Of a DNA stretch of 64,000 bases, positions 1-64,000 are shown piece after piece. Source of the DNA: Clostridium ljungdahlii (lineage in GTDB: Bacteria > Bacillota > Clostridia > Clostridiales > Clostridiaceae); contig NZ_LITT01000023.1 in the NCBI RefSeq assembly GCF_001636845.1, forward strand, positions 186,001 to 250,000, in the 5' to 3' direction. The position numbers were made by a program, and so were the translations under genes. The notes beneath the pieces were generated by a model. The model was not told the origin of the DNA. It did not search any database and was given only the letters and a program-made list of their open reading frames with translations. Within the stretch, counting starts at the first letter, position 1; every line of letters begins with the position of its first letter.

Positions 1-44
1 AATAGTGTATATTGCTGACGGCTTAAAAATATTTCATAGAGTTT

Positions 45-96
45 ATTGACTAATCTAGTCAATAAGACTACAATATAATTGACTAAATTAGTCAAT
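45..96 (+). promoter_or_regulatory. Promoter with tandem TetR operators
   Basis: A sigma-A-like promoter is visible: TTGACT at 46-51 and TACAAT at 69-74 with a 17-base spacer. Two near-identical palindromes overlap it: ATTGACTAATCTAGTCAAT at 45-63 (8-base arms, 3-base centre) covers the -35 box, and ATTGACTAAATTAGTCAAT at 78-96 (9-base arms) follows the -10 box at the expected transcription start. Their centres are 33 bases apart. The placement fits autorepression by the TetR-family protein encoded directly downstream; that link is an inference from position. Confidence 0.8.
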
Positions 97-119
97 ACGG
101 TTGAAAGGAGGATTTTTAA

Positions 120-764
120 GTGGAAGAATTGACAAAACACAAGATATTTACAATGGACGCTATGAAGCGTGATACATTGTTTACTGTGGCCATGAGCAAG
201 TTTGCTAAGAGCGGCTACAAGAAAACCACTACTGATGAGATAATCTCAGAGGCAGAAATATCAAAAGGTCTGCTTTTTCATTATTTTGGAACGAAAAAGG
301 ATTTGTATATATTTTTATTTGAATATGCTAACACAACAATAATGCAGGATTTCTATGGACAAATTAATATAAAGGAAAAGGATATTTTAGAAAGACTTCG
401 GAAAATGTTTCTATTGAAGATAGAGCTGACCAATAAATATCCTGCTATCTTTGATTTTGTGGCATCAGCATTTTATGAAAAAGATCCTACAGTGGCTACA
501 AAAATTAGTAAGTACACAAATCAATTGTATTCTGATGCTCAGAAGGAGATATTTAAAGACATTGATCTATCTCTTTTTAAGGAGAACATTGATACACATA
601 AAGCAGTTAACATTATTATATACACCTTTAGAGGCTATAGCGAAGCTCAGGCTTCACCTGAAAAACGCACTGAAGATTACCGTAAGGAATATAAGAGATA
701 TATAAAGGACATTAATGAGTATATAACGATGCTGCGTGCAGCATTTTATAAGGAGGGCGAATAG
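120..764 (+). CDS. TetR/AcrR family transcriptional repressor
   Basis: This 214-residue protein has the TetR architecture: an N-terminal helix-turn-helix (about residues 22-65, with TTTDEIISEAEISKGLLFHY matching the family recognition-helix pattern) and a helical ligand-binding C-terminal domain. The start is GTG at 120, preceded by AAAGGAGGA. It is the first gene of a two-gene unit; its stop at 762-764 is one base before the ATG of the PEP-synthase-like gene, so the two are almost certainly co-transcribed. Two palindromic operators over its own promoter suggest autorepression relieved by a small ligand. The ligand cannot be told from sequence. Confidence 0.9.
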   Translation: MEELTKHKIFTMDAMKRDTLFTVAMSKFAKSGYKKTTTDEIISEAEISKGLLFHYFGTKKDLYIFLFEYANTTIMQDFYGQINIKEKDILERLRKMFLLKIELTNKYPAIFDFVASAFYEKDPTVATKISKYTNQLYSDAQKEIFKDIDLSLFKENIDTHKAVNIIIYTFRGYSEAQASPEKRTEDYRKEYKRYIKDINEYITMLRAAFYKEGE

Positions 765-765
765 T

Positions 766-3096
766 ATGAAATTCGCTTATAGTTTTAGTGACATTACAAA
801 TGAAGCTATTGGGTTTGCAGGGGGAAAGGGTAGTTCACTTTGCAAGATGTACAATGCAAGAATTAATGTTCCAAACGGATTTGTCATTTTATCTACAGCT
901 TTTGAGAATAATGAGTTGAAGGTAGAAGCACACTCAGATATTGGAAAGTGTCTTGAAATGCTTTCTGACAGCACTTTTGCAGTTCGATCATCCGCTCTTT
1001 CAGAGGACAGCGCAAAAACCTCATTTGCAGGGGAGTTTGAATCGGTATTGGATGTTGCAAGGGTTGATGTATTTTCTGCAATAAGAACGGTTGCAGCTTC
1101 GGCAAAGTCTGAACGTGTGAGCGAATATAGCAAGATTCATGGAATTGATGATGCTCACAAAATTGCAGTTGTAGTTCAAAGTATGATAAATGCAAAGACG
1201 GCAGGGGTGGTTTTTTCTGCGAACCCAATTACCGGAAGCCATGCAAATATGGCAGGAAACTTTGTTTTTGGTGCAGGGGAGCAGCTTGTTTCAGGGGAGA
1301 AAAACGCTTATCCTTTTAGTATTTCAAGAATTGGTGGAAAATATAATGGTGATAAATCCTTGGTAGCCCATGCTAAGGCCTTGTATAAAGCAATATTGAA
1401 GGCAGAGGAGATTTTTGGATGCATGCTTGATATTGAATGGGTTGTGGATGACGGAAGGCTTTACATTGTGCAGGCGCGTCCAATTACAACTCTTCAAACC
1501 ATTGATTATGATACCTATGAGATAAATCAAAGCCTTGACACAGATGCATTATGGAGCAGTAATAATGTAGGAGAGGCTGTACCTGATGTAATGAGTCCGT
1601 TTACCTGGAGCTTGCTGCATGAGATGGATTTGGAGTGCCAGAAAGTGCCCGGGTATTTCATGTTTGGCAATATTTGTGGGAGAACCTATTCAAATATCAG
1701 TGTTATGATTTCTGCCTTAAGGGTACTTGGATTTAATGTTGAAAAGTCAAAAGAGTTTATAGGTGATGTGTTTGGTCACATCCCTGAGAACATCGAAGTA
1801 CCTGTTTATCCCTTTGGAACGGCTCAATTAATCAAGGAGATGTTCCAGAGATCCAAAAAGAGCATAAAAAGGATGTGGGATTCAAAAAAACAAAAGGCTT
1901 ACTACTTGGAGCATACACCTGTGTGGTATGTGGAAACTCTTGAAAGGATAGAAGCTGCAAACACCAAGGAGGAATTATTAAGGCTCTGGATATCTGATGT
2001 AAGGCCCTTTTTGTCTGCATTATGGTATATATGGTTTGGTGGAGCAGGAAGTGCAACACTAACAACCCTCAGAAGAAAGCTTGTTAAGATGACAGGGGAA
2101 GAATTAGCCAATCTGTTATGTTCTAATTTCAGTGGTGAACAAAGTCTTGTAAGCATGAAGCCGCTTCTGGCAATAGAGCAAGTGATGTGTGGCAGCTTAA
2201 CTCCTGAAAAATATCTGGAACTTTACGGCCACAGAAGCCCCCATGAGTTTGAGGTTTATTATGGATATCCTGCAGATGATCCATCCTTTATTGAAAAGCA
2301 AATTAAAGAATTTAAGAACGTAAACATAAGTGCCACAGAGCTAATGAAAAAGCAACAAAGTGAATTTATTAGGGGAAAAAAGCTTTTTATACAAAAATTT
2401 CCTGGTAAACAGGAATGGCTTGAGAAAAAGCTTAAAAAGGTTTCTAATGATGCACATACCCGTGAATCACTGAGAAATGAGTTTGTGAAAGTTTTTAGAG
2501 TCATGAGGCATTTGCTTCTGAAAATCGGATCAGTTACAGGGATTGGCAATGACATATTTATGATGTACTGCTTTGAAGTTCCAAAATTCCTGCAGGGGAA
2601 CACTGAGATGCTTGTTAAGCTACCCATGAGGCGTAAAAATTTTGAAGAATACCAAAAGATGCCAGTTTTTCCACAGTTAATTAGGGGAAGGTTTAATCCA
2701 AAGGAATGGATCAATTCTAAGGATAGAAGGCAGGACTATTATGATCCTAATGCTAGGACACCGGTAAAGGACGAAAATACAATTAAAGGTTTTGCAGGTG
2801 CCTCAGGCATAGTTGAAGGGAGAGTTCGTATTTTGCACAGCTTTGAGGAAGCAGAAGATTTTCAAAATGGAGAAATACTCGTAACAACTATGACAAACAT
2901 TGGCTGGACACCTTTGTTTCCAAAAGCGACTGCGATTATTACCGATCTTGGTGCACCACTATCCCATGCCGCTATTGTGGCACGTGAACTGGGCATTCCA
3001 GCAGTTGTAGGATGTGGAATTGCAACTACGGAACTTAAAACAGGCGATTTTGTAATTGTTAACGGCAGTATTGGTGTTGTTACGAAAAAAAGTTAA
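766..3096 (+). CDS. PEP synthase / rifampicin phosphotransferase-like enzyme
   Basis: A 776-residue protein with an N-terminal PPDK-type ATP-grasp region (GGKGSSLCKM near residue 20, AVRSSALSEDSA near 80), a long central helical segment beginning WSSNNVGEAVPDVMSP, and a C-terminal swivelling phosphohistidine domain with LGAPLSHAAIVARELGIP; the catalytic histidine is about residue 734. Family members move the beta-phosphate of ATP through that histidine to pyruvate, or to rifampicin in Rph enzymes. The NVGEA-P linker resembles Rph and PEP-synthase-like enzymes more than classic PpsA. ATG 766, with AGGAGGG at 751-757, is preferred over the upstream ATG at 736 inside tetR. The TetR pairing points to inducible detoxification rather than central metabolism. 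Substrate unproven. Confidence 0.8.
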   Translation: MKFAYSFSDITNEAIGFAGGKGSSLCKMYNARINVPNGFVILSTAFENNELKVEAHSDIGKCLEMLSDSTFAVRSSALSEDSAKTSFAGEFESVLDVARVDVFSAIRTVAASAKSERVSEYSKIHGIDDAHKIAVVVQSMINAKTAGVVFSANPITGSHANMAGNFVFGAGEQLVSGEKNAYPFSISRIGGKYNGDKSLVAHAKALYKAILKAEEIFGCMLDIEWVVDDGRLYIVQARPITTLQTIDYDTYEINQSLDTDALWSSNNVGEAVPDVMSPFTWSLLHEMDLECQKVPGYFMFGNICGRTYSNISVMISALRVLGFNVEKSKEFIGDVFGHIPENIEVPVYPFGTAQLIKEMFQRSKKSIKRMWDSKKQKAYYLEHTPVWYVETLERIEAANTKEELLRLWISDVRPFLSALWYIWFGGAGSATLTTLRRKLVKMTGEELANLLCSNFSGEQSLVSMKPLLAIEQVMCGSLTPEKYLELYGHRSPHEFEVYYGYPADDPSFIEKQIKEFKNVNISATELMKKQQSEFIRGKKLFIQKFPGKQEWLEKKLKKVSNDAHTRESLRNEFVKVFRVMRHLLLKIGSVTGIGNDIFMMYCFEVPKFLQGNTEMLVKLPMRRKNFEEYQKMPVFPQLIRGRFNPKEWINSKDRRQDYYDPNARTPVKDENTIKGFAGASGIVEGRVRILHSFEEAEDFQNGEILVTTMTNIGWTPLFPKATAIITDLGAPLSHAAIVARELGIPAVVGCGIATTELKTGDFVIVNGSIGVVTKKS

Positions 3097-3370
3097 GCTT
3101 TGATATATAAATTTAAATGGTAATGATTAATCAGGTTTGTTTTTTACAGATTATAAAAAGTATTTGTTACTGAAAATAATGATCATGACTTGTAGCTGTT
3201 AGAGCTTCTGGATTTTGTATGTTATTTGCTAGAACATTATTTTTTATTTATTTGGAACATAATCACAAATAAATCATAGCCTTATTAAATATGAAAGTTA
3301 AAAAAGATGTTGTAAAAATATAAATTTTACTCTACAATAAACATATAATTACATAGAATAATATTACATA
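3097..3370. other. Intergenic stretch without recognisable gene
   Basis: About 270 bases of AT-rich DNA between the PEP-synthase-like gene and the structured element at 3371. I found no open frame with a ribosome binding site, no convincing terminator and no repeat shared with other parts of the window. Confidence 0.5.
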
Positions 3371-3452
3371 GGAATATCAGAGGGCGGAACAGGTAGCCGC
3401 CACCATGCAGAAATGCGATAGGAGATGTAGATTACCACCTACCTAATATTCC
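3371..3452. other. Compact structured element of unknown class
   Basis: An 82-base segment is closed by a long inverted repeat, GGAATATCAG at 3371-3380 against CTAATATTCC at 3443-3452. Inside are further hairpins: GGCGG (3383-3387) with CCGCC (3397-3401), GCA/TGC around 3408-3415, and GTAG (3427-3430) with CTAC (3439-3442). It is distinctly more GC-rich than its surroundings. It overlaps the last codons of the DUF1097 gene on the minus strand. It could be a structured RNA on either strand or the end of a small mobile element. It does not fit any riboswitch consensus I know. Confidence 0.4.
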
Positions 3453-3860
3453 AACGGATTTATTCCACGGTGCTTTTGTACCGTGGATTTGTATTCTTAC
3501 AATAAAAAGCTGTGATCCAGCACCAGCGAATGCACCCGGTATGAAGGAAAGTATGTCGATACGAGCCTCTAAAACCATTATGAAACAAACAATTCCAACT
3601 GCAATACCTACTGCTACAGGAAGTGATAATCCTTGCTTATTAAGTAAAGTAAAGCCTTGGATTGCGATAAAAGCCCATAATGCACCAACTAAGTTAGCAA
3701 CTAAAGTTTTAGTTAATCCTTCAACCTTTGCACCTGAAGCAAAATAGCATGCCCAAGAAATAAAACCAATCCAAATAATTAAACCAAAATTAAGACCTAT
3801 ACCTGCCCAAAGTCCTGCAAGTATAGCAATTGTAATAGCTACAGAAGTTAAATAATCCAT
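3432..3860 (-). CDS. DUF1097 family small membrane protein, probably truncated
   Basis: A 142-residue hydrophobic protein with four to five membrane segments; MDYLTSVAITIAILAGLWAG at the N-terminus, followed by a small-residue-rich core, fits the DUF1097/YcdZ family of inner-membrane proteins of unknown function. AAGGAGG lies directly upstream on the minus strand. Family members are usually about 160 residues with a last hydrophobic helix. Here homology-like character stops near residue 118, and the tail (VRIQIHGTKAPWNKSVG...) is polar and runs into the structured element at 3371-3452, which suggests that an insertion replaced the native 3' end. Confidence 0.65.
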   Translation of the reverse strand: MDYLTSVAITIAILAGLWAGIGLNFGLIIWIGFISWACYFASGAKVEGLTKTLVANLVGALWAFIAIQGFTLLNKQGLSLPVAVGIAVGIVCFIMVLEARIDILSFIPGAFAGAGSQLFIVRIQIHGTKAPWNKSVGILGRW

Positions 3861-3895
3861 AATAAGTCCTCCTTAATAAATTAAATAATACTTTT

Positions 3896-3912
3896 TGTAA
3901 ACGTATATTACA
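3896..3912. promoter_or_regulatory. Dyad-symmetric site in DUF1097 leader
   Basis: TGTAAACGTATATTACA is an inverted repeat with 5-base arms (TGTAA/TTACA), placed between the DUF1097 ribosome binding site and the upstream AT-rich promoter region. TGTAAACG resembles half of a catabolite-responsive element, but the other half does not fit the CcpA consensus well. The regulator is unknown. Confidence 0.35.
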
Positions 3913-4076
3913 ATGGATACCTCCTTATGATATAATTATACAAAATATTCAACGGTGGCAAATAGCGATATAATGCTGTAAACGAATTAGTAGAAAATAC
4001 TAATTCAACTGATGATATACCATTTTAACAAGAATTGATGATAAATATAAAGTAAATAAAAGAATAGGATGTGTTA

Positions 4077-4331
4077 ATGATGGATGAGGAAATTAAGGAA
4101 CTTACATTATTATTGTTATATTTAACTTCGTGGGAGGAAGGTTCTGAATCATATAGATGTAGAAGAAGTTGGAAAGGATACGATTTTGAAACACTTAATG
4201 AATTAAAAGATCAAGGATTTATTGATGGTGGCTACAAATCTAAATCAGTGTATTTTACAGATGAAGGCATAAGGAAAGCTGAAGAATTAATATGTAGCTA
4301 CCTCAAAAATTTTAAATCAGCTGACAAATAG
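4077..4331 (+). CDS. DUF6429 family protein
   Basis: A protein of about 84 residues; ELTLLLLYLTSWEE, the aromatic RSWKGYDFETLNEL block and the ending YFTDEGIRKAEEL match the DUF6429 family, a small wHTH-like domain common in Firmicutes. The frame is open from GTG 4071, but ATG 4077 (or 4080) sits at better distance from AGGA at 4066-4069. In relatives this gene is often followed by a SWIM zinc-finger protein; here only the first codons of such a partner remain. Function unknown. Confidence 0.7.
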   Translation: MMDEEIKELTLLLLYLTSWEEGSESYRCRRSWKGYDFETLNELKDQGFIDGGYKSKSVYFTDEGIRKAEELICSYLKNFKSADK

Positions 4332-4358
4332 CAATTATTTAAGAGTGAGGAATAGAAG

Positions 4359-4430
4359 ATGAATATAAATAATTTTGAGAATCATGTAAACAAAACGATT
4401 TTAGACAGAGGATATTGCTATTACAATTGA
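4359..4430 (+). pseudogene. Remnant of SWIM-type protein N-terminus
   Basis: ATG at 4359 opens a 23-codon frame reading MNINNFENHVNKTILDRGYC and three more residues, then TGA at 4428-4430. The phrase NNFENxVxxxILxRGYxYY is the usual N-terminus of SWIM zinc-finger proteins that follow DUF6429 genes. The rest of the protein is absent: after the stop the sequence passes within about 110 bases to the YkuS gene. I read it as a deletion remnant; the family match is from memory. Confidence 0.5.
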
Positions 4431-4539
4431 TAATGTTACAAAAGGGAGTTGTAATCAAGCAAAAAACTATTAAAGTAGCCATGATAAGCATGTATATGGA
4501 TACCTATGAATGGGAAAAATAAACCCGAGGTGATAACAT

Positions 4540-4803
4540 ATGAAAAACATTGGTGTGGAAAAAGGATTGTCCAGAATGGCAGATTATCTAAATGCTCAAG
4601 GATATTCAGTGCAAATTTTAGGGGAAGATCTTGAGAATAATGTTTCAAAGTGCAAAAATTTAGATGCAATTGTTACAGCAGGATATAATACAGATATGAT
4701 GGGTTTTAGTGATACTTCTACAAAAGTTCCTGTCATTAATGCTGACGGTTTAACAGAAGAAGAAGTAAAAAATATGATTCAGCAGAAAACTACTAGACAA
4801 TAA
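4540..4803 (+). CDS. YkuS/UPF0180 family protein
   Basis: An 87-residue protein. N-terminal MKNIGVEKGLSRMADYLNAQ, the central LDAIVTAGYNTDMMGF and the C-terminal PVINADGLTEEEVKNMI are the hallmarks of the UPF0180/YkuS family, small cytosolic Firmicute proteins of unknown role. The ATG at 4540 is preceded by a GAGGTGATAACAT leader. A strong terminator follows at 4860. Confidence 0.8.
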   Translation: MKNIGVEKGLSRMADYLNAQGYSVQILGEDLENNVSKCKNLDAIVTAGYNTDMMGFSDTSTKVPVINADGLTEEEVKNMIQQKTTRQ

Positions 4804-4859
4804 ATATCAGCATTTCTGTTCGTAGAAGGTAGGATATGAGGAACTAACATAGAAACATA

Positions 4860-4899
4860 ATAGGATTAAGGAGTTGAAATACCTTAGTCCTATCTTTTA
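4860..4899 (+). terminator. Rho-independent terminator after ykuS-like gene
   Basis: ATAGGATTAAGG (4860-4871) pairs perfectly except one position with CCTTAGTCCTAT (4882-4893) around a 10-base loop and is followed by CTTTTAT. Confidence 0.75.
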
Positions 4900-4974
4900 T
4901 GTGTGGATGGGCATTGTATGATAGTCTATAGTTTAATTACGAATACAGTTTGTAACATTTTTTCAAAATTAATA

Positions 4975-4995
4975 GCATTTTTAGTAGAAAAATGC
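4975..4995 (-). terminator. Hairpin at the 3' end of lactate permease
   Basis: GCATTTTT (4975-4982) and AAAAATGC (4988-4995) form an 8-base hairpin immediately after the lactate permease stop codon on the minus strand. The following tract is AT-rich but not a clean T-run, so termination may be weak. Confidence 0.5.
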
Positions 4996-6609
4996 TTAGA
5001 ATATAATTTGAGAAATATAAAGAATTACTCCAAAAATTAATGTTAATACTAGAGCAGTAGGCAGTATTTTTTTTAACACATTTCCTTCTTTCCCAGGAAT
5101 TCCTGCAGTAGTTGTTCCTAGTACGATATTTCCAGGAGAAATTGAAGTCCCTATAGCACCACCAGCAGTATGAGCGCCTAAAATTGCCGAAGTGTTTAGT
5201 CCTAGAAGTTTTGCAGTTGTTAACTGAAAATTCCCAAAAATTATATTGGAAGACATGTTACTGCTTGTCATAAAAGAGCCTAAAAGTCCTATAAAAGGGC
5301 CTATTAGAGAATAATATGGACCAAGAATTTTGGCAGTACCTAATGCAAGTACTGTTGTTTGTCCTGTACCTTCCATAACTCTAGACATCATTATTAGTGA
5401 CATAACAGCTATGCTTGAAGGTAGTGTCTTTTTTAGGGATCTTGTCAAAATAGTCTTAGCAGAATTGTTTGGAAGATAACCTTTTCTTAAATAATATATA
5501 AATCCACATACAGCTGAAATAAATAAAAATGTTCCTGCATTTGTAAATGGCTTTATAGGAGAATAGAACTTCACTGCCGGATTTACAATACCATAACCAG
5601 TACTAGTTTCACTAAAGGTTGGTGCTATACTCCACTGTCCTAGAAAATTATTTATTATAGGAATTAAAAGCACTGATAAAGTTATAAATGTCATAATATA
5701 ATAGGGTATAAAAGCTTGGTGAATATTCATGTTTCCTTTAGCTTTTAAAGTTATTTCTTTTTTGTTTGAAGTTCTGTTCATTATTTGACTGTTTGCAATC
5801 TCCCAATCACTTCTATAGTATTTGCTTCTGCTTAATAGGAAGAAGACAACAAGTGCAATACAACTAGGAATAAAGCAGGCAAGAATTTGGTTTATCTGAC
5901 AAAACAGAAGTTGTCCACCACTTTGGATAATAGAAATAACTACTATTGCCAAAAAGCCTTTTTTTACAGCTTTTTTTCTACCGTAAAACCAGCAAATTAC
6001 TGTAATAGCAGTGAAATTTAGAAGCCATATAAAACTAGTAGCAAAAATAGCAGTTTTATTTAATAATACTGTATCTTTTATTCCTGTTTGCATAATAAGA
6101 GATTGCCAGGCAACTGCAAGTGTGCCAAAAGTACCAGCCCAACAATGGCCTATCAATGGTATTATTACTGCCCATATAGGCTTTACTCCTATAGCAATTA
6201 AAATAGGTGATGTAACAGCAACTGGTACTCCGAAGCCTGTTACTCCTTGAAGAAAACTTGCAAAAACAACTCCAATTCCTATAATTCGGAGAAGTTCATT
6301 TGGTACAATTTTTTTTATACTATTCTTTAAAACTTTAAAGGCTTTTGCTTCATTAGTAACTTCATATATTAAAATAGCGGTAAAAATAATAATTATAATT
6401 GTAAATGCATTCCATATAGATTTTAATAATTCAGTACCTATAACACCTATTCCTGCTTTAAAAAATATAACACTGTTTATTATAGCAATGATAAGTCCAA
6501 TTGGAGCAGCTTTAGATGCTCCTAGTTGAAATTTAATCATCAAAACAAGAAGAATTAATATAGGAAATAGTGCTAATGTCCACATCATTATGTTTATTGG
6601 TAATGTCAT
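4996..6609 (-). CDS. lctP: L-lactate permease family transporter
   Basis: A 537-residue polytopic membrane protein with about 12-14 hydrophobic segments. ASFLQGVTGFGVPVAVTSPI, IGHCWAGTFGTLAVAW and the late NMSSNIIFGNFQ region are signatures of the lactate permease family (LctP/LldP, TC 2.A.14), which imports lactate or glycolate with protons. Length matches the family. It is a single-gene unit, divergent from the hemerythrin gene, with no lactate dehydrogenase or LutABC genes beside it. Palindromic GTATAC motifs upstream may be an operator. Confidence 0.9.
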   Translation of the reverse strand: MTLPINIMMWTLALFPILILLVLMIKFQLGASKAAPIGLIIAIINSVIFFKAGIGVIGTELLKSIWNAFTIIIIIFTAILIYEVTNEAKAFKVLKNSIKKIVPNELLRIIGIGVVFASFLQGVTGFGVPVAVTSPILIAIGVKPIWAVIIPLIGHCWAGTFGTLAVAWQSLIMQTGIKDTVLLNKTAIFATSFIWLLNFTAITVICWFYGRKKAVKKGFLAIVVISIIQSGGQLLFCQINQILACFIPSCIALVVFFLLSRSKYYRSDWEIANSQIMNRTSNKKEITLKAKGNMNIHQAFIPYYIMTFITLSVLLIPIINNFLGQWSIAPTFSETSTGYGIVNPAVKFYSPIKPFTNAGTFLFISAVCGFIYYLRKGYLPNNSAKTILTRSLKKTLPSSIAVMSLIMMSRVMEGTGQTTVLALGTAKILGPYYSLIGPFIGLLGSFMTSSNMSSNIIFGNFQLTTAKLLGLNTSAILGAHTAGGAIGTSISPGNIVLGTTTAGIPGKEGNVLKKILPTALVLTLIFGVILYISQIIF

Positions 6610-6661
6610 ATAAATACCACCTTTAGAAGTTCTATATATTTAATATATACTCTGTTAAGAG

Positions 6662-6695
6662 AAGTATACTTTAAGTATATTTTTAATGTATACTT
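6662..6695. promoter_or_regulatory. Inverted GTATAC repeats upstream of lactate permease
   Basis: AAGTATAC (6662-6669) and GTATACTT (6688-6695) form an inverted repeat, with a third partial copy (AAGTATAT) between them, 55-85 bases upstream of the permease start. Position suits an operator for lctP, but it matches no lactate-regulator site that I recognise. Confidence 0.35.
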
Positions 6696-6826
6696 AAATC
6701 AATCATATTTGTAAAACTTAGTAAATAAGTATTGAAATAAGTTAAAAAAAGTGGTAACAAATGATACTGAACTTATAATTTTTCAGTGATAAACTAATAA
6801 TAAATCAATTCTAAGGAGGAAAGAAT

Positions 6827-7231
6827 ATGGATATAATAAGTTTAAAAAGGCAGCATACCGAAGTAATGAATTTAGCTAATTATATATTGAATAATATTAA
6901 AAATTGTACTGTAGATGAAAACATACATGAAATTGTTCAAGGTATAAATACTATTACTGGCAAACTTAAGATACATTTATTAAATGAAGATAAGTACTTG
7001 TATCCTTATCTTTTAAACAGTCCAGATAAAGCATTGAATACGTTTGGTAAAAAGTATAGTGAAGAAATGAAGAAAGTTACTGAAGCATATGAAAATTATA
7101 AATCAAAATATAATACATCTAATAAGATAAGAAATAATATTGAAGGGTTTAAGCAAGATACAATACAAATTTTTAAGGTCGTATCAGATAGAATAGATAG
7201 AGAAGAAAAGGAGCTATACCCATTACTATAA
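6827..7231 (+). CDS. Hemerythrin-like domain protein
   Basis: A 134-residue helical protein with iron-ligand motifs of hemerythrin HHE proteins: His10 in LKRQHTEVM, HLLNEDKYLYP (about residues 63-73) and REEKELYPLL at the C-terminus. These bind a di-iron centre used for oxygen or NO sensing, storage or detoxification. A good SD (AAGGAGG) precedes ATG 6827. It is monocistronic, divergent from lctP, and ended by a strong hairpin at 7300. In an anaerobe, oxygen defence is the likeliest role. Confidence 0.8.
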   Translation: MDIISLKRQHTEVMNLANYILNNIKNCTVDENIHEIVQGINTITGKLKIHLLNEDKYLYPYLLNSPDKALNTFGKKYSEEMKKVTEAYENYKSKYNTSNKIRNNIEGFKQDTIQIFKVVSDRIDREEKELYPLL

Positions 7232-7299
7232 ATGTCAAGTTTTACATAGTATTAAAGAAAGATGATATTGTTGTATATAAAGAGATTAAAATATTAAAA

Positions 7300-7343
7300 G
7301 CTTAGTTAAATTTTAGTTTGTAAAAATTTAGCTAAGCCTTTTT
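7300..7343 (+). terminator. Terminator after hemerythrin gene
   Basis: GCTTAGTTAAATTTT (7300-7314) pairs with AAAATTTAGCTAAGC (7323-7337), an almost perfect 15-base stem with an 8-base loop, followed by CTTTTTAT. The rest of the 330-base gap up to the chemoreceptor at 7560 is AT-rich and shows no further gene or riboswitch that I can identify. Confidence 0.8.
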
Positions 7344-7559
7344 ATGCTTTATTAGATTTACATAAAAGTTAAATGTTGATCTATATTAGTTCCCCTGCAA
7401 ATTTTACTTAAGTATAGCATCAATTTATTTTTAAAGCAATATCTTTTAAAATAAATAAAAATGTCTATATGCTGGAGGGTTTACTAATATCGCAATTTGG
7501 ATTTTATTAGATTTTGTTGTAATATATAGTATATAGGGAAATGAAAGGGGAGGTAATAT

Positions 7560-9272
7560 ATGGCTTTTTTTAAAAACATGCGAGTAAGGATAAAATTGAT
7601 TTTATGTTTTCTCATTATATCTATATTAATTGTTATTGTTGGAATTATAGGTATAAATTCATTGAGAATTGCGGATACAAATTCTCATGAAATGTACAGC
7701 AATAGCCTACAAAGTGTGTACATGCTTACAGATATGAAACAAAATTTGACACAGGCTGAGGCAGATGTACTCCAATTGGTTTATGTAAAGGATAATTCTA
7801 AGAAGGATGATTTAGAAAAAGACATTCAGCAAAATAAGGCTGAAAGTGATAAATATATCTCAAATTATGAAAAGCTATCCATGAACGACGAAGAAAAGCA
7901 AATATGGTCTACATTTAAAAATCAACTCAGTCAATATAGAACTTTGAGGGAAGACGTTGTCAAATTTGTAGATACGGCAAATAATGATAAGGTAGTAACA
8001 CAGTATGAACAATTAATAGGGTATAAAACGGAAATGTTTAGCAACCTTGAAAAACTTATAAGTATAAATAATGATAGTGCCAAGGCATCTGATGTAGATA
8101 ACCATTTAGTATACATAAATTCAAATAGATCTATGACAATATTAATGATAATAGGATTACTAATTGCAATAGGCCTTGGATTACTTATATCAAGAGATAT
8201 AAGTAATCCATTAATGGAAACATTAGATTTTGCAGAAAATTTATCAAAATTTGATTTAACCCATGAGTATCAAGTTACTAGAAAAGATGAATTTGGTAAA
8301 ACCAGTGAGGCACTTATAAAAGCCCAGAATAATATCAAAGAACTTATAAAAGTAATAATGGATAATTCACAGGATATGAGTGCATCTAGTGAAGAGCTTT
8401 CTTCTACGTCAGAAGAATTATCATCGAAAGTTCAAGAAATAGATAATGCAGTAACAAATATAACATCTCAAATTGAAGATGCAAGTGCATCATCAGAACA
8501 AATATCTGCATCTATACAAGAAGTAGATTCAAGCATCAATGAGTTATCTGGCAAAGCAATAGAGGGAAGCAATAATGCAAGCAATGCAAAAGAAAAGTCC
8601 ACCAAAGGCAAGGAAGATGGAAAAGAGATCATGGATCAGGTACAAAATTTGTATAAGGAAAAGAGAAGCAATATGCTGCAGGCAATTGAAGATGGAAAGG
8701 TTGTTAAGAATATAAGGGTTATGGCAGACACTATTTCAGGTATTGCAGAACAGACAAATTTGCTTGCACTAAATGCATCTATAGAGGCAGCTAGGGCAGG
8801 AGAACAGGGAAAAGGCTTTGAAGTAGTTGCACAGGAGGTAGGGAAACTTGCAGAAGAATCCCAAAATGCTGTATCAAGTATACAGAATACTATTTTAAAG
8901 GTTCAGGATGCATCTAAAAAGTTATCTGAAAATGGTAGTGATTTGTTAAAATTTATAAATGAAGAGATATACGGAAAAATTGAGCAGCTTAGAGGTATAA
9001 TAGGCTACTATAGTGAGGATTCAGATTTTGTAAGTAAGATGTCGGAAGAAATAGCATCTATGTCGGAAGAACTTACTGCCACAGTTGGTCAAGTAAGTGA
9101 TGCAATTCAAAATGTGGCATCAACTTCACAGAAATCGAGTCAAAGTGTACAAAATATAAAAATAGGTGTTAGTGAAACAACTAAGGCAATAAATCAGGTG
9201 GCTTTGAGTGCACAAAGTCAGGCTGAATTTTCACAAAAACTCAGTGAGATGGTACAAAAGTTTAAGATTTAG
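7560..9272 (+). CDS. Methyl-accepting chemotaxis protein (4HB-type sensor)
   Basis: A 570-residue receptor. Residues about 12-34 are the first membrane helix, about 35-190 an extracellular four-helix-bundle sensor, about 191-211 the second helix, then HAMP and a long cytoplasmic coiled coil. The hairpin tip [20 protein letters not shown] binds CheA/CheW. ATG 7560 follows GGGGAGG. It is paralogous to the receptor at 11204 (same length, same layout). No riboswitch is seen in its leader, unlike its paralogue. The ligand is unknown. Confidence 0.93.
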
Positions 9273-9377
9273 AAGAGTTCATAGCTAAAGTTTTTTTACG
9301 ATAAATATGATATAATGGTGTTGTTTAGAATTTTGCCATAAAGGTTCATCAATATTAAAATTTAGGAGATAAGCGAG

Positions 9378-9707
9378 TTGAAAAGAAATAAGATATTTGT
9401 TAGTGGTTATGCAAAACTTCCAGGTGGAATAACTGCAACTGAAGTTTATACTGAAATTGCAATGACAGCTGTTTTAGATAGGATTACGGGAAAAATATAT
9501 GAAATAGAGTGTACACTTGTAACTAATACAGCAAGAGAATACATAAAAAAATTGCTTATTGGTAGAAACATAAAAGATATAGATGATATGGTAAAAGATA
9601 TTTCTGATAATTATTTTGGAATTGCTAAAAAAGCTATAATAGCGTCGTTGACAAACTGTTATGAAAGATATATACTTATTACCAAAAGCGGTAATGAAGA
9701 CAAATAA
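9378..9707 (+). CDS. DUF3870 family protein
   Basis: A 109-residue soluble protein; FVSGYAKLPGGITA near the N-terminus and GNxxxDID...YxGxAxKAIIAAL-like C-terminal sequence fit DUF3870, a clostridial family of unknown function. The start is TTG 9378 after AGGAGAT at 9364-9370. It lies about 100 bases after the chemoreceptor, probably as a separate unit, and precedes a structured leader for the EamA exporter. Confidence 0.75.
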   Translation: MKRNKIFVSGYAKLPGGITATEVYTEIAMTAVLDRITGKIYEIECTLVTNTAREYIKKLLIGRNIKDIDDMVKDISDNYFGIAKKAIIASLTNCYERYILITKSGNEDK

Positions 9708-9719
9708 ATGTAAATTTAA

Positions 9720-9822
9720 TGAGAGTGCCATTTTGTTATGGTGCAAAGTTATCCCTTTGCATGAAAGTGACAGGAACACGGCATTAATATATTCTAAAGT
9801 ATATTAATGCTGTTTTTTGATG
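9720..9822 (+). promoter_or_regulatory. Structured leader with terminator: candidate riboswitch
   Basis: Between DUF3870 and the EamA gene are three successive RNA hairpins: GTGCCAT/ATGGTGC (about 9724-9743), GCAAAG/CTTTGC (about 9742-9760), and a strong terminator with CATTAATATA paired to TATATTAATG (9782-9809) followed by CTGTTTTTT. A GC-richer linker between second and third hairpin (AAGTGACAGGAACACGGC) is the most aptamer-like part. It may simply be the DUF3870 terminator, but multiple stems before a terminator and a downstream DMT exporter are the usual riboswitch layout. No known class matched. Confidence 0.4.
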
Positions 9823-9933
9823 TTGTTTTTTAATTAAAAGTATATAAGTTGAATAAAAGGAGGTATAAGTAAAATTAAAAAAGGTTTCAATTAATATATT
9901 TAAATAATATTTTAGGAAAGGATGTTTGTAATT

Positions 9934-10872
9934 GTGGGTTATGTATTTATTATTTTAGCTGCTGTAATTTTTAGTACGATGGAAATCGTAGGCAAGCTAG
10001 CTGTGGGTTTAAACCCATTGCAATTAAATTTTCTTAGATTTCTAATAGGAGGATTAATTTTATTACCACCAACTATTAAAGCTGTGAGAAATAAAAAAAT
10101 GAAGTTTAAAAAGGATGATTTATATTATTTTTTAGGTACAGGATTTTTATGTGTTGTACTCAGTATGTCCCTGTTTCAATTGGCAATTACATTTACAAAG
10201 GCATCTACAGTTGCCATAATTTTTAGTACAAACCCTGTATTTACAGTAATGTTTGCATATTTGTTCTTAAAAGAAGATTTAAATAGAGGTACTATTATAT
10301 CAATTATATTTAGTCTGATTGGTATAGTGTGCATACTAAATCCTTTTGGTACAGTTAGTGATGTAAAAGGAATAGTATTATCTATTTTAGCAGCTGTTAC
10401 TTTTTCACTCTATAGTGTAGTTGGAAAGTTGAGATCTGAAAAGTATGGAAGTATTACTTTAAATTGTGTTAGTTTTTTAGTTGGAGATGTTATCATGCTT
10501 CTGATTATATTATTATCAAATCTTCCAGTAGTTAGCAGCATAATAAATCCTAAGGGTGGTTTAAGTTTTATGTCTCATATACCAATTATTTATGGAATAA
10601 ATGCTGCTAATATAATTCCAGTAATATTTTTAGGAATTGTAGTAACGGGGTTGGGATATATGTTTTATTTTATGGCTATGGATGAGACTTCAGCAACCAC
10701 AGCATCTATAGTTTTCTTTATTAAACCAGCACTTGCACCTATTTTTGCATTAATTGCTTTAAGTGAAAAAATACCTATGAATACTGTCATAGGAATATGC
10801 TTCATACTAATAGGATCCTATTTTTCCTTCACAGCTAAGAGTAGAGCTAAAGTTGGAGAAATAGAAGGTTAA
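9934..10872 (+). CDS. EamA/DMT-family transporter
   Basis: A ten-helix membrane protein of about 312 residues made of two EamA repeats; the first starts GYVFIILAAVIFSTMEIVGK, the second around residue 145 (VKGIVLSILAAVTFSLYSVVGK). The drug/metabolite transporter superfamily mostly exports amino acids, nucleosides or similar metabolites. The frame is open from ATG 9922, but AGGAAAGG ends at 9921 directly against that codon; GTG 9934 has normal spacing from the AAAGGA part and gives the usual family N-terminus. Substrate unknown; a candidate riboswitch lies upstream. Confidence 0.85.
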   Translation: MGYVFIILAAVIFSTMEIVGKLAVGLNPLQLNFLRFLIGGLILLPPTIKAVRNKKMKFKKDDLYYFLGTGFLCVVLSMSLFQLAITFTKASTVAIIFSTNPVFTVMFAYLFLKEDLNRGTIISIIFSLIGIVCILNPFGTVSDVKGIVLSILAAVTFSLYSVVGKLRSEKYGSITLNCVSFLVGDVIMLLIILLSNLPVVSSIINPKGGLSFMSHIPIIYGINAANIIPVIFLGIVVTGLGYMFYFMAMDETSATTASIVFFIKPALAPIFALIALSEKIPMNTVIGICFILIGSYFSFTAKSRAKVGEIEG

Positions 10873-10956
10873 ATAAGAATTGTATAGTCATAAGTTAACT
10901 TTACAGCATAAGAATTTTGTTGAATAAGGCATATATTTGTGTTAATATTATTGATA

Positions 10957-11068
10957 ATGTAAAGGAAACTATGATATATATGCCGTAATTTGGGTATCAG
11001 ACATATATGGAGTTAATGATACAACCGACCTTACATCTATAATCTATAGGTGTGAGGTTTTACTTTTA
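10957..11068 (+). promoter_or_regulatory. c-di-GMP-II riboswitch with overlapping terminator
   Basis: The aptamer core reads GGAAACUAUGA, a central UUUGGGUAUC, then GAUACAACCGACC; this follows the class II cyclic-di-GMP consensus, including the GGGUAUC/GAUACAACC pseudoknot. P1 is ATGTAAAGG (10957-10965) with CCTTACAT (11029-11036). The 3' strand of P1 is also the 5' arm of a terminator: CTTACATCTAT (11030-11040) with ATAGGTGTGAG (11046-11056), then GGTTTTACTTTT. Ligand binding should hold P1 and block the terminator, so the switch should turn the downstream chemoreceptor ON. The class call is strong; direction is inferred from the pairing. Confidence 0.9.
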
Positions 11069-11203
11069 CAATTTAATAATTTCCATATTTGTAAATAATG
11101 TAGTATTGATTTATATTATTTATTGAGGTGGAAATTTAGTAATATATTTAAGTTTTATGTTATTTAGGATAAGTTATTTAATATCTTACGAGGGGGAAAT
11201 AAT

Positions 11204-12916
11204 ATGAGATGGTTTAATGATTTAAAAATTAAACAAAAACAGATTATAGGCTTTTTTATGGTAACTTTATTCGTTGTAATTGTAGGAACAGTAGGTTTGG
11301 TGAACATGTATAACATAAATAAAGGTTCCAATCAGATGTACAGTGTGGATTTAGAAAATGTTAAAAATCTTGACAAGTTTGATGCTGATATAATGCATCA
11401 ACGCTTAGAACTAATAAATCTTGTTGAAAGCAAAGATAAAGATAAGGTTCAGGATACTGTAAAAAATATAGCTCCTTATCAAAATAAAGATAACAGTATA
11501 TTAAATGATTATAAAAACTCTGATTTGACTTTGCAGGAAAAAAATTTAGTATTTAAGTTGGAAAGTCAATTGATTGACTGGAGAAATATATGTAATAAAA
11601 TTATAGAACTTATGGGTCAAGGAAAATATGATGATGCCATGAATGCAAATAAAGAAGCAGCTACTTATAGAGATAAATTAACTTCTACTATTGAGCAGTT
11701 GACTCAAAGTGCAGTTCAAAAAGCCAATGATAAGAATAGTAGCAATATGTCTATATATAATGAGTCATTATATATGATAATGATAATTACTCTAATTGGA
11801 ATAGTTGTGGCTTTCTTTTTAGGAAATAAGATTGCTTCATCAATTTCAAAAGAAGCAAATAATATTTTGAAATTTACAGATGCTATAAGTCAGGGTGATT
11901 TAAGTAAATCCATTCAGTTATTAAGTAAAGATGAAATGGGGATTATAGCTAGTGAGTTGGGTAAGGCTAATAAAAATATTAGAAATTTGATACTTGAGAT
12001 AATGCAGAGTACTGAAAGTATAAGTGCTTCTAGTGAGGAGTTATCTGCTACTACAGAGGAAATCTCTTCTATGATGTCGTCTGTAAATGAGTCTACGTCA
12101 CAAATAGCAGGTGGATCTGAAGATTTAAGTAGGATTACAGAAGAAATAAGTGTTTCTTGTGAAAAAATGGAACAAAATACAAATAAGCTTACCCAAAAAG
12201 CAAGTGAAGCTACAAAATCTTCAACAGAAATAAAAAAACGTGCTGTGGACATAAAGGAAAAGGCAGCTCAAAGTATAGAAGAAGGGAATGATATATATAA
12301 TAAAAGAAGAGAGGATATTATAAATGCTATTGAAAAGGGCAAAGTAGTTTCAGAAGTTAAAATTATGGCAGCTTCTATTGGTGATATAGCAGAGCAGACA
12401 AATCTCCTAGCGTTAAATGCAGCTATTGAAGCTGCAAGTGCAGGTGAGCATGGTAAGGGATTTGCGGTAGTTGCAGATGAAGTTAGAAAACTGGCAGAAG
12501 AATCTTCACAAGCAGTTGAAAATATAAATAGAATGGTACTTGCGGTGGAAGATGCTTTTAATAATTTGTCTGACAGTGGCAAAGAAATTTTGAATTATAT
12601 GTCAAATAGTGTTAAACCAAATTATCAAATTCTAATGGATACAGGACTGCAGTATGAAAAGGATGCAGAATTTATGAATAAAATATCAGAGGAAATTGCT
12701 GTAGCTTCAAAACAGATGAGCGAGATGGTATCTGAGGTGAATGGTGGTATTCAAAGTGCAGCAGCTACTGCACAGGAGTCTGCAGCTGGATCTGAGGAAA
12801 TTTCCAGTAGTGTAAATGAGGTTACTAAGGCTATTTCTGATATATCTGGTTCTTCTCAAAGTCAGGCAGAACTTGCAGAAAAACTGACAGATATAGTAAG
12901 TCAATTTAAAATATAA
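11204..12916 (+). CDS. Methyl-accepting chemotaxis protein under c-di-GMP riboswitch
   Basis: A 570-residue receptor with membrane helices at about 13-35 and 188-209, an extracellular 4HB-type sensor, HAMP, and a cytoplasmic signalling coiled coil with tip [20 protein letters not shown] (the usual AARAGE is AASAGE here). It is a paralogue of the receptor at 7560. ATG 11204 follows GAGGGGGAA. The 330-base leader carries a class II c-di-GMP riboswitch whose terminator ends about 135 bases before the start, so receptor levels should follow c-di-GMP. Confidence 0.93.
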
Positions 12917-13003
12917 AAATTCGAATATTAAAGTAAGAAGTGTGTGCATAAAATTATTTATACCTAATATTATAACTACAAATTGATATAAGGGGTTGAG
13001 ATT

Positions 13004-13942
13004 ATGGTTTCCATAATTATACCAATATATAATGAAGAACTGCAAGTATATTCTAATGTAGTTAAAATAATGTCAATTTTATTAGAGAATAATATAGAAC
13101 ATCAATTTGTATTAGTCAATGATGGATCTACAGATAACTCTTCTAAAGAGATGAATAGATTGTGCAAGGATTACGATAACATATTCATTATTGAATTAAG
13201 CCGTAATTTTGGAAAAGAAGCTGCTTTATGTGCAGCCTTAGAGCATGTATCGGGAGATGCTTGTGTCATACTTGATTGTGACTTGCAGCATCCCCCAGAA
13301 TTAATACCTGAGATGGTGCGTCTTTGGAAGGAACAAGGCTATGATGTGGTAGAAGGAATTAAATTGGAGAGAGGAAAGGAACCTTTATTTAGGAAATTTG
13401 CTGCGTCAACGTTTTATGATTTGTTCAATAAAGTGTCAGGCATAAACTTAAGCAGTGCATCTGATTTTAAATTATTGGATAGAAAAGTAATAGAGGCGTG
13501 GAAATCAATGCATGAATCAATTACTTTCTTTCGAGGTATGTCAGCCTGGGTGGGATATAATAGGATTCAAATCCCCTTTGAGGTCCAAGCTAGAACTAGC
13601 GGTAAGTCTAAATGGTCACTTGGTAAGCTAGTAAAGCTTGGAATATACTCTGTTACTTCTTATACATCACTGCCGCTGTATATAGTTGCTTGGTTAGGTA
13701 TTATAATGATGATTGTTGACTGCATTTTATTTGTACAAACATTGTATATGAAATTTAATGGTAAGGCTTTTACAGGATTTACTACAGTGATAATTCTGAT
13801 ACTAGGAATTGGAAGTTGTATAATGATAAGTTTAGGAATTATTGGCATATATATATCTAAAATATATGGCGAAGTAAAGAGAAGACCTAGGTATTTGATT
13901 GCAAAAAAACAAGGAAAAGAATTCTATTACAAAAATCAATAG
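13004..13942 (+). CDS. GT2 family polyprenyl-phosphate glycosyltransferase
   Basis: A 312-residue membrane-attached enzyme: an N-terminal GT-A domain with IIIPIYNEE, VNDGSTD and DCDLQHPPE (about residue 90), the SxxSDFKLLDR segment, and two C-terminal membrane helices (about 222-245 and 258-285). This is the dolichyl-phosphate-mannose synthase/GtrB/YkoT type that charges undecaprenyl phosphate with a sugar on the cytosolic face. It is the first gene of the XrtG locus and is followed 23 bases later by the giant membrane protein, which could be the acceptor-side transferase. RBS AAGGGG precedes ATG 13004. Confidence 0.88.
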   Translation: MVSIIIPIYNEELQVYSNVVKIMSILLENNIEHQFVLVNDGSTDNSSKEMNRLCKDYDNIFIIELSRNFGKEAALCAALEHVSGDACVILDCDLQHPPELIPEMVRLWKEQGYDVVEGIKLERGKEPLFRKFAASTFYDLFNKVSGINLSSASDFKLLDRKVIEAWKSMHESITFFRGMSAWVGYNRIQIPFEVQARTSGKSKWSLGKLVKLGIYSVTSYTSLPLYIVAWLGIIMMIVDCILFVQTLYMKFNGKAFTGFTTVIILILGIGSCIMISLGIIGIYISKIYGEVKRRPRYLIAKKQGKEFYYKNQ

Positions 13943-13965
13943 GAATCATTAGGTGGTGATTTTTA

Positions 13966-16900
13966 GTGAAGTTTCAAGGATATAAGTATAAATTTAAAAT
14001 AAATATTTCTCACAGTGTTTTAATAAATAATAGACGTGGAAACTTACATTCACATACGTTTGAAATTTCACTTTTCATAAAAATTATCAACGATGATTTT
14101 GCCTTGTATGATGATGTGGAAAAAATAGTACAAGAATTCTTGAATATTTATGATGAAAAAGAGTTAAACTTGATTAAACCTTTTGATAAGATAGAACCGA
14201 CAATTGAAAATGTAGGAGATTTATTATACGTTCGGCTTAAAGGAATATTGAAGAATAATAATATGATACTTATAAGGTTAGAAATTAGTGAAACTCCTGC
14301 AAGGATTTATGTTGTAAATTATGATGAAAATCATATAAAAGAACCAGGTTACGAGAAAGAGTTTAAAAGCTATAAAAAAAGAATGACAAGAATAATTATT
14401 AATAATATTTTAAATACTACAGCTAAACAATTAACAGATGATTTAAAAAATTCAAGTAATACTATTGTTGAAGGAACATGGATACAAGAGGATGATAAAA
14501 AGGAAAAAGTTATAGAAAAGAAAAATACTATAAAAATAAAAGAAAGTAAAAAGGCTCCTGACGATATAAGACATAGTGGAAAAGTGAGAAAAAACAATTA
14601 TGTGTTTTTAGAGATATTGGGACCAATATCTGTTTTGCTAATTGGAACAATAGTACTTTTACTTTGCATAATAAAAACAGGAGGATACCCTTGGGGTGCG
14701 GATACTTATGGCCATATATTTAAAGGAGACTTGTTATACAAAAGCATAAAAGAAGGCAATATATATCCACTTTTTACTCAGTTTTGGTACAATGGTGTAC
14801 AACCATTTAGGTATTGGGGACCACTTTCCTATTATGTACTTGCTGGATGTGAATTTATTTCCGGTGGCAATCCCATTAATGGGTATGTAATTTTTATTGG
14901 GTATTCATTTTTTATAGGAGGTTTAGGGTGGCTGCTGTGGGGTATACACCAGAGAAGAATATTACTTTCCTTAGTTTTTGGAATTCTATGGTTTTTTCTT
15001 CCGGAAAATATAAGAGTGCTTTTTGTTGCTGGAAATATACCTAGGGTTATTATTGCAGCACTTATACCTTACTTGTTCTATTTTGTATGGAAATTTGTAA
15101 AGGATGATGATAGATCTTCTATTATACCTATTGCACTGTTTATGTGTGCTATAATAATGTGCCATTTAATGATAGGGGCTATGGTAGGAATCGCTTCATT
15201 TATATTTTTATCCCTTTATTCTATAATGAACAAGAAAATTGAAAAAAGCGTTCATGTTATATTAACAATGCTTTTATCCTTTGCAATTTGTGGAATTTGG
15301 ATTTATCCTGCTTTAAAGGGCGGACTGGTTTCTATGGATAGCGGGGCTACTTCCTCTCAGATGATGGAGCTTTTGGCTACCCCATTTACTATCTCATTGA
15401 ATCCATTTTTAAGATTATTTGGTATAGTAGATAGAGAATATTTTTACTATGGGCTGTCAATTTTGATTATATCGATTTTAGGAATATTTGTTTCAAATAA
15501 AAAAAGTGCACCCGGATTTGTTACCTCTATAGTGATATTTCTGGGAACAACTACAGCTTTTGTACCTATGCTTGAAAAGATGCCCTTTAGTCAGCTATTG
15601 TGGATGGTTAGATTTACTCCTATAGCCTATGCATTATTTATTATCAGTTTATTGAATTGGACAAAATGTAAAAAATATTTTATGATTATAATGGTGGTTT
15701 TAATAGCTGCTGACAGTTCTTTATCATTTAATCTTTCATTATACCCACAAATTAAATCCGCTGAAGTAGACAATATTTTAAGTTCAGCTAAAAATATTAC
15801 AAAACAGAGAATTGCACTGCTCGACGACAGTACATTTGGGGCATATCCATCTTTCTATATTTGCAGTGAAGATAAGAAAATTTCATATTCCTATGGTTGG
15901 GCATGGCAGGGTGCGGCAACGGCTCAAAATATTGTGCTTTTAAATACTGCACTTGAAAAAGGCTATTACAATTATATGTTTGACAGATCCCTTGAAATGG
16001 GATGCGATACTGTTGTTGTAGCCAAAGCACCTATGAAAAAGGATAAAAGAGATTTTAACATTATAAATAATGCAGCAAAGTTCTCTCAATACACCTTATA
16101 CAAAGAGACAAGTGAAGGTTATGTATTTCATAGAAAAGCTTCGGAAAACTTTGGGGTAGTAACAAAATATTCCGGTTTGTGTATAGGGCGTTCTGCATCG
16201 GATATACCTCTTGAATATCCTTCTTTTGAAATAGGATCTTCCTGGAATATTGAAGATTATACATTAGATGAACTTAGTAAATATAAAGTGATTTATCTTT
16301 CAGATTTCCGTTATAATAGTAGATCTAAAGCAGAAAATATGGTTTCTAAACTAAGTAGTATGGGAATAAAGATTATTATAGATATGAATAGAATTCCGGC
16401 AGATACAATTACAAATCGTATGGTTTTTCTAGGGGTCACGGCCCAGCCTATTACGTTTAATACAAAGATGCCTGACATGTTTTTTAACGATAAAAAGTAT
16501 GAAAGTGTAAATTTTAAAGATGAATATAAAATATGGAATACAGTTTATTTGGATAATGTTCCTCAGGTTACAGGATTCTCCTGGGTCAACGGCAAAAAAG
16601 TTCCTTTTCTCGGAAGTGGAAAAGGAAAAAATAAAAATATAACTTTTTTAGGCTTTAATTTAATGTTTCATGGAATGGAAAATGATGATAGCAGGGTATT
16701 AGCTATAATGAATACAGTGATGGGAACAAAATCTTCCATATTGCCTGAACGAACTCTTGTGCCTATAAATTTAAAATATGGACAAAATTCAATTACTATA
16801 GATTCTCCTAAAAACAATGTCAATACAACAGTTGCATTCTTGGATGCCTATAAAAGTAATAGTGGCCAAATCTATGCAAAACAAAATCTTTTGAATGTAA

Positions 16901-17022
16901 ATAAAGGTGAAACTAAAATTAGAGTTACTTATCCCTATTTATTTCAAGGAATAGCTGTATCTGTAATAGGACTACTGGGGTTTGCATTTTTCATTATTTA
17001 TATATATAAAAGGGTGGTCTAA
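13966..17022 (+). CDS. PTPS-like domain fused to large membrane protein (XrtG locus)
   Basis: A 1018-residue protein. Residues 1-120 resemble 6-pyruvoyl-tetrahydropterin/6-carboxytetrahydropterin synthase, with the three zinc-ligand histidines (His16, His28, His30) and the ISETPAR element, but without the catalytic Cys between first and second His and without the DH pair. A charged linker runs to about 210, then about 10-12 membrane helices beginning with a PWGADTYGHIFKGD loop, reminiscent of GT-C transferases (the 'PTPS-related' membrane domain), a soluble region of about 350 residues, and a last helix with a basic tail. GTG 13966 follows AGGTGGTGA. I infer a membrane glycosyl- or lipid-transferase role in the exosortase system. 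Confidence 0.8.
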   Translation: MKFQGYKYKFKINISHSVLINNRRGNLHSHTFEISLFIKIINDDFALYDDVEKIVQEFLNIYDEKELNLIKPFDKIEPTIENVGDLLYVRLKGILKNNNMILIRLEISETPARIYVVNYDENHIKEPGYEKEFKSYKKRMTRIIINNILNTTAKQLTDDLKNSSNTIVEGTWIQEDDKKEKVIEKKNTIKIKESKKAPDDIRHSGKVRKNNYVFLEILGPISVLLIGTIVLLLCIIKTGGYPWGADTYGHIFKGDLLYKSIKEGNIYPLFTQFWYNGVQPFRYWGPLSYYVLAGCEFISGGNPINGYVIFIGYSFFIGGLGWLLWGIHQRRILLSLVFGILWFFLPENIRVLFVAGNIPRVIIAALIPYLFYFVWKFVKDDDRSSIIPIALFMCAIIMCHLMIGAMVGIASFIFLSLYSIMNKKIEKSVHVILTMLLSFAICGIWIYPALKGGLVSMDSGATSSQMMELLATPFTISLNPFLRLFGIVDREYFYYGLSILIISILGIFVSNKKSAPGFVTSIVIFLGTTTAFVPMLEKMPFSQLLWMVRFTPIAYALFIISLLNWTKCKKYFMIIMVVLIAADSSLSFNLSLYPQIKSAEVDNILSSAKNITKQRIALLDDSTFGAYPSFYICSEDKKISYSYGWAWQGAATAQNIVLLNTALEKGYYNYMFDRSLEMGCDTVVVAKAPMKKDKRDFNIINNAAKFSQYTLYKETSEGYVFHRKASENFGVVTKYSGLCIGRSASDIPLEYPSFEIGSSWNIEDYTLDELSKYKVIYLSDFRYNSRSKAENMVSKLSSMGIKIIIDMNRIPADTITNRMVFLGVTAQPITFNTKMPDMFFNDKKYESVNFKDEYKIWNTVYLDNVPQVTGFSWVNGKKVPFLGSGKGKNKNITFLGFNLMFHGMENDDSRVLAIMNTVMGTKSSILPERTLVPINLKYGQNSITIDSPKNNVNTTVAFLDAYKSNSGQIYAKQNLLNVNKGETKIRVTYPYLFQGIAVSVIGLLGFAFFIIYIYKRVV

Positions 17023-17023
17023 A

Positions 17024-17647
17024 ATGAAAAAGATAATTACAATTATATCTGTACTCCTTATATCTGTAATGTTTTTATATCCTCTAAAAGTATATGCTGC
17101 TGACAGTGGGGTGACACTAGATGGATATTTTGATGACTGGATTGATAAACCAAGCCAAAAATTATATTATTGGCAGGGAGCAGTTCACACTGTGAAGTGG
17201 TATTCAGATGATAAAGACTTATATTTATATATAAAAATGGCAACTGTAGGTGGGCAACAGTTGAATAACTATATAATAATGTATTCTGATAATAATGGCA
17301 TTCAAGGAAACTTGACTATACAGGTTGATAGACCGTCCAAAGGACGTATATCTATTTATAATTATAGCATGGATTACAGGCCGTTTTCTACAGACGGATA
17401 CGTAGTACGTGGAAGCAACATCGACGGAAAAACAAGTGATCAGGGTGAGTTTAGAATACCTTTAACTATTTTTCAAAAGGACGTCAAAGACCAAATGACT
17501 ACCTTAAATCTTCGGTTTCCTAATTTAGGTAACCAGGGTATAGCATTTCAAGTAGGTAGTACTTATCCTTACATGGGAGTTTCTATAGGTGTCTTGATTG
17601 TTGCTTCTGGATTTTTTATCTATCGTAGAAAGAGAAAAATAGAATGA
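17024..17647 (+). CDS. Firmicu-CTERM surface protein, XrtG substrate
   Basis: A 207-residue secreted protein. Residues 1-24 are a signal peptide ending VYA before ADSG; LDGYFDDWIDKP opens a beta-rich domain like CBM9/DOMON-type folds; the C-terminus has YPYMG, a hydrophobic helix and RRKRK. That tail is the Firmicu-CTERM sorting signal that co-occurs with XrtG. ATG 17024 (RBS AAAGGGTGG) is preferred over the open frame from 16982. Its stop overlaps the exosortase start (ATGA), tying substrate and enzyme together. Likely cleaved and transferred to a glycolipid or other envelope anchor; the anchor is unknown. Confidence 0.85.
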   Translation: MKKIITIISVLLISVMFLYPLKVYAADSGVTLDGYFDDWIDKPSQKLYYWQGAVHTVKWYSDDKDLYLYIKMATVGGQQLNNYIIMYSDNNGIQGNLTIQVDRPSKGRISIYNYSMDYRPFSTDGYVVRGSNIDGKTSDQGEFRIPLTIFQKDVKDQMTTLNLRFPNLGNQGIAFQVGSTYPYMGVSIGVLIVASGFFIYRRKRKIE

Positions 17648-18240
17648 AGATATTAATATGTTTTTTACTAATTGTATGGATATATTTAATAACAGTTTTT
17701 ACGAGGGCTAAATTGCATTTCTTTAAATTTGTGGTTGGATCTGTTGGTTTGTTTTTTTTCATGATGGTGATTTTACAGCCTTATTTAGTAAATATATTAA
17801 GTCGTTCAGTTGCAGCAGCTTCGGGTATTATGGGAGATGTCACAGGATGTTACCAGGCTTTTTACCAGTATTCGCTTATACTTATACAAAGTGGAGGGTC
17901 AGCTATATCCATGTATATAGACTATGAGTGTTCAGGAGTAATAGAGATACTTGCTTTTACTGCACTTTTATGGTTCTTTCCTCTATATAATACACTGGAA
18001 AAAATAATGTACAATATAATAGGAGTGGTTTGGATATTCGTGGCAAATATAATTAGAATTTTTATTATTTGCATACTTGTATATTATTATGGTAACAATA
18101 TTTTTTACTTTGCTCATACTATATTTGGAAGAATAGTTTTTTATGCCTTGTCAATAATTTTGTACTTTTACGTATTTACCAGGTCTCAAATTAAAAGGCA
18201 AAAGGTAGGTAATGTTTTATATGGAGATGATATTAAGTAA
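17644..18240 (+). CDS. xrtG: Exosortase family protein XrtG
   Basis: A 198-residue protein with about six membrane helices and the exosortase catalytic triad in order: Cys96 in DYECSGVIE, Arg138 in ANIIRIF and His158 in FAHTIFGR. This is the Gram-positive XrtG class, a cysteine transpeptidase-like enzyme acting outside the membrane on C-terminal sorting signals. The ATG overlaps the stop of the Firmicu-CTERM gene by four bases, and the next gene, the XrtG-associated glycosyltransferase, overlaps its 3' end by 29 bases. Confidence 0.9.
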   Translation: MKILICFLLIVWIYLITVFTRAKLHFFKFVVGSVGLFFFMMVILQPYLVNILSRSVAAASGIMGDVTGCYQAFYQYSLILIQSGGSAISMYIDYECSGVIEILAFTALLWFFPLYNTLEKIMYNIIGVVWIFVANIIRIFIICILVYYYGNNIFYFAHTIFGRIVFYALSIILYFYVFTRSQIKRQKVGNVLYGDDIK

Positions 18241-19591
18241 AACCTTTAAGGAAATGATTTTTTGGATGGCGTGGATTATAATACCTTTTATAATGGAAAT
18301 CGTGCCTTCCATTGTAGGATTTTTTATTCTAATTAAAAAGAAAATGTCCCTAAAAAAGGAATGCTTTTCAGGAAAACTTCCGGAAATAACAGTTATTGTT
18401 CCTGTATATAATTCTGCACAAACCCTGGAATCTTGCATTAAATCCATATATGAATCTAATTATCCTACTGGACTTATAGATGTGATGCTTGTAAATAATA
18501 TGAGTAGTGATAATAGCTTCGAAATTTTTACAAAAAGCCAGAAAGAATTTGAAGGGCTGTCTATGAGGTACTTAAATGCAAAACAAGGTAAATCAAAAGC
18601 ACTTAATATGGCACTTTTTAATAGCGGAGGAAAATATATAATTCACATTGACAGCGATGGCATACTTGAAACTAACGCAATAAGGAATATGGTTGTACGT
18701 TTTGAACAAAATCCACATATCCACTGTATGACTGGTGCAATTTTAACTGATGCCAAATATATAGAAAACACTAAAACTTCATTTTTAAAGTTAGTAAGAA
18801 GGTGTGAATTTTTTGAATATGCTCAAGCATTTTTAGCAGGAAGAAATTTTGAATCGGAGCTCAATAGTATATATACTTTATCTGGGGCCTTCTCAGCATT
18901 TAGAAAATCCACAATTTTAAAAACTCAGCTCTATAATAGTGAAACTGTATGTGAAGATACCCAGATAACTTTTCAAGTCAGACATTTATTAAAGAAAAAA
19001 GTATACTTGTGTGAAAATGCACTTTTTTTTGTTGAACCTATCGATAATTTTAATAAACTATATACCCAGCGTCAGCGTTGGCAGCGTGGCGAAATGGAAG
19101 TTTCACATATGTTTTTAAAGGACAAGATCTATTCAGCTGGAGGATTTTTTAGCAATTTTATGATAAGAATATTGATGTATGATCATACATTTGCGTTTCC
19201 TAGGATGATATGGTATTTTGCCCTTATATTTCTTCTATTTATGGATTATCCCCTTTATCTTATCTTAGGATCTGTATTTGTAATATATTTATTATATGTT
19301 CTATCTGCATTTTTATTTTATCTAAATGTAAGGGTATATCTTGCAGAGTATAAGGATATAAGGAAATATTATTCTGCAAAAGTTTATTTGATTGTTTTAA
19401 TGCCCCTATTTAACTTTATGATATTTTGGATAAGGTTTGCAGGAATTATTAACAGTATAAAGCTTGAGAGTAAGTGGAAGACACTGAATTTAAAAGAGGA
19501 GTATATAGCCTTTTGCAATGTAAGTAAGTCGGATTTTCAAAGAGTATTTAAAATAATAGACAAAGTAAGAAGGATAGTCAATAATCCATGA
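18212..19591 (+). CDS. XrtG-associated GT2 glycosyltransferase
   Basis: A 459-residue membrane enzyme: one N-terminal helix, a cytosolic GT2 domain with VIVPVYNSA, HIDSDG (DxD), VCEDTQ and QRQRWQRGE (QxxRW), then about four C-terminal helices. The D,D,D,QxxRW set is that of processive BcsA/hyaluronan-synthase-like enzymes. It matches the glycosyltransferase always found with XrtG and probably builds the sugar or lipid-linked glycan involved in anchoring. Alternative starts ATG 18221 and 18227 are possible; AAAGG at 18201-18205 suits 18212. Confidence 0.88.
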   Translation: MFYMEMILSKTFKEMIFWMAWIIIPFIMEIVPSIVGFFILIKKKMSLKKECFSGKLPEITVIVPVYNSAQTLESCIKSIYESNYPTGLIDVMLVNNMSSDNSFEIFTKSQKEFEGLSMRYLNAKQGKSKALNMALFNSGGKYIIHIDSDGILETNAIRNMVVRFEQNPHIHCMTGAILTDAKYIENTKTSFLKLVRRCEFFEYAQAFLAGRNFESELNSIYTLSGAFSAFRKSTILKTQLYNSETVCEDTQITFQVRHLLKKKVYLCENALFFVEPIDNFNKLYTQRQRWQRGEMEVSHMFLKDKIYSAGGFFSNFMIRILMYDHTFAFPRMIWYFALIFLLFMDYPLYLILGSVFVIYLLYVLSAFLFYLNVRVYLAEYKDIRKYYSAKVYLIVLMPLFNFMIFWIRFAGIINSIKLESKWKTLNLKEEYIAFCNVSKSDFQRVFKIIDKVRRIVNNP

Positions 19592-19644
19592 TATTGCATT
19601 GGAGAAATAAAACTAAGATCATAATTTGAAGAGAGGAAACTGCA

Positions 19645-20871
19645 TTGATGATGAAGAAAAGAGCATCAGAAAATTATTTGATAAAAATACTTCTAATCTT
19701 TATAATAACTGTAGCTTTTATTTCAGCATTGTGGCTTGACATATTTTATGAAATAGGCAATCATAAAAAGAATATAATAGATGCTTTTTCAAGAGAGCAA
19801 TATTCAACAACTAATCAATTATCAGACAGGCTACAGGAAAGTTTAAATGATTATGTACAAAATAAGGGACTTACATTACATTTGGCAGAAGAAAAGGCTA
19901 TAAGCGAGATTATTAAAAAGGAGATAAATTCTCAAAATAAATATGTGTTTTTTTATAATAGCAAGCATATTTTATTTGAAAGAAATTATTTAACCACTGC
20001 AGAGTATAAAGGTAAAGGATTAAAAGATAGTTTTAATTTATGGGAATATAATGGCGGCAGTAACTTGGATGAAGTAAAAAATCTCATGAACTCTGGGATA
20101 AGTGGTAAAGGTGAAATTGTAAAGGACAGTAAAAAGGGAAAAGAAATTGTTTCCTGGTGCTTTTTTAAAGTATTAAACGATAAATATGTTATAGGAATGT
20201 CAACTTCAGAAGATTATCTATTTAGAGAGACTTTATTCAATCAGCACGTTGTAAGGTTATATATTCTTGGTGGAATAGCTACTATGGCAATTATAATACT
20301 TTCAGCAGCTTTTTCACTATACCTGTATTTCATGTTTAAAAAAGTAAAGAGCCTCACAAACCAACTTAAAAACAAGAACATTCAAGTACAAAACTTTGTT
20401 TCTGCAATAAGTCAGGTGGAGAAAGCTGCACGTAAGGCTACCATATGTGATCTACTTACAGGAGTGTATAATAGAAAGTTTTTTTATACCATCCTTCCTA
20501 AAATGAATGAGAAGTTATTTTTTCCTATTACAGTAATTAGAGTAAGTATAGAAGGTATAAAAAATGTAAATAATGTTTTAGGTCGTGGAAAGGGTGATGA
20601 GGTATTAGTAGAACTAGCAGAAATACTTTTAGAAAGTTGTAATGAATCTGATATTGTTTCAAGAATAAGTGATAATAAATTTGTACTGATTATGATTAAC
20701 ACAGATAGAGAAGCTGCTTTCAGAAAAGTAGATGAAATAGGAGAAAAAATAAGAAGTAGTTTTATCGTTCCTATATGTAGTATATTTTTTGGAGTTGCAG
20801 TAAAAACATCTGAAACGCAAAATTTATTTAGAATTTTAAAGTATACAGAAAAAAATATTAGGCAACTGTAA
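19645..20871 (+). CDS. Membrane protein with degenerate GGDEF domain
   Basis: A 408-residue protein: membrane helix about 12-33, extracellular sensor about 34-203 (Cache/PAS-like), helix about 204-232, then a GGDEF-fold domain from about 265. DLLTGVYNRKFF and GRGKGDE are conserved, but the signature GGDEF is SDNKF (342-346), the first metal Asp position reads VSIEGIK, and the I-site RxxD is missing. It therefore should not make c-di-GMP. The start TTG 19645 or ATG 19648 follows AGAGAGG. It sits between the XrtG glycosyltransferase and the free PTPS-like gene, so it may be a structural or sensing partner of the locus. Confidence 0.85.
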   Translation: MMMKKRASENYLIKILLIFIITVAFISALWLDIFYEIGNHKKNIIDAFSREQYSTTNQLSDRLQESLNDYVQNKGLTLHLAEEKAISEIIKKEINSQNKYVFFYNSKHILFERNYLTTAEYKGKGLKDSFNLWEYNGGSNLDEVKNLMNSGISGKGEIVKDSKKGKEIVSWCFFKVLNDKYVIGMSTSEDYLFRETLFNQHVVRLYILGGIATMAIIILSAAFSLYLYFMFKKVKSLTNQLKNKNIQVQNFVSAISQVEKAARKATICDLLTGVYNRKFFYTILPKMNEKLFFPITVIRVSIEGIKNVNNVLGRGKGDEVLVELAEILLESCNESDIVSRISDNKFVLIMINTDREAAFRKVDEIGEKIRSSFIVPICSIFFGVAVKTSETQNLFRILKYTEKNIRQL

Positions 20872-20921
20872 TTTGAAATACTTGAAGTATAACTACTATG
20901 AGGAAATGGAGGAATAAACTT

Positions 20922-21413
20922 TTGAAATATAACCAATATAGATTTAAATTTTACCTCAATGCATCACACTCTATATATCTAAAAGGTATTTTGGGTGAAG
21001 AACACCCGCATACTTGGGAGATTACCTTAGATACAGTTAAGTTAGAAGATAACTTTATTATTTTTAATGATATAGAAAAGAATATTGAAGAATACTTGCA
21101 AAAGTTTCAAGATAAATATATTAATAACATTACTCCATTTAATACGTTGAATCCAACACTTGAAAACATATGTGCATATTTTAAAGAATGTTTTGAAAGC
21201 TTGCTAATAGAAAATAAGTGGCTGCTGCTATCTATAGAAATAAGTGAAACTCCAACACGATCATATATTATTGATGTTTCTGATGAAATTAACTACAATA
21301 ATATTTCACATATTAAAGACAAAGAAAAATATAATTGGAATAAGGGTATTTCCATTGTAAATCAGGAGATTGATCGGATCACAAAATTAGTTATTGATAA
21401 AAATAAGTCATAA
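20922..21413 (+). CDS. Stand-alone PTPS/QueD-like protein of XrtG locus
   Basis: A 163-residue single-domain protein related to 6-pyruvoyl-tetrahydropterin synthase. Zinc ligands His16, His28 and His30 and ISETPTRSYI are present at the same positions as in the N-terminal domain of the 1018-residue protein in this locus. The catalytic Cys is absent, and the DH of the DHxxLN motif reads QD. TTG 20922 with GGAGG at 20908-20912 is preferred over the open frame from ATG 20898. The pair suggests a binding or scaffold role, not pterin synthesis. Confidence 0.8.
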   Translation: MKYNQYRFKFYLNASHSIYLKGILGEEHPHTWEITLDTVKLEDNFIIFNDIEKNIEEYLQKFQDKYINNITPFNTLNPTLENICAYFKECFESLLIENKWLLLSIEISETPTRSYIIDVSDEINYNNISHIKDKEKYNWNKGISIVNQEIDRITKLVIDKNKS

Positions 21414-21455
21414 AAATAGATTCATGAAAGTAAAATATTCATGAATCTATTTTCT
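21413..21455. terminator. Bidirectional terminator between convergent genes
   Basis: AAAATAGATTCATGAA (21413-21428) is perfectly complementary to TTCATGAATCTATTTT (21438-21453) with a 9-base loop. It lies between the XrtG-locus end and the minus-strand chemoreceptor, with A- and T-runs suitable for both directions. Confidence 0.85.
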
Positions 21456-23633
21456 TTAGCTTATCTTAAATGCTCCTACCATTTCTTGAAGGTTGTCAGA
21501 TGAATATTCTAAAGTATCACTTATTTCTTTTAACCTTGTTGTTTTGCTCAGTATTTCTTCAAGTAAATTCAGGGATTCCTCACTACTGCTAGTACCTTTA
21601 ACTGTTCTTCTATTTATTTCATCTGCAGCTTGATTTATATTTACAACCATGTTGTCTACATCTTCGCTTTCTTTATTAGTTATTTGGGATATATTGTCCA
21701 TTTTTTTGTTTATATCTTCTATGTTTCCTATAATATATTTGAAAGAACCTATACTATCCTTTACACTGCTTGTAGAACCTTCAACTTTAGAGTCAATTTC
21801 ATTAATTTGATGGAAAGTATTTCTAATTTCATTTTGAATATTGATAACTAAGGTACCTATGGATTTTGTTGCGTCCTCTGTTTCAACAGCTAACTTTGAT
21901 ATTTCTTCAGCGACTACTCCAAATCCCTTTCCTGCTTCACCAGCTCTTGCTGCTTCTATAGTGGCATTTAATGCTAGGAGTTGAGTTTGATTGCTGATGC
22001 TGTTTATTGTAGTAACTGCGTTGGTTATAGCATTTGAATGATCTCGAAGTACTGTTATTCTAGTAAGGGTTTTTTCCATAGCTTTTTCTAGATCATTTAT
22101 AGAGTTAAGTATATTGTTAAAATAATCATTGGCTTTTACTGCACGATCACTAGTATTTACAATCTTGTCTGTAACCTCGTTTATAAGGGTATCCATTTCC
22201 TGTATTGATGCAGACAGATTATTAAAGTGTTCTTTAGTACTTTGAAACACATTATTTTGCTTTTTAGAAACATCCACCAGACCATTAACGGTTTTAGCTA
22301 TTGTATTCATATTATTCTTTACTACATTAGTTAAATTGGAAACTACTTCAACAGAGTCTTTTGATGTTTTGGAAGAAATACCAACTCTCTTTATCATAGA
22401 CATTTGATTATTTATAAATTTGTTGAACCATCTTGAAAGCTCACCTATTTCATCGTAAGAAAGTTTGTCTACTCTTTTTGTTAAATCTCCTTTACCTTCA
22501 GCTATCATATGAAGTATATCTACAGTTCTGTTTAACGGTTTTACCACTAATTTTTGTGACACTGCATAACTTACTAAAGTAAGTATACACCATGCTAGTA
22601 TGGAGGATATGATTCCAGCACCAGGTTTTAAAGAACAAATTGTACTATTTACAGCTATAACCAAAGCTGAAGCAATTGATATTATAATAGGTATTCTTAG
22701 ATTTATACTTTTAAAGTTATATATTTCAGATATGTCCCCTTCACACATCATGCCCCAAGTTTCATTGCTGTAAGGAGGAGTTATAAGGGTACCTTTACCA
22801 CCTACAAGTATATGTCTGTAATCAGGATAGCCTGGCCAGGTGTCTAGGTTTTCACCATTTTTAATGGTATTTTTAACTCCCCGGTGTAGATCTCCTGTTT
22901 CGGGATCTGTAAATCTTATTTCAAATTCTGTATGTTTTTTAATTTTAACAATACTTCCTTTAGAAGTCCTTACACCATCTTTAAGATTTTCTCCTTTAGT
23001 AAAAGTATTATCTTCAAATCTACTTCTGGATATAGCAGTTCCAGGTAATATATCTCTGTCTGTTTTTACCATAAATAAATAATTATCACCGGAATCCTTG
23101 TATATATGTGTATCTTCATCCTGGATTACATTGCTCATATCATCGTTGAGTATTCTTCCTATAAGTATTCTTTTATTACCAGAAGAATTAATATAAGGTG
23201 TAGAAAATAGTAAAGTTACTTCATCTGCAAATTTCTTTTTGGATAAATCTATGTCTAAAGTATGCGCATCCTCATAAGGACCATACATGAGTTTTTCATT
23301 TTTTATGCCACTTTTATAACTAGGGAAAGTACTCATATCAATACCTATATGGTTTTTACAAGTAGAATTTAATATTTTACCACTTTCATCTAATATGAAT
23401 AGCTCACAGAAATCCTCATATTGATTTAATTTTTTATTAAGTTCCTGTAGTAAATTACTGCCATCTTCATCAAAGTTTTTTATGATATTTTCTGTGTTCT
23501 CAAGCTGCATCCATTTGTCTTTAAACCAATTGTCGAGTGCTTTTTTTCTTCCTTTTGATATACCTTCAAATACCTGTCTAGATTGACTTTTGATTTTTTT
23601 ATTTAATGAATACATTAATCTTAATTTTATCAT
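21456..23633 (-). CDS. Methyl-accepting chemotaxis protein with Cache-like sensor
   Basis: A 725-residue receptor. The N-terminal 310 residues form a large Cache-type sensor ([14 protein letters not shown], then a second lobe with [16 protein letters not shown]), followed by two close membrane helices about 315-375, HAMP ([10 protein letters not shown]) and the signalling domain with [21 protein letters not shown]. Unusually I see no membrane helix before the sensor, so the topology is odd: either the sensor is cytosolic or export uses another mode. The start is supported by AGGGGGCAG upstream. Single gene, convergent to the XrtG locus. Confidence 0.88.
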
Positions 23634-24117
23634 AAGCTGCCCCCTTTTGCTAAATAATACAGTTCAGATTTTTAGCATAGATAAAATTTATTTATATATT
23701 AATAAGTACTCTAAATTATTATTGTATAATATATTCTACATAATTTTAATAATTCCTGTAAATTTTATAATAAAATTTAGTAATTATTCATTAAATAAAA
23801 AAATTGAAATTGAAATTTGTTTTTAATAATGATATTTGCATTTACTCTTCTAACAGTTGAAATGAATAATTTAAACTTATAATATTCATTAATAGTAATT
23901 AGTATATTTCTTAATCTTATATACAATACTGAAACATATAGGAATAAATTCTTATATGCATATTAATGAATTAAATTCTGCAATTGTTAATAAAAACATA
24001 CCATTCATAATAAATTATTAAAATTTTAATATTACTATTGATAATGTGCCTAAAAATTAGTATTATATATATAAGTTTTGCAAAATCTATAATTATTTTT
24101 TAAAAGGAGGTATTTTT
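23634..24117. other. AT-rich divergent promoter region, no gene
   Basis: Nearly 480 bases, over 80% A+T, between the minus-strand chemoreceptor and amtB. I find no plausible gene, no sigma-54 promoter and no recognised riboswitch; it must contain the divergent promoters for both neighbours. Confidence 0.5.
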
Positions 24118-25347
24118 ATGTACGGAGTAAATGGAGCAGATACGGTTTTCGTACTTATAAGTGCGGCACTAGTAATGATAATGACTCCAGCACTGGCCTT
24201 ATTTTATGCAGGTATGGTTAGAGGAAAAAACACTTTAAACAGCACTCTTCATAGTTTTTCAGCTTTAGCAGTTATATCTATTCAATGGATACTTATAGGG
24301 TATACACTGTGTTTTGGTACAGACATAGGTGGAATTATAGGTGGTTTTAATTTTGCAGGTTTAAAAGGAGTTGGATTTGCACCAAATGCAGCTTACGCAG
24401 CTACTATTCCACAGCAGGTATATATGCTATTTCAGCTTATGTTTGCTATAATAACTCCAGCACTTATATCAGGGTCTATTGCAGAAAGAATGAAATTTAT
24501 ACCTTGGGTAGTATTTGTTTTACTTTGGACAACGTTAGTTTACGATCCTATTGCTCACTGGGTATGGGGAACAGGTGGATGGCTTAAAAATCTCGGAGCT
24601 TTGGATTTTGCAGGTGGTAATGTAGTTCATATTAGTTCAGGTATTTCCGGACTTGTAGCAGCACTCATGCTTGGGAAAAGGAAGAATGTAGGCAAACCTA
24701 GTAACCTGCCGATGACATGCTTAGGAGCTGCCATACTTTGGTTTGGTTGGTATGGATTTAATGCTGGAAGTGCACTTGCTATAAATGATGTAGCAGTAAA
24801 TGCTTTTATAACTACCAATACTTCTGCAGCAGCTTCAGCAATAAGTTGGAGTATTTGTGAACTTCTCTATAGAAAGAAAGTTACTTCTCTTGGAGTTGCT
24901 AGTGGAATAGTTGCAGGTCTTGTAGCTATAACTCCAGCTGCAGGTTTTGTAAGTCCTTTAGCTTCAATACTTATTGGATTAATAGGAGGAGCTATTTGCT
25001 ACACTACTGTTACTTTTGTAAAATCTAAGTTTGGATATGATGATGCACTTGATGCTTTTGGATGTCATGGTATAGGAGGAATCTGGGGAGGAATTGCTAC
25101 AGGAATATTTGCATGGAAAGCAATAAACTCTGGTGGTGCGAACGGACTTATACATGGAAATCCTAAATTGGTTTTAATTCAACTTACAGCTGTTGTGGCA
25201 AGTGTTGTATATTCTGCAATAGTTACATTTATAATAATTAAAGTAATTAAAGCTGTAAGTGGTATAAGAGTAACTGATAAAGATGAACAAATTGGACTTG
25301 ATGTTACAGAACACGGTGAAGAAGCTTATGGAGGAATGAATATTTAA
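24118..25347 (+). CDS. amtB: Ammonium transporter
   Basis: A 409-residue Amt/Rh family channel with about 11 membrane helices. LALFYAGMVRGKN near the N-terminus, DPIAHWVWGTGGWL, and DDALDAFGCHGIGGIWGG are family signatures, the last two carrying the pore histidine region. AAAAGGAGG precedes ATG 24118. It is followed by its PII partner 128 bases downstream, the classic amtB-glnK pair; PII blocks the channel when nitrogen is ample. Confidence 0.95.
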   Translation: MYGVNGADTVFVLISAALVMIMTPALALFYAGMVRGKNTLNSTLHSFSALAVISIQWILIGYTLCFGTDIGGIIGGFNFAGLKGVGFAPNAAYAATIPQQVYMLFQLMFAIITPALISGSIAERMKFIPWVVFVLLWTTLVYDPIAHWVWGTGGWLKNLGALDFAGGNVVHISSGISGLVAALMLGKRKNVGKPSNLPMTCLGAAILWFGWYGFNAGSALAINDVAVNAFITTNTSAAASAISWSICELLYRKKVTSLGVASGIVAGLVAITPAAGFVSPLASILIGLIGGAICYTTVTFVKSKFGYDDALDAFGCHGIGGIWGGIATGIFAWKAINSGGANGLIHGNPKLVLIQLTAVVASVVYSAIVTFIIIKVIKAVSGIRVTDKDEQIGLDVTEHGEEAYGGMNI

Positions 25348-25475
25348 CAATTGACTATTTTATTGTAAGAAAGGGAACTCTAGTTTAAAATAAGAATTGA
25401 ATTAGAGAGTTAATTTTCATAAAATATCATAAGCTGTATTATGAAAGCAAATATATGTTTAAAGGAGGTAAAATA

Positions 25476-25850
25476 ATGGGAGACAAACTTACTAAGGTTG
25501 ATATTATTACTTCTGGCGGAAGATTTGAAGAGCTGAAAAAGGCATTAGGAGATATAGGCATTTCAGGTATGACTGTTACAAATGTTTTAGGGTGTGGAAT
25601 GCAAAAAGGCCATAAAGAATATTATCGTGGGTTAACTATGGATATTAATTTATTGCCTAAAGTTAAAGTAGAGATAATAGTTTGTGAGGTACCTGTAGAG
25701 AAAGTTGTTGAAACTGCTAAAAAAGTTCTCCACACTGGAGAAATGGGCGATGGAAAAATATTTGTATATAATGTAGAAAATGTTATACGAATAAGTACTG
25801 GCGACGAAGGCAAAGCCGCCCTTCAATATAACAAAGATGATAAAAGGTAA
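25476..25850 (+). CDS. glnK: Nitrogen regulatory protein PII
   Basis: A 124-residue PII protein with an intact T-loop (GCGMQKGHKEYYRG, including the Tyr of YRG), the B-loop TGEMGDGKIFV and the C-terminal GDEGKAAL. It senses ATP/ADP and 2-oxoglutarate and here probably regulates the adjacent ammonium channel. ATG 25476 with AAAGGAGG is the true start; the open frame from 25455 begins upstream of that ribosome binding site. Confidence 0.93.
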   Translation: MGDKLTKVDIITSGGRFEELKKALGDIGISGMTVTNVLGCGMQKGHKEYYRGLTMDINLLPKVKVEIIVCEVPVEKVVETAKKVLHTGEMGDGKIFVYNVENVIRISTGDEGKAALQYNKDDKR

Positions 25851-25868
25851 ATATAAACAGAGTTCTTG

Positions 25869-25905
25869 GCATCAGGTGGAGTTTTGACTCCACCTGATGC
25901 TTATT
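25869..25905 (+). terminator. Terminator after glnK (repeat-family hairpin)
   Basis: GCATCAGGTGGAGT (25869-25882) and ACTCCACCTGATGC (25887-25900) form a perfect 14-base stem with a 4-base loop, followed by TTATT. The same CAGAGTTC-plus-hairpin module recurs after citF (47416) and upstream of the sigma-factor gene (53333). Confidence 0.75.
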
Positions 25906-25938
25906 AACAGGCTTCTTAGTGCTTCATCACTTAGAAGG

Positions 25939-26138
25939 CGTTATCCTTTAGGGAAAATCGTTATCCAGGGACGTAGCTGCTCGCAACGTAAACTTGGAGA
26001 AAAGCAGATATCCCAAATCTTTGATTTGGTGATAGTCGCTTTCGCTGTGTGCAAGCAGATATCCCAAATTCTTAGATTTGGTGACAGTCGCTTTCACAGA
26101 GTGCGTGGGAGTATTAGAGCAGGTAGTCATCGGATAAA
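25939..26138 (+). repeat. Structured repeat, family B copy 1
   Basis: This segment shares long stretches with 53387-53518: CGTTATCCAGGG, CGTAGC, a GCAGATATCCCAAATC hairpin followed by GGTGATAGTCGCTTTC, CACAGAGTG, and GGTAG-CATCGGATAA. The ends can pair (TTATCC 25961-25966 with GGATAA 26132-26137), so it may fold into one RNA. In this copy the 40-base GCAGATATCCC...GCTTTC unit is duplicated (26004-26043 and 26055-26095). An open frame over this region is not a believable gene. Function unknown. Confidence 0.65.
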
Positions 26139-26246
26139 CTAAGTAGAGATATAGGGGAATTTAGGAATATATTAGAGTCTAATTAAGATATGGTGTTATT
26201 TGACTTTATTTATATTTGATAGTAAAATGAATATAATTTAATAATA

Positions 26247-26358
26247 GTTGGAAGCAATGAAAAATTTCCGCTATTTGGGCACTTGGAAATTTTAAAGCTA
26301 GTAGTGCACCCGGCCAACAATTAATAATGTTTATTAATTGTTGGCTTTATTTTATTTT
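26247..26358 (+). promoter_or_regulatory. c-di-GMP-II riboswitch before CheY-CheC-GGDEF operon
   Basis: The aptamer reads GTTGGAAGCAATGA at the 5' side, ATTTGGGCACTTGG in the middle and GCTAGTAGTGCACCCGGCCAAC at the 3' side, following the class II cyclic-di-GMP consensus with the GGGCAC/GTGCACCC pseudoknot. P1 is GTTGG (26247-26251) with CCAAC (26314-26318). The same CCAAC is the base of a 15-base perfect terminator stem, 26313-26327 with 26331-26345, followed by TTTATTTTATTTT. Binding should favour read-through. Deviations from the usual GGAAAC and AACCGACC (here GGAAGC and ACCCGGCC) may alter affinity. Confidence 0.85.
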
Positions 26359-26387
26359 AAGGTTACTGGGGGGGAATAAAAGTTATT

Positions 26388-26762
26388 ATGTTAAAAATTC
26401 TAATTGTCGATGATTCTAACTTTTCTCAAAAGATAATATCTAATTTATTAAAAAGTTTTTTGGATAATGTTGAGTTCTTTTTTGCAAGTGATGGAAGAGA
26501 AGGCTTTAGCAAATACAAAGAAATTAAACCGGATTATGTATTTGTAGATTTGTTGATGCCAAATATAAATGGTAAAGAATTGATAAAATTAATAAAAGAA
26601 TATGATGCTAGTTGTAAAATAATTGTTATTTCTGCAGATGTACAAAAAAACGTAAAAGAAGATATGGAATCATATAACATAATGTATTTTATAAATAAAC
26701 CGTTTAATCAGGAAAAAGCAAAGTTCATATGTGATAAAATAAGGAATGATAAAAATGAATAG
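26388..26762 (+). CDS. CheY-like response regulator
   Basis: A 124-residue single receiver domain: acidic pair Asp8-Asp9, phosphorylation site Asp54 (VFVDLLMP), Ser82 and Lys104 (INKPF). There is no output domain. It is the first gene behind a c-di-GMP-II riboswitch and overlaps the start of a CheC-like gene, so it probably tunes chemotaxis or motility. The start ATG 26388 lies 13 bases after a run of seven G residues, the only possible SD. Confidence 0.9.
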   Translation: MLKILIVDDSNFSQKIISNLLKSFLDNVEFFFASDGREGFSKYKEIKPDYVFVDLLMPNINGKELIKLIKEYDASCKIIVISADVQKNVKEDMESYNIMYFINKPFNQEKAKFICDKIRNDKNE

Positions 26763-27393
26763 TAATGCTTTTAGATATGATATATTAAGGGAATTATTTA
26801 ATATTAGTATTGGCAAGGCTGCAAGTATTCTTTCAGAAATAACAAATAAAAAGATTTTGTTAGATGTTCCTAATATAGAAATATTAAATTCTCAGGATGA
26901 AAAATTTAAAATAAATGGATATTTACCTAATAAAATAGATGGAACACTAATGGTATCTTCTATTTCTTTTGAAAAAAAGTTAAAAGGAAAAGCAAATTTA
27001 ATCTTTCCTGCTAAAAAAATGAAAACTTTTATAAATCTTTGCTTAAATGAGGAACAAGAAAATAGTGAATATTATGATATGAATTTTACAGACATAGATT
27101 TTGATACTGTTAAAGAAATAGGAAATATAATTTTAAACTGTATCTTAGGAGAGGTTGGAAATTATCTAAATATCAACTTAACATATACTTTGCCGGAAGT
27201 AAAAGTATTTAATGTAATAGATTTTAGCAAAGACATTAAAAATGAAAGTTATACGTATACATTGATTTTATACATAACTTTTCTCATAGATGATGTGAAA
27301 ATAGAGGGTGCTATAATAATAGATTTAACATTAAAATCCTTAAATGAATTGATGAAAAAAATTGATAAAGTAAGGGATGAACTTTATGAATAG
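26755..27393 (+). CDS. CheC/CheX-family phosphatase-like protein
   Basis: A protein of about 212 residues with two copies of the CheC-type active-site helix: LRELFNISIGKAASIL near the N-terminus and VKEIGNIILNCILGEVGNYL about residue 120, each with the E-x2-3-N pattern. CheC and CheX dephosphorylate CheY-P, so the partner is likely the receiver encoded just upstream. ATG 26755 is chosen over 26746 because AAGGA at 26741-26745 is correctly spaced. It overlaps its neighbours by 8 bases on both sides, indicating a tight operon. Confidence 0.8.
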   Translation: MNSNAFRYDILRELFNISIGKAASILSEITNKKILLDVPNIEILNSQDEKFKINGYLPNKIDGTLMVSSISFEKKLKGKANLIFPAKKMKTFINLCLNEEQENSEYYDMNFTDIDFDTVKEIGNIILNCILGEVGNYLNINLTYTLPEVKVFNVIDFSKDIKNESYTYTLILYITFLIDDVKIEGAIIIDLTLKSLNELMKKIDKVRDELYE

Positions 27394-28330
27394 AATTTTA
27401 TTTGATGCTCTGGATAATGTTAATGAAGGAGTAGTAATTTTAAATGAGCAATTTAAAATTTTATTTTGGAATAGTTATATGAAACATATAACTGGAATTG
27501 GAACAAAGTATATTATAGGTAAAAGTATTTATGAAGCACTACCGAATTTTAATAGAAATTATTTTAATGAATCTATAAAATCTTTAATGAATAATGAATA
27601 TAAACTGTTTTTTTCAGCAACTATGCATAAAGATCTAGTTAATGATAATGGAAAATTTAATTTAAAGATAAGTAAATTAGAAGAAGGCAAATCGAGATTT
27701 TTATTTTTGGAATTTATTAACGTTACCAATGAATTTGAGAGAGTTAATCAATTAAAATTATATATCAATAAATTATTTCTTTTAAATAAAAAACTAAAGG
27801 ATAAAGAAAAAGTTATTAGAAATTTGGCTTATTATGATAAACTAACAGGGTTGGGAAACAGGGTGTTATTTTATGAAATTGCAGAGAAAATACTTGACAG
27901 TTGCCGTAGAAATAACAATATGTTAGGGCTAATGTTCATAGATGTAGACAATTTTAAAAGTATTAATGATACTTATGGACATACGACTGGTGACAACGTC
28001 CTCGTCAAGGTGGCAGATATATTGAAGAAAGCTACGAGAAAAAATGATGTAATTGCTAGATTTGGTGGAGATGAATTTTTAGTATTACTGCCAGATATAA
28101 AAAATTTTAATAATTATAAAATAATACATTCTAGGATTATAAATACTAAAAAGAGAATTATAAATTTATGTGGTAATAAAATAAACATATCTCTTAGTAC
28201 TGGGGTTAGTTTTTATCCTCAGGATGGCAAAAGTATTGATGAGCTTATAATAAAGGCTGATGAGGCAATGTATATTGCAAAAAACGTAGATGGAAATGAT
28301 AATTGTTTTTGCAGTAAATATATTGTGTAA
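27386..28330 (+). CDS. PAS-GGDEF diguanylate cyclase
   Basis: A 314-residue cytosolic protein: PAS domain about 1-120, short coiled coil, GGDEF domain from about 150. The active site is intact (FIDVDNFKSIND; GGDEF at 227-231), and the inhibitory I-site RxxD is present (Arg218-Asp221, five residues before GGDEF). It should make c-di-GMP from two GTP and be product-inhibited. ATG 27386 follows AAGGG at 27372-27376. It is the third gene of the operon that a c-di-GMP-II riboswitch controls. Confidence 0.92.
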   Translation: MNRILFDALDNVNEGVVILNEQFKILFWNSYMKHITGIGTKYIIGKSIYEALPNFNRNYFNESIKSLMNNEYKLFFSATMHKDLVNDNGKFNLKISKLEEGKSRFLFLEFINVTNEFERVNQLKLYINKLFLLNKKLKDKEKVIRNLAYYDKLTGLGNRVLFYEIAEKILDSCRRNNNMLGLMFIDVDNFKSINDTYGHTTGDNVLVKVADILKKATRKNDVIARFGGDEFLVLLPDIKNFNNYKIIHSRIINTKKRIINLCGNKINISLSTGVSFYPQDGKSIDELIIKADEAMYIAKNVDGNDNCFCSKYIV

Positions 28331-28344
28331 GATTAGCATTTAAG

Positions 28345-28590
28345 TTAGGAATTAATGGTTAAGAATGAAGAATTAATAGTTAATGTGGATTTTTTCCGTT
28401 ACACTACAAAAAATCTTTGATTAAGCTTTACACCACTCGTTTTGCTAAAGCGAAACATTGCTGATTTATATAAATTTAAAGATTTTTTGCGACAGCTAAA
28501 AATCATCTTTCACTATTAATTTTTCATTATTAATTCTTAACTTTCTAAGCTTTGCTTCGCAAGTTTTTTATATTAAGTCAAAATTTTATA
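28345..28590. repeat. MITE-like palindromic element, family A copy 1
   Basis: The 366-base gap before the methyltransferase gene holds a palindromic element: a left arm with GTTAAGAATGAAGAATTAATAG and a right arm with its near complement ending CTATTAATTTTTCATTATT; an inner stem pairs AAAAAATCTTT (28409-28419) with AAAGATTTTTT (28478-28488). Core sequence (CCGTTACACTAC..AAAAATCTTT, TTTTGCTAAAGCGAAACATTGCTG) matches copies at 36671 and 62388. The flank TATTAAGTCAAAATTTTA is the inverted form of the left flank of copy 3. No coding frame. Confidence 0.7.
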
Positions 28591-28696
28591 TGTGCCAAAG
28601 CTGAGTTTCTATATAAATTAAAACTACATTTGATATAATAACTATAGAACTTGTAAAGAAAAGCTAGATTTATACATATAACTTTAGGAGGATAAT

Positions 28697-29827
28697 ATGG
28701 ACTATACTTTAATTGCCACATCAACTTTTGGACTTGAGTCCGTAGTGGCTAAGGAGCTTAAAAACTTAGGATATGATGACTTAAAATTGGAAAATGGTAA
28801 AGTTACTTTTCCTGGAGATGAGATGGATATAGTTACCTGTAACTTGTGGCTTAGAACTGCAGACAGGGTACTTATAAAAATGTCAGAATTTAAAGCTGAA
28901 ACTTTCGAAGAACTTTTTCAAGGAACACTTGCTGTAGATTGGGGAAGCATAATGCCTGAAAATGCGTTTATGCATGTAACTGGAAAATCTATAAAATCGA
29001 AACTACATAGCGTGCCGGATTGCCAGTCAATAGTTAAAAAAGCTGTTGTTGAATCTATGAAAAAAAAGTATAACAGAGAGAAATTTAGTGAAGATGGAGT
29101 GGAATATAAAATAGAAGTAGCAATATTAAAGGATATAGTAACTTTAACTGTAGATACTTCCGGCGAAGGACTTCACAAGAGGGGATATAGGAAAAACTCA
29201 GGTGGAGCACCTATGAAGGAAACTTTAGCAGCAGCTTTAGTTCTCTTGAGCAAATGGGAGCCTTCTAGAGTACTTGTGGATCCTATGTGTGGTTCTGGAA
29301 CTATTGCCATTGAAGCTGCTATGATAGGAAAAAATATAGCACCAGGTTTAAATAGGAGCTTTGTGTCAGAAAAGTGGGATATAATTCCTCACAATTTATG
29401 GGAGGATTTGAGAAAGCATGCTGCAAACTCTATAAATAATAAAGAGTTTAAAATTTTAGCTTCGGATATAGATGGCTGGGTAATTAAAACTGCAAAGGAT
29501 AATGCTAAAAAAGCAGGGGTGGCAGAACAAATTGAATTTCAAAAAATTCCTGTGCAAAATTTCAGTTCAAAAAAGAAATATGGTTTTATAATAAGTAATC
29601 CACCCTATGGGGAAAGACTTGGAGAGGCAAAAGAAGTGGAGAAACTTTATAGTGATATGGGCAGCGTATTTTCAAAGCTTGAAAATTGGTCTTATTTTAT
29701 AATAACAGCTCATGAAGGATTTGAAAAACAATTTGGAAAGAAATCAGACAAAAATAGAAAACTATATAACGGCAAATTGAAATGCTACTATTATCAATAT
29801 TTTGGAGAGAAGCCAAAATGTAATTAA
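28697..29827 (+). CDS. THUMP-domain 23S rRNA guanine methyltransferase (RlmL-N/YpsC type)
   Basis: A 376-residue protein: an N-terminal ferredoxin-like/THUMP RNA-binding region (about 1-155) and a Rossmann methyltransferase with VDPMCGSGTIAIEAA and the catalytic SNPPYGERL motif. Family members make N2-methylguanosine in 23S rRNA (RlmL N-terminal half, YpsC in Bacillus). AGGAGG precedes ATG 28697. It is a single gene ended by a bidirectional terminator at 29843. Confidence 0.9.
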   Translation: MDYTLIATSTFGLESVVAKELKNLGYDDLKLENGKVTFPGDEMDIVTCNLWLRTADRVLIKMSEFKAETFEELFQGTLAVDWGSIMPENAFMHVTGKSIKSKLHSVPDCQSIVKKAVVESMKKKYNREKFSEDGVEYKIEVAILKDIVTLTVDTSGEGLHKRGYRKNSGGAPMKETLAAALVLLSKWEPSRVLVDPMCGSGTIAIEAAMIGKNIAPGLNRSFVSEKWDIIPHNLWEDLRKHAANSINNKEFKILASDIDGWVIKTAKDNAKKAGVAEQIEFQKIPVQNFSSKKKYGFIISNPPYGERLGEAKEVEKLYSDMGSVFSKLENWSYFIITAHEGFEKQFGKKSDKNRKLYNGKLKCYYYQYFGEKPKCN

Positions 29828-29842
29828 CTGCCTAATGTATAT

Positions 29843-29880
29843 AAAATGACTTACATATTTTATTATATAAGTCATTTTTG
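29843..29880. terminator. Bidirectional terminator
   Basis: AAAATGACTTA (29843-29853) pairs with TAAGTCATTTT (29868-29878) across a 14-base loop, with T- and A-runs on either side. It overlaps the last codons of the minus-strand TetR gene and serves both convergent genes. Confidence 0.75.
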
Positions 29881-30519
29881 CTTTATGCCATTTAGTAGTA
29901 AATCGCAGTATTTCTCTGTGATTTCATTTATAGATTTTTCATGTTTTTTATATGTGGCATATCCCTTGGAAAATTCCACTTCTGGTATATTGAGTTTTTC
30001 CATAATGAAATCTCTGAGAAGTACCATATTTCTAAATATATAAAATATCATAATATTTTTATCTAAATCTTTACGTATCAATTTTTTATCCTGAAATATA
30101 TCTACTATATCTATAAATTCTTTCCTATTCATTGGTAAGTATGACTTAAATTGTTTGCTTTTACAGGCATGAAAAAGAAAACTGGCATAGTTATAATACA
30201 TAAAATCAAATTCCAATACATGTAGTACAAGTTTTTTTGACAAAGTTATATCATCTAAATGCTCTTCTTCTGGTTTAAAATTAGTTACATAAGCTAATTG
30301 CTTGCTTAAAGTATAGTCAATAAGAAAAATGTATAGGTCTGTTTTATTATTAAAATATCTGTAGAAGCTTCCCTTAGCAACTTTTAAATTAGTTATAATT
30401 CTATTTAAGGAAGATGAATCAAAGTCGTGATTTGCAAATTCCTCGATGGATATTTTTATAATTTCTTCCTGCCGCTCTTTGGGTAAATTAAAAAAAGTTT
30501 TATTAGGCAAGGTTATCAC
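29872..30519 (-). CDS. TetR/AcrR family regulator of RND operon
   Basis: A 215-residue TetR-type repressor with an N-terminal helix-turn-helix (LNRIITNLKVAKGSFYRYFN, about residues 39-58) and a helical ligand domain. It is divergent from the RND adaptor gene, whose promoter carries a palindrome; local repression of that efflux pair is the likely role. RBS GGGGTGATAAC precedes the start. Confidence 0.88.
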   Translation of the reverse strand: MITLPNKTFFNLPKERQEEIIKISIEEFANHDFDSSSLNRIITNLKVAKGSFYRYFNNKTDLYIFLIDYTLSKQLAYVTNFKPEEEHLDDITLSKKLVLHVLEFDFMYYNYASFLFHACKSKQFKSYLPMNRKEFIDIVDIFQDKKLIRKDLDKNIMIFYIFRNMVLLRDFIMEKLNIPEVEFSKGYATYKKHEKSINEITEKYCDLLLNGIKQK

Positions 30520-30615
30520 CCCTAATTTTATAGTTGATGTAATTTAAGTAGTCGGTTTCTAATTGTGTAATTACCTCAATAATAATTATAACATTTATAA
30601 GAAAGTTTTCTAGCG

Positions 30616-30666
30616 TTGACAATAATTAAGCTAAGATGGTATAATTTATTGATTGACCATATGGTC
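30616..30666 (+). promoter_or_regulatory. Promoter and operator of RND efflux operon
   Basis: TTGACA (30616-30621) and TATAAT (30640-30645), spaced 18 bases, form a near-consensus sigma-A promoter. A perfect 12-base palindrome GACCATATGGTC (30655-30666) lies where transcription should start. The arrangement fits repression by the divergent TetR protein. Confidence 0.8.
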
Positions 30667-30699
30667 GCGACTTATCATTCTTGTATTAGGAGGTGTATT

Positions 30700-31974
30700 A
30701 TGTCAAGCAAAGTTCTTAATGTTATAAGAGAAAAGGTACCTAATGTTGTTGTAAGAAAAAAAGTACCTATTATTTGTTTAGTTGTTGTGATTATTATTGC
30801 ATTAACAACGTATTTTACAGCTTTTTCAAAGAATAAAGAAAAAGAGCCTACTGCTAGAAGTTATCCGGTAAAAACTGCGGAAATTAAAAGCGGAAGTTTT
30901 CCTATGACACTCCAATATGAAGGATTAACAGGAGGCAGTGAAGTTAGAAAATTGTCTTTTAAGAGTTCAGCTAAAATTTCAAAGATATATGTATCAAAAG
31001 GTCAGCATGTAAAAAAAGGCGAAAAGTTGGCAGATCTTGATAAAACTGATTTAAATTTTGCAGTACAAGCCGCCAAATCTCAAATGGATACAGCTTCGGC
31101 ACAATATAGCAAAGCAGTAAATGGAGCACAACAGGAAGATATAAATAAAGCTCAAATAGCTGTACAAAATGCACAGGATAACAATAATTATTATAAAGAT
31201 TTATATGATAAATATCTTAAATTAAATCAATCGGGAGCTATTTCAAATCAACAGTTAAATGATACAAAACTTCAGGTAGACAGTACTCAAAATGCATTAG
31301 ATAGTGCCGAGCAAAGTCTGCGGCAGCTCCAAAATGGGTCTAGACCAGAAGACAAACAGGCAGCCTTAGATCAATTAAATACAGCAAAAGCTGACTATGA
31401 TTCAAAACAAAGTTTAATCAACGATGCTACTATGACTGCAGATATGGATGGTTATGTTGTTGATGTGTTGGGTAAAGAAGGAGAAATGCAGCAGGCAGGC
31501 AGCCCTGTAATATTGTTTAGAAGTGAAAATCAGGTTATTACAGTAGGTCTGTCAGATGATGACGTAAAGAAAGTAAAAGTTGGTACAAAGGCGCAGGTAA
31601 GTATTGGAGATGATAAATCACAGGGAGAAATTACAAATATAGTCCAATTAGCAGACAGTAAGTCTGGAACATATAGTGCTGAAATTAAACTTTCTAATCC
31701 TGTAGATGCCAGTAAATATTATGTAGGTGAAACTTCAACAGTTTATATAGACATGGGTCAAACGGATTCTATATCTATTCCAATTAGTTCAGTTCTAAAT
31801 GATGGAGAAGATTATGTTTATGTAGTTGAAAATGGACATGCTGTGAAGAAAAATGTAACTTTAGGTGATACTGATGAAGATAAAGTTTCAATAGAAGGTC
31901 TAAAAGATGGAGATAAGCTTGTAGTTCAAGGAATGAAAAATCTAAAATCTGGGTATAAAGTTACAGTTAGATAA
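30700..31974 (+). CDS. RND efflux membrane-fusion (adaptor) protein
   Basis: A 424-residue protein: membrane helix about 17-40, barrel-sandwich/lipoyl domain (YVSKGQHVKKGEKLADLD), a long coiled-coil hairpin (about 115-225), then beta-barrel and membrane-proximal domains typical of the HlyD/AcrA family. ATG 30700 with AGGAGG at 30688-30693 is chosen over the open frame from 30616, which begins inside the promoter. It precedes the RND pump by 13 bases. With no outer membrane, the adaptor probably stabilises the pump or reaches the cell wall. Confidence 0.92.
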   Translation: MSSKVLNVIREKVPNVVVRKKVPIICLVVVIIIALTTYFTAFSKNKEKEPTARSYPVKTAEIKSGSFPMTLQYEGLTGGSEVRKLSFKSSAKISKIYVSKGQHVKKGEKLADLDKTDLNFAVQAAKSQMDTASAQYSKAVNGAQQEDINKAQIAVQNAQDNNNYYKDLYDKYLKLNQSGAISNQQLNDTKLQVDSTQNALDSAEQSLRQLQNGSRPEDKQAALDQLNTAKADYDSKQSLINDATMTADMDGYVVDVLGKEGEMQQAGSPVILFRSENQVITVGLSDDDVKKVKVGTKAQVSIGDDKSQGEITNIVQLADSKSGTYSAEIKLSNPVDASKYYVGETSTVYIDMGQTDSISIPISSVLNDGEDYVYVVENGHAVKKNVTLGDTDEDKVSIEGLKDGDKLVVQGMKNLKSGYKVTVR

Positions 31975-31987
31975 AGGAGAATATAAT

Positions 31988-34900
31988 ATGGGATTAATTA
32001 AAGCAGCTATAAAAAATAAAAAAATTGTATTATTTCTAGTGTGCATAATTATAGTTAGTGGCTTTTACTGTTACAGCGGTATTTCAAAGCAGGAAACCCC
32101 AGATGTTGAATCTCCAGCAGCTATGATTACTACAGTTTATCCAGGTGCTTCACCTAGCGATATAGAAAAGTTGGTTACTAAAAAGGTTGAACAGAAAGCC
32201 GAGGAAGTTGATGGATGTGACTATGTACAATCTTATTCAGAAAGCAATGCGTCAATAGTTATACTTTATTTAAACAATGATGCTGATGAAGATAAATCCT
32301 GGAGGGATTTAAGAGATAAGATAAAGGATTTAAAATCAGATCTCCCTAGTGGATGTAACGATAGTGACATTAACACCAATCTTACAGAGACAGCCGGTGC
32401 TATAATAAGTATATCAGGTAATAATTATTCATATCAACAGTTGGGAGATTATGCTGATGATATAAAGAAGGAGCTTCGTGATACTGAAGGTGTTTCAAGG
32501 ATAGATGTAAAAGGTAAACAGGATAGGCAGGTAAATGTACAGGTAGATTGGAATAAGGTAAATAAATACGAAGTATCCGTAAAAGATATATGTACTGTAT
32601 TAAGTGCACAAAACATAGATATACCATCAGGATCTTTAAACTTGGCTACCGGTAAAATAAAAGTAAATACGCCAGGTATGTTTAGCTCGCTGCATGATAT
32701 AGAAAATACTGTTATAGGGGTTTCAAGTAGTACAGGTGAAACCATAAGAATTAAGGATATAGCCAAAGTTTATATGGACTATGATAATGATTCAACCTAT
32801 AAATTTACTGACAATGGACAAAATGCAGTATTACTTGCAGTGTATTTTCAAAAAAATAAAAATATAATTCCAATAGGAAATGACATAAAGAAAAAGTTAG
32901 ATACAATAAAAAAAGGAGCTCCAAGTGATCTTAAAATAGATGAAGTTACTTTTCAACCTAAAGATGTAAGTGATTCTGTCTCATTTTTTATGAAAAATCT
33001 CAGAGATGGAATAATACTTGTAATCATAACTGTTCTTATAGGTATGGGTTTTAGAAATGCAATGGTAGTATCTGCAGTTATACCTATATCAATATGCATG
33101 ACTTTTGTTATTATGTATGCACTTGGAATAAAAGTTGAACAGATGTCAACTACAGCACTTATTATAGCCCTTGGAATACTTGTTGATGATGCTATAGTAA
33201 TAGGAGATGTTATACAGGTTGGAATAGACGACGGTATGGGAAGGAATGAAGCGGCCTTCAATGGCATAAAGAAGCTGTTTGTTCCAGTGTTTACCTCTAC
33301 ATTAATTATTGTAGGAGCCTTTTTGCCTCTGCTTTCCATATCTGGAGTAGTTGGCAAATTTTTGAAGAGCTTGCCGCAGGTTGTTGTAATATGCGTAATA
33401 TGTTCTTACTTATGCGCATTGCTTGTAACTCCAGCTATGTCATCCTTGTTTTTCAGGAAAAGTAAAGAAGACAAACGGGAAAGTCCAATTCGTATGATGT
33501 TTGAGAATCTTTTAAAATATGGACTTAAGCATAAAAAAACTATTGTTACAGCAGCTTTAGCTGTTTTTGCAGTAGCATTGATACTAATTAAGACTCTCGG
33601 AATGCAGCTTTTCCCTTATGTTGATAAAAATATGATATATGTAGATGTTTCGAATGAAAAAGTTGCGGATATAAAAAGTACCAGCAAGTTGGTGAATCAA
33701 ATAGAAGGTATACTAAAACAGCAAAAAGAAGTTACAGCTTATACTTCAGCTATAGGTGGTGGTATGCCTAAGTTTTATGTAACACTTCCTACAGTTGCAC
33801 CTGCTGATGATACAGCTCAAATTATGGTAAAAGTAAATTTAAAGAAGACGAATAGGTTTAAAACCAGGCAGGAGTTAGTAGAATATGTACAGAATCAAAT
33901 AGATAGTAACATTTCAGGAGGTACGGCTACAGTAAAGCAACTTGAGGAAGCAATGCCTATAGGTGCACCAATACGTCTGAGAATCGATGGAGATGATCTA
34001 GATCAGATTCAGAGTGCTTCTCAAAAAATACAGCAGCAGCTAAGAAATATACCTGGGACTATGAATGTAAGAGATGATGCTGCTAAAAAAACTTATGAAT
34101 ATGAAGTAGATATAGATGAAAATAGGGCATCACAGCTTGGTTTATTAAAATCAGATATACTGCAGCAGATTAATATTGCACTTAAAGGATATAAGGCTTC
34201 TACTTATAGAAAAAATGGTAATGAATATGATATTATGGTGAAAACAAATATTTCATCTGTAGGAGACTTGAAAAACTTATATATTGAATCAAGTCTTACA
34301 AAGAATAAAATACCTTTATATGAAGTTGCATCTGTTAAACTTAATTCAGAGATAGATAAGATAACTCATTATAAAGAAGATAGAACTGTAACTATTTATA
34401 GTGATGTTAAAAGTGGATATAATTCAGTTAATATAGAAAAAGAATTAAAGCAAAAAATAGATGCAATGAATTTAGATCCAGTAAAAGTTATATATGATGG
34501 TGAAAAGGCTCAGATAAGTAAGTACTTTACAAGTCTTGGTGTAGCAGGTGTACTCATTTTAGTAATAATATATGTACTTTTGTTTATTCAATTTAAATCA
34601 TTTGTACAACCACTTATAATAATGTGTTCCCTGCCGCTGTCACTCATAGGAGTTTCAATAGGACTCCATGCTTTTGGAATGAATCTGTCACTTACAGCTT
34701 TTATGGGCATAATAAGCTTAATTGGAGTTGTTATAAGAAATGCTATACTTCTCATTGAGTATATAAACAATGGTAGAGAAGATGGACTTTCTATAGATGA
34801 CGCTTGTATGTTTGCTGTAAGCCAAAGATTTAGACCTATAATATTAAGTTCTACGGCAACTGTTACAGCACTTATTCCGTTGGCCTTTTCAGGGAGTGCA

Positions 34901-35044
34901 CTTTTTGGACCTATGTCCGTTGCTATGATGTGTGGACTTTTGACAGCTACATTCCTTACTTTCGTAGTAGTACCTGTAGTTTACTCTATGGTAAATACTA
35001 AACTAGAAAAAAGAATTAAGAGCAAAGAAGCCGTTACTGATTAG
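31988..35044 (+). CDS. RND family efflux transporter
   Basis: A 1018-residue AcrB/MexF-type proton antiporter with 12 membrane helices in two halves and two large extracytoplasmic domains. ILVDDAIVIGDVI carries the proton-relay aspartate pair, and VVIRNAILLIEYIN is the matching helix of the second half. AAAGGAGA precedes ATG 31988. It forms a TetR-controlled operon with the adaptor gene; SwrC-like pumps of Firmicutes export detergents, lipids or antibiotics. Substrate unknown. Confidence 0.93.
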   Translation: MGLIKAAIKNKKIVLFLVCIIIVSGFYCYSGISKQETPDVESPAAMITTVYPGASPSDIEKLVTKKVEQKAEEVDGCDYVQSYSESNASIVILYLNNDADEDKSWRDLRDKIKDLKSDLPSGCNDSDINTNLTETAGAIISISGNNYSYQQLGDYADDIKKELRDTEGVSRIDVKGKQDRQVNVQVDWNKVNKYEVSVKDICTVLSAQNIDIPSGSLNLATGKIKVNTPGMFSSLHDIENTVIGVSSSTGETIRIKDIAKVYMDYDNDSTYKFTDNGQNAVLLAVYFQKNKNIIPIGNDIKKKLDTIKKGAPSDLKIDEVTFQPKDVSDSVSFFMKNLRDGIILVIITVLIGMGFRNAMVVSAVIPISICMTFVIMYALGIKVEQMSTTALIIALGILVDDAIVIGDVIQVGIDDGMGRNEAAFNGIKKLFVPVFTSTLIIVGAFLPLLSISGVVGKFLKSLPQVVVICVICSYLCALLVTPAMSSLFFRKSKEDKRESPIRMMFENLLKYGLKHKKTIVTAALAVFAVALILIKTLGMQLFPYVDKNMIYVDVSNEKVADIKSTSKLVNQIEGILKQQKEVTAYTSAIGGGMPKFYVTLPTVAPADDTAQIMVKVNLKKTNRFKTRQELVEYVQNQIDSNISGGTATVKQLEEAMPIGAPIRLRIDGDDLDQIQSASQKIQQQLRNIPGTMNVRDDAAKKTYEYEVDIDENRASQLGLLKSDILQQINIALKGYKASTYRKNGNEYDIMVKTNISSVGDLKNLYIESSLTKNKIPLYEVASVKLNSEIDKITHYKEDRTVTIYSDVKSGYNSVNIEKELKQKIDAMNLDPVKVIYDGEKAQISKYFTSLGVAGVLILVIIYVLLFIQFKSFVQPLIIMCSLPLSLIGVSIGLHAFGMNLSLTAFMGIISLIGVVIRNAILLIEYINNGREDGLSIDDACMFAVSQRFRPIILSSTATVTALIPLAFSGSALFGPMSVAMMCGLLTATFLTFVVVPVVYSMVNTKLEKRIKSKEAVTD

Positions 35045-35069
35045 AATAACAGTAAAAAAGCTTCACTTT

Positions 35070-35097
35070 ACCCCCTATGTTAAAAAGCATAAGGGGT
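35070..35097. terminator. Hairpin between convergent RND and helicase genes
   Basis: ACCCCCTATG (35070-35079) pairs with CATAAGGGGT (35088-35097) with one mismatch. On the minus strand it is followed by AAGCTTTTTTAC, so it should terminate the helicase transcript; on the plus strand the T-tract is weak. Confidence 0.55.
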
Positions 35098-35117
35098 GTT
35101 GTCTTTGCTTAGAAGCA

Positions 35118-36563
35118 TTATTTTTGTGCTATTTCTACTCGTACAGATTTACCCTTGATGGTTTTGTGTTTAAGTCCATCCAGAACTATGTGGCCTTTCC
35201 CAGCTAGTATATCCACGTAAGAAAAGTTATCCTGAATTTCTATTATGCCAACGTCCTCAGGATTAATACCTTCAATGCTAGATATAGTCCCAGCAATATC
35301 CCCTGGCCTTATTTTTTTCTTTTTACCTGCACTTATATATATTTTTGTGATATTTTTATTTAGTTTAGTGGATTTATCTTTTTTTATCTTAGGAGCAGCT
35401 TCTAATTTTTCCTTGTATACATCCTTGCCTTTTTCCACTTCTTCTTTTGATGGAATTGTACCTTTTTCAATAGTAAGATTGAAGAATTTTTCTATTTCTT
35501 CTAGGAATCTATATTCTTTAGGTGTAACAAAAGTTATGGCAGTTCCACTTTTTCCGGCACGGCCGGTTCTTCCGATTCTATGAATATAACTTTCTTTTTC
35601 CATAGGAATATCATAGTTTATGATATGGGTTATATTTTCTACATCTATTCCACGGGCTGCAACATCCGTGCATACAAGAAAAATAAATTCTCCTCGCTTA
35701 AATCTTTTCATAACATCAATTCTTTCAGATTGAAGCATTCCTCCGTGAAGGCCACTGCAGGAATGACCTTTACCTTTCATTTGAAGCACAAGGTCTTCTA
35801 CATTCTTCTTTGTTCTGCAAAATATCATAGAGCTTTCTGGTCTTTGAGTATATATTAGATTATTTAACAAATCGAATTTTTTATATGCCTCTATCTGATA
35901 ATATATTTGATTGATTCTATTTATTACAGGATTTTCGGCGTCTATTTCTATATTAATAGGATTATTCATATATGCAGCACATAATTTAAGTATTTCCTGG
36001 GGAATGGTTGCAGAAAAAAGGAGAGTTACTCTATTTTTAGGCAGTTTGTCTAGAACAGCCTTAACTTGGTCTATAAATCCCATATTTAGCATTTCATCTG
36101 CTTCATCTATGATCAAATATTGTATTTTCTTCAGGGAAAGAGTACCTTTTTCTATATGATCTAGTGTTCTTCCTGGTGTTCCAACTATTACGTGAGTTCT
36201 TTGTTTAAGTTCTTTTATCTGAGTTGTTATAGGCTCTTTTCCAAAGATTGCAGTACAATTTATTCTCTTAAATCTTCCTATATCGTAGAAATCTTCTTTT
36301 ATTTGTAGTGCAAGTTCTCTTGTAGGAGCAAGCACTAATACCTGGGGATTTTTTTCTTCAAGTTCTATTTTTTCACAGATTGGTATGGCGAAAGCGGCTG
36401 TTTTTCCGCTGCCAGTTTGTGACTTTACTATAATATCTTTATTTTTAAAAATAAGTGGTATTACTTTTTCTTGAACCTGGGATGGATTTTTATATCCCAA
36501 TTTTTCGATTGATTCTAATATATCCTCGCTTAATGAGAAATCTTTAAACTTTAGTTTATCCAT
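35118..36563 (-). CDS. dbpA: DEAD-box RNA helicase with DbpA-type C-terminus
   Basis: A 481-residue helicase: Q motif, SQTGSGKT, PTRELALQI, IDEADEML, FSATI, and HRIGRTGRAG across two RecA domains, then a C-terminal RNA-binding domain (about 405-481; KIYISAGKKKKIRPGD... and GIIEIQDNFSYVDI). Length and tail match DbpA/YxiN, which is targeted to hairpin 92 of 23S rRNA during large-subunit assembly. It is monocistronic; a family A repeat lies in its upstream region. Confidence 0.9.
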   Translation of the reverse strand: MDKLKFKDFSLSEDILESIEKLGYKNPSQVQEKVIPLIFKNKDIIVKSQTGSGKTAAFAIPICEKIELEEKNPQVLVLAPTRELALQIKEDFYDIGRFKRINCTAIFGKEPITTQIKELKQRTHVIVGTPGRTLDHIEKGTLSLKKIQYLIIDEADEMLNMGFIDQVKAVLDKLPKNRVTLLFSATIPQEILKLCAAYMNNPINIEIDAENPVINRINQIYYQIEAYKKFDLLNNLIYTQRPESSMIFCRTKKNVEDLVLQMKGKGHSCSGLHGGMLQSERIDVMKRFKRGEFIFLVCTDVAARGIDVENITHIINYDIPMEKESYIHRIGRTGRAGKSGTAITFVTPKEYRFLEEIEKFFNLTIEKGTIPSKEEVEKGKDVYKEKLEAAPKIKKDKSTKLNKNITKIYISAGKKKKIRPGDIAGTISSIEGINPEDVGIIEIQDNFSYVDILAGKGHIVLDGLKHKTIKGKSVRVEIAQK

Positions 36564-36670
36564 AATCTTTTTACCTCGTATACTTTTATATTAACAACAC
36601 TTATCATACTATTATGTACTTGTAATGTATAGGGGACTTAATGAAATTTCAATTTACAGTTTAAAAATAG

Positions 36671-36999
36671 TGCGAAGCAATATTTTTGAGAGGACAGAGG
36701 ACAATTGACAGAGGACAGTGAAGGAGGATTTTTCTCCGCTATGCTACGAAAAATCTTGAATTTAAGAGAAATTCATGTTCTTTTGTTTTTCATGGGTACT
36801 CTTTTAATAAGTAATTATCTGAAAAATTATAGATTTTAGATACCTACTTAAGCTTGTTTTGCTTTAGCAAAACAAGCTTAAAAATAAATTAGTTTTCTGA
36901 CGTAAGGAGGAAAACTCACTTTCATTGTCCTCTGTCCTCTGTCAATTGTCAACTAAATTACTTCACAATTTACTTAAACTGTGAAAGTTGAGTTAATTA
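36671..36999. repeat. MITE-like palindromic element, family A copy 2
   Basis: The gap between helicase and dGTPase is filled by a palindromic element. Its arms are built from short motifs: AGAGGACAGAGGACAATTG... from 36690 on the left and the complement ending TCCTCTGTCAATTGTCAAC near 36951 on the right. The inside holds GGAGGATTTTTCTCCGCT, a hairpin AAGCTTGTTTTGC/GCAAAACAAGCTT (36850-36879), and GTTTTCTGACGTAAGGAGG. It matches the copy at 62388 almost throughout, including flanks. Confidence 0.8.
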
Positions 37000-37051
37000 A
37001 ATTCATTCATTGTATATTTTAAATTATGATATAATATTTACACGATACAAG

Positions 37052-38290
37052 TTGCAAAAAGGAAGGTCGAAAAGTGGAGAAAAAAAATTTTTAGATGTTG
37101 CTACTACAGAGAATAGCGAAAAATGGAAACAAAGTATTTCTAGAGAAAACAAATTGTATGAAAGAAACCATGAGCTCCGAAGCGAATTTTCAAGAGACTA
37201 TAATAGAATATTGCATTCTACTTCATACAGGAGACTAAAACATAAAACTCAAGTATTTTTTGCAACAGATAATGACCATATATGCACAAGAATCGAACAT
37301 GTAAACCATGTCTCTGCTGTGAGCTATACTATTGCCAATTATTTGGGGTTAAATACACAGCTTACTACAGCCATTGCTATTGGACATGATTTAGGACATA
37401 CTCCTTTTGGACATGAAGGTGAAAAAATATTAGGAGACTTTTCTAAAGTACAATTAGACAATGAATTCTGGCACGAAAAAAATAGTTTAAGGTTTGTAGA
37501 TAAAATAGAAACTTTGCCAAATCCTGCGGGAAAACAAAGCAATCTTGATTTAACCTACGCTGTAAGAGATGGAATTGTATGTCACTGTGGAGAAGTAAGG
37601 GCAGAGGCAATTTTTCCAAGAGATAAGATTTTAGATTTAAACGACATACAAAAAACATCACAAATATCCTCATATACTTGGGAAGGTTGTGTTGTCAAAA
37701 TAGCAGATAAAATATCCTATCTGGGACGGGATATAGAAGATGCTTTTAAACTTGGAATATTGAAGAGAAGTCAATTAAAAGAACTATATAATATAACAAA
37801 AGATACTGTTGGTATACACAGTGTAAGAGAAATAAATAATACGGTGCTTATGCATAATTTTATTGTAGATCTATGTCAAAATAGCAGCCCAGATAATGGC
37901 ATTGTATTGTCAAGCAAATATTTGAATTTTATTGATCTGGTAAAAGAATTTAATTATGAAAATATTTATAATCATGAAAGGCTTAATAATTTTAAAAGTT
38001 ATGTAAAATTAGTTTTAGATACGATATTGAATACTTTAATGGATTGTTATGATGGTGAAAAAACTTTAGACAAAATTAAAGACTTTAAAAGGATATATCC
38101 TTTGCTGCATGAGGGGTTTTCTGGATGGTTAAAAAAATATTGTATTCAATTTAAAGGAAGATGGAGAGATAATGAAAAAATTTATGATTTAAAGAATTAT
38201 CGTGATTATATCCAGGCTATCATAGATTATACATCCGGTATGACGGACAACTTTGCCATAAGAGTTTTTAATGAAATGTTGAGATTTTAA
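37052..38290 (+). CDS. dgt: dGTPase-like HD-domain phosphohydrolase (start uncertain)
   Basis: The protein carries the dGTP triphosphohydrolase hallmarks: NRILHSTSYRRLKHKTQVF, RIEHVNHV and the metal-binding HDLGHTPFGHEGE; length about 400 residues. It splits dGTP into deoxyguanosine and triphosphate. The start is a puzzle. In-frame TTG codons at 37010 and 37052 have no SD, and the first lies before the likely -10 (TATAAT 37030-37035). The good SD AGGAAGG (37060-37066) serves GTG 37074, which is in another frame and meets TAG after the A8T5 tract at 37080-37092. One extra base there would join the frames. The 37052 start is provisional. Confidence 0.75.
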   Translation: MQKGRSKSGEKKFLDVATTENSEKWKQSISRENKLYERNHELRSEFSRDYNRILHSTSYRRLKHKTQVFFATDNDHICTRIEHVNHVSAVSYTIANYLGLNTQLTTAIAIGHDLGHTPFGHEGEKILGDFSKVQLDNEFWHEKNSLRFVDKIETLPNPAGKQSNLDLTYAVRDGIVCHCGEVRAEAIFPRDKILDLNDIQKTSQISSYTWEGCVVKIADKISYLGRDIEDAFKLGILKRSQLKELYNITKDTVGIHSVREINNTVLMHNFIVDLCQNSSPDNGIVLSSKYLNFIDLVKEFNYENIYNHERLNNFKSYVKLVLDTILNTLMDCYDGEKTLDKIKDFKRIYPLLHEGFSGWLKKYCIQFKGRWRDNEKIYDLKNYRDYIQAIIDYTSGMTDNFAIRVFNEMLRF

Positions 38291-38337
38291 TTGACAATAT
38301 AAAGTTATGTGAGTAAAATATAATAAATTGATATATT

Positions 38338-38464
38338 GTCAAGAGGGAGTAGTTTGAAAGATAATGTCAACATATTGGTTTAAAAAACCTGGCATTATCC
38401 ACAAGTATGTGTAACGAGACTTTTGGTGTATTTAGTTTAATACACCAGGAGTCTTTTTTTATTT
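38338..38464 (+). promoter_or_regulatory. yybP-ykoY manganese riboswitch with terminator
   Basis: The leader shows the conserved blocks of the Mn2+ riboswitch: GAGGGAGTAG (38343-38352), GTCAACA (38366-38372) and AACGAGACTTTT (38413-38424). P1 pairs CAAGAG (38340-38345) with CTTTTG (38420-38425). The 3' P1 strand lies within a terminator: AGACT..GGTGTATT (38417-38432) with AATACACC..AGTCT (38439-38454) and then TTTTTTT. Metal binding should hold P1 and allow read-through into the antiporter gene. A promoter TTGACA-17-TAAAAT lies at 38291-38319. Confidence 0.88.
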
Positions 38465-38489
38465 TTTACTTTAAGAGGAGGCGTTTAAA

Positions 38490-39485
38490 ATGATTTTATC
38501 TGGTATTACCATGGTTTTGTCAGCTCTTTTAATTTATTTTAGCTGCGAATTTTTTGTTAATAGTATTGAATGGGTGGGCAAGGCTTTTAATATATCCAAA
38601 AATGCAGTAGGAACTGTACTTGCAGCCTTTGGTACTGCTTTACCTGAAAGTATTGTGACCTTAATTGCAGTAGTATTTGGAGCAAATTCAAGCCAAAAGG
38701 ATATAGGAGTTGGCTCAGCTTTGGGAGGCCCTCTTGTACTGAGTACTATTGCTTATGCAGTGGTTGGGATAAGCATAATTATGTTTAGTAGCAAGAGAAA
38801 AATAGGAAAGCATATTAAAATTAATGCAAGAAAGTTGGGAAGAGACCAAATTTGGTTTATGTGTATTTTTGCGTTTAAAGTGGCATTGGGATTTGTAGCT
38901 TTTTCTATAAAGCACTGGTTGGGTTTCTTATTCTTGGCTGTTTATGTACTTTATTCTTATGGGGAATTAAAGGCAGATGCGGAAGAAACTGAAGAAAAAC
39001 TTGAACCTTTAAAGATTAGTCCTAAAAATACGCATCCTACAAAAATTATGATTTTAGGTCAAACCATAGTATCTCTAGTATTTATTTTTGCAGGTTCTCA
39101 GATATTCGTACACAATTTAGGCTCACTAAGCAGCTTCCTTGGAGTACCACCGCATATAATAGCATTGATACTCAGTCCTGTGGCAACAGAACTCCCGGAG
39201 ACACTAAATGCAGTTATATGGGTAAGGCAGGGAAAGGAAAATTTAGCACTTGCGAACATCAGTGGATCTATGATGATTCAAGCTACTGTGCCAAGTGCAC
39301 TTGGAATTATTTTTACACCATGGATGTTTGATAAAAGTCTGGCTCTTTCAGCTTTTATAACTTTTATAGCAATTTTATTTTTATGGATAACTTTAAGAAA
39401 AAATCATTTATCAGCTTGGAGGTTATCGTTTAATGCTTTACTATATGTTGTTTTCATAGTTGGAATATTATTTATCAAAGGTTGA
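38490..39485 (+). CDS. CaCA-type cation antiporter, predicted Mn2+ exporter
   Basis: A 331-residue membrane protein with about 10 helices in two inverted repeats, each with the CaCA alpha-motif: FGTALPESIV (about residue 48) and SPVATELPETLNAV (about residue 230). The family exchanges Ca2+ or other cations for Na+ or H+. AAGAGGAGG precedes ATG 38490. Because a manganese riboswitch controls it, Mn2+ efflux is the most likely physiological role; the substrate is inferred from this control. Confidence 0.88.
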   Translation: MILSGITMVLSALLIYFSCEFFVNSIEWVGKAFNISKNAVGTVLAAFGTALPESIVTLIAVVFGANSSQKDIGVGSALGGPLVLSTIAYAVVGISIIMFSSKRKIGKHIKINARKLGRDQIWFMCIFAFKVALGFVAFSIKHWLGFLFLAVYVLYSYGELKADAEETEEKLEPLKISPKNTHPTKIMILGQTIVSLVFIFAGSQIFVHNLGSLSSFLGVPPHIIALILSPVATELPETLNAVIWVRQGKENLALANISGSMMIQATVPSALGIIFTPWMFDKSLALSAFITFIAILFLWITLRKNHLSAWRLSFNALLYVVFIVGILFIKG

Positions 39486-39590
39486 ATATAGACTATTTCG
39501 TTTTTTAAAATTGGCAAATTAAACATTAAGTTAAAAAAATTAATTGGGAGAATTAAAAAGTTTATTTTAAAAGTTATTGAGGATAATTTA

Positions 39591-39618
39591 TTGACATATA
39601 GTATATTTAAACTATAAT
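39591..39618 (+). promoter_or_regulatory. Promoter of Lrp-family gene
   Basis: TTGACA (39591-39596) and TATAAT (39613-39618) with a 16-base spacer. TAGT-ATATTTAA-ACTA symmetry within the spacer could be a binding site for the Lrp-like protein itself; autoregulation is typical of the family. Confidence 0.6.
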
Positions 39619-39754
39619 AAAAATGTACTACACTTGGATAAGTGGTAACATTTTTATGGAATAAATTTACATATAAATGTTTACATTTATCCATGAAAGA
39701 TATTTAGAATGAAATTGTTTTCGTCTCATTTTTTACATTATGGAGGAATAGAAA

Positions 39755-40183
39755 ATGGACATGATTGATCGCCAAATTGTAAAGTGCCTGCAGAAAAATG
39801 GTAGGATTTCAATAAAAAAATTGTCGGAAATAGTTTGTCTAACTCCTCCTGCGGTTGCAGAACGTATAAGAAAGCTTGAAGAAGCAGATGTTATTATGGG
39901 ATATAGAGCTGTTATTAATCCACAGAAGATTGGAATGAATATAGAAGCTCTTATAAATATTACATTAAAAGCAGGTAAACGAAAAGAATTTATTGATTTT
40001 GTAAGAAAAAGTAAGTGTATAGTGAAGTGTTACCATGTTACAGGAGGTTTTTCCATGACTGTTAAAGTAATAGTGAAAGAGACGTCCGAGTTAGAAACAT
40101 TAGTAGGTAAAATTCAGCAGTATGGTAATACACAAACTCTTATTATTCTTTCTACCATTATTGAATATAAAGGAATTGTATAG
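39755..40183 (+). CDS. Lrp/AsnC family transcriptional regulator
   Basis: A 142-residue protein: N-terminal HTH (LQKNGRISIKKLSEIVCLTP, residues 11-30) and a C-terminal RAM/AsnC effector domain (CYHVTGGFSMTVKV). ATG 39755 follows TGGAGG. It faces the malic enzyme gene across a shared terminator, beside aspartase, so an amino acid such as aspartate is a possible effector; this is only proximity. Confidence 0.88.
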   Translation: MDMIDRQIVKCLQKNGRISIKKLSEIVCLTPPAVAERIRKLEEADVIMGYRAVINPQKIGMNIEALINITLKAGKRKEFIDFVRKSKCIVKCYHVTGGFSMTVKVIVKETSELETLVGKIQQYGNTQTLIILSTIIEYKGIV

Positions 40184-40191
40184 ATAATATT

Positions 40192-40226
40192 TTTAAAGTC
40201 TGGAAAAAAACCAGACTTTAAATTTT
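40192..40226. terminator. Bidirectional terminator between lrp-like and malic enzyme genes
   Basis: TTTAAAGTCTGG (40192-40203) and CCAGACTTTAAA (40211-40222) form a perfect 12-base stem with an A7 loop, followed by TTTT. Confidence 0.85.
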
Positions 40227-40231
40227 CGTGT

Positions 40232-41464
40232 TTATTGTGCTTGTACAAGCTTTTTAGTATGTTCTTCTACCATTTCAGGAGTGATGTCAGTTCTTCTTGC
40301 AACTCCACTTTCTATGGCAGCCTTTGCTACATAGTAAGCTACTTTTGGTGCTATCCTTGAGTCGAAGGCATCTGGTATAACATAATCCTCATTAAGTTCT
40401 TTTTCAGTTATTATGTCTGCTATAGCACATGCAGCAGCTATTTTCATTTCCTCATTTATTTTTGATGCCCTTACATCAAGTGCGCCTCTAAATATTCCAG
40501 GGAATGCAAGAACATTATTTATTTGATTTGGAAAATCTGATCTCCCTGTACCAACTACTCTAGCACCTGCAGCTTTTGCTTCATCAGGGTAGATTTCAGG
40601 CTTAGGATTGGCCATAGCGAAAATGAGAGAATCTTTAGCCATTGTTTTTATCATTTCAGGAGTAATTACTCCAGGAGCAGATACACCTATGAATACATCA
40701 GCTTCTTTTAGTACATCTTTAAGTGCACCTTTTATCATACTAGGATTTGTAACTTCTGCTAAGTCTTTTTTTGCAGCACTTAAATTTTCTCTATCTTTTG
40801 ATATGGCACCTTTTCTATCGCATACAATAATGTTTTTAACTCCTCTACTTACAAGTAGTTTTGCAATTGCTGTACCTGCAGCTCCTGCACCATTTATTAT
40901 TACTTTTAGGTCTTCAAATTTTTTGTTTACTATTTTAAGCGCATTTATCATAGCAGCTAAAGTTACTACTGCTGTTCCATGCTGGTCATCATGAAAAACT
41001 GGTATATTGCAGACCTTTTTTAATTTATCTTCTATTTCAAAGCACTCAGGTGCTTTTATATCTTCTAGGTTTATTCCTCCAAATGTGGATTCTATTAATT
41101 TTACTGTTTCTACAATCTTGTCAGGATCTTTGCTGTCAACACAAATAGGAAAAGCATCTACTCCTGCAAAAGTTTTAAATAGAATAGATTTACCTTCCAT
41201 TACAGGTAAACCAGCTGCAGCACCTATATCTCCAAGTCCCAAAACTGCACTGCCATTAGTTACTACTGCTACATAATTTCCCTTAGAAGTGTAATCGTAT
41301 AAGGCATTATAGTCCTTGTTGATTTCAAGACATGGTTCAGCAACACCCGGAGTATATGCTAGGCCTAGATCTTCTCTTGTTTTAACAGATACTTTACTTT
41401 TAAGTGCTATTTTACCTTCATGTTCTTTATGAAATTTTAATGCTTCTTCCTTTAAATTGTTCAT
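40232..41464 (-). CDS. NAD(P)-dependent malic enzyme
   Basis: A 410-residue short-form malic enzyme. TPGVAEPCLEI, the catalytic region ESTFGGINLEDIKAPECFEIE, FHDDQHGTAVVTLAA, and the Rossmann GAGAAGTAIAKLL are all present. It decarboxylates malate to pyruvate with NAD(P)+. ATG at 41464 is preceded on the minus strand by AAGGAGG; the longer frame from 41506 starts within the aspartase terminator. It lies just after aspA, so aspartate could flow via fumarate and malate to pyruvate, though no fumarase is in the window. Confidence 0.93.
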   Translation of the reverse strand: MNNLKEEALKFHKEHEGKIALKSKVSVKTREDLGLAYTPGVAEPCLEINKDYNALYDYTSKGNYVAVVTNGSAVLGLGDIGAAAGLPVMEGKSILFKTFAGVDAFPICVDSKDPDKIVETVKLIESTFGGINLEDIKAPECFEIEDKLKKVCNIPVFHDDQHGTAVVTLAAMINALKIVNKKFEDLKVIINGAGAAGTAIAKLLVSRGVKNIIVCDRKGAISKDRENLSAAKKDLAEVTNPSMIKGALKDVLKEADVFIGVSAPGVITPEMIKTMAKDSLIFAMANPKPEIYPDEAKAAGARVVGTGRSDFPNQINNVLAFPGIFRGALDVRASKINEEMKIAAACAIADIITEKELNEDYVIPDAFDSRIAPKVAYYVAKAAIESGVARRTDITPEMVEEHTKKLVQAQ

Positions 41465-41492
41465 ATGTAAACCTCCTTGTATGATAAAAATA

Positions 41493-41536
41493 TTTCCAGT
41501 AACCAAAATAACTAATGAAGAACAGGTTACTGGAAA
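41493..41536 (-). terminator. Terminator between aspA and malic enzyme gene
   Basis: TTTCCAGTAACC (41493-41504) is the exact complement of GGTTACTGGAAA (41525-41536), with a 20-base loop. On the minus strand the stem is followed by TATTTTTATC, so it should reduce read-through from aspA into the malic enzyme gene. Confidence 0.65.
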
Positions 41537-41568
41537 TTATATTACGTTATAGGTTTTCTAAACCTATA

Positions 41569-42978
41569 TTAAGCAAATTCATATTTTTTTAATTCCCTAG
41601 GTTCAGTCATACTTATAGGATCTAGTATACGATCTAATTCAGATTCTTTTAAAATACCATTTTGAAGTATGATCTCTTTTACTGGTTTTCCTGTTTTTAT
41701 AGCACTTTTTGCAATTGAGGCAGCCTTTTCGTATCCAACATAAGGTGTAATGGCAGTAACTATGCCAACGCTATTATCCACTAACTTCTTACATCTATTT
41801 GTATTTGCTGTTATACCTGAAATACAATTTTCTGTAAAAGTTTTTACACCGTTAGTAAGGGTTTCTATGGATTCAAATAGGTTGAAGAATATAACTGGTT
41901 CAAAGGCATTTAATTCCAGCTGACCAGCTTCAGCAGCCATTGTTATTGTAACATCATTTCCTATAATATTAAAGGCCACTTGAGTCATTACTTCTGGAAT
42001 TACAGGATTAACTTTTCCCGGCATTATGGAGGATCCGTTTTGCTTTGGTGGAAGATTTATTTCTTCTAAACCTGTTCTTGGACCTGATGACATAAGTCTT
42101 AAATCATTTGCCATTTTGGATAAATTAACGGCACAGGTTTTTATAGCGCCAGATACTGACACAAAGCCATCTAAATTTTGTGTAGCATCTATCAAATCAT
42201 CAGCTTGTTCTAATTGTATACCAATAATATCACTGAGTACAGGTACTACTGTATTCATATATCTATTATCTGCGTTTATTCCAGTACCTATTGCAGTACC
42301 ACCTAAATTTAATACTTCCAATTCTTTTTTTGCGGCTTCAAGTCTTGAAATATCTCGTTTTATAACAGAACTATAAGCCTTAAATTCTTGTCCTAATCTA
42401 ATGGGAACAGCATCTTGAAGCTGAGTTCTTCCCATTTTTATAATATTATTAAATTCTTTTGCTTTTATTTCTAATTTTATATCTAAATTATTTAGTTGTT
42501 CTATAGCTTTTAAAAGAAGTTTTAAAGCAGTTATTTTTCCTGCAGTTGGGAAGACATCATTTGTAGATTGTCCCATATTAACGTGATCATTAGGATGTAC
42601 AATTGAGTAGTCTCCTTTTTTCCCGCCTAAAATCTGAATAGCTTCATTTGCAATTACTTCATTTGCATTCATGTTTGCAGAGGTACCAGCTCCACCTTGG
42701 ATAGGGTCTAGTATGAATTGATCTTGCAAATTACCTCCGAGTATTTTATCACTAGCCTCAATTATTGCTTTTTCAATGTTTTCATTTAAAAGTCCTGCTT
42801 TATAATTAGCTATAGCTGCTGCTTTTTTTATTTGAACAAGGCTTTTTACAAGCTCTGTATTTAATTTATATCCTGTTATATTAAAATTTTCAGCTGCTCT
42901 CAATGTTTGAACTCCATAATAAGCCTTTGTAGGTACTTCCTTTGAACCGATGGAATCACTTTCAATTCTAAAATCCAT
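41569..42978 (-). CDS. aspA: Aspartate ammonia-lyase
   Basis: A 469-residue fumarase/aspartase superfamily enzyme: GGAGTSANMNANEV, MGRTQLQDAVPIRLGQE and the signature loop GSSIMPGKVNPVIPEV with the catalytic Ser. The wording of the loop and QVAFNIIGND favours aspartase over FumC. It deaminates aspartate to fumarate. It is divergent from the 2-hydroxycarboxylate transporter and upstream of the malic enzyme gene, forming an organic-acid module. Confidence 0.9.
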   Translation of the reverse strand: MDFRIESDSIGSKEVPTKAYYGVQTLRAAENFNITGYKLNTELVKSLVQIKKAAAIANYKAGLLNENIEKAIIEASDKILGGNLQDQFILDPIQGGAGTSANMNANEVIANEAIQILGGKKGDYSIVHPNDHVNMGQSTNDVFPTAGKITALKLLLKAIEQLNNLDIKLEIKAKEFNNIIKMGRTQLQDAVPIRLGQEFKAYSSVIKRDISRLEAAKKELEVLNLGGTAIGTGINADNRYMNTVVPVLSDIIGIQLEQADDLIDATQNLDGFVSVSGAIKTCAVNLSKMANDLRLMSSGPRTGLEEINLPPKQNGSSIMPGKVNPVIPEVMTQVAFNIIGNDVTITMAAEAGQLELNAFEPVIFFNLFESIETLTNGVKTFTENCISGITANTNRCKKLVDNSVGIVTAITPYVGYEKAASIAKSAIKTGKPVKEIILQNGILKESELDRILDPISMTEPRELKKYEFA

Positions 42979-43281
42979 AAATATTCCCCACCTTTATTTT
43001 TAAATTTATAAATTGTAAATGCTTTTTACTTTAATTTAATAATAACCTGTTAATTTAAAACAGTAAACAAAATCAAGAAAACTCCGTAATAATGAAAATA
43101 AATCACTATATTTAGTTTATAAAAATTAGAAAAACATAGGGGCAACTTAAAAAATTAAGGTGGGTAAATAGTCTAATAACTTTAATTACTTAATTATTAT
43201 AAAACTTTAATAAACTATTTAAGTCGTGAAATCGTTTTTATAATTATACTTGTAGAAAACAAAATTTAAGGAGTGATTGAT
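42979..43281. other. Divergent promoter region aspA / citrate transporter
   Basis: About 300 AT-rich bases between divergent genes. CTGTTAATTTAAAACAG at about 43047-43063 is a small dyad that could be an operator. I see no gene, riboswitch or repeat; CitB-like regulator sites cannot be recognised by eye. Confidence 0.4.
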
Positions 43282-44598
43282 TTGCAAAATATAGTTAATT
43301 CTAAAAATGATGAAAACGTTTTTTCAAAACTATTAAAATCAAAATTAGGTGTTTTTTCTATACCATTATACATTGTAATTGCAATTATAGTTTATTTAGC
43401 ATGTGTATATAATAAATTACCTAATGATATGATAGGTGGTTTTGCAGTATTAATGACAATGGGAATATTTCTTGGAGCTATAGGGTCAAAGCTCCCTGTA
43501 CTGAAAAACATAGGAGGTCCGGCAATTTTTACAATATTTATTCCTTCTGCAATGGTTTATTATAAATTGATAAATCCATCAGCAATTAAAGCAATGACTA
43601 CTCTTATGAAAAGTTCAAATTTTTTGTACCTGTATATATCATGCCTAATTACAGGAAGTATCCTTGGAATGAATAGAAAAGTAATGATAAAAGGATTTGT
43701 AAGAATGTTTGTTCCGCTCATAGTAGGAACAATAGGTTCTATATTATTTGGATTACTTATTGCAGTTATATTCGGATTTAAAGCACAAAAAGCATTCTTT
43801 TATGTAATTTGCCCAATATTATCAGGAGGACTTGGAGAAGGGGTACTTCCTCTTTCAATGGGATATGCAGATGTTCTTCATGAGTCCCAGAGTGCATTTA
43901 TTGCACAACTTGTACCAGCAGCTATGATAGGAAATGTAGTTGCAATAATAATATCCGGTATATTGAAACATTTGGCTGAAAAGAAACCACATCTTACAGG
44001 TAACGGACTTTTAGTAAAAACAGGTGATGATAAAGAAATATTAGAAGCTATGAATACTGAAAAAACTGTAGATTTTAATTTAATGGGTGGAGGATTGTTA
44101 GTTGCTTGTACTTTCTTTGTATTTGGAGCATTAGCAAGCAAATTCATTGGTATTCCAGGACCTGTAATCATGATTTTTATGGCGGCAATTGTTAAATACT
44201 TAAAGCTTCTTCCAAAAGAAATTGAAACAGGAGCTTATCATATGTATAGTTTTACAAGTAAAAGCCTTACGTGGCCGCTGCTTGTTGGAGTTGGAGTAGT
44301 TTATACACCGTGGAAAGATGTAATAGCTGTAGTTTCACCTATATATATTCTAATTTGTGCAGCAGCAGTTATAGCAATGGTTACTTCAGGATTCTTCATA
44401 GGTAAAATATTAAACATGTATCCTATTGAATCAGCTTTAGTAACTGCTTGTCATAGTGGATTGGGAGGAACTGGTGATGTAGCTATACTTTCCTCTGCAA
44501 ACAGAATAGAATTAATGCCTTTTTCACAAATATCTACTAGACTTGGTGGAGCAACAATGGTAGTTATAGCTACTATGCTTTTGAAAATGTTATCTTAG
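43282..44598 (+). CDS. 2-hydroxycarboxylate (citrate/malate) transporter
   Basis: A 438-residue membrane protein of the 2HCT family (CitS/CimH/MleP, TC 2.A.24), about 11 helices, with the two family loops: ILSGGLGEGVLPLSMGYA and GLGGTGDVAILSSANRIELMPF. It couples citrate or malate uptake to Na+ or H+. The frame is open from GTG 43273, but AAGGAG occupies 43268-43273, so TTG 43282 with 8-base spacing is the likely start. It heads the citDEF genes, making citrate the likeliest substrate. Confidence 0.9.
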   Translation: MQNIVNSKNDENVFSKLLKSKLGVFSIPLYIVIAIIVYLACVYNKLPNDMIGGFAVLMTMGIFLGAIGSKLPVLKNIGGPAIFTIFIPSAMVYYKLINPSAIKAMTTLMKSSNFLYLYISCLITGSILGMNRKVMIKGFVRMFVPLIVGTIGSILFGLLIAVIFGFKAQKAFFYVICPILSGGLGEGVLPLSMGYADVLHESQSAFIAQLVPAAMIGNVVAIIISGILKHLAEKKPHLTGNGLLVKTGDDKEILEAMNTEKTVDFNLMGGGLLVACTFFVFGALASKFIGIPGPVIMIFMAAIVKYLKLLPKEIETGAYHMYSFTSKSLTWPLLVGVGVVYTPWKDVIAVVSPIYILICAAAVIAMVTSGFFIGKILNMYPIESALVTACHSGLGGTGDVAILSSANRIELMPFSQISTRLGGATMVVIATMLLKMLS

Positions 44599-44628
44599 AA
44601 ATTTTAAATGAAATAGGGAGGCATATAT

Positions 44629-44892
44629 ATGAAGATCAATAAAATAGCTAAAGCAGGTACACTTGAATCTAATGATATTTTAATAATGGTTGTGCCAAAT
44701 GAATCATGTGGAATAAAAATTGAAATTGATAGTGTTGTAATGAAGCAGTTTGGTAAACAAATAGAAAGTGTCATTATAGATCAAATTAAAAAAATGAATA
44801 TTGAGGATATAGAAATTAAAGCTCAGGATAAGGGAGCATTAGATTATACTATAAGAGCTAGAGTTCAAACAGCTATAGAAAGGGCATTATAA
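44629..44892 (+). CDS. citD: Citrate lyase acyl carrier protein (gamma)
   Basis: An 87-residue protein; AGTLESND with Ser14 is the attachment site for the 2'-(5''-phosphoribosyl)-3'-dephospho-CoA prosthetic group. It carries the acetyl/citryl group in the citrate lyase complex with CitE and CitF. AGGGAGG precedes ATG 44629; citE follows after 22 bases. Confidence 0.95.
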   Translation: MKINKIAKAGTLESNDILIMVVPNESCGIKIEIDSVVMKQFGKQIESVIIDQIKKMNIEDIEIKAQDKGALDYTIRARVQTAIERAL

Positions 44893-44914
44893 CAATTGAA
44901 AAGAGGTAATATAA

Positions 44915-45787
44915 ATGAAGGGATTAAGGAGAACAATGCTTTTTATGCCCGGTAACAATCCGGGAATGCTCCAGAATGCACCAATACTTGGAGCTGATTC
45001 TGTAATACTTGATTTAGAAGATGCAGTTAGTCTTACCGAAAAGGATAGTGCCAGAGCACTAGTAAAAAATGCAATTAGTTCATTGGACTATTCTAAAGTA
45101 GAATTGGTAGTTAGAGTAAATCCACTGGATACAGAATATGGTCTAAAGGATATAAAAGCTATTGCAAGTGTAAAACCAGATGTACTTATGATACCTAAAG
45201 CCACAGAAAAACAACTTGAAGATATAGATAATATGCTTTGTGAAATAGAAGAACATAGTAATTTTGAAAAAGGAAATATAAAGTTATTTCCAATAATTGA
45301 AACTGCATATGCCCTGGAAAATGTATATAGAATAATAAATTCTTCGAAAAGGGTTGCAGGAGTTCTTTTGGGAGCAGAAGATTTAACTTCAGATTTCGGT
45401 ATAAAAAGAACTAAGGAAGGAGAAGAAATTTTTTATGCTAGGAATAGAGTTTCTACTGCTTGTAGGGCAGCAAGAGTTGACGCAATTGACACACCGTTCA
45501 CAGATACAAATGATTATGAGGGGCTAAAGAAAGATACAAGTAAAGCAAAGAGTCTAGGCTTTACAGGCAAAGCATCTATTAACCCTAGGCAAATAGATAC
45601 TATACATGATGTTTTTTCTCCAACAGAAGCAGAAGTGAAGCATGCTCTTAGAGTATTAAAAGCAAGAGATGAAGCAAAAGAAAAAGGACTTGGAGTATTT
45701 TCACTGGATGGTAAGATGGTAGACGCTCCAGTTATTAATAGGGCAGTTACTACGTCAAAATTAGCTAAGGTTTTAGGATTGATATAA
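44915..45787 (+). CDS. citE: Citrate lyase beta subunit (citryl-ACP lyase)
   Basis: A 290-residue HpcH/HpaI-fold enzyme: RRTMLFMPGNNPGML, DSVILDLEDAVS, VRVNPLD and GAEDLTSDFG are the CitE signature; acidic residues of LDLEDA and AEDLT bind Mg2+. It splits citryl-ACP into acetyl-ACP and oxaloacetate. AAAAGAGGTAA precedes ATG 44915. Confidence 0.95.
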   Translation: MKGLRRTMLFMPGNNPGMLQNAPILGADSVILDLEDAVSLTEKDSARALVKNAISSLDYSKVELVVRVNPLDTEYGLKDIKAIASVKPDVLMIPKATEKQLEDIDNMLCEIEEHSNFEKGNIKLFPIIETAYALENVYRIINSSKRVAGVLLGAEDLTSDFGIKRTKEGEEIFYARNRVSTACRAARVDAIDTPFTDTNDYEGLKKDTSKAKSLGFTGKASINPRQIDTIHDVFSPTEAEVKHALRVLKARDEAKEKGLGVFSLDGKMVDAPVINRAVTTSKLAKVLGLI

Positions 45788-45846
45788 TAAAGAACTTTGT
45801 TTATATGAAAATTTAGAGATAATTATGTTGAGAAATGAGGGATAAC

Positions 45847-47388
45847 ATGAAAAATATACTGGGAAGAGAAATTCCAGATTATATTGAAGGTTACGGAAAA
45901 GTAAAGCCTTTCAATGGTGCGTCTGCAAGTTATGGTATAAAGACAAAATCAAAAGTAAAGATTACTTCGGTAAAACCTGGAGATAAAAAATTACTTTCAA
46001 GCATAAATGAAGCTTTAGATAAAGTAAAAATAAAAGATGGAATGACTATTTCTTTTCATCATCACTTAAGAAATGGTGATTTTATTTTAAACAATATAGT
46101 ATATGAAATAGCTAAAAGAGGTATAAAAGATATAAAGATAGCCGCAAGTTCAATATTTCCTATTCATGAACCATTAGTTGAACATATAAAAAATGGAGTT
46201 GTAACGGGAATAGTGACAAATTATATATCAGGTCCTGTAGCAGAGGCAGTATCAAGGGGATATTTAAAAACACCTGTTGTTATGATGACACATGGTGGGA
46301 GGCCAAGGTCAATAGAGAGTGGAGAGCTTCACATAGATGTAGCTTTTATAGCATCACCTACAGCAGATAGTTATGGTAATATAAATGGTGTTTATGGTAA
46401 TGCGGCTTGTGGATCACTTGGATATGCTGTACCTGATGTGCAATATGCAGATAAAGTTGTAGCAATTACAGACAATTTGGTTCCTTATCCTGCTTGTCCT
46501 ATAGAAATAAGTCAGGAATACGTTGATTATGTAGTAAAAGTGGACTCAATAGGCAATCCGGAGGGAATAGTATCAGGAACAACAAAAATTACTAAGGATC
46601 CAGTGGGTCTTAAAATTGCACAAATGGCTGCTAGAGTTATGGACGTATCTGGTTATATAAAAAATGACATGTCATTTCAAACTGGTGCGGGTGGTACATC
46701 ACTGGCAGTAGCAGCGGAGTTGGGAAAAATAATGAAGGAGAGAGGTATAGTTGGAAGTTTTGCGGCAGGTGGTATAACTGGTTATATTGTAGATATGTTA
46801 GATGAAGGATTATTTAGAAATTTATTTGATGTACAGTGCTTTGACTTAAAAGCTGTAGAATCATATAGGGACAATCCTAAGCATCAGGGAATGGGAGGAT
46901 CTATGTATGGCAGTCCATCAAATAAGGGAGCTGTAGTCAACAATCTAGATGTCATGATTCTTGGTGCCACTGAAATAGATACTGATTTTAATGTAAATGT
47001 AACCACAGGTTCTAATGGAATAATAATGGGAGGATCTGGAGGACACAGTGATACGGCAGCCGGTGCAAAGCTTGCAATTGTTGTTACAAATCTTATAAAG
47101 GGCAGACTCCCTATAATAAAAGATAAGGTAACTACGATAACTACACCAGGAGAAAGTATAGATGTAGTTATTACAGAAAGAGGAATAGCTATAAATCCAA
47201 GAAGAAAGGATCTAATTGAAAAACTTGAAAAGAGCAATCTCCCTATAATTACAATAGAAGAACTTAAAGATAAAGCTGAGAAGATGACTGGAAAACCAAA
47301 GGCAGTAAAATTTTCCAATGACATAGTTGCAGTAGTTGAATATAGAGATGGAACAGTTATTGATGTGGTTAAAAAAGTATTAGGATAG
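45847..47388 (+). CDS. citF: Citrate lyase alpha subunit (citrate CoA-transferase)
   Basis: A protein of about 513 residues matching CitF: SFHHHLRNGDFILN, MMTHGGRPRSIESGE, and the C-terminal GGSGGHSDTAAGAK loop. It exchanges acetyl for citrate on the CitD carrier. The frame is open from ATG 45835; ATG 45847 has the better spaced GAGGGA. The operon here lacks citC (acetyl ligase), citX and citG (prosthetic group), which must be elsewhere. Confidence 0.94.
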   Translation: MKNILGREIPDYIEGYGKVKPFNGASASYGIKTKSKVKITSVKPGDKKLLSSINEALDKVKIKDGMTISFHHHLRNGDFILNNIVYEIAKRGIKDIKIAASSIFPIHEPLVEHIKNGVVTGIVTNYISGPVAEAVSRGYLKTPVVMMTHGGRPRSIESGELHIDVAFIASPTADSYGNINGVYGNAACGSLGYAVPDVQYADKVVAITDNLVPYPACPIEISQEYVDYVVKVDSIGNPEGIVSGTTKITKDPVGLKIAQMAARVMDVSGYIKNDMSFQTGAGGTSLAVAAELGKIMKERGIVGSFAAGGITGYIVDMLDEGLFRNLFDVQCFDLKAVESYRDNPKHQGMGGSMYGSPSNKGAVVNNLDVMILGATEIDTDFNVNVTTGSNGIIMGGSGGHSDTAAGAKLAIVVTNLIKGRLPIIKDKVTTITTPGESIDVVITERGIAINPRRKDLIEKLEKSNLPIITIEELKDKAEKMTGKPKAVKFSNDIVAVVEYRDGTVIDVVKKVLG

Positions 47389-47415
47389 TTTTAGTATGAA
47401 GTTATACAAAATAAG

Positions 47416-47460
47416 CAGAGTTCTAAACATCAGATGGGGTTTTGATCCTATTTGATGTTT
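47416..47460 (+). terminator. Terminator after citF, family B hairpin
   Basis: CAGAGTTC at 47416-47423 is followed by a hairpin of AACATCAGATGGGG with TCCTATTTGATGTT (47426-47459) and TTTCT. Sequence and layout are those of the hairpin module at 25862 and 53337, here without the rest of the repeat. Confidence 0.65.
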
Positions 47461-47530
47461 TTCTATGATTAATAAAAAATAGCTCGATATATTTGTTATT
47501 TTGTATTAATTTATATAGGGAGGGATTATA

Positions 47531-49135
47531 ATGAAGATAAAGGAAGTTCATTTTAAATTGCATACGAGAATTGCCTTATTAGTATGTGGTGTTGTAGCAC
47601 TTGTATTAATAGTAACTAATATTTTTATTAGCAAAAAAATAACGGATATGACTAGAGAACATCTTGAGGAAAAAGCTTTTGATATTGCACATATTGTTTC
47701 TCAATCACCTACAATAATTGACGGACTTAATAATCCACAGCATGAGAGTAAGATTCAATACTTGGCTAATAAGATGAAAGACTCAACAAGTGTTCAATTT
47801 ATTGTTGTTACGGATATGAAAGGAATTAGAAAATCCCATCCTGATAAAATAGAGTTAGGTAAAAAAGCTATAGGTGGAGATTTTGGAAAAGCATTCCAAG
47901 GGAATGAATACGTTTCCGAAGCCCAAGGAACTTTGGGAAAATCTCTTAGAATTTTTGTTCCTATTAGGGACAATAATAGCCATCAAATTGGGGTGGTTGT
48001 GGTTGGAATTGCAATGGATAAAGTACAGCAGTCAGTTATACAAAGTAGACATACAATATATTTTGGCATAGTTTTTGGGTTCTTGACAGGTGTAGTTGGA
48101 GCTGTTTTACTTGCTAATAATATAAAGAAAACTATGTTTGGAATGGAGCCATCTGATATAGCTAAATTGTTGAGGGAAAGGAGTGCCATGCTTAAGTCTG
48201 TAAGAGAAGGAATACTTGCTGTAGACAAGCATGGAATAATAACACTTGTCAATGATGAGGCTGCAAGGATATTTGATAAAGCTGATATACGTAAGGTTGT
48301 GGGTAAAAAAGTTGATGATTGTGTTGATAATACTAGACTTATTCAAGTATTAAAATCGGGGCAATCAGAACTTGATAGGGAACAAGAACTTAAAGGTATA
48401 ACTTTGATTACAAATCGTATTCCCATTGTTGTAAATAATAAAATTGATGGTGCTATTGCCACCTTTCGTGATAAGACAGAGGTGAAGATACTGGCAGAAC
48501 AACTTACAGGGGTAAAGTCATATGCTAGTTCACTTAGGGCACAAACCCATGAATTTATGAATAAACTCCATGTAATACTAGGTATGCTGAGCATGAAATC
48601 TTATGATGAATTATCCGAATATATACAAACTATTGCTAATAAATATCAAAAAGAAATTGGTTTTGTTATAAGGCATTTTAAAGATCCTGTACTATCAGGA
48701 TTTATACTTGGGAAAATGAGTTACGCAAGAGAAAAAAATGTTAGCTTAGTATTGTCAGAAGATTCATATGTTCCAGAGCCTTCTAATAAAGGAATTACTC
48801 ATGAGTTGATAACAGTTGTAGGTAATTTGATAGATAATGCAATAGATGCAGTTTCTATAAGTGAAGATAAGATAATTTATGTAAGCTTGGTTCCGGATGA
48901 TGATCGCTTGCATATTACTGTTTCAGATACTGGAAATGGGTTTGATGATAAAAATAAAAATGAAATATTTAAAAAAGGTTTTTCGACAAAAAAAGGTAGT
49001 AGAGGTTTTGGACTTTACTTAGTTAAGAGAAGTATAGAAAAGTTAGCTGGGCGTATAGATGTATACTCTAAAATAAATGAAGGTACTACTTTTGATGTTG
49101 AACTAAACTATGAAAGAAAAGGTGATATAATTTGA
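47531..49135 (+). CDS. CitA/DcuS-type sensor histidine kinase
   Basis: A 534-residue kinase: helix about 12-34, extracytoplasmic single-Cache/PDC sensor about 35-172 with RKSHPDKIELGKK, helix about 175-197, cytosolic PAS about 210-320, dimerisation helix with phospho-acceptor His340 (AQTHEFMNKLH), and HATPase domain (NLIDNAIDA, GFGLYLVKRS). This family senses citrate, fumarate or malate outside the cell. It overlaps the regulator gene by four bases and lies directly after citF, so control of the citrate genes is likely. Confidence 0.92.
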   Translation: MKIKEVHFKLHTRIALLVCGVVALVLIVTNIFISKKITDMTREHLEEKAFDIAHIVSQSPTIIDGLNNPQHESKIQYLANKMKDSTSVQFIVVTDMKGIRKSHPDKIELGKKAIGGDFGKAFQGNEYVSEAQGTLGKSLRIFVPIRDNNSHQIGVVVVGIAMDKVQQSVIQSRHTIYFGIVFGFLTGVVGAVLLANNIKKTMFGMEPSDIAKLLRERSAMLKSVREGILAVDKHGIITLVNDEAARIFDKADIRKVVGKKVDDCVDNTRLIQVLKSGQSELDREQELKGITLITNRIPIVVNNKIDGAIATFRDKTEVKILAEQLTGVKSYASSLRAQTHEFMNKLHVILGMLSMKSYDELSEYIQTIANKYQKEIGFVIRHFKDPVLSGFILGKMSYAREKNVSLVLSEDSYVPEPSNKGITHELITVVGNLIDNAIDAVSISEDKIIYVSLVPDDDRLHITVSDTGNGFDDKNKNEIFKKGFSTKKGSRGFGLYLVKRSIEKLAGRIDVYSKINEGTTFDVELNYERKGDII

Positions 49136-49833
49136 TAAAAGTCCTAATTGTCGAAGATGATCCCATGGTGTGTGAATTAAATAAAAGATACCTAAGCCAG
49201 GTAAATGAATTTAAATTAGTAGATACTGCTTCTTCATTTGAAGAGGCAGTTAAAGTACTGAAAAAAAATCAAATTGATTTAATACTACTTGATATTTTTA
49301 TGCCAGGGAAAAATGGACTTGATTTATTTAAATATATTAGAAAATTAAATGGGGAAGTTGATGTTATAATTGTTTCAGCAGCTTGCGATATAAATGTGAT
49401 AAAAAAGTCACTTCACTTAGGTGTGGTTGATTATTTAATTAAACCATTTCAATTTGAAAGATTTAATTCTGCACTTTCAAGTTATAGGGATGCTCAAAAT
49501 TTCATAAAGGGGAGTAATGTTATAAATCAAAAAGACTTAGACAATTATATTTTTAATAAAGATCAACAAACGATAAATAACCTTCCAAAAGGATTAGATA
49601 AAAATACATTACAAAATGTTTGGACAAGCATTTTGAAGATAGGTATAGATGATTTTTCAACAGTAGAATTGGCTGAAATGATGGGAATGTCAAGAGTTTC
49701 TATGAGAAAATACTTGGAGTTTTTGCATAGAATAGGAGTATTAACTATGAATATAGAATATGGTTTGGTTGGAAGACCTGAATATAAATATAAATGTATT
49801 AATTTTAGTGGAAATTTTTTGAGACACTATTAA
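49132..49833 (+). CDS. CitB/DcuR-type response regulator
   Basis: A 233-residue regulator: receiver domain with Asp10 and phospho-acceptor Asp54 (LILLDIFMP), Lys about 105 (LIKPF), linker, and C-terminal HTH (FSTVELAEMMGMSRVSMRKYLEFL). It starts with TTG at 49132 overlapping the kinase stop (TTGA), after AAAAGGTGA. It probably activates the citS/citDEF and perhaps aspA/malic enzyme promoters. Confidence 0.92.
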   Translation: MIKVLIVEDDPMVCELNKRYLSQVNEFKLVDTASSFEEAVKVLKKNQIDLILLDIFMPGKNGLDLFKYIRKLNGEVDVIIVSAACDINVIKKSLHLGVVDYLIKPFQFERFNSALSSYRDAQNFIKGSNVINQKDLDNYIFNKDQQTINNLPKGLDKNTLQNVWTSILKIGIDDFSTVELAEMMGMSRVSMRKYLEFLHRIGVLTMNIEYGLVGRPEYKYKCINFSGNFLRHY

Positions 49834-49963
49834 CTGAAAGTATTTTTCTGGTACGAGGATTATTGATAATATTTATGTCAGAGTTTAAATATTTGTATTG
49901 AATGTTTTTTGAAATTTAACAAATACTATCCTTAAGATTATATAGGCTTGAGGTGGTATATTA

Positions 49964-51385
49964 ATGAAAAGTAATCATAAAGGACTTTCAGCAGGTCAGC
50001 TTACAATGATGGCTTTAGGAACTGTAATAGGTGGTTCATTTTTCCTAGGTTCTGCTGTGGCTATTCATGCAGCAGGGCCTTCTATTATTATTGCTTATGT
50101 ACTAGGAGGAATTTTAGTATATTTTATTCTTTCTGCACTTTCTGAGATGACTGTATCTGACCCAGCTCCAGGATCTTTTGCTACCTATGCAGGTAAAGCT
50201 TTTGGACGTGGAACTGAATTTGTGGTGGGATGGGTTTATTGGACAGGAATGGTTCTAGCTATGTCCAGTGAAGCAGTAGCAATATCAATTTTAATTCGCA
50301 GGTGGTTTCCTAAAGTATCCATATCTTTAATTGGAATTAGTATTATTATTTGTATTACACTGCTCAATTTATTAGGTGCAAGTAAATTAAGTAAGCTTGA
50401 GAGTGCTCTTGCTTCTTTTAAGATAGCTGCCATACTATGCTTTGTTATTATTGGCATACTCCTAATTACAGGGTTAATAGGTGGAATCTCACAAGTTAAA
50501 TTAGGTCAATTAGGTAGAGAACCTTTTTTTGCTGGGGGAATAAAAAGCATTGCAGGAAGTATGCTTACAGTTATGTTTGCTTATGCTGGTTTTGAGATAA
50601 TTGGTTTAGCTGCTTCAGAGACTAAATATCCTGAAAAAGTAATTCCAAAAGCCATTAGATATACTGTGTTAAGCCTTGTTGGCCTTTATATAGTTTCTGC
50701 AGCTGTAATTATATTTTTAATTCCTACAGCTGGCATTAGTGAAAATGTGAGTCCTATGGTAGCGGCCCTTAATAATTGGGGAATGGGTTGGGCAGGTAAT
50801 GTTATGAATATAATAATGATTACGGCTATACTTTCTACAATGTTAGCAGCCATGTTTGGACTTGGAAGGATGATTCGCTCTCTTGCAGATGGAGGTCATG
50901 CACCTGAATTATTAAGAGATAGGAGAGATGTTCCTTATAAAGGAATGATGTTTTCGGGATTTTCTATGCTTTTAGGGCTTATAATTGGACTTTTATTTCC
51001 AAAGGTTTATTTGTTTTTAGTAAGTTCAGGAGGTTTTGCGATACTTTTTACCTATGCAATTATTGTAGCTTCCCATATTCGTTATCGCAAGAAAAACTTA
51101 CAAGAGTTAAAGAAAAAAGGATATCCCTATGGTTCATTGATTACTTTAATAAGTCTTGTTGTTATTATTGCAAGTATGCCTTTTATTTCAGGGCAAACAC
51201 CAGGTCTTATAACTGGAATTATAATTATAGCTGTATACTTATTTATATATTTAAGTGTAGAAGTCTATAAAAGAACTAGAGAAAATATTAGTGTAGATAA
51301 TAGGTTAAGTGTAAAAAAGCAAATAATTGATCTACTTACAGAGTTTTCTGAGGAAATTACTGATCATGGGAAAGATAAAAAATGA
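49964..51385 (+). CDS. APC family amino acid permease
   Basis: A 473-residue transporter with 12 membrane helices. The first helix shows GTVIGGSFFLGSAVAIHAAGP, the substrate/Na+ glycine bend of the APC family, and DPAPGSFATYAGKAFGRG follows the second to third helix. Substrate not deducible; proximity to aspartase and the CitAB system hints at a dicarboxylic or related amino acid. TGAGGTGG precedes ATG 49964. Confidence 0.88.
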   Translation: MKSNHKGLSAGQLTMMALGTVIGGSFFLGSAVAIHAAGPSIIIAYVLGGILVYFILSALSEMTVSDPAPGSFATYAGKAFGRGTEFVVGWVYWTGMVLAMSSEAVAISILIRRWFPKVSISLIGISIIICITLLNLLGASKLSKLESALASFKIAAILCFVIIGILLITGLIGGISQVKLGQLGREPFFAGGIKSIAGSMLTVMFAYAGFEIIGLAASETKYPEKVIPKAIRYTVLSLVGLYIVSAAVIIFLIPTAGISENVSPMVAALNNWGMGWAGNVMNIIMITAILSTMLAAMFGLGRMIRSLADGGHAPELLRDRRDVPYKGMMFSGFSMLLGLIIGLLFPKVYLFLVSSGGFAILFTYAIIVASHIRYRKKNLQELKKKGYPYGSLITLISLVVIIASMPFISGQTPGLITGIIIIAVYLFIYLSVEVYKRTRENISVDNRLSVKKQIIDLLTEFSEEITDHGKDKK

Positions 51386-51771
51386 TTTCAAATTGAAATC
51401 CTGTAGTAGGGGAATCCCTCGTTGAGTAAAATATTCTATTTTTTATTATCTTGATTCCTCATGAATATTTTTAAATTAAAAATAGGACATAATAAATATT
51501 TTGTTTAATTTATTATAACATAATATAGTGTTAAATCCAATTTTTATTAAAATAAATACATAAAAATACCATAAATGATAACATTTATTTACTTATAGTG
51601 TAATTTTATGTAAATTTATAAATAAAATTTGTTATTAATAATAAAAAAATTTATTTAATTTCACAATAATATGACAAAATATTTATTATGTACTAATAAT
51701 ATAGTTTATTTCTCATAATACTAAGTTTTAATTAAAGTGTTTAATATAGAGTAGAAAGGAATAGTGAGGAT
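51386..51771. other. Very AT-rich intergenic region
   Basis: About 385 bases, more than 80% A+T, after the permease. It begins with TTTCAAATTGAAA (51386-51398) and GGGGAATCCCTC (51406-51417), which resembles the GGAGTCCCTCGG motif near the decayed IS200 element at 58775. Otherwise I see no gene or structured RNA; it should contain the promoter of the chemoreceptor at 51772. Confidence 0.4.
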
Positions 51772-52920
51772 ATGATCAAGGTAAATCAAATAGACAGTGT
51801 GAAAGAATTTGCTAAAGTTCAAGCAAATTTAGTATCTGGTGGAGTTGTATACGGAATTATAGAAGGTGATACCATGAAATGGGTACAGTCTTCAGATTCA
51901 TTTAGTATGGATGTATTTCACGTTGGTAAAAAATTTGATAGTAATAGTACATCTCTTACTGCAATTCATGAAAAAAGAGTATTGTCTAAGAAAGTTCCTC
52001 GTTCTGTTTATGGAACGAGACTTTTGATAACTTCAATTCCTATAGTGGATGAACAGGATAAGGCTGTTGGTGCTTTTTCTATGGCTTTTCCAAGATTACA
52101 TCCTGTAGCAAAAGCTTTTGAAAATTTTGCACCGATGTTAGCTGAAATGTTTTCAGAAGGTGTTTTTTTGTGTTTAACTGATCTTCAGAAGTTTATATGT
52201 GTACAATCTTCAAAACAATTTGATATTAATTCTATAAAAGTTGGAGATGAGTTTGGATCAGATTTTATCAGTAAAGAAGTGATAGGTACAGGAAAAGCCA
52301 AAGTTGAAAAAATAAATGCTTCAAAGTATGGAACTCCTGTTAAAATGCTAGGATATCCACTAATTGATGAAGATTCAAATGAAGTTGTTGGTAGTTTTGT
52401 TATAGCTATGCCAAAGGAGACTGAAGCAGAACTGCGTAATATGTCGGGTAATCTTACAGAAAGTATAACAGGAATATCTTCTGCTATTGAAGAATTGGCA
52501 GCATCAGCATCACAAATACATACCAATGAACAGGAACTTAATAATGATATAAGTCAGATAACAGAATTATCAGAAGAAATAAATAAGATATCTTCTTTTA
52601 TAGAGGATATTGCAAATGAAACAAAGATGTTGGGGCTAAATGCTGCTATTGAAGCTGCCAGAGCAGGACAAGCTGGTAGTGGTTTTGGTGTAGTGGCAAA
52701 TCAGATAAGAAAACTTTCTGAACAAGCTAAGAGTACGGTGCCTAAGATTAAAAAATTAACAGATAATATTGAAGAAAAAGTAGATGGATCTAGCAAGAAA
52801 AGCAAGGGATCTCTAGCTTCAAGTCAGGAACAGGCTGCTGCAACTGAAGAAATTACAGCAAGTATAGAAGAGATAACTACTATGTCAGAAAAATTGAGTG
52901 AGATTGCACTTAAACTTTAA
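51772..52920 (+). CDS. Soluble chemoreceptor with tandem sensor modules
   Basis: A 382-residue protein without membrane helices. Two similar modules (about 20-110 and 120-222) each begin GVxxxxxxxxKxxxVQSS and end GxPxxDExxxxVGxFxxAMP, a PAS/Cache-like duplication; then a short signalling coiled coil with [22 protein letters not shown]. It should sense an intracellular signal and talk to CheA/CheW. The coiled coil is shorter than in the membrane receptors of this window. Confidence 0.88.
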
Positions 52921-52930
52921 TCATATAGAG

Positions 52931-53176
52931 TCTCTAAACGAAAAATCAACTTATACTCTGGATATTTTTTACAACTTTCAGCTCCTTAAATATTTTGATA
53001 AGGCTAAGGAAAAAATTTAAAAAAATACTGAGAACTTTTGAAAACTCGTACCTCAAACAATTCAAAAGTTCTAGATTTTTTAAGAATTTTTTCCTAAGAC
53101 TTATATACAAAATATTTAAAAGAGCTTCATTGTTGTAAAAATATACCTGCGTATAAGTTGATTTTTAAGTTAGAGA
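52931..53176. repeat. 246-bp foldback (palindromic) element
   Basis: The left half (52931 to about 53046, TCTCTAAAC...GAACTTTTGAA) is the imperfect inverse complement of the right half (about 53061 to 53176, TTCAAAAGTTC...GTTAGAGA). Matching blocks include AAAAATCAACTTATAC, TAAATATTTTG, TTAGGAAAAAATT (one end in each arm) with about 15 bases between arms. No coding frame. It looks like a MITE derived from a DNA transposon, or a very long transcribed hairpin. Confidence 0.75.
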
Positions 53177-53332
53177 TTTATTCGATAATTATCCTCGTAT
53201 GGTTGGTTATTCTAAGTAAAATTTGAATTTACAAATAGAGATATGCTGACAAAATGGAAAGCACATTTTAAAAAATTTTTAAATTTAATGAAGTGTTTTT
53301 TGTTTTTGAATCGTTATATTAAGTGTAAGGAT

Positions 53333-53518
53333 AAACAGAGTTCTTGGTTTCAGGTGGAGGTTTTTTTCCATCTGAAACTTAGAAATCGTTATCCAGGGGC
53401 GTAGCAGCCGTTATCCCCCCACTTTATAAGAAAAGCAGATATCCCAAATCTTTGATTTGGTGATAGTCGCTTTCACAGAGTGAGATGGAGGTATTACGGC
53501 TGGTAGCCATCGGATAAA
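53333..53518 (+). repeat. Structured repeat, family B copy 2, in sigma-operon leader
   Basis: It starts with the CAGAGTTC module and the hairpin GTTTCAGGTGGA/TCCATCTGAAAC (53347-53378), then the main unit 53387-53518 with CGTTATCCAGGGG, one GCAGATATCCCAAATC hairpin (53435-53474), CACAGAGTG, GGTAGCCATCGGATAA. TTATCC and GGATAA can close the unit. It ends about 10 bases before the sigma-factor start codon, so if transcribed it forms the 5' leader of that operon. Confidence 0.65.
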
Positions 53519-53528
53519 AAGGGCGGTG

Positions 53529-54038
53529 ATGATTATTCAAAGAGATGAGTTTGCAAACTATATAAAACAATATGAGCGTTTAATCATTACTATATGTTTA
53601 TCTTTTACAAAAAATTATTTTGATGCAGAGGATTTGGCACAACAAACTTTTCTGGTTGCTTATAAAGATTATGAGAAATTTCAAGGAGAAAATTTTAAAG
53701 CCTGGCTCACTAAAATTGCTGTAAACAAGTGTAAAGACTATATGAAAAGTCCTGCACGAAAAATAAATAGTTTAACTGATGAAGAATATGAATGTCTGGA
53801 AGACAAGAAAAGCTGTATTGAAGATACTGTGATAGAAAATGATACTTTGCAGAAAATACATGATTTGTGTAATAAATTAAAGGAGCCTTACAGGACTGTA
53901 GCCATAAATTATTTTTGTAAAGATATTAAACTTTCCCATATGGCTGAATCTACGGGTCAAAAACTAAAAACTCTGCAGACACATTTGTATAGATCAAAAA
54001 AATTATTGAAAGTTTTATGGAAGGAGGAGTTTATGTGA
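53529..54038 (+). CDS. ECF-type RNA polymerase sigma factor
   Basis: A 169-residue group IV sigma factor: region 2 (ICLSFTKNYFDAEDLAQQTF, WLTKIAVNKCKDY) and region 4 (EPYRTVAINYFCKDIKLSHM then a recognition helix). ATG 53529 follows AAGGG; GTG 53526 is also possible. The next gene starts inside its stop codon and looks like its anti-sigma factor. The family B repeat ends immediately upstream. Confidence 0.88.
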   Translation: MIIQRDEFANYIKQYERLIITICLSFTKNYFDAEDLAQQTFLVAYKDYEKFQGENFKAWLTKIAVNKCKDYMKSPARKINSLTDEEYECLEDKKSCIEDTVIENDTLQKIHDLCNKLKEPYRTVAINYFCKDIKLSHMAESTGQKLKTLQTHLYRSKKLLKVLWKEEFM

Positions 54039-54484
54039 GTGAAGTTCTGTTTGATGAAAATGGACATTTAACTGAAAAATCCATAAAGTGCCTTAAGGAT
54101 GGTTCCTTAAAAAGTGAGGATACCATTATGATTTTAGATCATGTTTCTGAATGTGAAAGGTGTAGTGCCTATCTTGCTGATGGTTTTGATGATACTGAAC
54201 TTGTAAAAGCTCCTTTTGGATTTTGTGATGAGGTAGAGAATAAAATAAAAAGCAGAAAAAGCAATGAATTTATTTTTTACTCGGTTAGAGTTTCAATTGC
54301 AGCCTGTATGGCACTTATGATTGTTTTCTCAAATACATTAAATTTTATAGTAAATACAAAAAAAGTAGTAGGTATTGCACCGCCAAATTTAAGTATTGTA
54401 AACTCAATAAATACAAATATAAGTAATTTTTCTCAGAAGATAATTAACATGGAGGGTTTTAATAATGAGAATGAAAAAAGGTAA
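54035..54484 (+). CDS. Anti-sigma factor with zinc-finger-like motif
   Basis: A 149-residue protein: N-terminal HVSECERCSAYL (H-x3-C-x2-C, about residues 36-47) as in ZAS anti-sigma factors, one membrane helix (about 88-108) and an extracytoplasmic tail. GTG 54035 overlaps the sigma stop (GTGA) and follows GGAGG, which is better than ATG 54017. It should hold the sigma factor at the membrane until a signal arrives. Confidence 0.8.
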   Translation: MSEVLFDENGHLTEKSIKCLKDGSLKSEDTIMILDHVSECERCSAYLADGFDDTELVKAPFGFCDEVENKIKSRKSNEFIFYSVRVSIAACMALMIVFSNTLNFIVNTKKVVGIAPPNLSIVNSINTNISNFSQKIINMEGFNNENEKR

Positions 54485-54989
54485 GATTTCAACATTTATT
54501 TTTTCACTTTTACCTGGCGCAGGACATATGTATATGGGATTTATGAAAATGGGAATATCTTTTATGTCAGCTTTCTTTTTTGTCATATTTATAGCTGGCT
54601 GGCTTGATATAGGTCCTCTCTTATTTGTTTTACCTCTTATTTGGTTTTATTCCTTTTTTGATTGTATAAACAAACGGTATTCTTCAGATGAAGAATTTTT
54701 AAATTTAGAAGATAATTATTTGTTTTCACTTGATAAGCTATTGAAAGTTGATCAAAAAGTATTTACAAAGCAGAGATTATTTGTAGGTATAGTATGTTTA
54801 TTCCTTGGATTATATTTAATATGGAATAATGTAATGAATACTTTATGGGGGCATATTCCAAATGAGGTGTATGAGATGCTATCTGATGTAACGAGAACTG
54901 CACCTAGAATAATTATAGGTATTGCAATAATTGTTGCAGGTATAAAACTGATCAAAGGTAAAAAAAGGGAGATGGATAAAGATGTTTAA
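54465..54989 (+). CDS. Membrane protein of sigma operon (TM2/LiaF-like)
   Basis: A 174-residue protein with four to five membrane helices; LLPGAGHMYMGFMKMG is the TM2-domain GxGHxYxG motif and the C-terminal helices resemble LiaF/DUF5668 proteins. It overlaps both neighbours, so belongs to the sigma/anti-sigma operon; probably part of the envelope-stress sensing circuit. Function not established. Confidence 0.7.
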   Translation: MRMKKGKISTFIFSLLPGAGHMYMGFMKMGISFMSAFFFVIFIAGWLDIGPLLFVLPLIWFYSFFDCINKRYSSDEEFLNLEDNYLFSLDKLLKVDQKVFTKQRLFVGIVCLFLGLYLIWNNVMNTLWGHIPNEVYEMLSDVTRTAPRIIIGIAIIVAGIKLIKGKKREMDKDV

Positions 54990-55287
54990 GGGTCGTAGAG
55001 TTGGCACCCTTACGGCAGGGATAGTGCTGGTTATGTTTGGAACAATGTTTTTGCTAAATATGATGCTTCCAAATATAAATTATTATCTAATAGTGTCATT
55101 GTGGCCTATTATTCTAGTACTTTTAGGCATCGAAATTATTGCAGGATATATAGTAAACAATGAGGAAAAGATGAAATATGATGCAGGTGCCATTATTTTA
55201 GTAATATTGTTATCCATTTTTTCAATGGGTATGGCAGGTGCCCAGTTTATAATTCTTCATTTTCCCCAATGTAAAATCATTTTTTAA
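54982..55287 (+). CDS. LiaI/LiaF-like small membrane protein
   Basis: A 101-residue protein with three membrane helices; GTLTAGIVLVMFGTMFLLNM and SLWPIILVLLGIEIIAGYI match the LiaI-LiaF transmembrane repeat (DUF5668). It overlaps the previous gene by eight bases and ends the sigma operon before the terminator at 55335. Such proteins report cell-envelope stress in Bacillus; the role here is inferred. Confidence 0.75.
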   Translation: MFKGRRVGTLTAGIVLVMFGTMFLLNMMLPNINYYLIVSLWPIILVLLGIEIIAGYIVNNEEKMKYDAGAIILVILLSIFSMGMAGAQFIILHFPQCKIIF

Positions 55288-55334
55288 ATAGGGAAGATCC
55301 TATTAAATTAATTTTAAATAGTAATTGACAGAAG

Positions 55335-55369
55335 CAGGTTTGATGTTTAGCATTAAACCTGAAATTTTT
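55335..55369 (+). terminator. Terminator of sigma-factor operon
   Basis: CAGGTTTGATG (55335-55345) pairs with CATTAAACCTG (55351-55361) around TTTAG, followed by AAATTTTTG. Confidence 0.75.
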
Positions 55370-55408
55370 GTGTATATTTTAATAGAAATATAGATTGGAG
55401 TGAGATAT

Positions 55409-56680
55409 ATGTTAATGACTGATGTTAAAAGGTATAAAGCTGAAACTTTTGATATAATGCAATTTATGTTTGAAAAGTTCAATGATCATCAACTTCATTG
55501 TGTAATTGAATTGGATAGCCATATTGATGAAAATTGTTTAAAAAAAGCAGTGTATATGTCAACTTGGGAATTTCCGTTAATAATATGTAAGTTTGTAGAA
55601 AAGAAATCCTCACCTTATTGGCAAAGTTGTAAATTTACAACAGATGATATTGTAAGAATAATTGAAACTGAAAAGGTTCATGAGGAGATAGAAAAATGTA
55701 TTGTACTAAAAACAGATACATTTAAAGGACCACAGCTTAAAATAAATATTATAAGAAGTAGTACTTGTGATTGTCTTTGTATAATAATTAACCATATGCT
55801 TTGTGATGCTGCAGGCTTTAAGGATTATCTTTATATGTTAAGCTCTATATATTCCAATCTAAAAGATAATCCGGGCTATACTCCTAATTTTCAGATGAGT
55901 TCTAGAAGTGCAAAACAGGTACTGGACAACTTTAGTGATTTGGATAAGGTTAAAATATTTTTTTCTTCATCACAGGTATCCAAATACAATGAGGGTGTCT
56001 ATTTCCCTTTGGAAGGAGATAATAATAGTCCTTTTGTTGTTGTTCATAAGATTACCAAGGATAGAGTTAAATTTATAAAAGAATATGCTAAGGAAAGTAA
56101 AACAACTATAAATGATATTGTTCTTGCATCATATATAAGGGCTCTTAGCAAGGAATTACATTGCAGTCATATAGTGCTTCCTTGTCCTGTGGATCTTAGA
56201 AGGTATATTCCAGAAAAGAAGGCACAGGGAACATGTAACTTAACATCAAATATGGTATGTGATATAGGAAAAGATATAGGTGAAAGTTATAAAGAAACTC
56301 TTTTAAGGGTAAAAAAGACCATGGAACATGAAAAGAAAAGTTTTTCATGTCTTAATGGTCCAATGATGCTTGAAATTATATTTTCTCTATTACCTTATAA
56401 ATTTGCAAAATCACTTGTAGCCAAGTTATTCCATAACCCTCCTATAGCTATGACTAATATTGGAATTATAGATAAAAAGAAGCTCTCGTTTTATGGAACT
56501 GTAATTAAAGATGCTTATATGAATGGATCTATTAAATATAATCCTTATTTTCAAGTTGCACTTACTACCTTTGATGATGAATTTACCTTTAGTGTGAATT
56601 TTTATGGTACACAGAAAGATAGACAGAAGATCCAGAGTTTTTTGCAAACCCTTGATGATGAACTCCCCAAACTGATATAA
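55409..56680 (+). CDS. Condensation-domain-like acyltransferase
   Basis: A 423-residue protein of the CoA-dependent acyltransferase/NRPS-condensation superfamily (PapA/WES-like). The active-site motif HHxxxD appears as INHMLCDAAGF, with Asn in place of the first His but the catalytic second His kept; the DFG-like motif region is weak. It may acylate a lipid, glycolipid or peptide, or have lost activity. ATG 55409 with GGAG at 55397-55400 is preferred over GTG 55400. No NRPS or PKS genes are nearby. Confidence 0.7.
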   Translation: MLMTDVKRYKAETFDIMQFMFEKFNDHQLHCVIELDSHIDENCLKKAVYMSTWEFPLIICKFVEKKSSPYWQSCKFTTDDIVRIIETEKVHEEIEKCIVLKTDTFKGPQLKINIIRSSTCDCLCIIINHMLCDAAGFKDYLYMLSSIYSNLKDNPGYTPNFQMSSRSAKQVLDNFSDLDKVKIFFSSSQVSKYNEGVYFPLEGDNNSPFVVVHKITKDRVKFIKEYAKESKTTINDIVLASYIRALSKELHCSHIVLPCPVDLRRYIPEKKAQGTCNLTSNMVCDIGKDIGESYKETLLRVKKTMEHEKKSFSCLNGPMMLEIIFSLLPYKFAKSLVAKLFHNPPIAMTNIGIIDKKKLSFYGTVIKDAYMNGSIKYNPYFQVALTTFDDEFTFSVNFYGTQKDRQKIQSFLQTLDDELPKLI

Positions 56681-56698
56681 TCTAAATCAATAGAGAAT

Positions 56699-56740
56699 AT
56701 ACATTCACTATTAATTCGTCATTATTAATTTTTAACTATA
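56699..56740. repeat. Solo end of family A element
   Basis: CATTCACTATTAATTCGTCA and the following TTATTAATTTTTAAC match the right arm of the element at 28503-28545. No left arm or core is present, so this is a relic or solo terminal repeat between two genes. Confidence 0.55.
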
Positions 56741-56764
56741 TTAAGGTGTTTGGGGGAATATAAA

Positions 56765-57412
56765 ATGAAATATAAATATATATTATTTGATTTGGATGGA
56801 ACAATTACAGAATCTAAGGCAGGAATAACTAAATCAGTACAGTATGCATTGAAGAAATTTGGTATTATAGTGGAAAGTCTTGATTTGCTTGAAAAATTTA
56901 TAGGACCACCATTAAAATATTCATTTAGTGAGTATTATGGTTTTGATGAAAATAAGTCTCTTGAAGCAGTGAAGTATTACAGAGAATATTTTGAGAAAAA
57001 AGGAATAATGGAAAACAAAGTGTATGACCATATTGAAGATTTACTAAAACAATTGAAAGAGCTCAAATTAAAATTAATTATAGCGACATCAAAGCCTACT
57101 AAATTTTCAGATATAATATTAAATAACTTTAATCTAGCCTCCTATTTTGATGCCATTGTTGGCAGCAATATGAATGGGACAAGATGTACAAAAGGAGAAG
57201 TAATAAAGCATGTAGTAGAAAAGTATAGGATTAATCCTAATGAAGCTGTAATGGTAGGAGACAGGAAATATGACATGATAGGGGCTAGACAAAACAATAT
57301 GGATTCTATAGGAGTAACCTATGGATATGGGTCTCTAGAAGAATTAAAAAATGAAAAACCGACCTATATTGCAGATAGTGTAATGGATATATTGGATAAA
57401 ATTACACAGTAA
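56765..57412 (+). CDS. HAD family phosphatase (phosphoglycolate phosphatase-like)
   Basis: A 215-residue HAD hydrolase with FDLDGTITES (nucleophile Asp), a cap domain, IIATSKPTK (motif II) and AVMVGDRKYDMIGA (motif IV). It is the Gph/PgpP-like subclass found in Firmicutes, which acts on phosphoglycolate, pyrophosphate or nucleotides. ATG 56765 follows GGGGGAATA. Possibly transcribed with the upstream acyltransferase, with a solo repeat end between them. Confidence 0.85.
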   Translation: MKYKYILFDLDGTITESKAGITKSVQYALKKFGIIVESLDLLEKFIGPPLKYSFSEYYGFDENKSLEAVKYYREYFEKKGIMENKVYDHIEDLLKQLKELKLKLIIATSKPTKFSDIILNNFNLASYFDAIVGSNMNGTRCTKGEVIKHVVEKYRINPNEAVMVGDRKYDMIGARQNNMDSIGVTYGYGSLEELKNEKPTYIADSVMDILDKITQ

Positions 57413-57662
57413 TAAAGAAAGGTTCTAAGCAAAAATATATCTACGTAATTGTAAAGAAACACTAAAAAAGTGTTTACCAAAATGTGATATAAGATATTAA
57501 TATCATTTAGACATTAAATAATCCTAGAAAACAATATAGCCTGTTTGTCCTTGAGACTTAAGCTCTCTTTAAATTACATGTAACTAGGCTTCTATCTCTA
57601 GGACAACAGGATCTTCTTTAGGTACTACTGACTTATGACATCTGGATTTTTCATTAGATTGT
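57413..57662. other. Convergent intergenic region with two hairpins
   Basis: AAACACT/AGTGTTT (57457-57475) is a small hairpin after the HAD gene. A larger imperfect inverted repeat, CCTGTTTGTCCTTGAGA near 57541 with TCTCTAGGACAACAGG near 57595, lies before the 3' end of the collagen-like gene on the minus strand and could be its terminator. Confidence 0.45.
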
Positions 57663-58586
57663 CTACTCTATTTCATCCTGGAGCTGCTTTATCTTTTTTA
57701 GGTCCAGAATAGCCAGAATTTCCTTTAGCTTCTTTATCTCTATTTCATCTAATCCAGGGCAGCATGGATCTCCTTTTGGACCTCTAGGGCCAGGACAGCC
57801 GCGGTCTCCTTTTGGACCTCTAGGGCCGGGACAGCCAGGATCTCCATCATGTCCTCTAGGACCAGGACAACCAGGGTCTCCTTTTGGACCTCTATCTCCA
57901 GGGCAGCCAGGCTCACCTTTATCACCTTTAGGACCAGGGCAGCCAGGATTTCCTTTGTCGCCTTTAGGACCAGGGCAACCGGGATCACCTTTATCGCCTT
58001 TAGGACCAGAACAACCAGGATCGCCCTTATCACCTTTAGATCCAGGATCGCCAGGATCACCTTTATCACCTTTAGATCCAGGACGACCAGGATCTCCCTT
58101 ATCGCCTTTAGATCCAGGATCGCCAGGATCGCCCTTATCGCCTTTAGATCCAGGACGACCAGGATCGCCTTTATCACCTTTAGGACCAGGACAACCGGGA
58201 TCGCCTTTATCACCTTTAGATCCAGAGCAACCGGGATCGCCTTTATCGCCTTTAGGACCAGGACATCCAGGCTCGCCTTTATGTCCTTTAGGACCAGGAC
58301 AACCGGGATCACCTTTATCGCCTTTAGATCCAGTGCAACCGGGATCACCTCTATCACCTTTAGGACCAGGATCGCCAGGGTCTCCTTTTGGACCTTTCTT
58401 ACCGCAAACTGTTATACACTTATGATAACAATCATCTTTCGATTCATCATGATATTCAGAACCATCCATATTGTGCTTACTTGTCTCATCAAGTTCCATT
58501 TCCTGTGTCTCAATATTTTCACTTTCATTTTTATCAACAAATTCATGGCTACTTTTTGAGTGGCCCGATTTTCTATGCTTTGCCAT
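57663..58586 (-). CDS. Collagen-like Gly-X-Y repeat surface protein
   Basis: A 307-residue protein: polar, acidic N-terminus (about 1-60) with [13 protein letters not shown], about 71 uninterrupted Gly-X-Y triplets (mostly [12 protein letters not shown] units of 12 residues, 36 bases), one Gly-to-Cys break near the end, and a helical C-terminus ([21 protein letters not shown]) that may trimerise. No classical signal peptide or LPXTG is seen; BclA-like exosporium proteins share this feature. Repeated Cys at position X could cross-link strands. RBS AAAAAGGAGG. Long frames on the other strand here are shadows of the repeat. Confidence 0.88.
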
Positions 58587-58613
58587 ATATTTATTTCCTC
58601 CTTTTTATAATGA

Positions 58614-58642
58614 TTTAGATAACATATCTAAAGTTGTGTCAA
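58614..58642 (-). promoter_or_regulatory. Putative promoter and operator of collagen-like gene
   Basis: On the minus strand TTGACA (complement of 58637-58642) is followed by the perfect dyad TTTAGATA-TGT-TATCTAAA (58614-58632), positioned between -35 and the start of transcription. The -10 is not clear, so control by a dedicated regulator or a sporulation sigma factor is possible. Confidence 0.4.
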
Positions 58643-58859
58643 ATTAAAAACCAATAGAAATAAGGCTTACTTAACTTAAGGACTTCATCCTTAATACATA
58701 GTATGTTGATTTATTAATATTGAAACCTACTCATGGCTTAAAATTATCATTAATTAATGTCTGTATAAAGGGAGGAGTCCCTCGGCTTTCAGCCGAAATC
58801 ATTAGGTCAATCAGGGACATAGATTTATAAGGACTAGTAATGAAAAAATAATGCTAGGG

Positions 58860-59107
58860 ATGAAAGTGTAAAATTATAAGCAGTCAACTTACCCTATTTT
58901 GGATTTGAAATATCATTTAGTATGCATGATAAAATAGGGGAAAGAACACGGAATTTGATAAGACAGATATGTAAAAATAGTGAGATAGAAATGATAGTAG
59001 ACTATATATCAAATGATCGTGTATGCTTACTTGTATTAGTTCTGCCACATATGCCAGTAAGTAAAACTATACAATATATAAAAGAATGTGTTATTAAAAG
59101 TTTTTAA
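58860..59107 (+). pseudogene. Decayed IS200/IS605-type transposase (tnpA)
   Basis: Reading from 58860, one frame gives NYKQSTYPILDLKYHLVCMIK, interrupted by TAA at 58869 and TAG near 58938; the next frame continues from 58922 with NLIRQICKNSEIEMIVDYIS and VSKTIQYIK. Together they follow the IS200 TnpA pattern (YHLVWxxKYRxKV; IREIC..EIxxxxxxxDHVHLLL; SISKxxQYLKG). The catalytic HxH reads RVC. With stops, a frameshift, a lost HUH motif and truncation it is dead. TCGGCT-TTC-AGCCGA (58782-58796) upstream may be its subterminal hairpin. Confidence 0.65.
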
Positions 59108-59978
59108 TGTGGTGGGATTTATCAGCATATTCCGTATAATACTTTTTAGGAGAAAGTCCAAACATCTTTTTAAAGGCTCGTACAAAGTTGGAGTAATCTC
59201 CAAAGCCAGATTTTATACACGCATCTGATGCATTTTCACCATTCGTTATCAACAAATTAGCCATAATCAATCTTTTTTGAAGTATATAATTATGGAGTGT
59301 ATACCCTGTTTGTTCTTTAAATTTATGCATTAAATAGTATTTACTTACATAAAATTTAGAAGATAGAGCATCTACAGAAAGACTCTTGTTTAAATTCTTA
59401 TTTATATAATCTAGAATATTATCCATGCTCTTGTCATATTTTATGTCATTGGACTCTGGAATATTTTTTTGTTTTAAAAACAATCTATTTATATAGACTA
59501 TAAACTGTAAAAAATAGGAAATTCTCAGTACGCTGTAACCTAATTCTTTGTTCTTAAAGGTATCTTCAATTTGAAAAAGTATTTTTTTTACATCTGCAAG
59601 CCATGTACCTTCAAGTCTCAATAAATTAAATCTTTGTTTCGATGCCAGTTCAAAGCAGCTTAATAAATTACAGTTATGATTATATCTTACTAGGAAATCC
59701 GAATTTAGCCACATAATTATACGTTCATAAGTTTCGTTTGAGTCTATTACAGCTTTGTGTATATCATTGCTGTTTACAAGAAGTATATCCCAGGGCTTCA
59801 ATTTGTAGGATTTACCCTCTATTAGATAGGTTACATTGCCTGATATAAATATCACTATTTTATTAAAATTATGATAGTGGAATTGGAACTTAATATCTTT
59901 TTTATCTTTTAAGTGGAATATTTGAAAGTCACTTTTCAAATAACCCCTCTTTATTTTTTGAGTTGTATTTTCAATCAT
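59094..59978 (-). CDS. AraC family transcriptional regulator
   Basis: A 294-residue protein: N-terminal cupin sensor (FHYHNFNKIVIFISGNVTYLI) and C-terminal double HTH (LSVDALSSKFYVSKYYLMHKFKEQ...; CIKSGFGDYSNFVRAFKKMFGLSPKKY). It is divergent from the dapA-like gene, and 21-bp-spaced direct repeats in the shared region suit AraC-type binding. Its 3' end overlaps the transposase remnant by 14 bases. Confidence 0.9.
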   Translation of the reverse strand: MIENTTQKIKRGYLKSDFQIFHLKDKKDIKFQFHYHNFNKIVIFISGNVTYLIEGKSYKLKPWDILLVNSNDIHKAVIDSNETYERIIMWLNSDFLVRYNHNCNLLSCFELASKQRFNLLRLEGTWLADVKKILFQIEDTFKNKELGYSVLRISYFLQFIVYINRLFLKQKNIPESNDIKYDKSMDNILDYINKNLNKSLSVDALSSKFYVSKYYLMHKFKEQTGYTLHNYILQKRLIMANLLITNGENASDACIKSGFGDYSNFVRAFKKMFGLSPKKYYTEYADKSHHIKNF

Positions 59979-60020
59979 TTAACCATCCCTCAATTATACT
60001 ATACTCATATCCTAAAGCAT

Positions 60021-60078
60021 TTTTCGCAATATTTCAAGCACTTTTAGCAATAAAACAAGTAAAAAATCAGTATATAAT
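60021..60078 (+). promoter_or_regulatory. AraC-type direct repeats and promoter
   Basis: TTTTCGCAATATTTCAAG (60021-60038) and TTTTAGCAATAAAACAAG (60042-60059) are direct repeats exactly 21 bases (two helical turns) apart. A -10 TATAAT follows at 60073-60078, with no recognisable -35; the second repeat covers that position. This is the layout of an activator-dependent promoter for the dapA-like operon. A further dyad AACTAG/CTAGTT lies at 60105-60124. Confidence 0.65.
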
Positions 60079-60172
60079 AAGTATAAGGCATTTGAAAGAA
60101 AATAAACTAGCATACTGACTAGTTATCTCTTTGAAAATGCCTAAAGATTAAATGAAAAAATGAGGTGTTTTT

Positions 60173-61054
60173 ATGAGTTTATTTACTGGTTCTGCGGTTG
60201 CAATTGTAACCCCATTTAAAGATGGTGCTGTAAACTTTGATAAATTAAAGGAACTTTTAGAATGGCATATAAAATCAGGTACAAAAGCTATAGTTATTTG
60301 TGGAACTTCAGGTGAAGCCACTACAATGACGGAAAAAGAGAAGAAAGATACTATAAAGGTTACTGTAGATACGGTAAATGGAAGAATACCTGTAATAGCT
60401 GGTACAGGTAGTAATTGTACTGCTCAGGCTGTAGATATGAGCGTATGGGCTGAAAGCATAGGGGTAGATGGGCTCCTCGTAATTACTCCTTATTACAATA
60501 AAACTACACAAAAAGGAATTGTAGAACATTTTAAAGTAATAAACGATAGAGTAAAAACTCCTATAATAGTTTATAATGTTCCAGGAAGAACGGGGTTAAA
60601 TATACTTCCAAAAACTCTGAAAAAATTATGTCAATTTGAAAATATAAGTGGTATAAAAGAAGCCAGCGGCAATATAAGTCAAATTGCTGAAATGAAAGCA
60701 CTTTGTGGTGACAAAATTGACATATATTCTGGAAATGATGACCAGGTAATTCCGATATTGTCTTTAGGGGGACGCGGGGTAATATCTGTAATGGCCAATA
60801 TAGTACCCTGTGATATGGAAAAAATGTGTGAATTATTCTTTAAAGGTGATATAAAGGCTGCACTTAAATTACAGTTGAATTTATATTCGCTTATAAAGGC
60901 GATGTTTATAGAGACGAATCCTATTCCAGTAAAAACTGCTATGAATATTTTAGGCAAAAATGTTGGAAACTTGAGACTTCCTCTTACTACTATGACGGAT
61001 GAAAACTTAAAAATATTAAAAAATGAATTAAAAAATTATGGACTTTTAAGATAG
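60173..61054 (+). CDS. dapA: 4-hydroxy-tetrahydrodipicolinate synthase (DapA family)
   Basis: A 293-residue TIM-barrel enzyme with Schiff-base Lys162 (SGIKEASG), Tyr134 and Arg139 (YNVPGRTG) and the GTSGEAT loop (Thr45, Ser46 instead of the usual Thr-Thr). These fit DapA, which condenses pyruvate and aspartate semialdehyde for lysine and dipicolinate. However, it is a second-locus arrangement: divergent AraC regulator, activator-type promoter and a cotranscribed organic-acid/amino-acid symporter, so a catabolic or specialised aldolase role is possible. Confidence 0.85.
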
Positions 61055-61087
61055 AAATTGACAGTTTGTAGAAAGGGGTGATAGAAA

Positions 61088-62356
61088 GTGAAAAGCTTTT
61101 TTAAAAACTACAAATTTTCCATTATATTATTAGGATCAATAATTTTAGGGGCAATTATAGGCGTATTGTTAGGATCTAAGGCATTAGTATTAAAGCCTTT
61201 TGGAGATTTATTTTTAAATTTAATGTTTATGGTAATAATACCTTTGGTATTTTTTAGTGTTACTTCTGCTATAGCAAACATGAAAGGTATGAAAAGATTA
61301 GGTAAAATTATGGCAAGTACTTTTGTAGTATTTCTATGTACTGCGCTTGCAGCTTCTGTAATTGGTTTTATAGGTGCTTTAATAGTAAATCCTGCAAGAG
61401 GCATAGATTATTCAGCTCTTAAAAAGATTGTAACAGCTGGAGGAGGTGCTGCTGATAAAGTGAAGCAAGTAGGATTTTTACAGCAGATTGTAAATACTCT
61501 TACTGTTTCAGATTTTGTTTCTCTGTTTTCTAAAAGTAATATGCTGCAGCTCATTGTATTTTCAGTGCTTTTTGGTATTTCGACTTCAGCTCTTGGGGAA
61601 AAGGCTGAACCTGTTGCAAAATTTTTAGAGGCGGCATCTAATGTAATGATGAAAATGGTTAAAATAATAATGTACTATGCGCCAATAGGGCTTGGATGTT
61701 ATTTCGCTGCAGTAATAGGATCTCTTGGACCACAAATACTTCAGGGATATTTAAGGGTATTTCTTCTATATATAGTTATATCAGTTATTTACTATTTTGG
61801 GTTCTTTACTTTCTATGCATTTTTAGCTGGTGGCAAGATTGGAATTAAAACATTCTGGAGAAATGCTGTAGCTCCAACAATAACAGCACTGGCAACTTGC
61901 TCAAGTGCAGCAAGTATTCCTGTTAATTTAGAATGTACAAAAAAAATGGGGGTACCAGAGGATATAGTTGAAACGGTAATCCCATTAGGGGCAAATGTTC
62001 ATAAAGATGGTTCTGTAATTGGTGGTGTTATGAAAATTACCTTCTTGTTTGGGCTATTTGGAAGAAATATGACCAGTGCTTCAGCCATACTTTCCATAAT
62101 TTTTGTATCCTTTTTAGTTGGAGCTGTAATGGCAGCTATACCTAGTGGAGGTATGATTGGTGAGATGCTTATATTAAGCGTGTACGGACTTCCAACGGAG
62201 CTGCTTCCTATAATTGCCGTTATAAGTGTAATAATAGATGCACCGGCTACTGTGCTTAACTCTACAGGAAATACAGTAGCTAGTATGGTAATATCCAGGC
62301 TTGTAGAGGGAAAGTTAACATTTGAAAAAAAGTATGGCATAATGGAAGATAAGTAA
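61088..62356 (+). CDS. Dicarboxylate/amino acid:cation symporter (DAACS)
   Basis: A 422-residue GltP/DctA-type transporter with eight helices and two re-entrant loops; ATCSSAASIPVNLECTKKMG is the serine-rich HP1 region and NVHKDGSVIGG the next motif (family NMDGTAL region, here variant). It imports glutamate, aspartate or C4-dicarboxylates with Na+ or H+. GTG 61088 follows AAAGGGGTGA. It lies 33 bases after dapA, as part of the AraC-linked operon. Confidence 0.88.
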   Translation: MKSFFKNYKFSIILLGSIILGAIIGVLLGSKALVLKPFGDLFLNLMFMVIIPLVFFSVTSAIANMKGMKRLGKIMASTFVVFLCTALAASVIGFIGALIVNPARGIDYSALKKIVTAGGGAADKVKQVGFLQQIVNTLTVSDFVSLFSKSNMLQLIVFSVLFGISTSALGEKAEPVAKFLEAASNVMMKMVKIIMYYAPIGLGCYFAAVIGSLGPQILQGYLRVFLLYIVISVIYYFGFFTFYAFLAGGKIGIKTFWRNAVAPTITALATCSSAASIPVNLECTKKMGVPEDIVETVIPLGANVHKDGSVIGGVMKITFLFGLFGRNMTSASAILSIIFVSFLVGAVMAAIPSGGMIGEMLILSVYGLPTELLPIIAVISVIIDAPATVLNSTGNTVASMVISRLVEGKLTFEKKYGIMEDK

Positions 62357-62387
62357 GATGGTATAACTTATCTTTTGCACATAAGAA

Positions 62388-62713
62388 ATTTTGACTTAAT
62401 ATAAAAATATTGCATCACAATATTTTTGAGAGGACAGAGGACAATTGACAGAGGACAGTGAAGGAGGATTTTTCTCCGCTGCACTACGAAAAATCTTTAA
62501 TTAAATTTTTAATGACTCATTTCGCTAAAGTGAAATATTGCTGACTTATATAAATTTGAAGCTTGTTTTGCATTAGCAAAACAAGCCTAAAAAAATAAAT
62601 AAGTTTTCTGACATAAGGAAGAAAACTTACCTTCACTGTCCTATGTCCTATGTCAATTGTCCTCTAAAAAATGTTTCGCAAAGTTTTTAAACTATGAAAG
62701 TTGACTTAATTAT
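62388..62713. repeat. MITE-like palindromic element, family A copy 3
   Basis: Near-identical to 36671-36999: left arm AGAGGACAGAGGACAATTGA (from 62430), GGAGGATTTTTCTCCGCT, hairpin AAGCTTGTTTTGC/GCAAAACAAGC (62560-62587), GTTTTCTGACATAAGGA, right arm CACTGTCCTATGTCCTATGT to about 62665. The core also has GCTAAAGTGAAATATTGCTG shared with copy 1. Outer flanks ATTTTGACTTAAT and GTTGACTTAATTATA are similar and may be the true ends. Confidence 0.8.
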
Positions 62714-62738
62714 AGAGATAATAAGGGGGAGGCATTTT

Positions 62739-62984
62739 ATGAAGTATAAAATTGGACACGAAATTCAATTTACTCAGAGCTTTTGGCTGCCAGTAGAAGG
62801 TGGTAAAAAGCTGAAGGTATTAAAAGGAGATAAAGCTGTAGTAGTTAAAAAAATAGATGATAATTCAGGAGAAATACTGTATATGACAGGGGAGGCTTCT
62901 GGAAAAAGTCAGATTATAAATATTCAAGTGGATGATCAAATAGATGGGGATTATATAGCAAAACAGATAATGGAAGGGCTTTAA
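62739..62984 (+). CDS. Small protein of unknown function
   Basis: An 81-residue protein, beta-rich by eye (KYKIGHEIQFTQSF, GGKKLKVLKGDKAVVVKKID), possibly an SH3-like fold; I do not recognise the family. ATG 62739 with GGGGGAGG is the clear start; the longer frame from 62694 begins inside the repeat. It is monocistronic with its own terminator at 63000. Confidence 0.6.
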   Translation: MKYKIGHEIQFTQSFWLPVEGGKKLKVLKGDKAVVVKKIDDNSGEILYMTGEASGKSQIINIQVDDQIDGDYIAKQIMEGL

Positions 62985-62999
62985 TTGTGAGAAATAAAA

Positions 63000-63036
63000 A
63001 ACTACTTCAAAATAGAATGTTGAAGTAGTTTTTTTG
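63000..63036 (+). terminator. Terminator after small unknown gene
   Basis: AACTACTTCAA (63000-63010) and TTGAAGTAGTT (63020-63030) form a perfect 11-base stem followed by a T-run ending at 63035. Confidence 0.85.
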
Positions 63037-63089
63037 TAGAAGCTAGTGTAAAATCATGTTGACTTTGGTAAATATATAACTTATACTTA

Positions 63090-63255
63090 ACATAAAAGTA
63101 ACAAAAATGGTAGTTAAAAGGAAAAGTGTAAGAAGCGCTGCAGCCCACCGTTACTGTATGGAGGATAAAACCCTAGCTATGTCACTGGAATTATATCTGG
63201 CAAGACAGGGGAGTAAAATGAATCTGAGCCAGGAAGCCTTTCTGATATGATGTTA
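63090..63255 (+). promoter_or_regulatory. Cobalamin riboswitch
   Basis: Conserved blocks of the B12 riboswitch occur in order: AAAGGAAAAGTGTAAGAAGC, GCTGCAGCCCACCGTTACTGTA (63137-63158), GTCACTGG (63181-63188), and CTGAGCCAGGAAGCCT (63224-63239), the B12-box counterpart. Edges are approximate. Two terminator hairpins follow (63329 and 63387) before the next gene, a chemoreceptor. No cobalamin biosynthesis or transport gene is within the visible part. Confidence 0.88.
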
Positions 63256-63328
63256 ATTCTTTCGGAGGGGAAGATATTGATATTTTAAGCTGTTTATAAT
63301 TAAAAGTAAACGGTTATATTGATATGAG

Positions 63329-63351
63329 AGAACCCTAGCGGTTCTTTTTTA
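63329..63351 (+). terminator. Terminator, expression platform of cobalamin riboswitch
   Basis: AGAACC (63329-63334) and GGTTCT (63340-63345) with a 5-base loop, followed by TTTTTT. It lies about 75 bases after the aptamer and is the likely OFF structure. Confidence 0.7.
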
Positions 63352-63386
63352 GTTTATTAGTCATATATAAATTATGCTATATAGGA

Positions 63387-63410
63387 GGCCTTTGAAAGAA
63401 GGCCATTTTT
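63387..63410 (+). terminator. Second hairpin before chemoreceptor
   Basis: GGCCTT (63387-63392) pairs with AAGGCC (63399-63404), then ATTTTT. TATAGGAGG just before it resembles a ribosome binding site, so this may be a relic of a short leader or of a deleted gene. Confidence 0.5.
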
Positions 63411-63592
63411 ATTATATTAGATAGGATTTTATCTCATAAACGTAGAAAAAAGTATCAAAATGAAATAAAATTTGTATCAATTTGATATTTATTTCAAGGA
63501 AATATTTAAAAAAGTATGGAATAAAAATTGCTTTATATAAATACACAGAAAAAATTCAATAATTAACTATGTTAAAAAGGGGACAGATGACA

Positions 63593-64000
63593 ATGAATAT
63601 TTTTAAAGATATGAAAGTAAAAACTAAGTTAGTGGGTACATTTTTATGTATTATTATATTAATAGGCATAATAGCAGGCGTAGGACTAAAAAATTTAAGC
63701 AATACGACTTTAAGCTGTGATAATATGTATAATAGTAATTTGATATCTGTTGATCTAATACATAGTGTAAAAGAAAATTTATTAAATATAGGTTTGGATA
63801 TGTCTGAATTAATAAATGAAAAAGATAAAGGTAAAGCATCTCGTCTTATAGATAGTATTCATAAATATCAAGAAAATGACAATAAGTTACTATATGAATA
63901 TAACAATACGGACGGCGGTTCAGATGACTGGCTTGAGGGAGAAGAGCAAGTATATAACAAATTTATAAATCAATTAAATGGATATAGAAAAAGTAGGGAA
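63593..64000 (+). CDS. Methyl-accepting chemotaxis protein, N-terminal part (cut by window end)
   Basis: The frame runs open to the end of the window: 136 codons starting MNIFKDMKVKTKLVGTFLCI, a first membrane helix about 12-32, then a helical extracellular segment like the 4HB sensors at 7560 and 11204. AAGGGGA (63577-63583) suits ATG 63593; ATG 63587 is also in frame. The HAMP and signalling domains would lie outside. It is the first gene after the cobalamin riboswitch. Confidence 0.8.
   Translation, partial: MNIFKDMKVKTKLVGTFLCIIILIGIIAGVGLKNLSNTTLSCDNMYNSNLISVDLIHSVKENLLNIGLDMSELINEKDKGKASRLIDSIHKYQENDNKLLYEYNNTDGGSDDWLEGEEQVYNKFINQLNGYRKSRE

Follow-up and report, generated by a model that had tools for sequence, protein, structure and literature searches.

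A predicted ON-type class II c-di-GMP riboswitch in front of a recurrent CheY-CheC-diguanylate cyclase cassette in Clostridium ljungdahlii and other clostridia

Among the described systems closest to the locus of this study, the four class II c-di-GMP riboswitches of C. difficile are ON switches according to the available parts of the sources (PMC3649979, PMC6200980, PMC6366702), although contrary wording for class II appears in legends, as 'negatively regulated' (PMC3649979) and 'off' (PMC6366702), and the functional class I c-di-GMP switches of that species are given as OFF in the same parts (PMC6200980, PMC6366702). The targets named there for class II are pilin, adhesin and surface genes. 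The class I switches called GEMM precede cyclase and phosphodiesterase genes in the available part of PMC12564702, where Lee et al. are cited for an association of class II aptamers with c-di-GMP metabolism genes.

In this study, a class II aptamer was found in front of a cheY-cheC-GGDEF cassette in the window, by which we mean the whole 64,000-nt stretch of Clostridium ljungdahlii DNA that was analysed. It shares the aptamer family and the predicted ON polarity of the C. difficile class II switches, whereas its targets include a predicted cyclase. As in the GEMM cases covered by that source, an RNA sensor of c-di-GMP is placed on genes of c-di-GMP metabolism, but the aptamer class is different and the genes form a conserved CheY-CheC-cyclase cassette, unlike those of GEMM. 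The association of Lee et al. is a general one in the form in which it is cited, and the CheY-CheC-GGDEF cassette was not found described in the literature searched. As a principle, a class II switch on c-di-GMP metabolism is not wholly new. Our literature search, which covered few subscription papers, turned up no paper that describes a CheY-CheC-GGDEF cassette under riboswitch control or a c-di-GMP riboswitch acting in positive feedback, and the conserved ON-type cassette appears to be undescribed in the literature searched. With an ON switch conserved in front of a cyclase gene, a second messenger would be subject to an RNA-only loop of positive feedback.

The features of the leader and the operon are collected in Table 1. 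By cmscan, the leader matched the complete RF01786 model (positions 1-84 of 84) at E 2e-13, scoring 69.1 bits where the gathering score is 53.5, in agreement with the class II aptamer that the original prediction had named; the start that it gave, 26247, falls within P1, and the match starts slightly upstream, at 26241. A pseudoknot that joins the P3 loop to the 3' segment can be read from the sequence, and the claimed overlap of P1 with a terminator was confirmed, as the 5' arm of the terminator is the 3' strand of P1 (26314-26324), with 11 nt in common. None of 1500 random stretches of the window, 354 nt each, held a stem of 11 bp or more without mismatch that covered 9 nt or more of the P1-3' position. 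The promoter candidate is weak taken alone, the consensus scan having returned 21 sites in the region against 19.2 in shuffles. Folded without ligand or pseudoknot terms, the leader reaches -32.4 kcal/mol with the terminator and -17.2 kcal/mol with P1 enforced, so that the ON state must be won kinetically, during transcription. Since the terminator needs the 3' strand of P1, ligand binding should block termination, and the leader is predicted to bind c-di-GMP and to act as an ON switch.

Table 1. Features of the riboswitch leader and the cassette in the window (plus strand; positions of the window).
Feature	Position	Strand	Basis or detail
Promoter candidate, sigma-A type (TTGACT-17-TAAAAT)	26200..26228	+	consensus scan
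c-di-GMP-II aptamer, RF01786	26241..26324	+	cmscan
P1 arms of the aptamer	about 26242-26251 and 26314-26323	+	P1 pairing analysis
Pseudoknot, GCAC with GUGC	26279-26282 with 26304-26307	+	read from sequence
C for consensus A70 (3Q3Z numbering), contact position in the available part of the source	26309..26309	+	sequence register
Intrinsic terminator, 16 bp, loop 3, then TTATTTTATT	26312..26346	+	-18.1 kcal/mol
G-run, likely ribosome binding site of cheY	26368..26374	+	sequence
cheY-like single-domain response regulator	26388..26762	+	PF00072 (Response_reg) E 4.3e-21
cheC-like predicted CheY-P phosphatase	26746..27393	+	PF04509 E 3.7e-10
PAS-GGDEF predicted diguanylate cyclase	27377..28330	+	PF00990 E 7.7e-47, PAS

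The ORFs and their Pfam matches agree with the CheY-like, CheC-like and PAS-GGDEF genes in overlapping frames that had been predicted, and both gene junctions, read from the sequence, overlap: counted from the earliest ATG the overlap is 17 nt, and from the later one 8 nt; the likely start of the third ORF is the ATG at 27386, which gives 314 aa. In the CheY-like protein, residues D8, D9, D54, S82 and K104 are all present. The CheC-like protein, on which CheX (PF13690) fell below cutoff, has both sites of the motif D/S-xxx-E-xx-N-(22)-P intact (D12 E16 N19 P42 and D120 E124 N127 P150), a motif that we take to mark a CheC-type phosphatase, and it is the predicted phosphatase partner of CheY. 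The CheC profile matched the solved Thermotoga chains 1xkr (E 4e-9) and 2f9z (E 6.2e-9), which belong to a common CheC fold family with the window protein and, as we assume, share its two-site motif; unlike Thermotoga CheC, the window protein is encoded with a cyclase and stays below the NCBIfam equivalog cutoff (49.8 vs 250 bits). The GGDEF profile matched solved diguanylate cyclases (best E 7.5e-40), and GGDEF, the guanine-binding N and D and RxxD are all intact in the window cyclase, their roles being presumably those known from PleD. The I-site claimed earlier is present as RKND, five residues ahead of GGDEF (RKNDVIARFGGDEF), and the 314-aa protein is predicted to have diguanylate cyclase activity. 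A cGAMP (Hypr) cyclase was considered and rejected, because the usual D after GH is retained (GHTTGD), which we take to speak against that identity.

The cassette recurs among clostridia. With a profile built from five CheC orthologues (E <= 1e-15), the cassette CheC was matched in 19 of 206 genomes of the family, and the ORFs around these loci follow the order cheY-cheC-GGDEF in most of them, the exceptions being a copy truncated next to transposase-like ORFs (G065, locus L072), one without a CheY ORF of at least 80 aa (G182, L082) and one with a shortened CheC ORF (G110). Both CheC sites are intact in all but the last two among 21 cassettes checked (19/21). The family cassettes were searched for aptamers at E 1 and E 0.5, in two sets, and an aptamer lies directly upstream of cheY in nine of the 19 genomes, from six genera: the window (G000), C. 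ragsdalei (G008), G132, G115, G160, G116, G070, G108 and G110. It also stands in front of the cassette in a MAG (L086), which is probably the same organism as G070. A lineage-specific chance insertion was considered and rejected, since members of six genera share the combination of aptamer and cassette. No aptamer was found at the remaining ten (C. algifaecis G001, C. tyrobutyricum G012, G010, G065, G133, G141, G189, G175, G136 and G182), and cmscan of all 13 aptamer-less cassette loci (L024-L026, L072, L075-L078, L081, L082 and the MAGs L087-L089) detected none in front of the genes; in one of these, the Herbinix MAG L089, a single aptamer lies about 0.8 kb behind the cassette. In a class-wide sample of 391 genomes, seven had a CheC match at E <= 1e-40, four of them new, with the full three-gene order visible at two of the four within the stretch covered and an aptamer at none of the four, which lie outside the family. 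Given this absence at ten of the 19 family cassettes and at the four outside loci, feedback is not essential to the cassette. The G132 cassette is nearly identical to that of the window despite its placement in another genus, which suggests transfer.

In each of the nine cassette leaders, a terminator stem of 11-19 bp, free of mismatches, overlaps P1-3' by 9-11 nt, and the P1 helices keep 6 to 9 of 11 pairs, with 6/11 in G160 and G108. Over the seven distinct leaders, P1 is paired in 54 of 77 cells, a value reached in only 9 of 5000 arm swaps (mean 40.7), and the terminator in 74 of 74, a figure that is partly built in because the terminator finder favours mismatch-free stems. Among 48 class II loci, including the window and its sister, 39 show an overlap of 4 nt or more, in part with weak hairpins. 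Between the window and C. ragsdalei, no base differs from the promoter through the end of the terminator stem, whereas the spacer upstream differs; aptamer and terminator together carry no change in 106 positions, against 13 changes at 146 fourfold sites (p 0.0008). In comparison with G132, one of 84 aptamer positions has changed against 18 of 135 fourfold sites (p 0.001), or three of 106 when the terminator is included (p 0.005). The G-run of the ribosome binding site counts seven G in the window and six in C. ragsdalei, and reads GGGAGG in G132.

Traces of decay were sought in 11 of the 13 leaders without an aptamer, leaving out the truncated L072 and the remote L082, with 200 shuffles each. 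The leaders of C. algifaecis (G001), C. tyrobutyricum (G012) and the Herbinix MAG (L089) scored better than every shuffle (0/200 as good in each case); they keep the terminator region and have lost parts of the aptamer, and since they align to intact leaders, aptamer loss probably happened there. The other eight gave no aptamer trace, as between 49 and 158 of 200 shuffles matched their scores. When nine aptamer-bearing and two decayed rows were labelled on a tree of 21, no clustering was seen (500/500 shuffles as low), and the tree does not separate aptamer gain from loss. The cassette thus offers natural comparison cases, as its aptamer may be intact, altered or decayed.

Genes behind class II aptamers were surveyed in the family at 108 sites, which are part of all those matched. 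By a home-made GGDEF profile, one of the 108 (L054) has a GGDEF ORF downstream, a count from stretches of 1.5 to 2.3 kb (L140 shorter), so that third-gene cyclases, including those of the three cassette sites in the set, were missed. First genes were found at 106 sites and scanned at 101 (the near-duplicates L012, L018, L020 and L021, and L048, were left out), and comprised MCPsignal (18), type IV leader peptidase (10), collagen-binding (9), Response_reg (9) and EAL (5) proteins; GGDEF was not among the 25 families listed per scan, rarer ones lying outside. In one neighbouring genus, class II aptamers are followed directly by a second family of receiver proteins, 127-130 aa long (L054, L100, L110, L118, L137 and L149).

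From these data, the following course of events is proposed. The sigma-A promoter would transcribe a leader with the class II aptamer; with no ligand, the 3' strand of P1 would be taken into the 16-bp hairpin and transcription would stop before cheY. When c-di-GMP is bound during transcription, P1 and the pseudoknot would keep that strand, the terminator would be blocked and cheY, cheC and the PAS-GGDEF cyclase would be co-produced, so that c-di-GMP would increase the level of one of the enzymes that make it. This positive feedback would be capped by product inhibition at the I-site, and the simultaneous rise of CheY and its phosphatase would tie the loop to chemotaxis-type phosphorylation. 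The ON-type overlap, together with the ON polarity of the C. difficile class II switches, makes positive feedback on c-di-GMP the best prediction from the locus. Taken as a whole, an ON switch with positive feedback, an I-site cap and a CheY/CheC tie is in our judgement the best explanation and a probable one; the aptamer, the overlap, the operon, the intact catalytic residues and the recurrence on which it builds are evident at the sequence level. Any action of CheY or CheC on the cyclase itself is speculative.

It is rather improbable, in our estimate, that the ON switch feeds an incoherent, adapting loop, in which the co-induced CheC would dephosphorylate the CheY-P that activates the cyclase or the chemotaxis output. 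The encoding of CheY and CheC alongside the cyclase and the intact CheC sites in most cassettes fit such a loop, as does an ORF with an HPt-like HTIKG motif, recognised by eye, just upstream of the G136 cassette; yet it is PAS, not REC, that precedes GGDEF, and no sign of CheY touching the cyclase was seen.

The aptamer bases themselves bear on a further alternative. The available part of PMC7288161 gives 13 ligand-contact nucleotides of 3Q3Z, A70 and G73 among them, and by an eye count in a register set by sequence, 11 of these 13 are identical in the window aptamer, with C at A70 and G at A74, the latter being common among relatives. A worry over aptamer variants, raised in the original prediction, was justified in so far as the contact A70 is C in the window. 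Among 48 classified aptamers (L041 was unclassifiable), A70 is A in 45 and C in three (the window, C. ragsdalei and L004). Within the cassette, C70 occurs in G000, G008 and G132, U73 in G108, G110 and G115, and C73 in G116, with only G160 and G070 canonical at both positions. Departures at A70 or G73 were thus recorded in 7/9 cassette aptamers vs 11/101 others (Fisher p 3e-5), a p value that is generous because the nine are non-independent and the 101 are mostly best-scoring matches, nearer the consensus; one change is shared by the window, C. ragsdalei and G132, and another by G108 and G110. Four comparison aptamers that escaped the pattern proved canonical at both positions on inspection. 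Contact-base changes still concentrate on this cassette, and such departures may shift the affinity or specificity of its aptamers, which is the chief reservation about the feedback reading; that they tune the threshold of the switch is speculative. No contact-base mutants of a class II aptamer were found in the literature search. Outside the cassette, U73 was noted in L004, L005, L006, L013, L015, L059, L103, L124, L129 and L135 and C73 in L146; the aptamers of L004, L005, L013, L015 and L059 precede genes resembling periplasmic sugar-binding proteins, and the non-cassette G73 variants are possible specificity variants.

With a similarly low probability, these changes would weaken c-di-GMP binding or shift the ligand, leaving the leader as a fixed attenuator, like the decayed leaders, or with some other response. 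The status of A70 and G73 as contacts in the part of the source at hand, the excess of departures on the cassette and the existence of decayed leaders that retain the terminator speak for such altered sensors, but the non-independence of the nine and the mostly best-scoring comparison set weaken the excess, the window aptamer scores well above the cutoff, and it has hardly changed from species to species, in contrast to the drifting fourfold sites. An OFF switch, in which the ligand would cause termination and thereby negative feedback, has a parallel in the functional class I switches of C. difficile, as given in the parts cited above, but is very improbable and was set aside on leader anatomy, the terminator requiring the strand used by ligand-bound P1, no separate antiterminator being seen in the leader and the C. 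difficile class II switches being ON in those same parts.

Under the preferred reading of an ON switch with positive feedback, bistability had been thought possible from the layout. In a simple model in which the riboswitch binds its ligand 1:1 and cyclase output rises linearly with cyclase amount, none of 20,000 random parameter sets was bistable with linear or saturable degradation alone, which excludes bistability by layout alone within this model. Bistability appeared, in 422 to 1,155 of the 20,000 sets, once dimerisation was included or the I-site was combined with saturable degradation. A latch is thus possible in the model, but not implied by the predicted positive feedback. A self-reinforcing bistable c-di-GMP latch, with the cassette kept and lost repeatedly, the contacts detuned to a high threshold, and cyclase dimerisation acting together with the I-site, strikes us as doubtful; if true, individual cells would remember the sessile state, and CheY and CheC would couple this memory to chemotaxis.

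The host genome (4.36 Mb, 65 contigs) belongs to a genus group that also includes C. ragsdalei, C. algifaecis and C. tyrobutyricum, and each of the three proteins of the cassette shares 97% identity with its C. ragsdalei counterpart. The host genome holds 19 GGDEF matches, 18 besides this cyclase, and 8 EAL matches; the c-di-GMP pool may be dominated by the other 18. Two class II c-di-GMP aptamers were matched in this genome, both inside the window, and one class I riboswitch. The second class II aptamer (10955-11038, +, 54.9 bits) has a 15-bp terminator overlapping P1 and precedes a gene (11204-12916) that is chemoreceptor-like judged by sequence, and the sole class I copy found (L003 1501-1588, -) precedes an ORF judged chemoreceptor-like in the same way; the three c-di-GMP riboswitches found thus all precede chemotaxis-type genes.

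The PII gene upstream of the riboswitch was rejected as a part of the system, being a neighbour only in the window and C. ragsdalei within the fetched flanks. Between it and the riboswitch lie repeated AAGCAGATATCCCAAAT units (25950-26140, +), of which C. ragsdalei has one fewer. Downstream of the riboswitch-chemoreceptor unit, an exosortase G (XrtG) locus occupies 13004-21413 (+), with a Firmicu-CTERM protein (16982-17647), TIGR03110 (17644-18240), a TIGR03111 glycosyltransferase (18212-19591), two TIGR03112 proteins and a GGDEF protein with a degenerate motif (RISDNKF; 19645-20871). The window also carries a skipping-rope RNA (RF02924, 3373-3450, +, 55 bits) and a cobalamin riboswitch (RF00174, 63080-63259, +, 53.5 bits).
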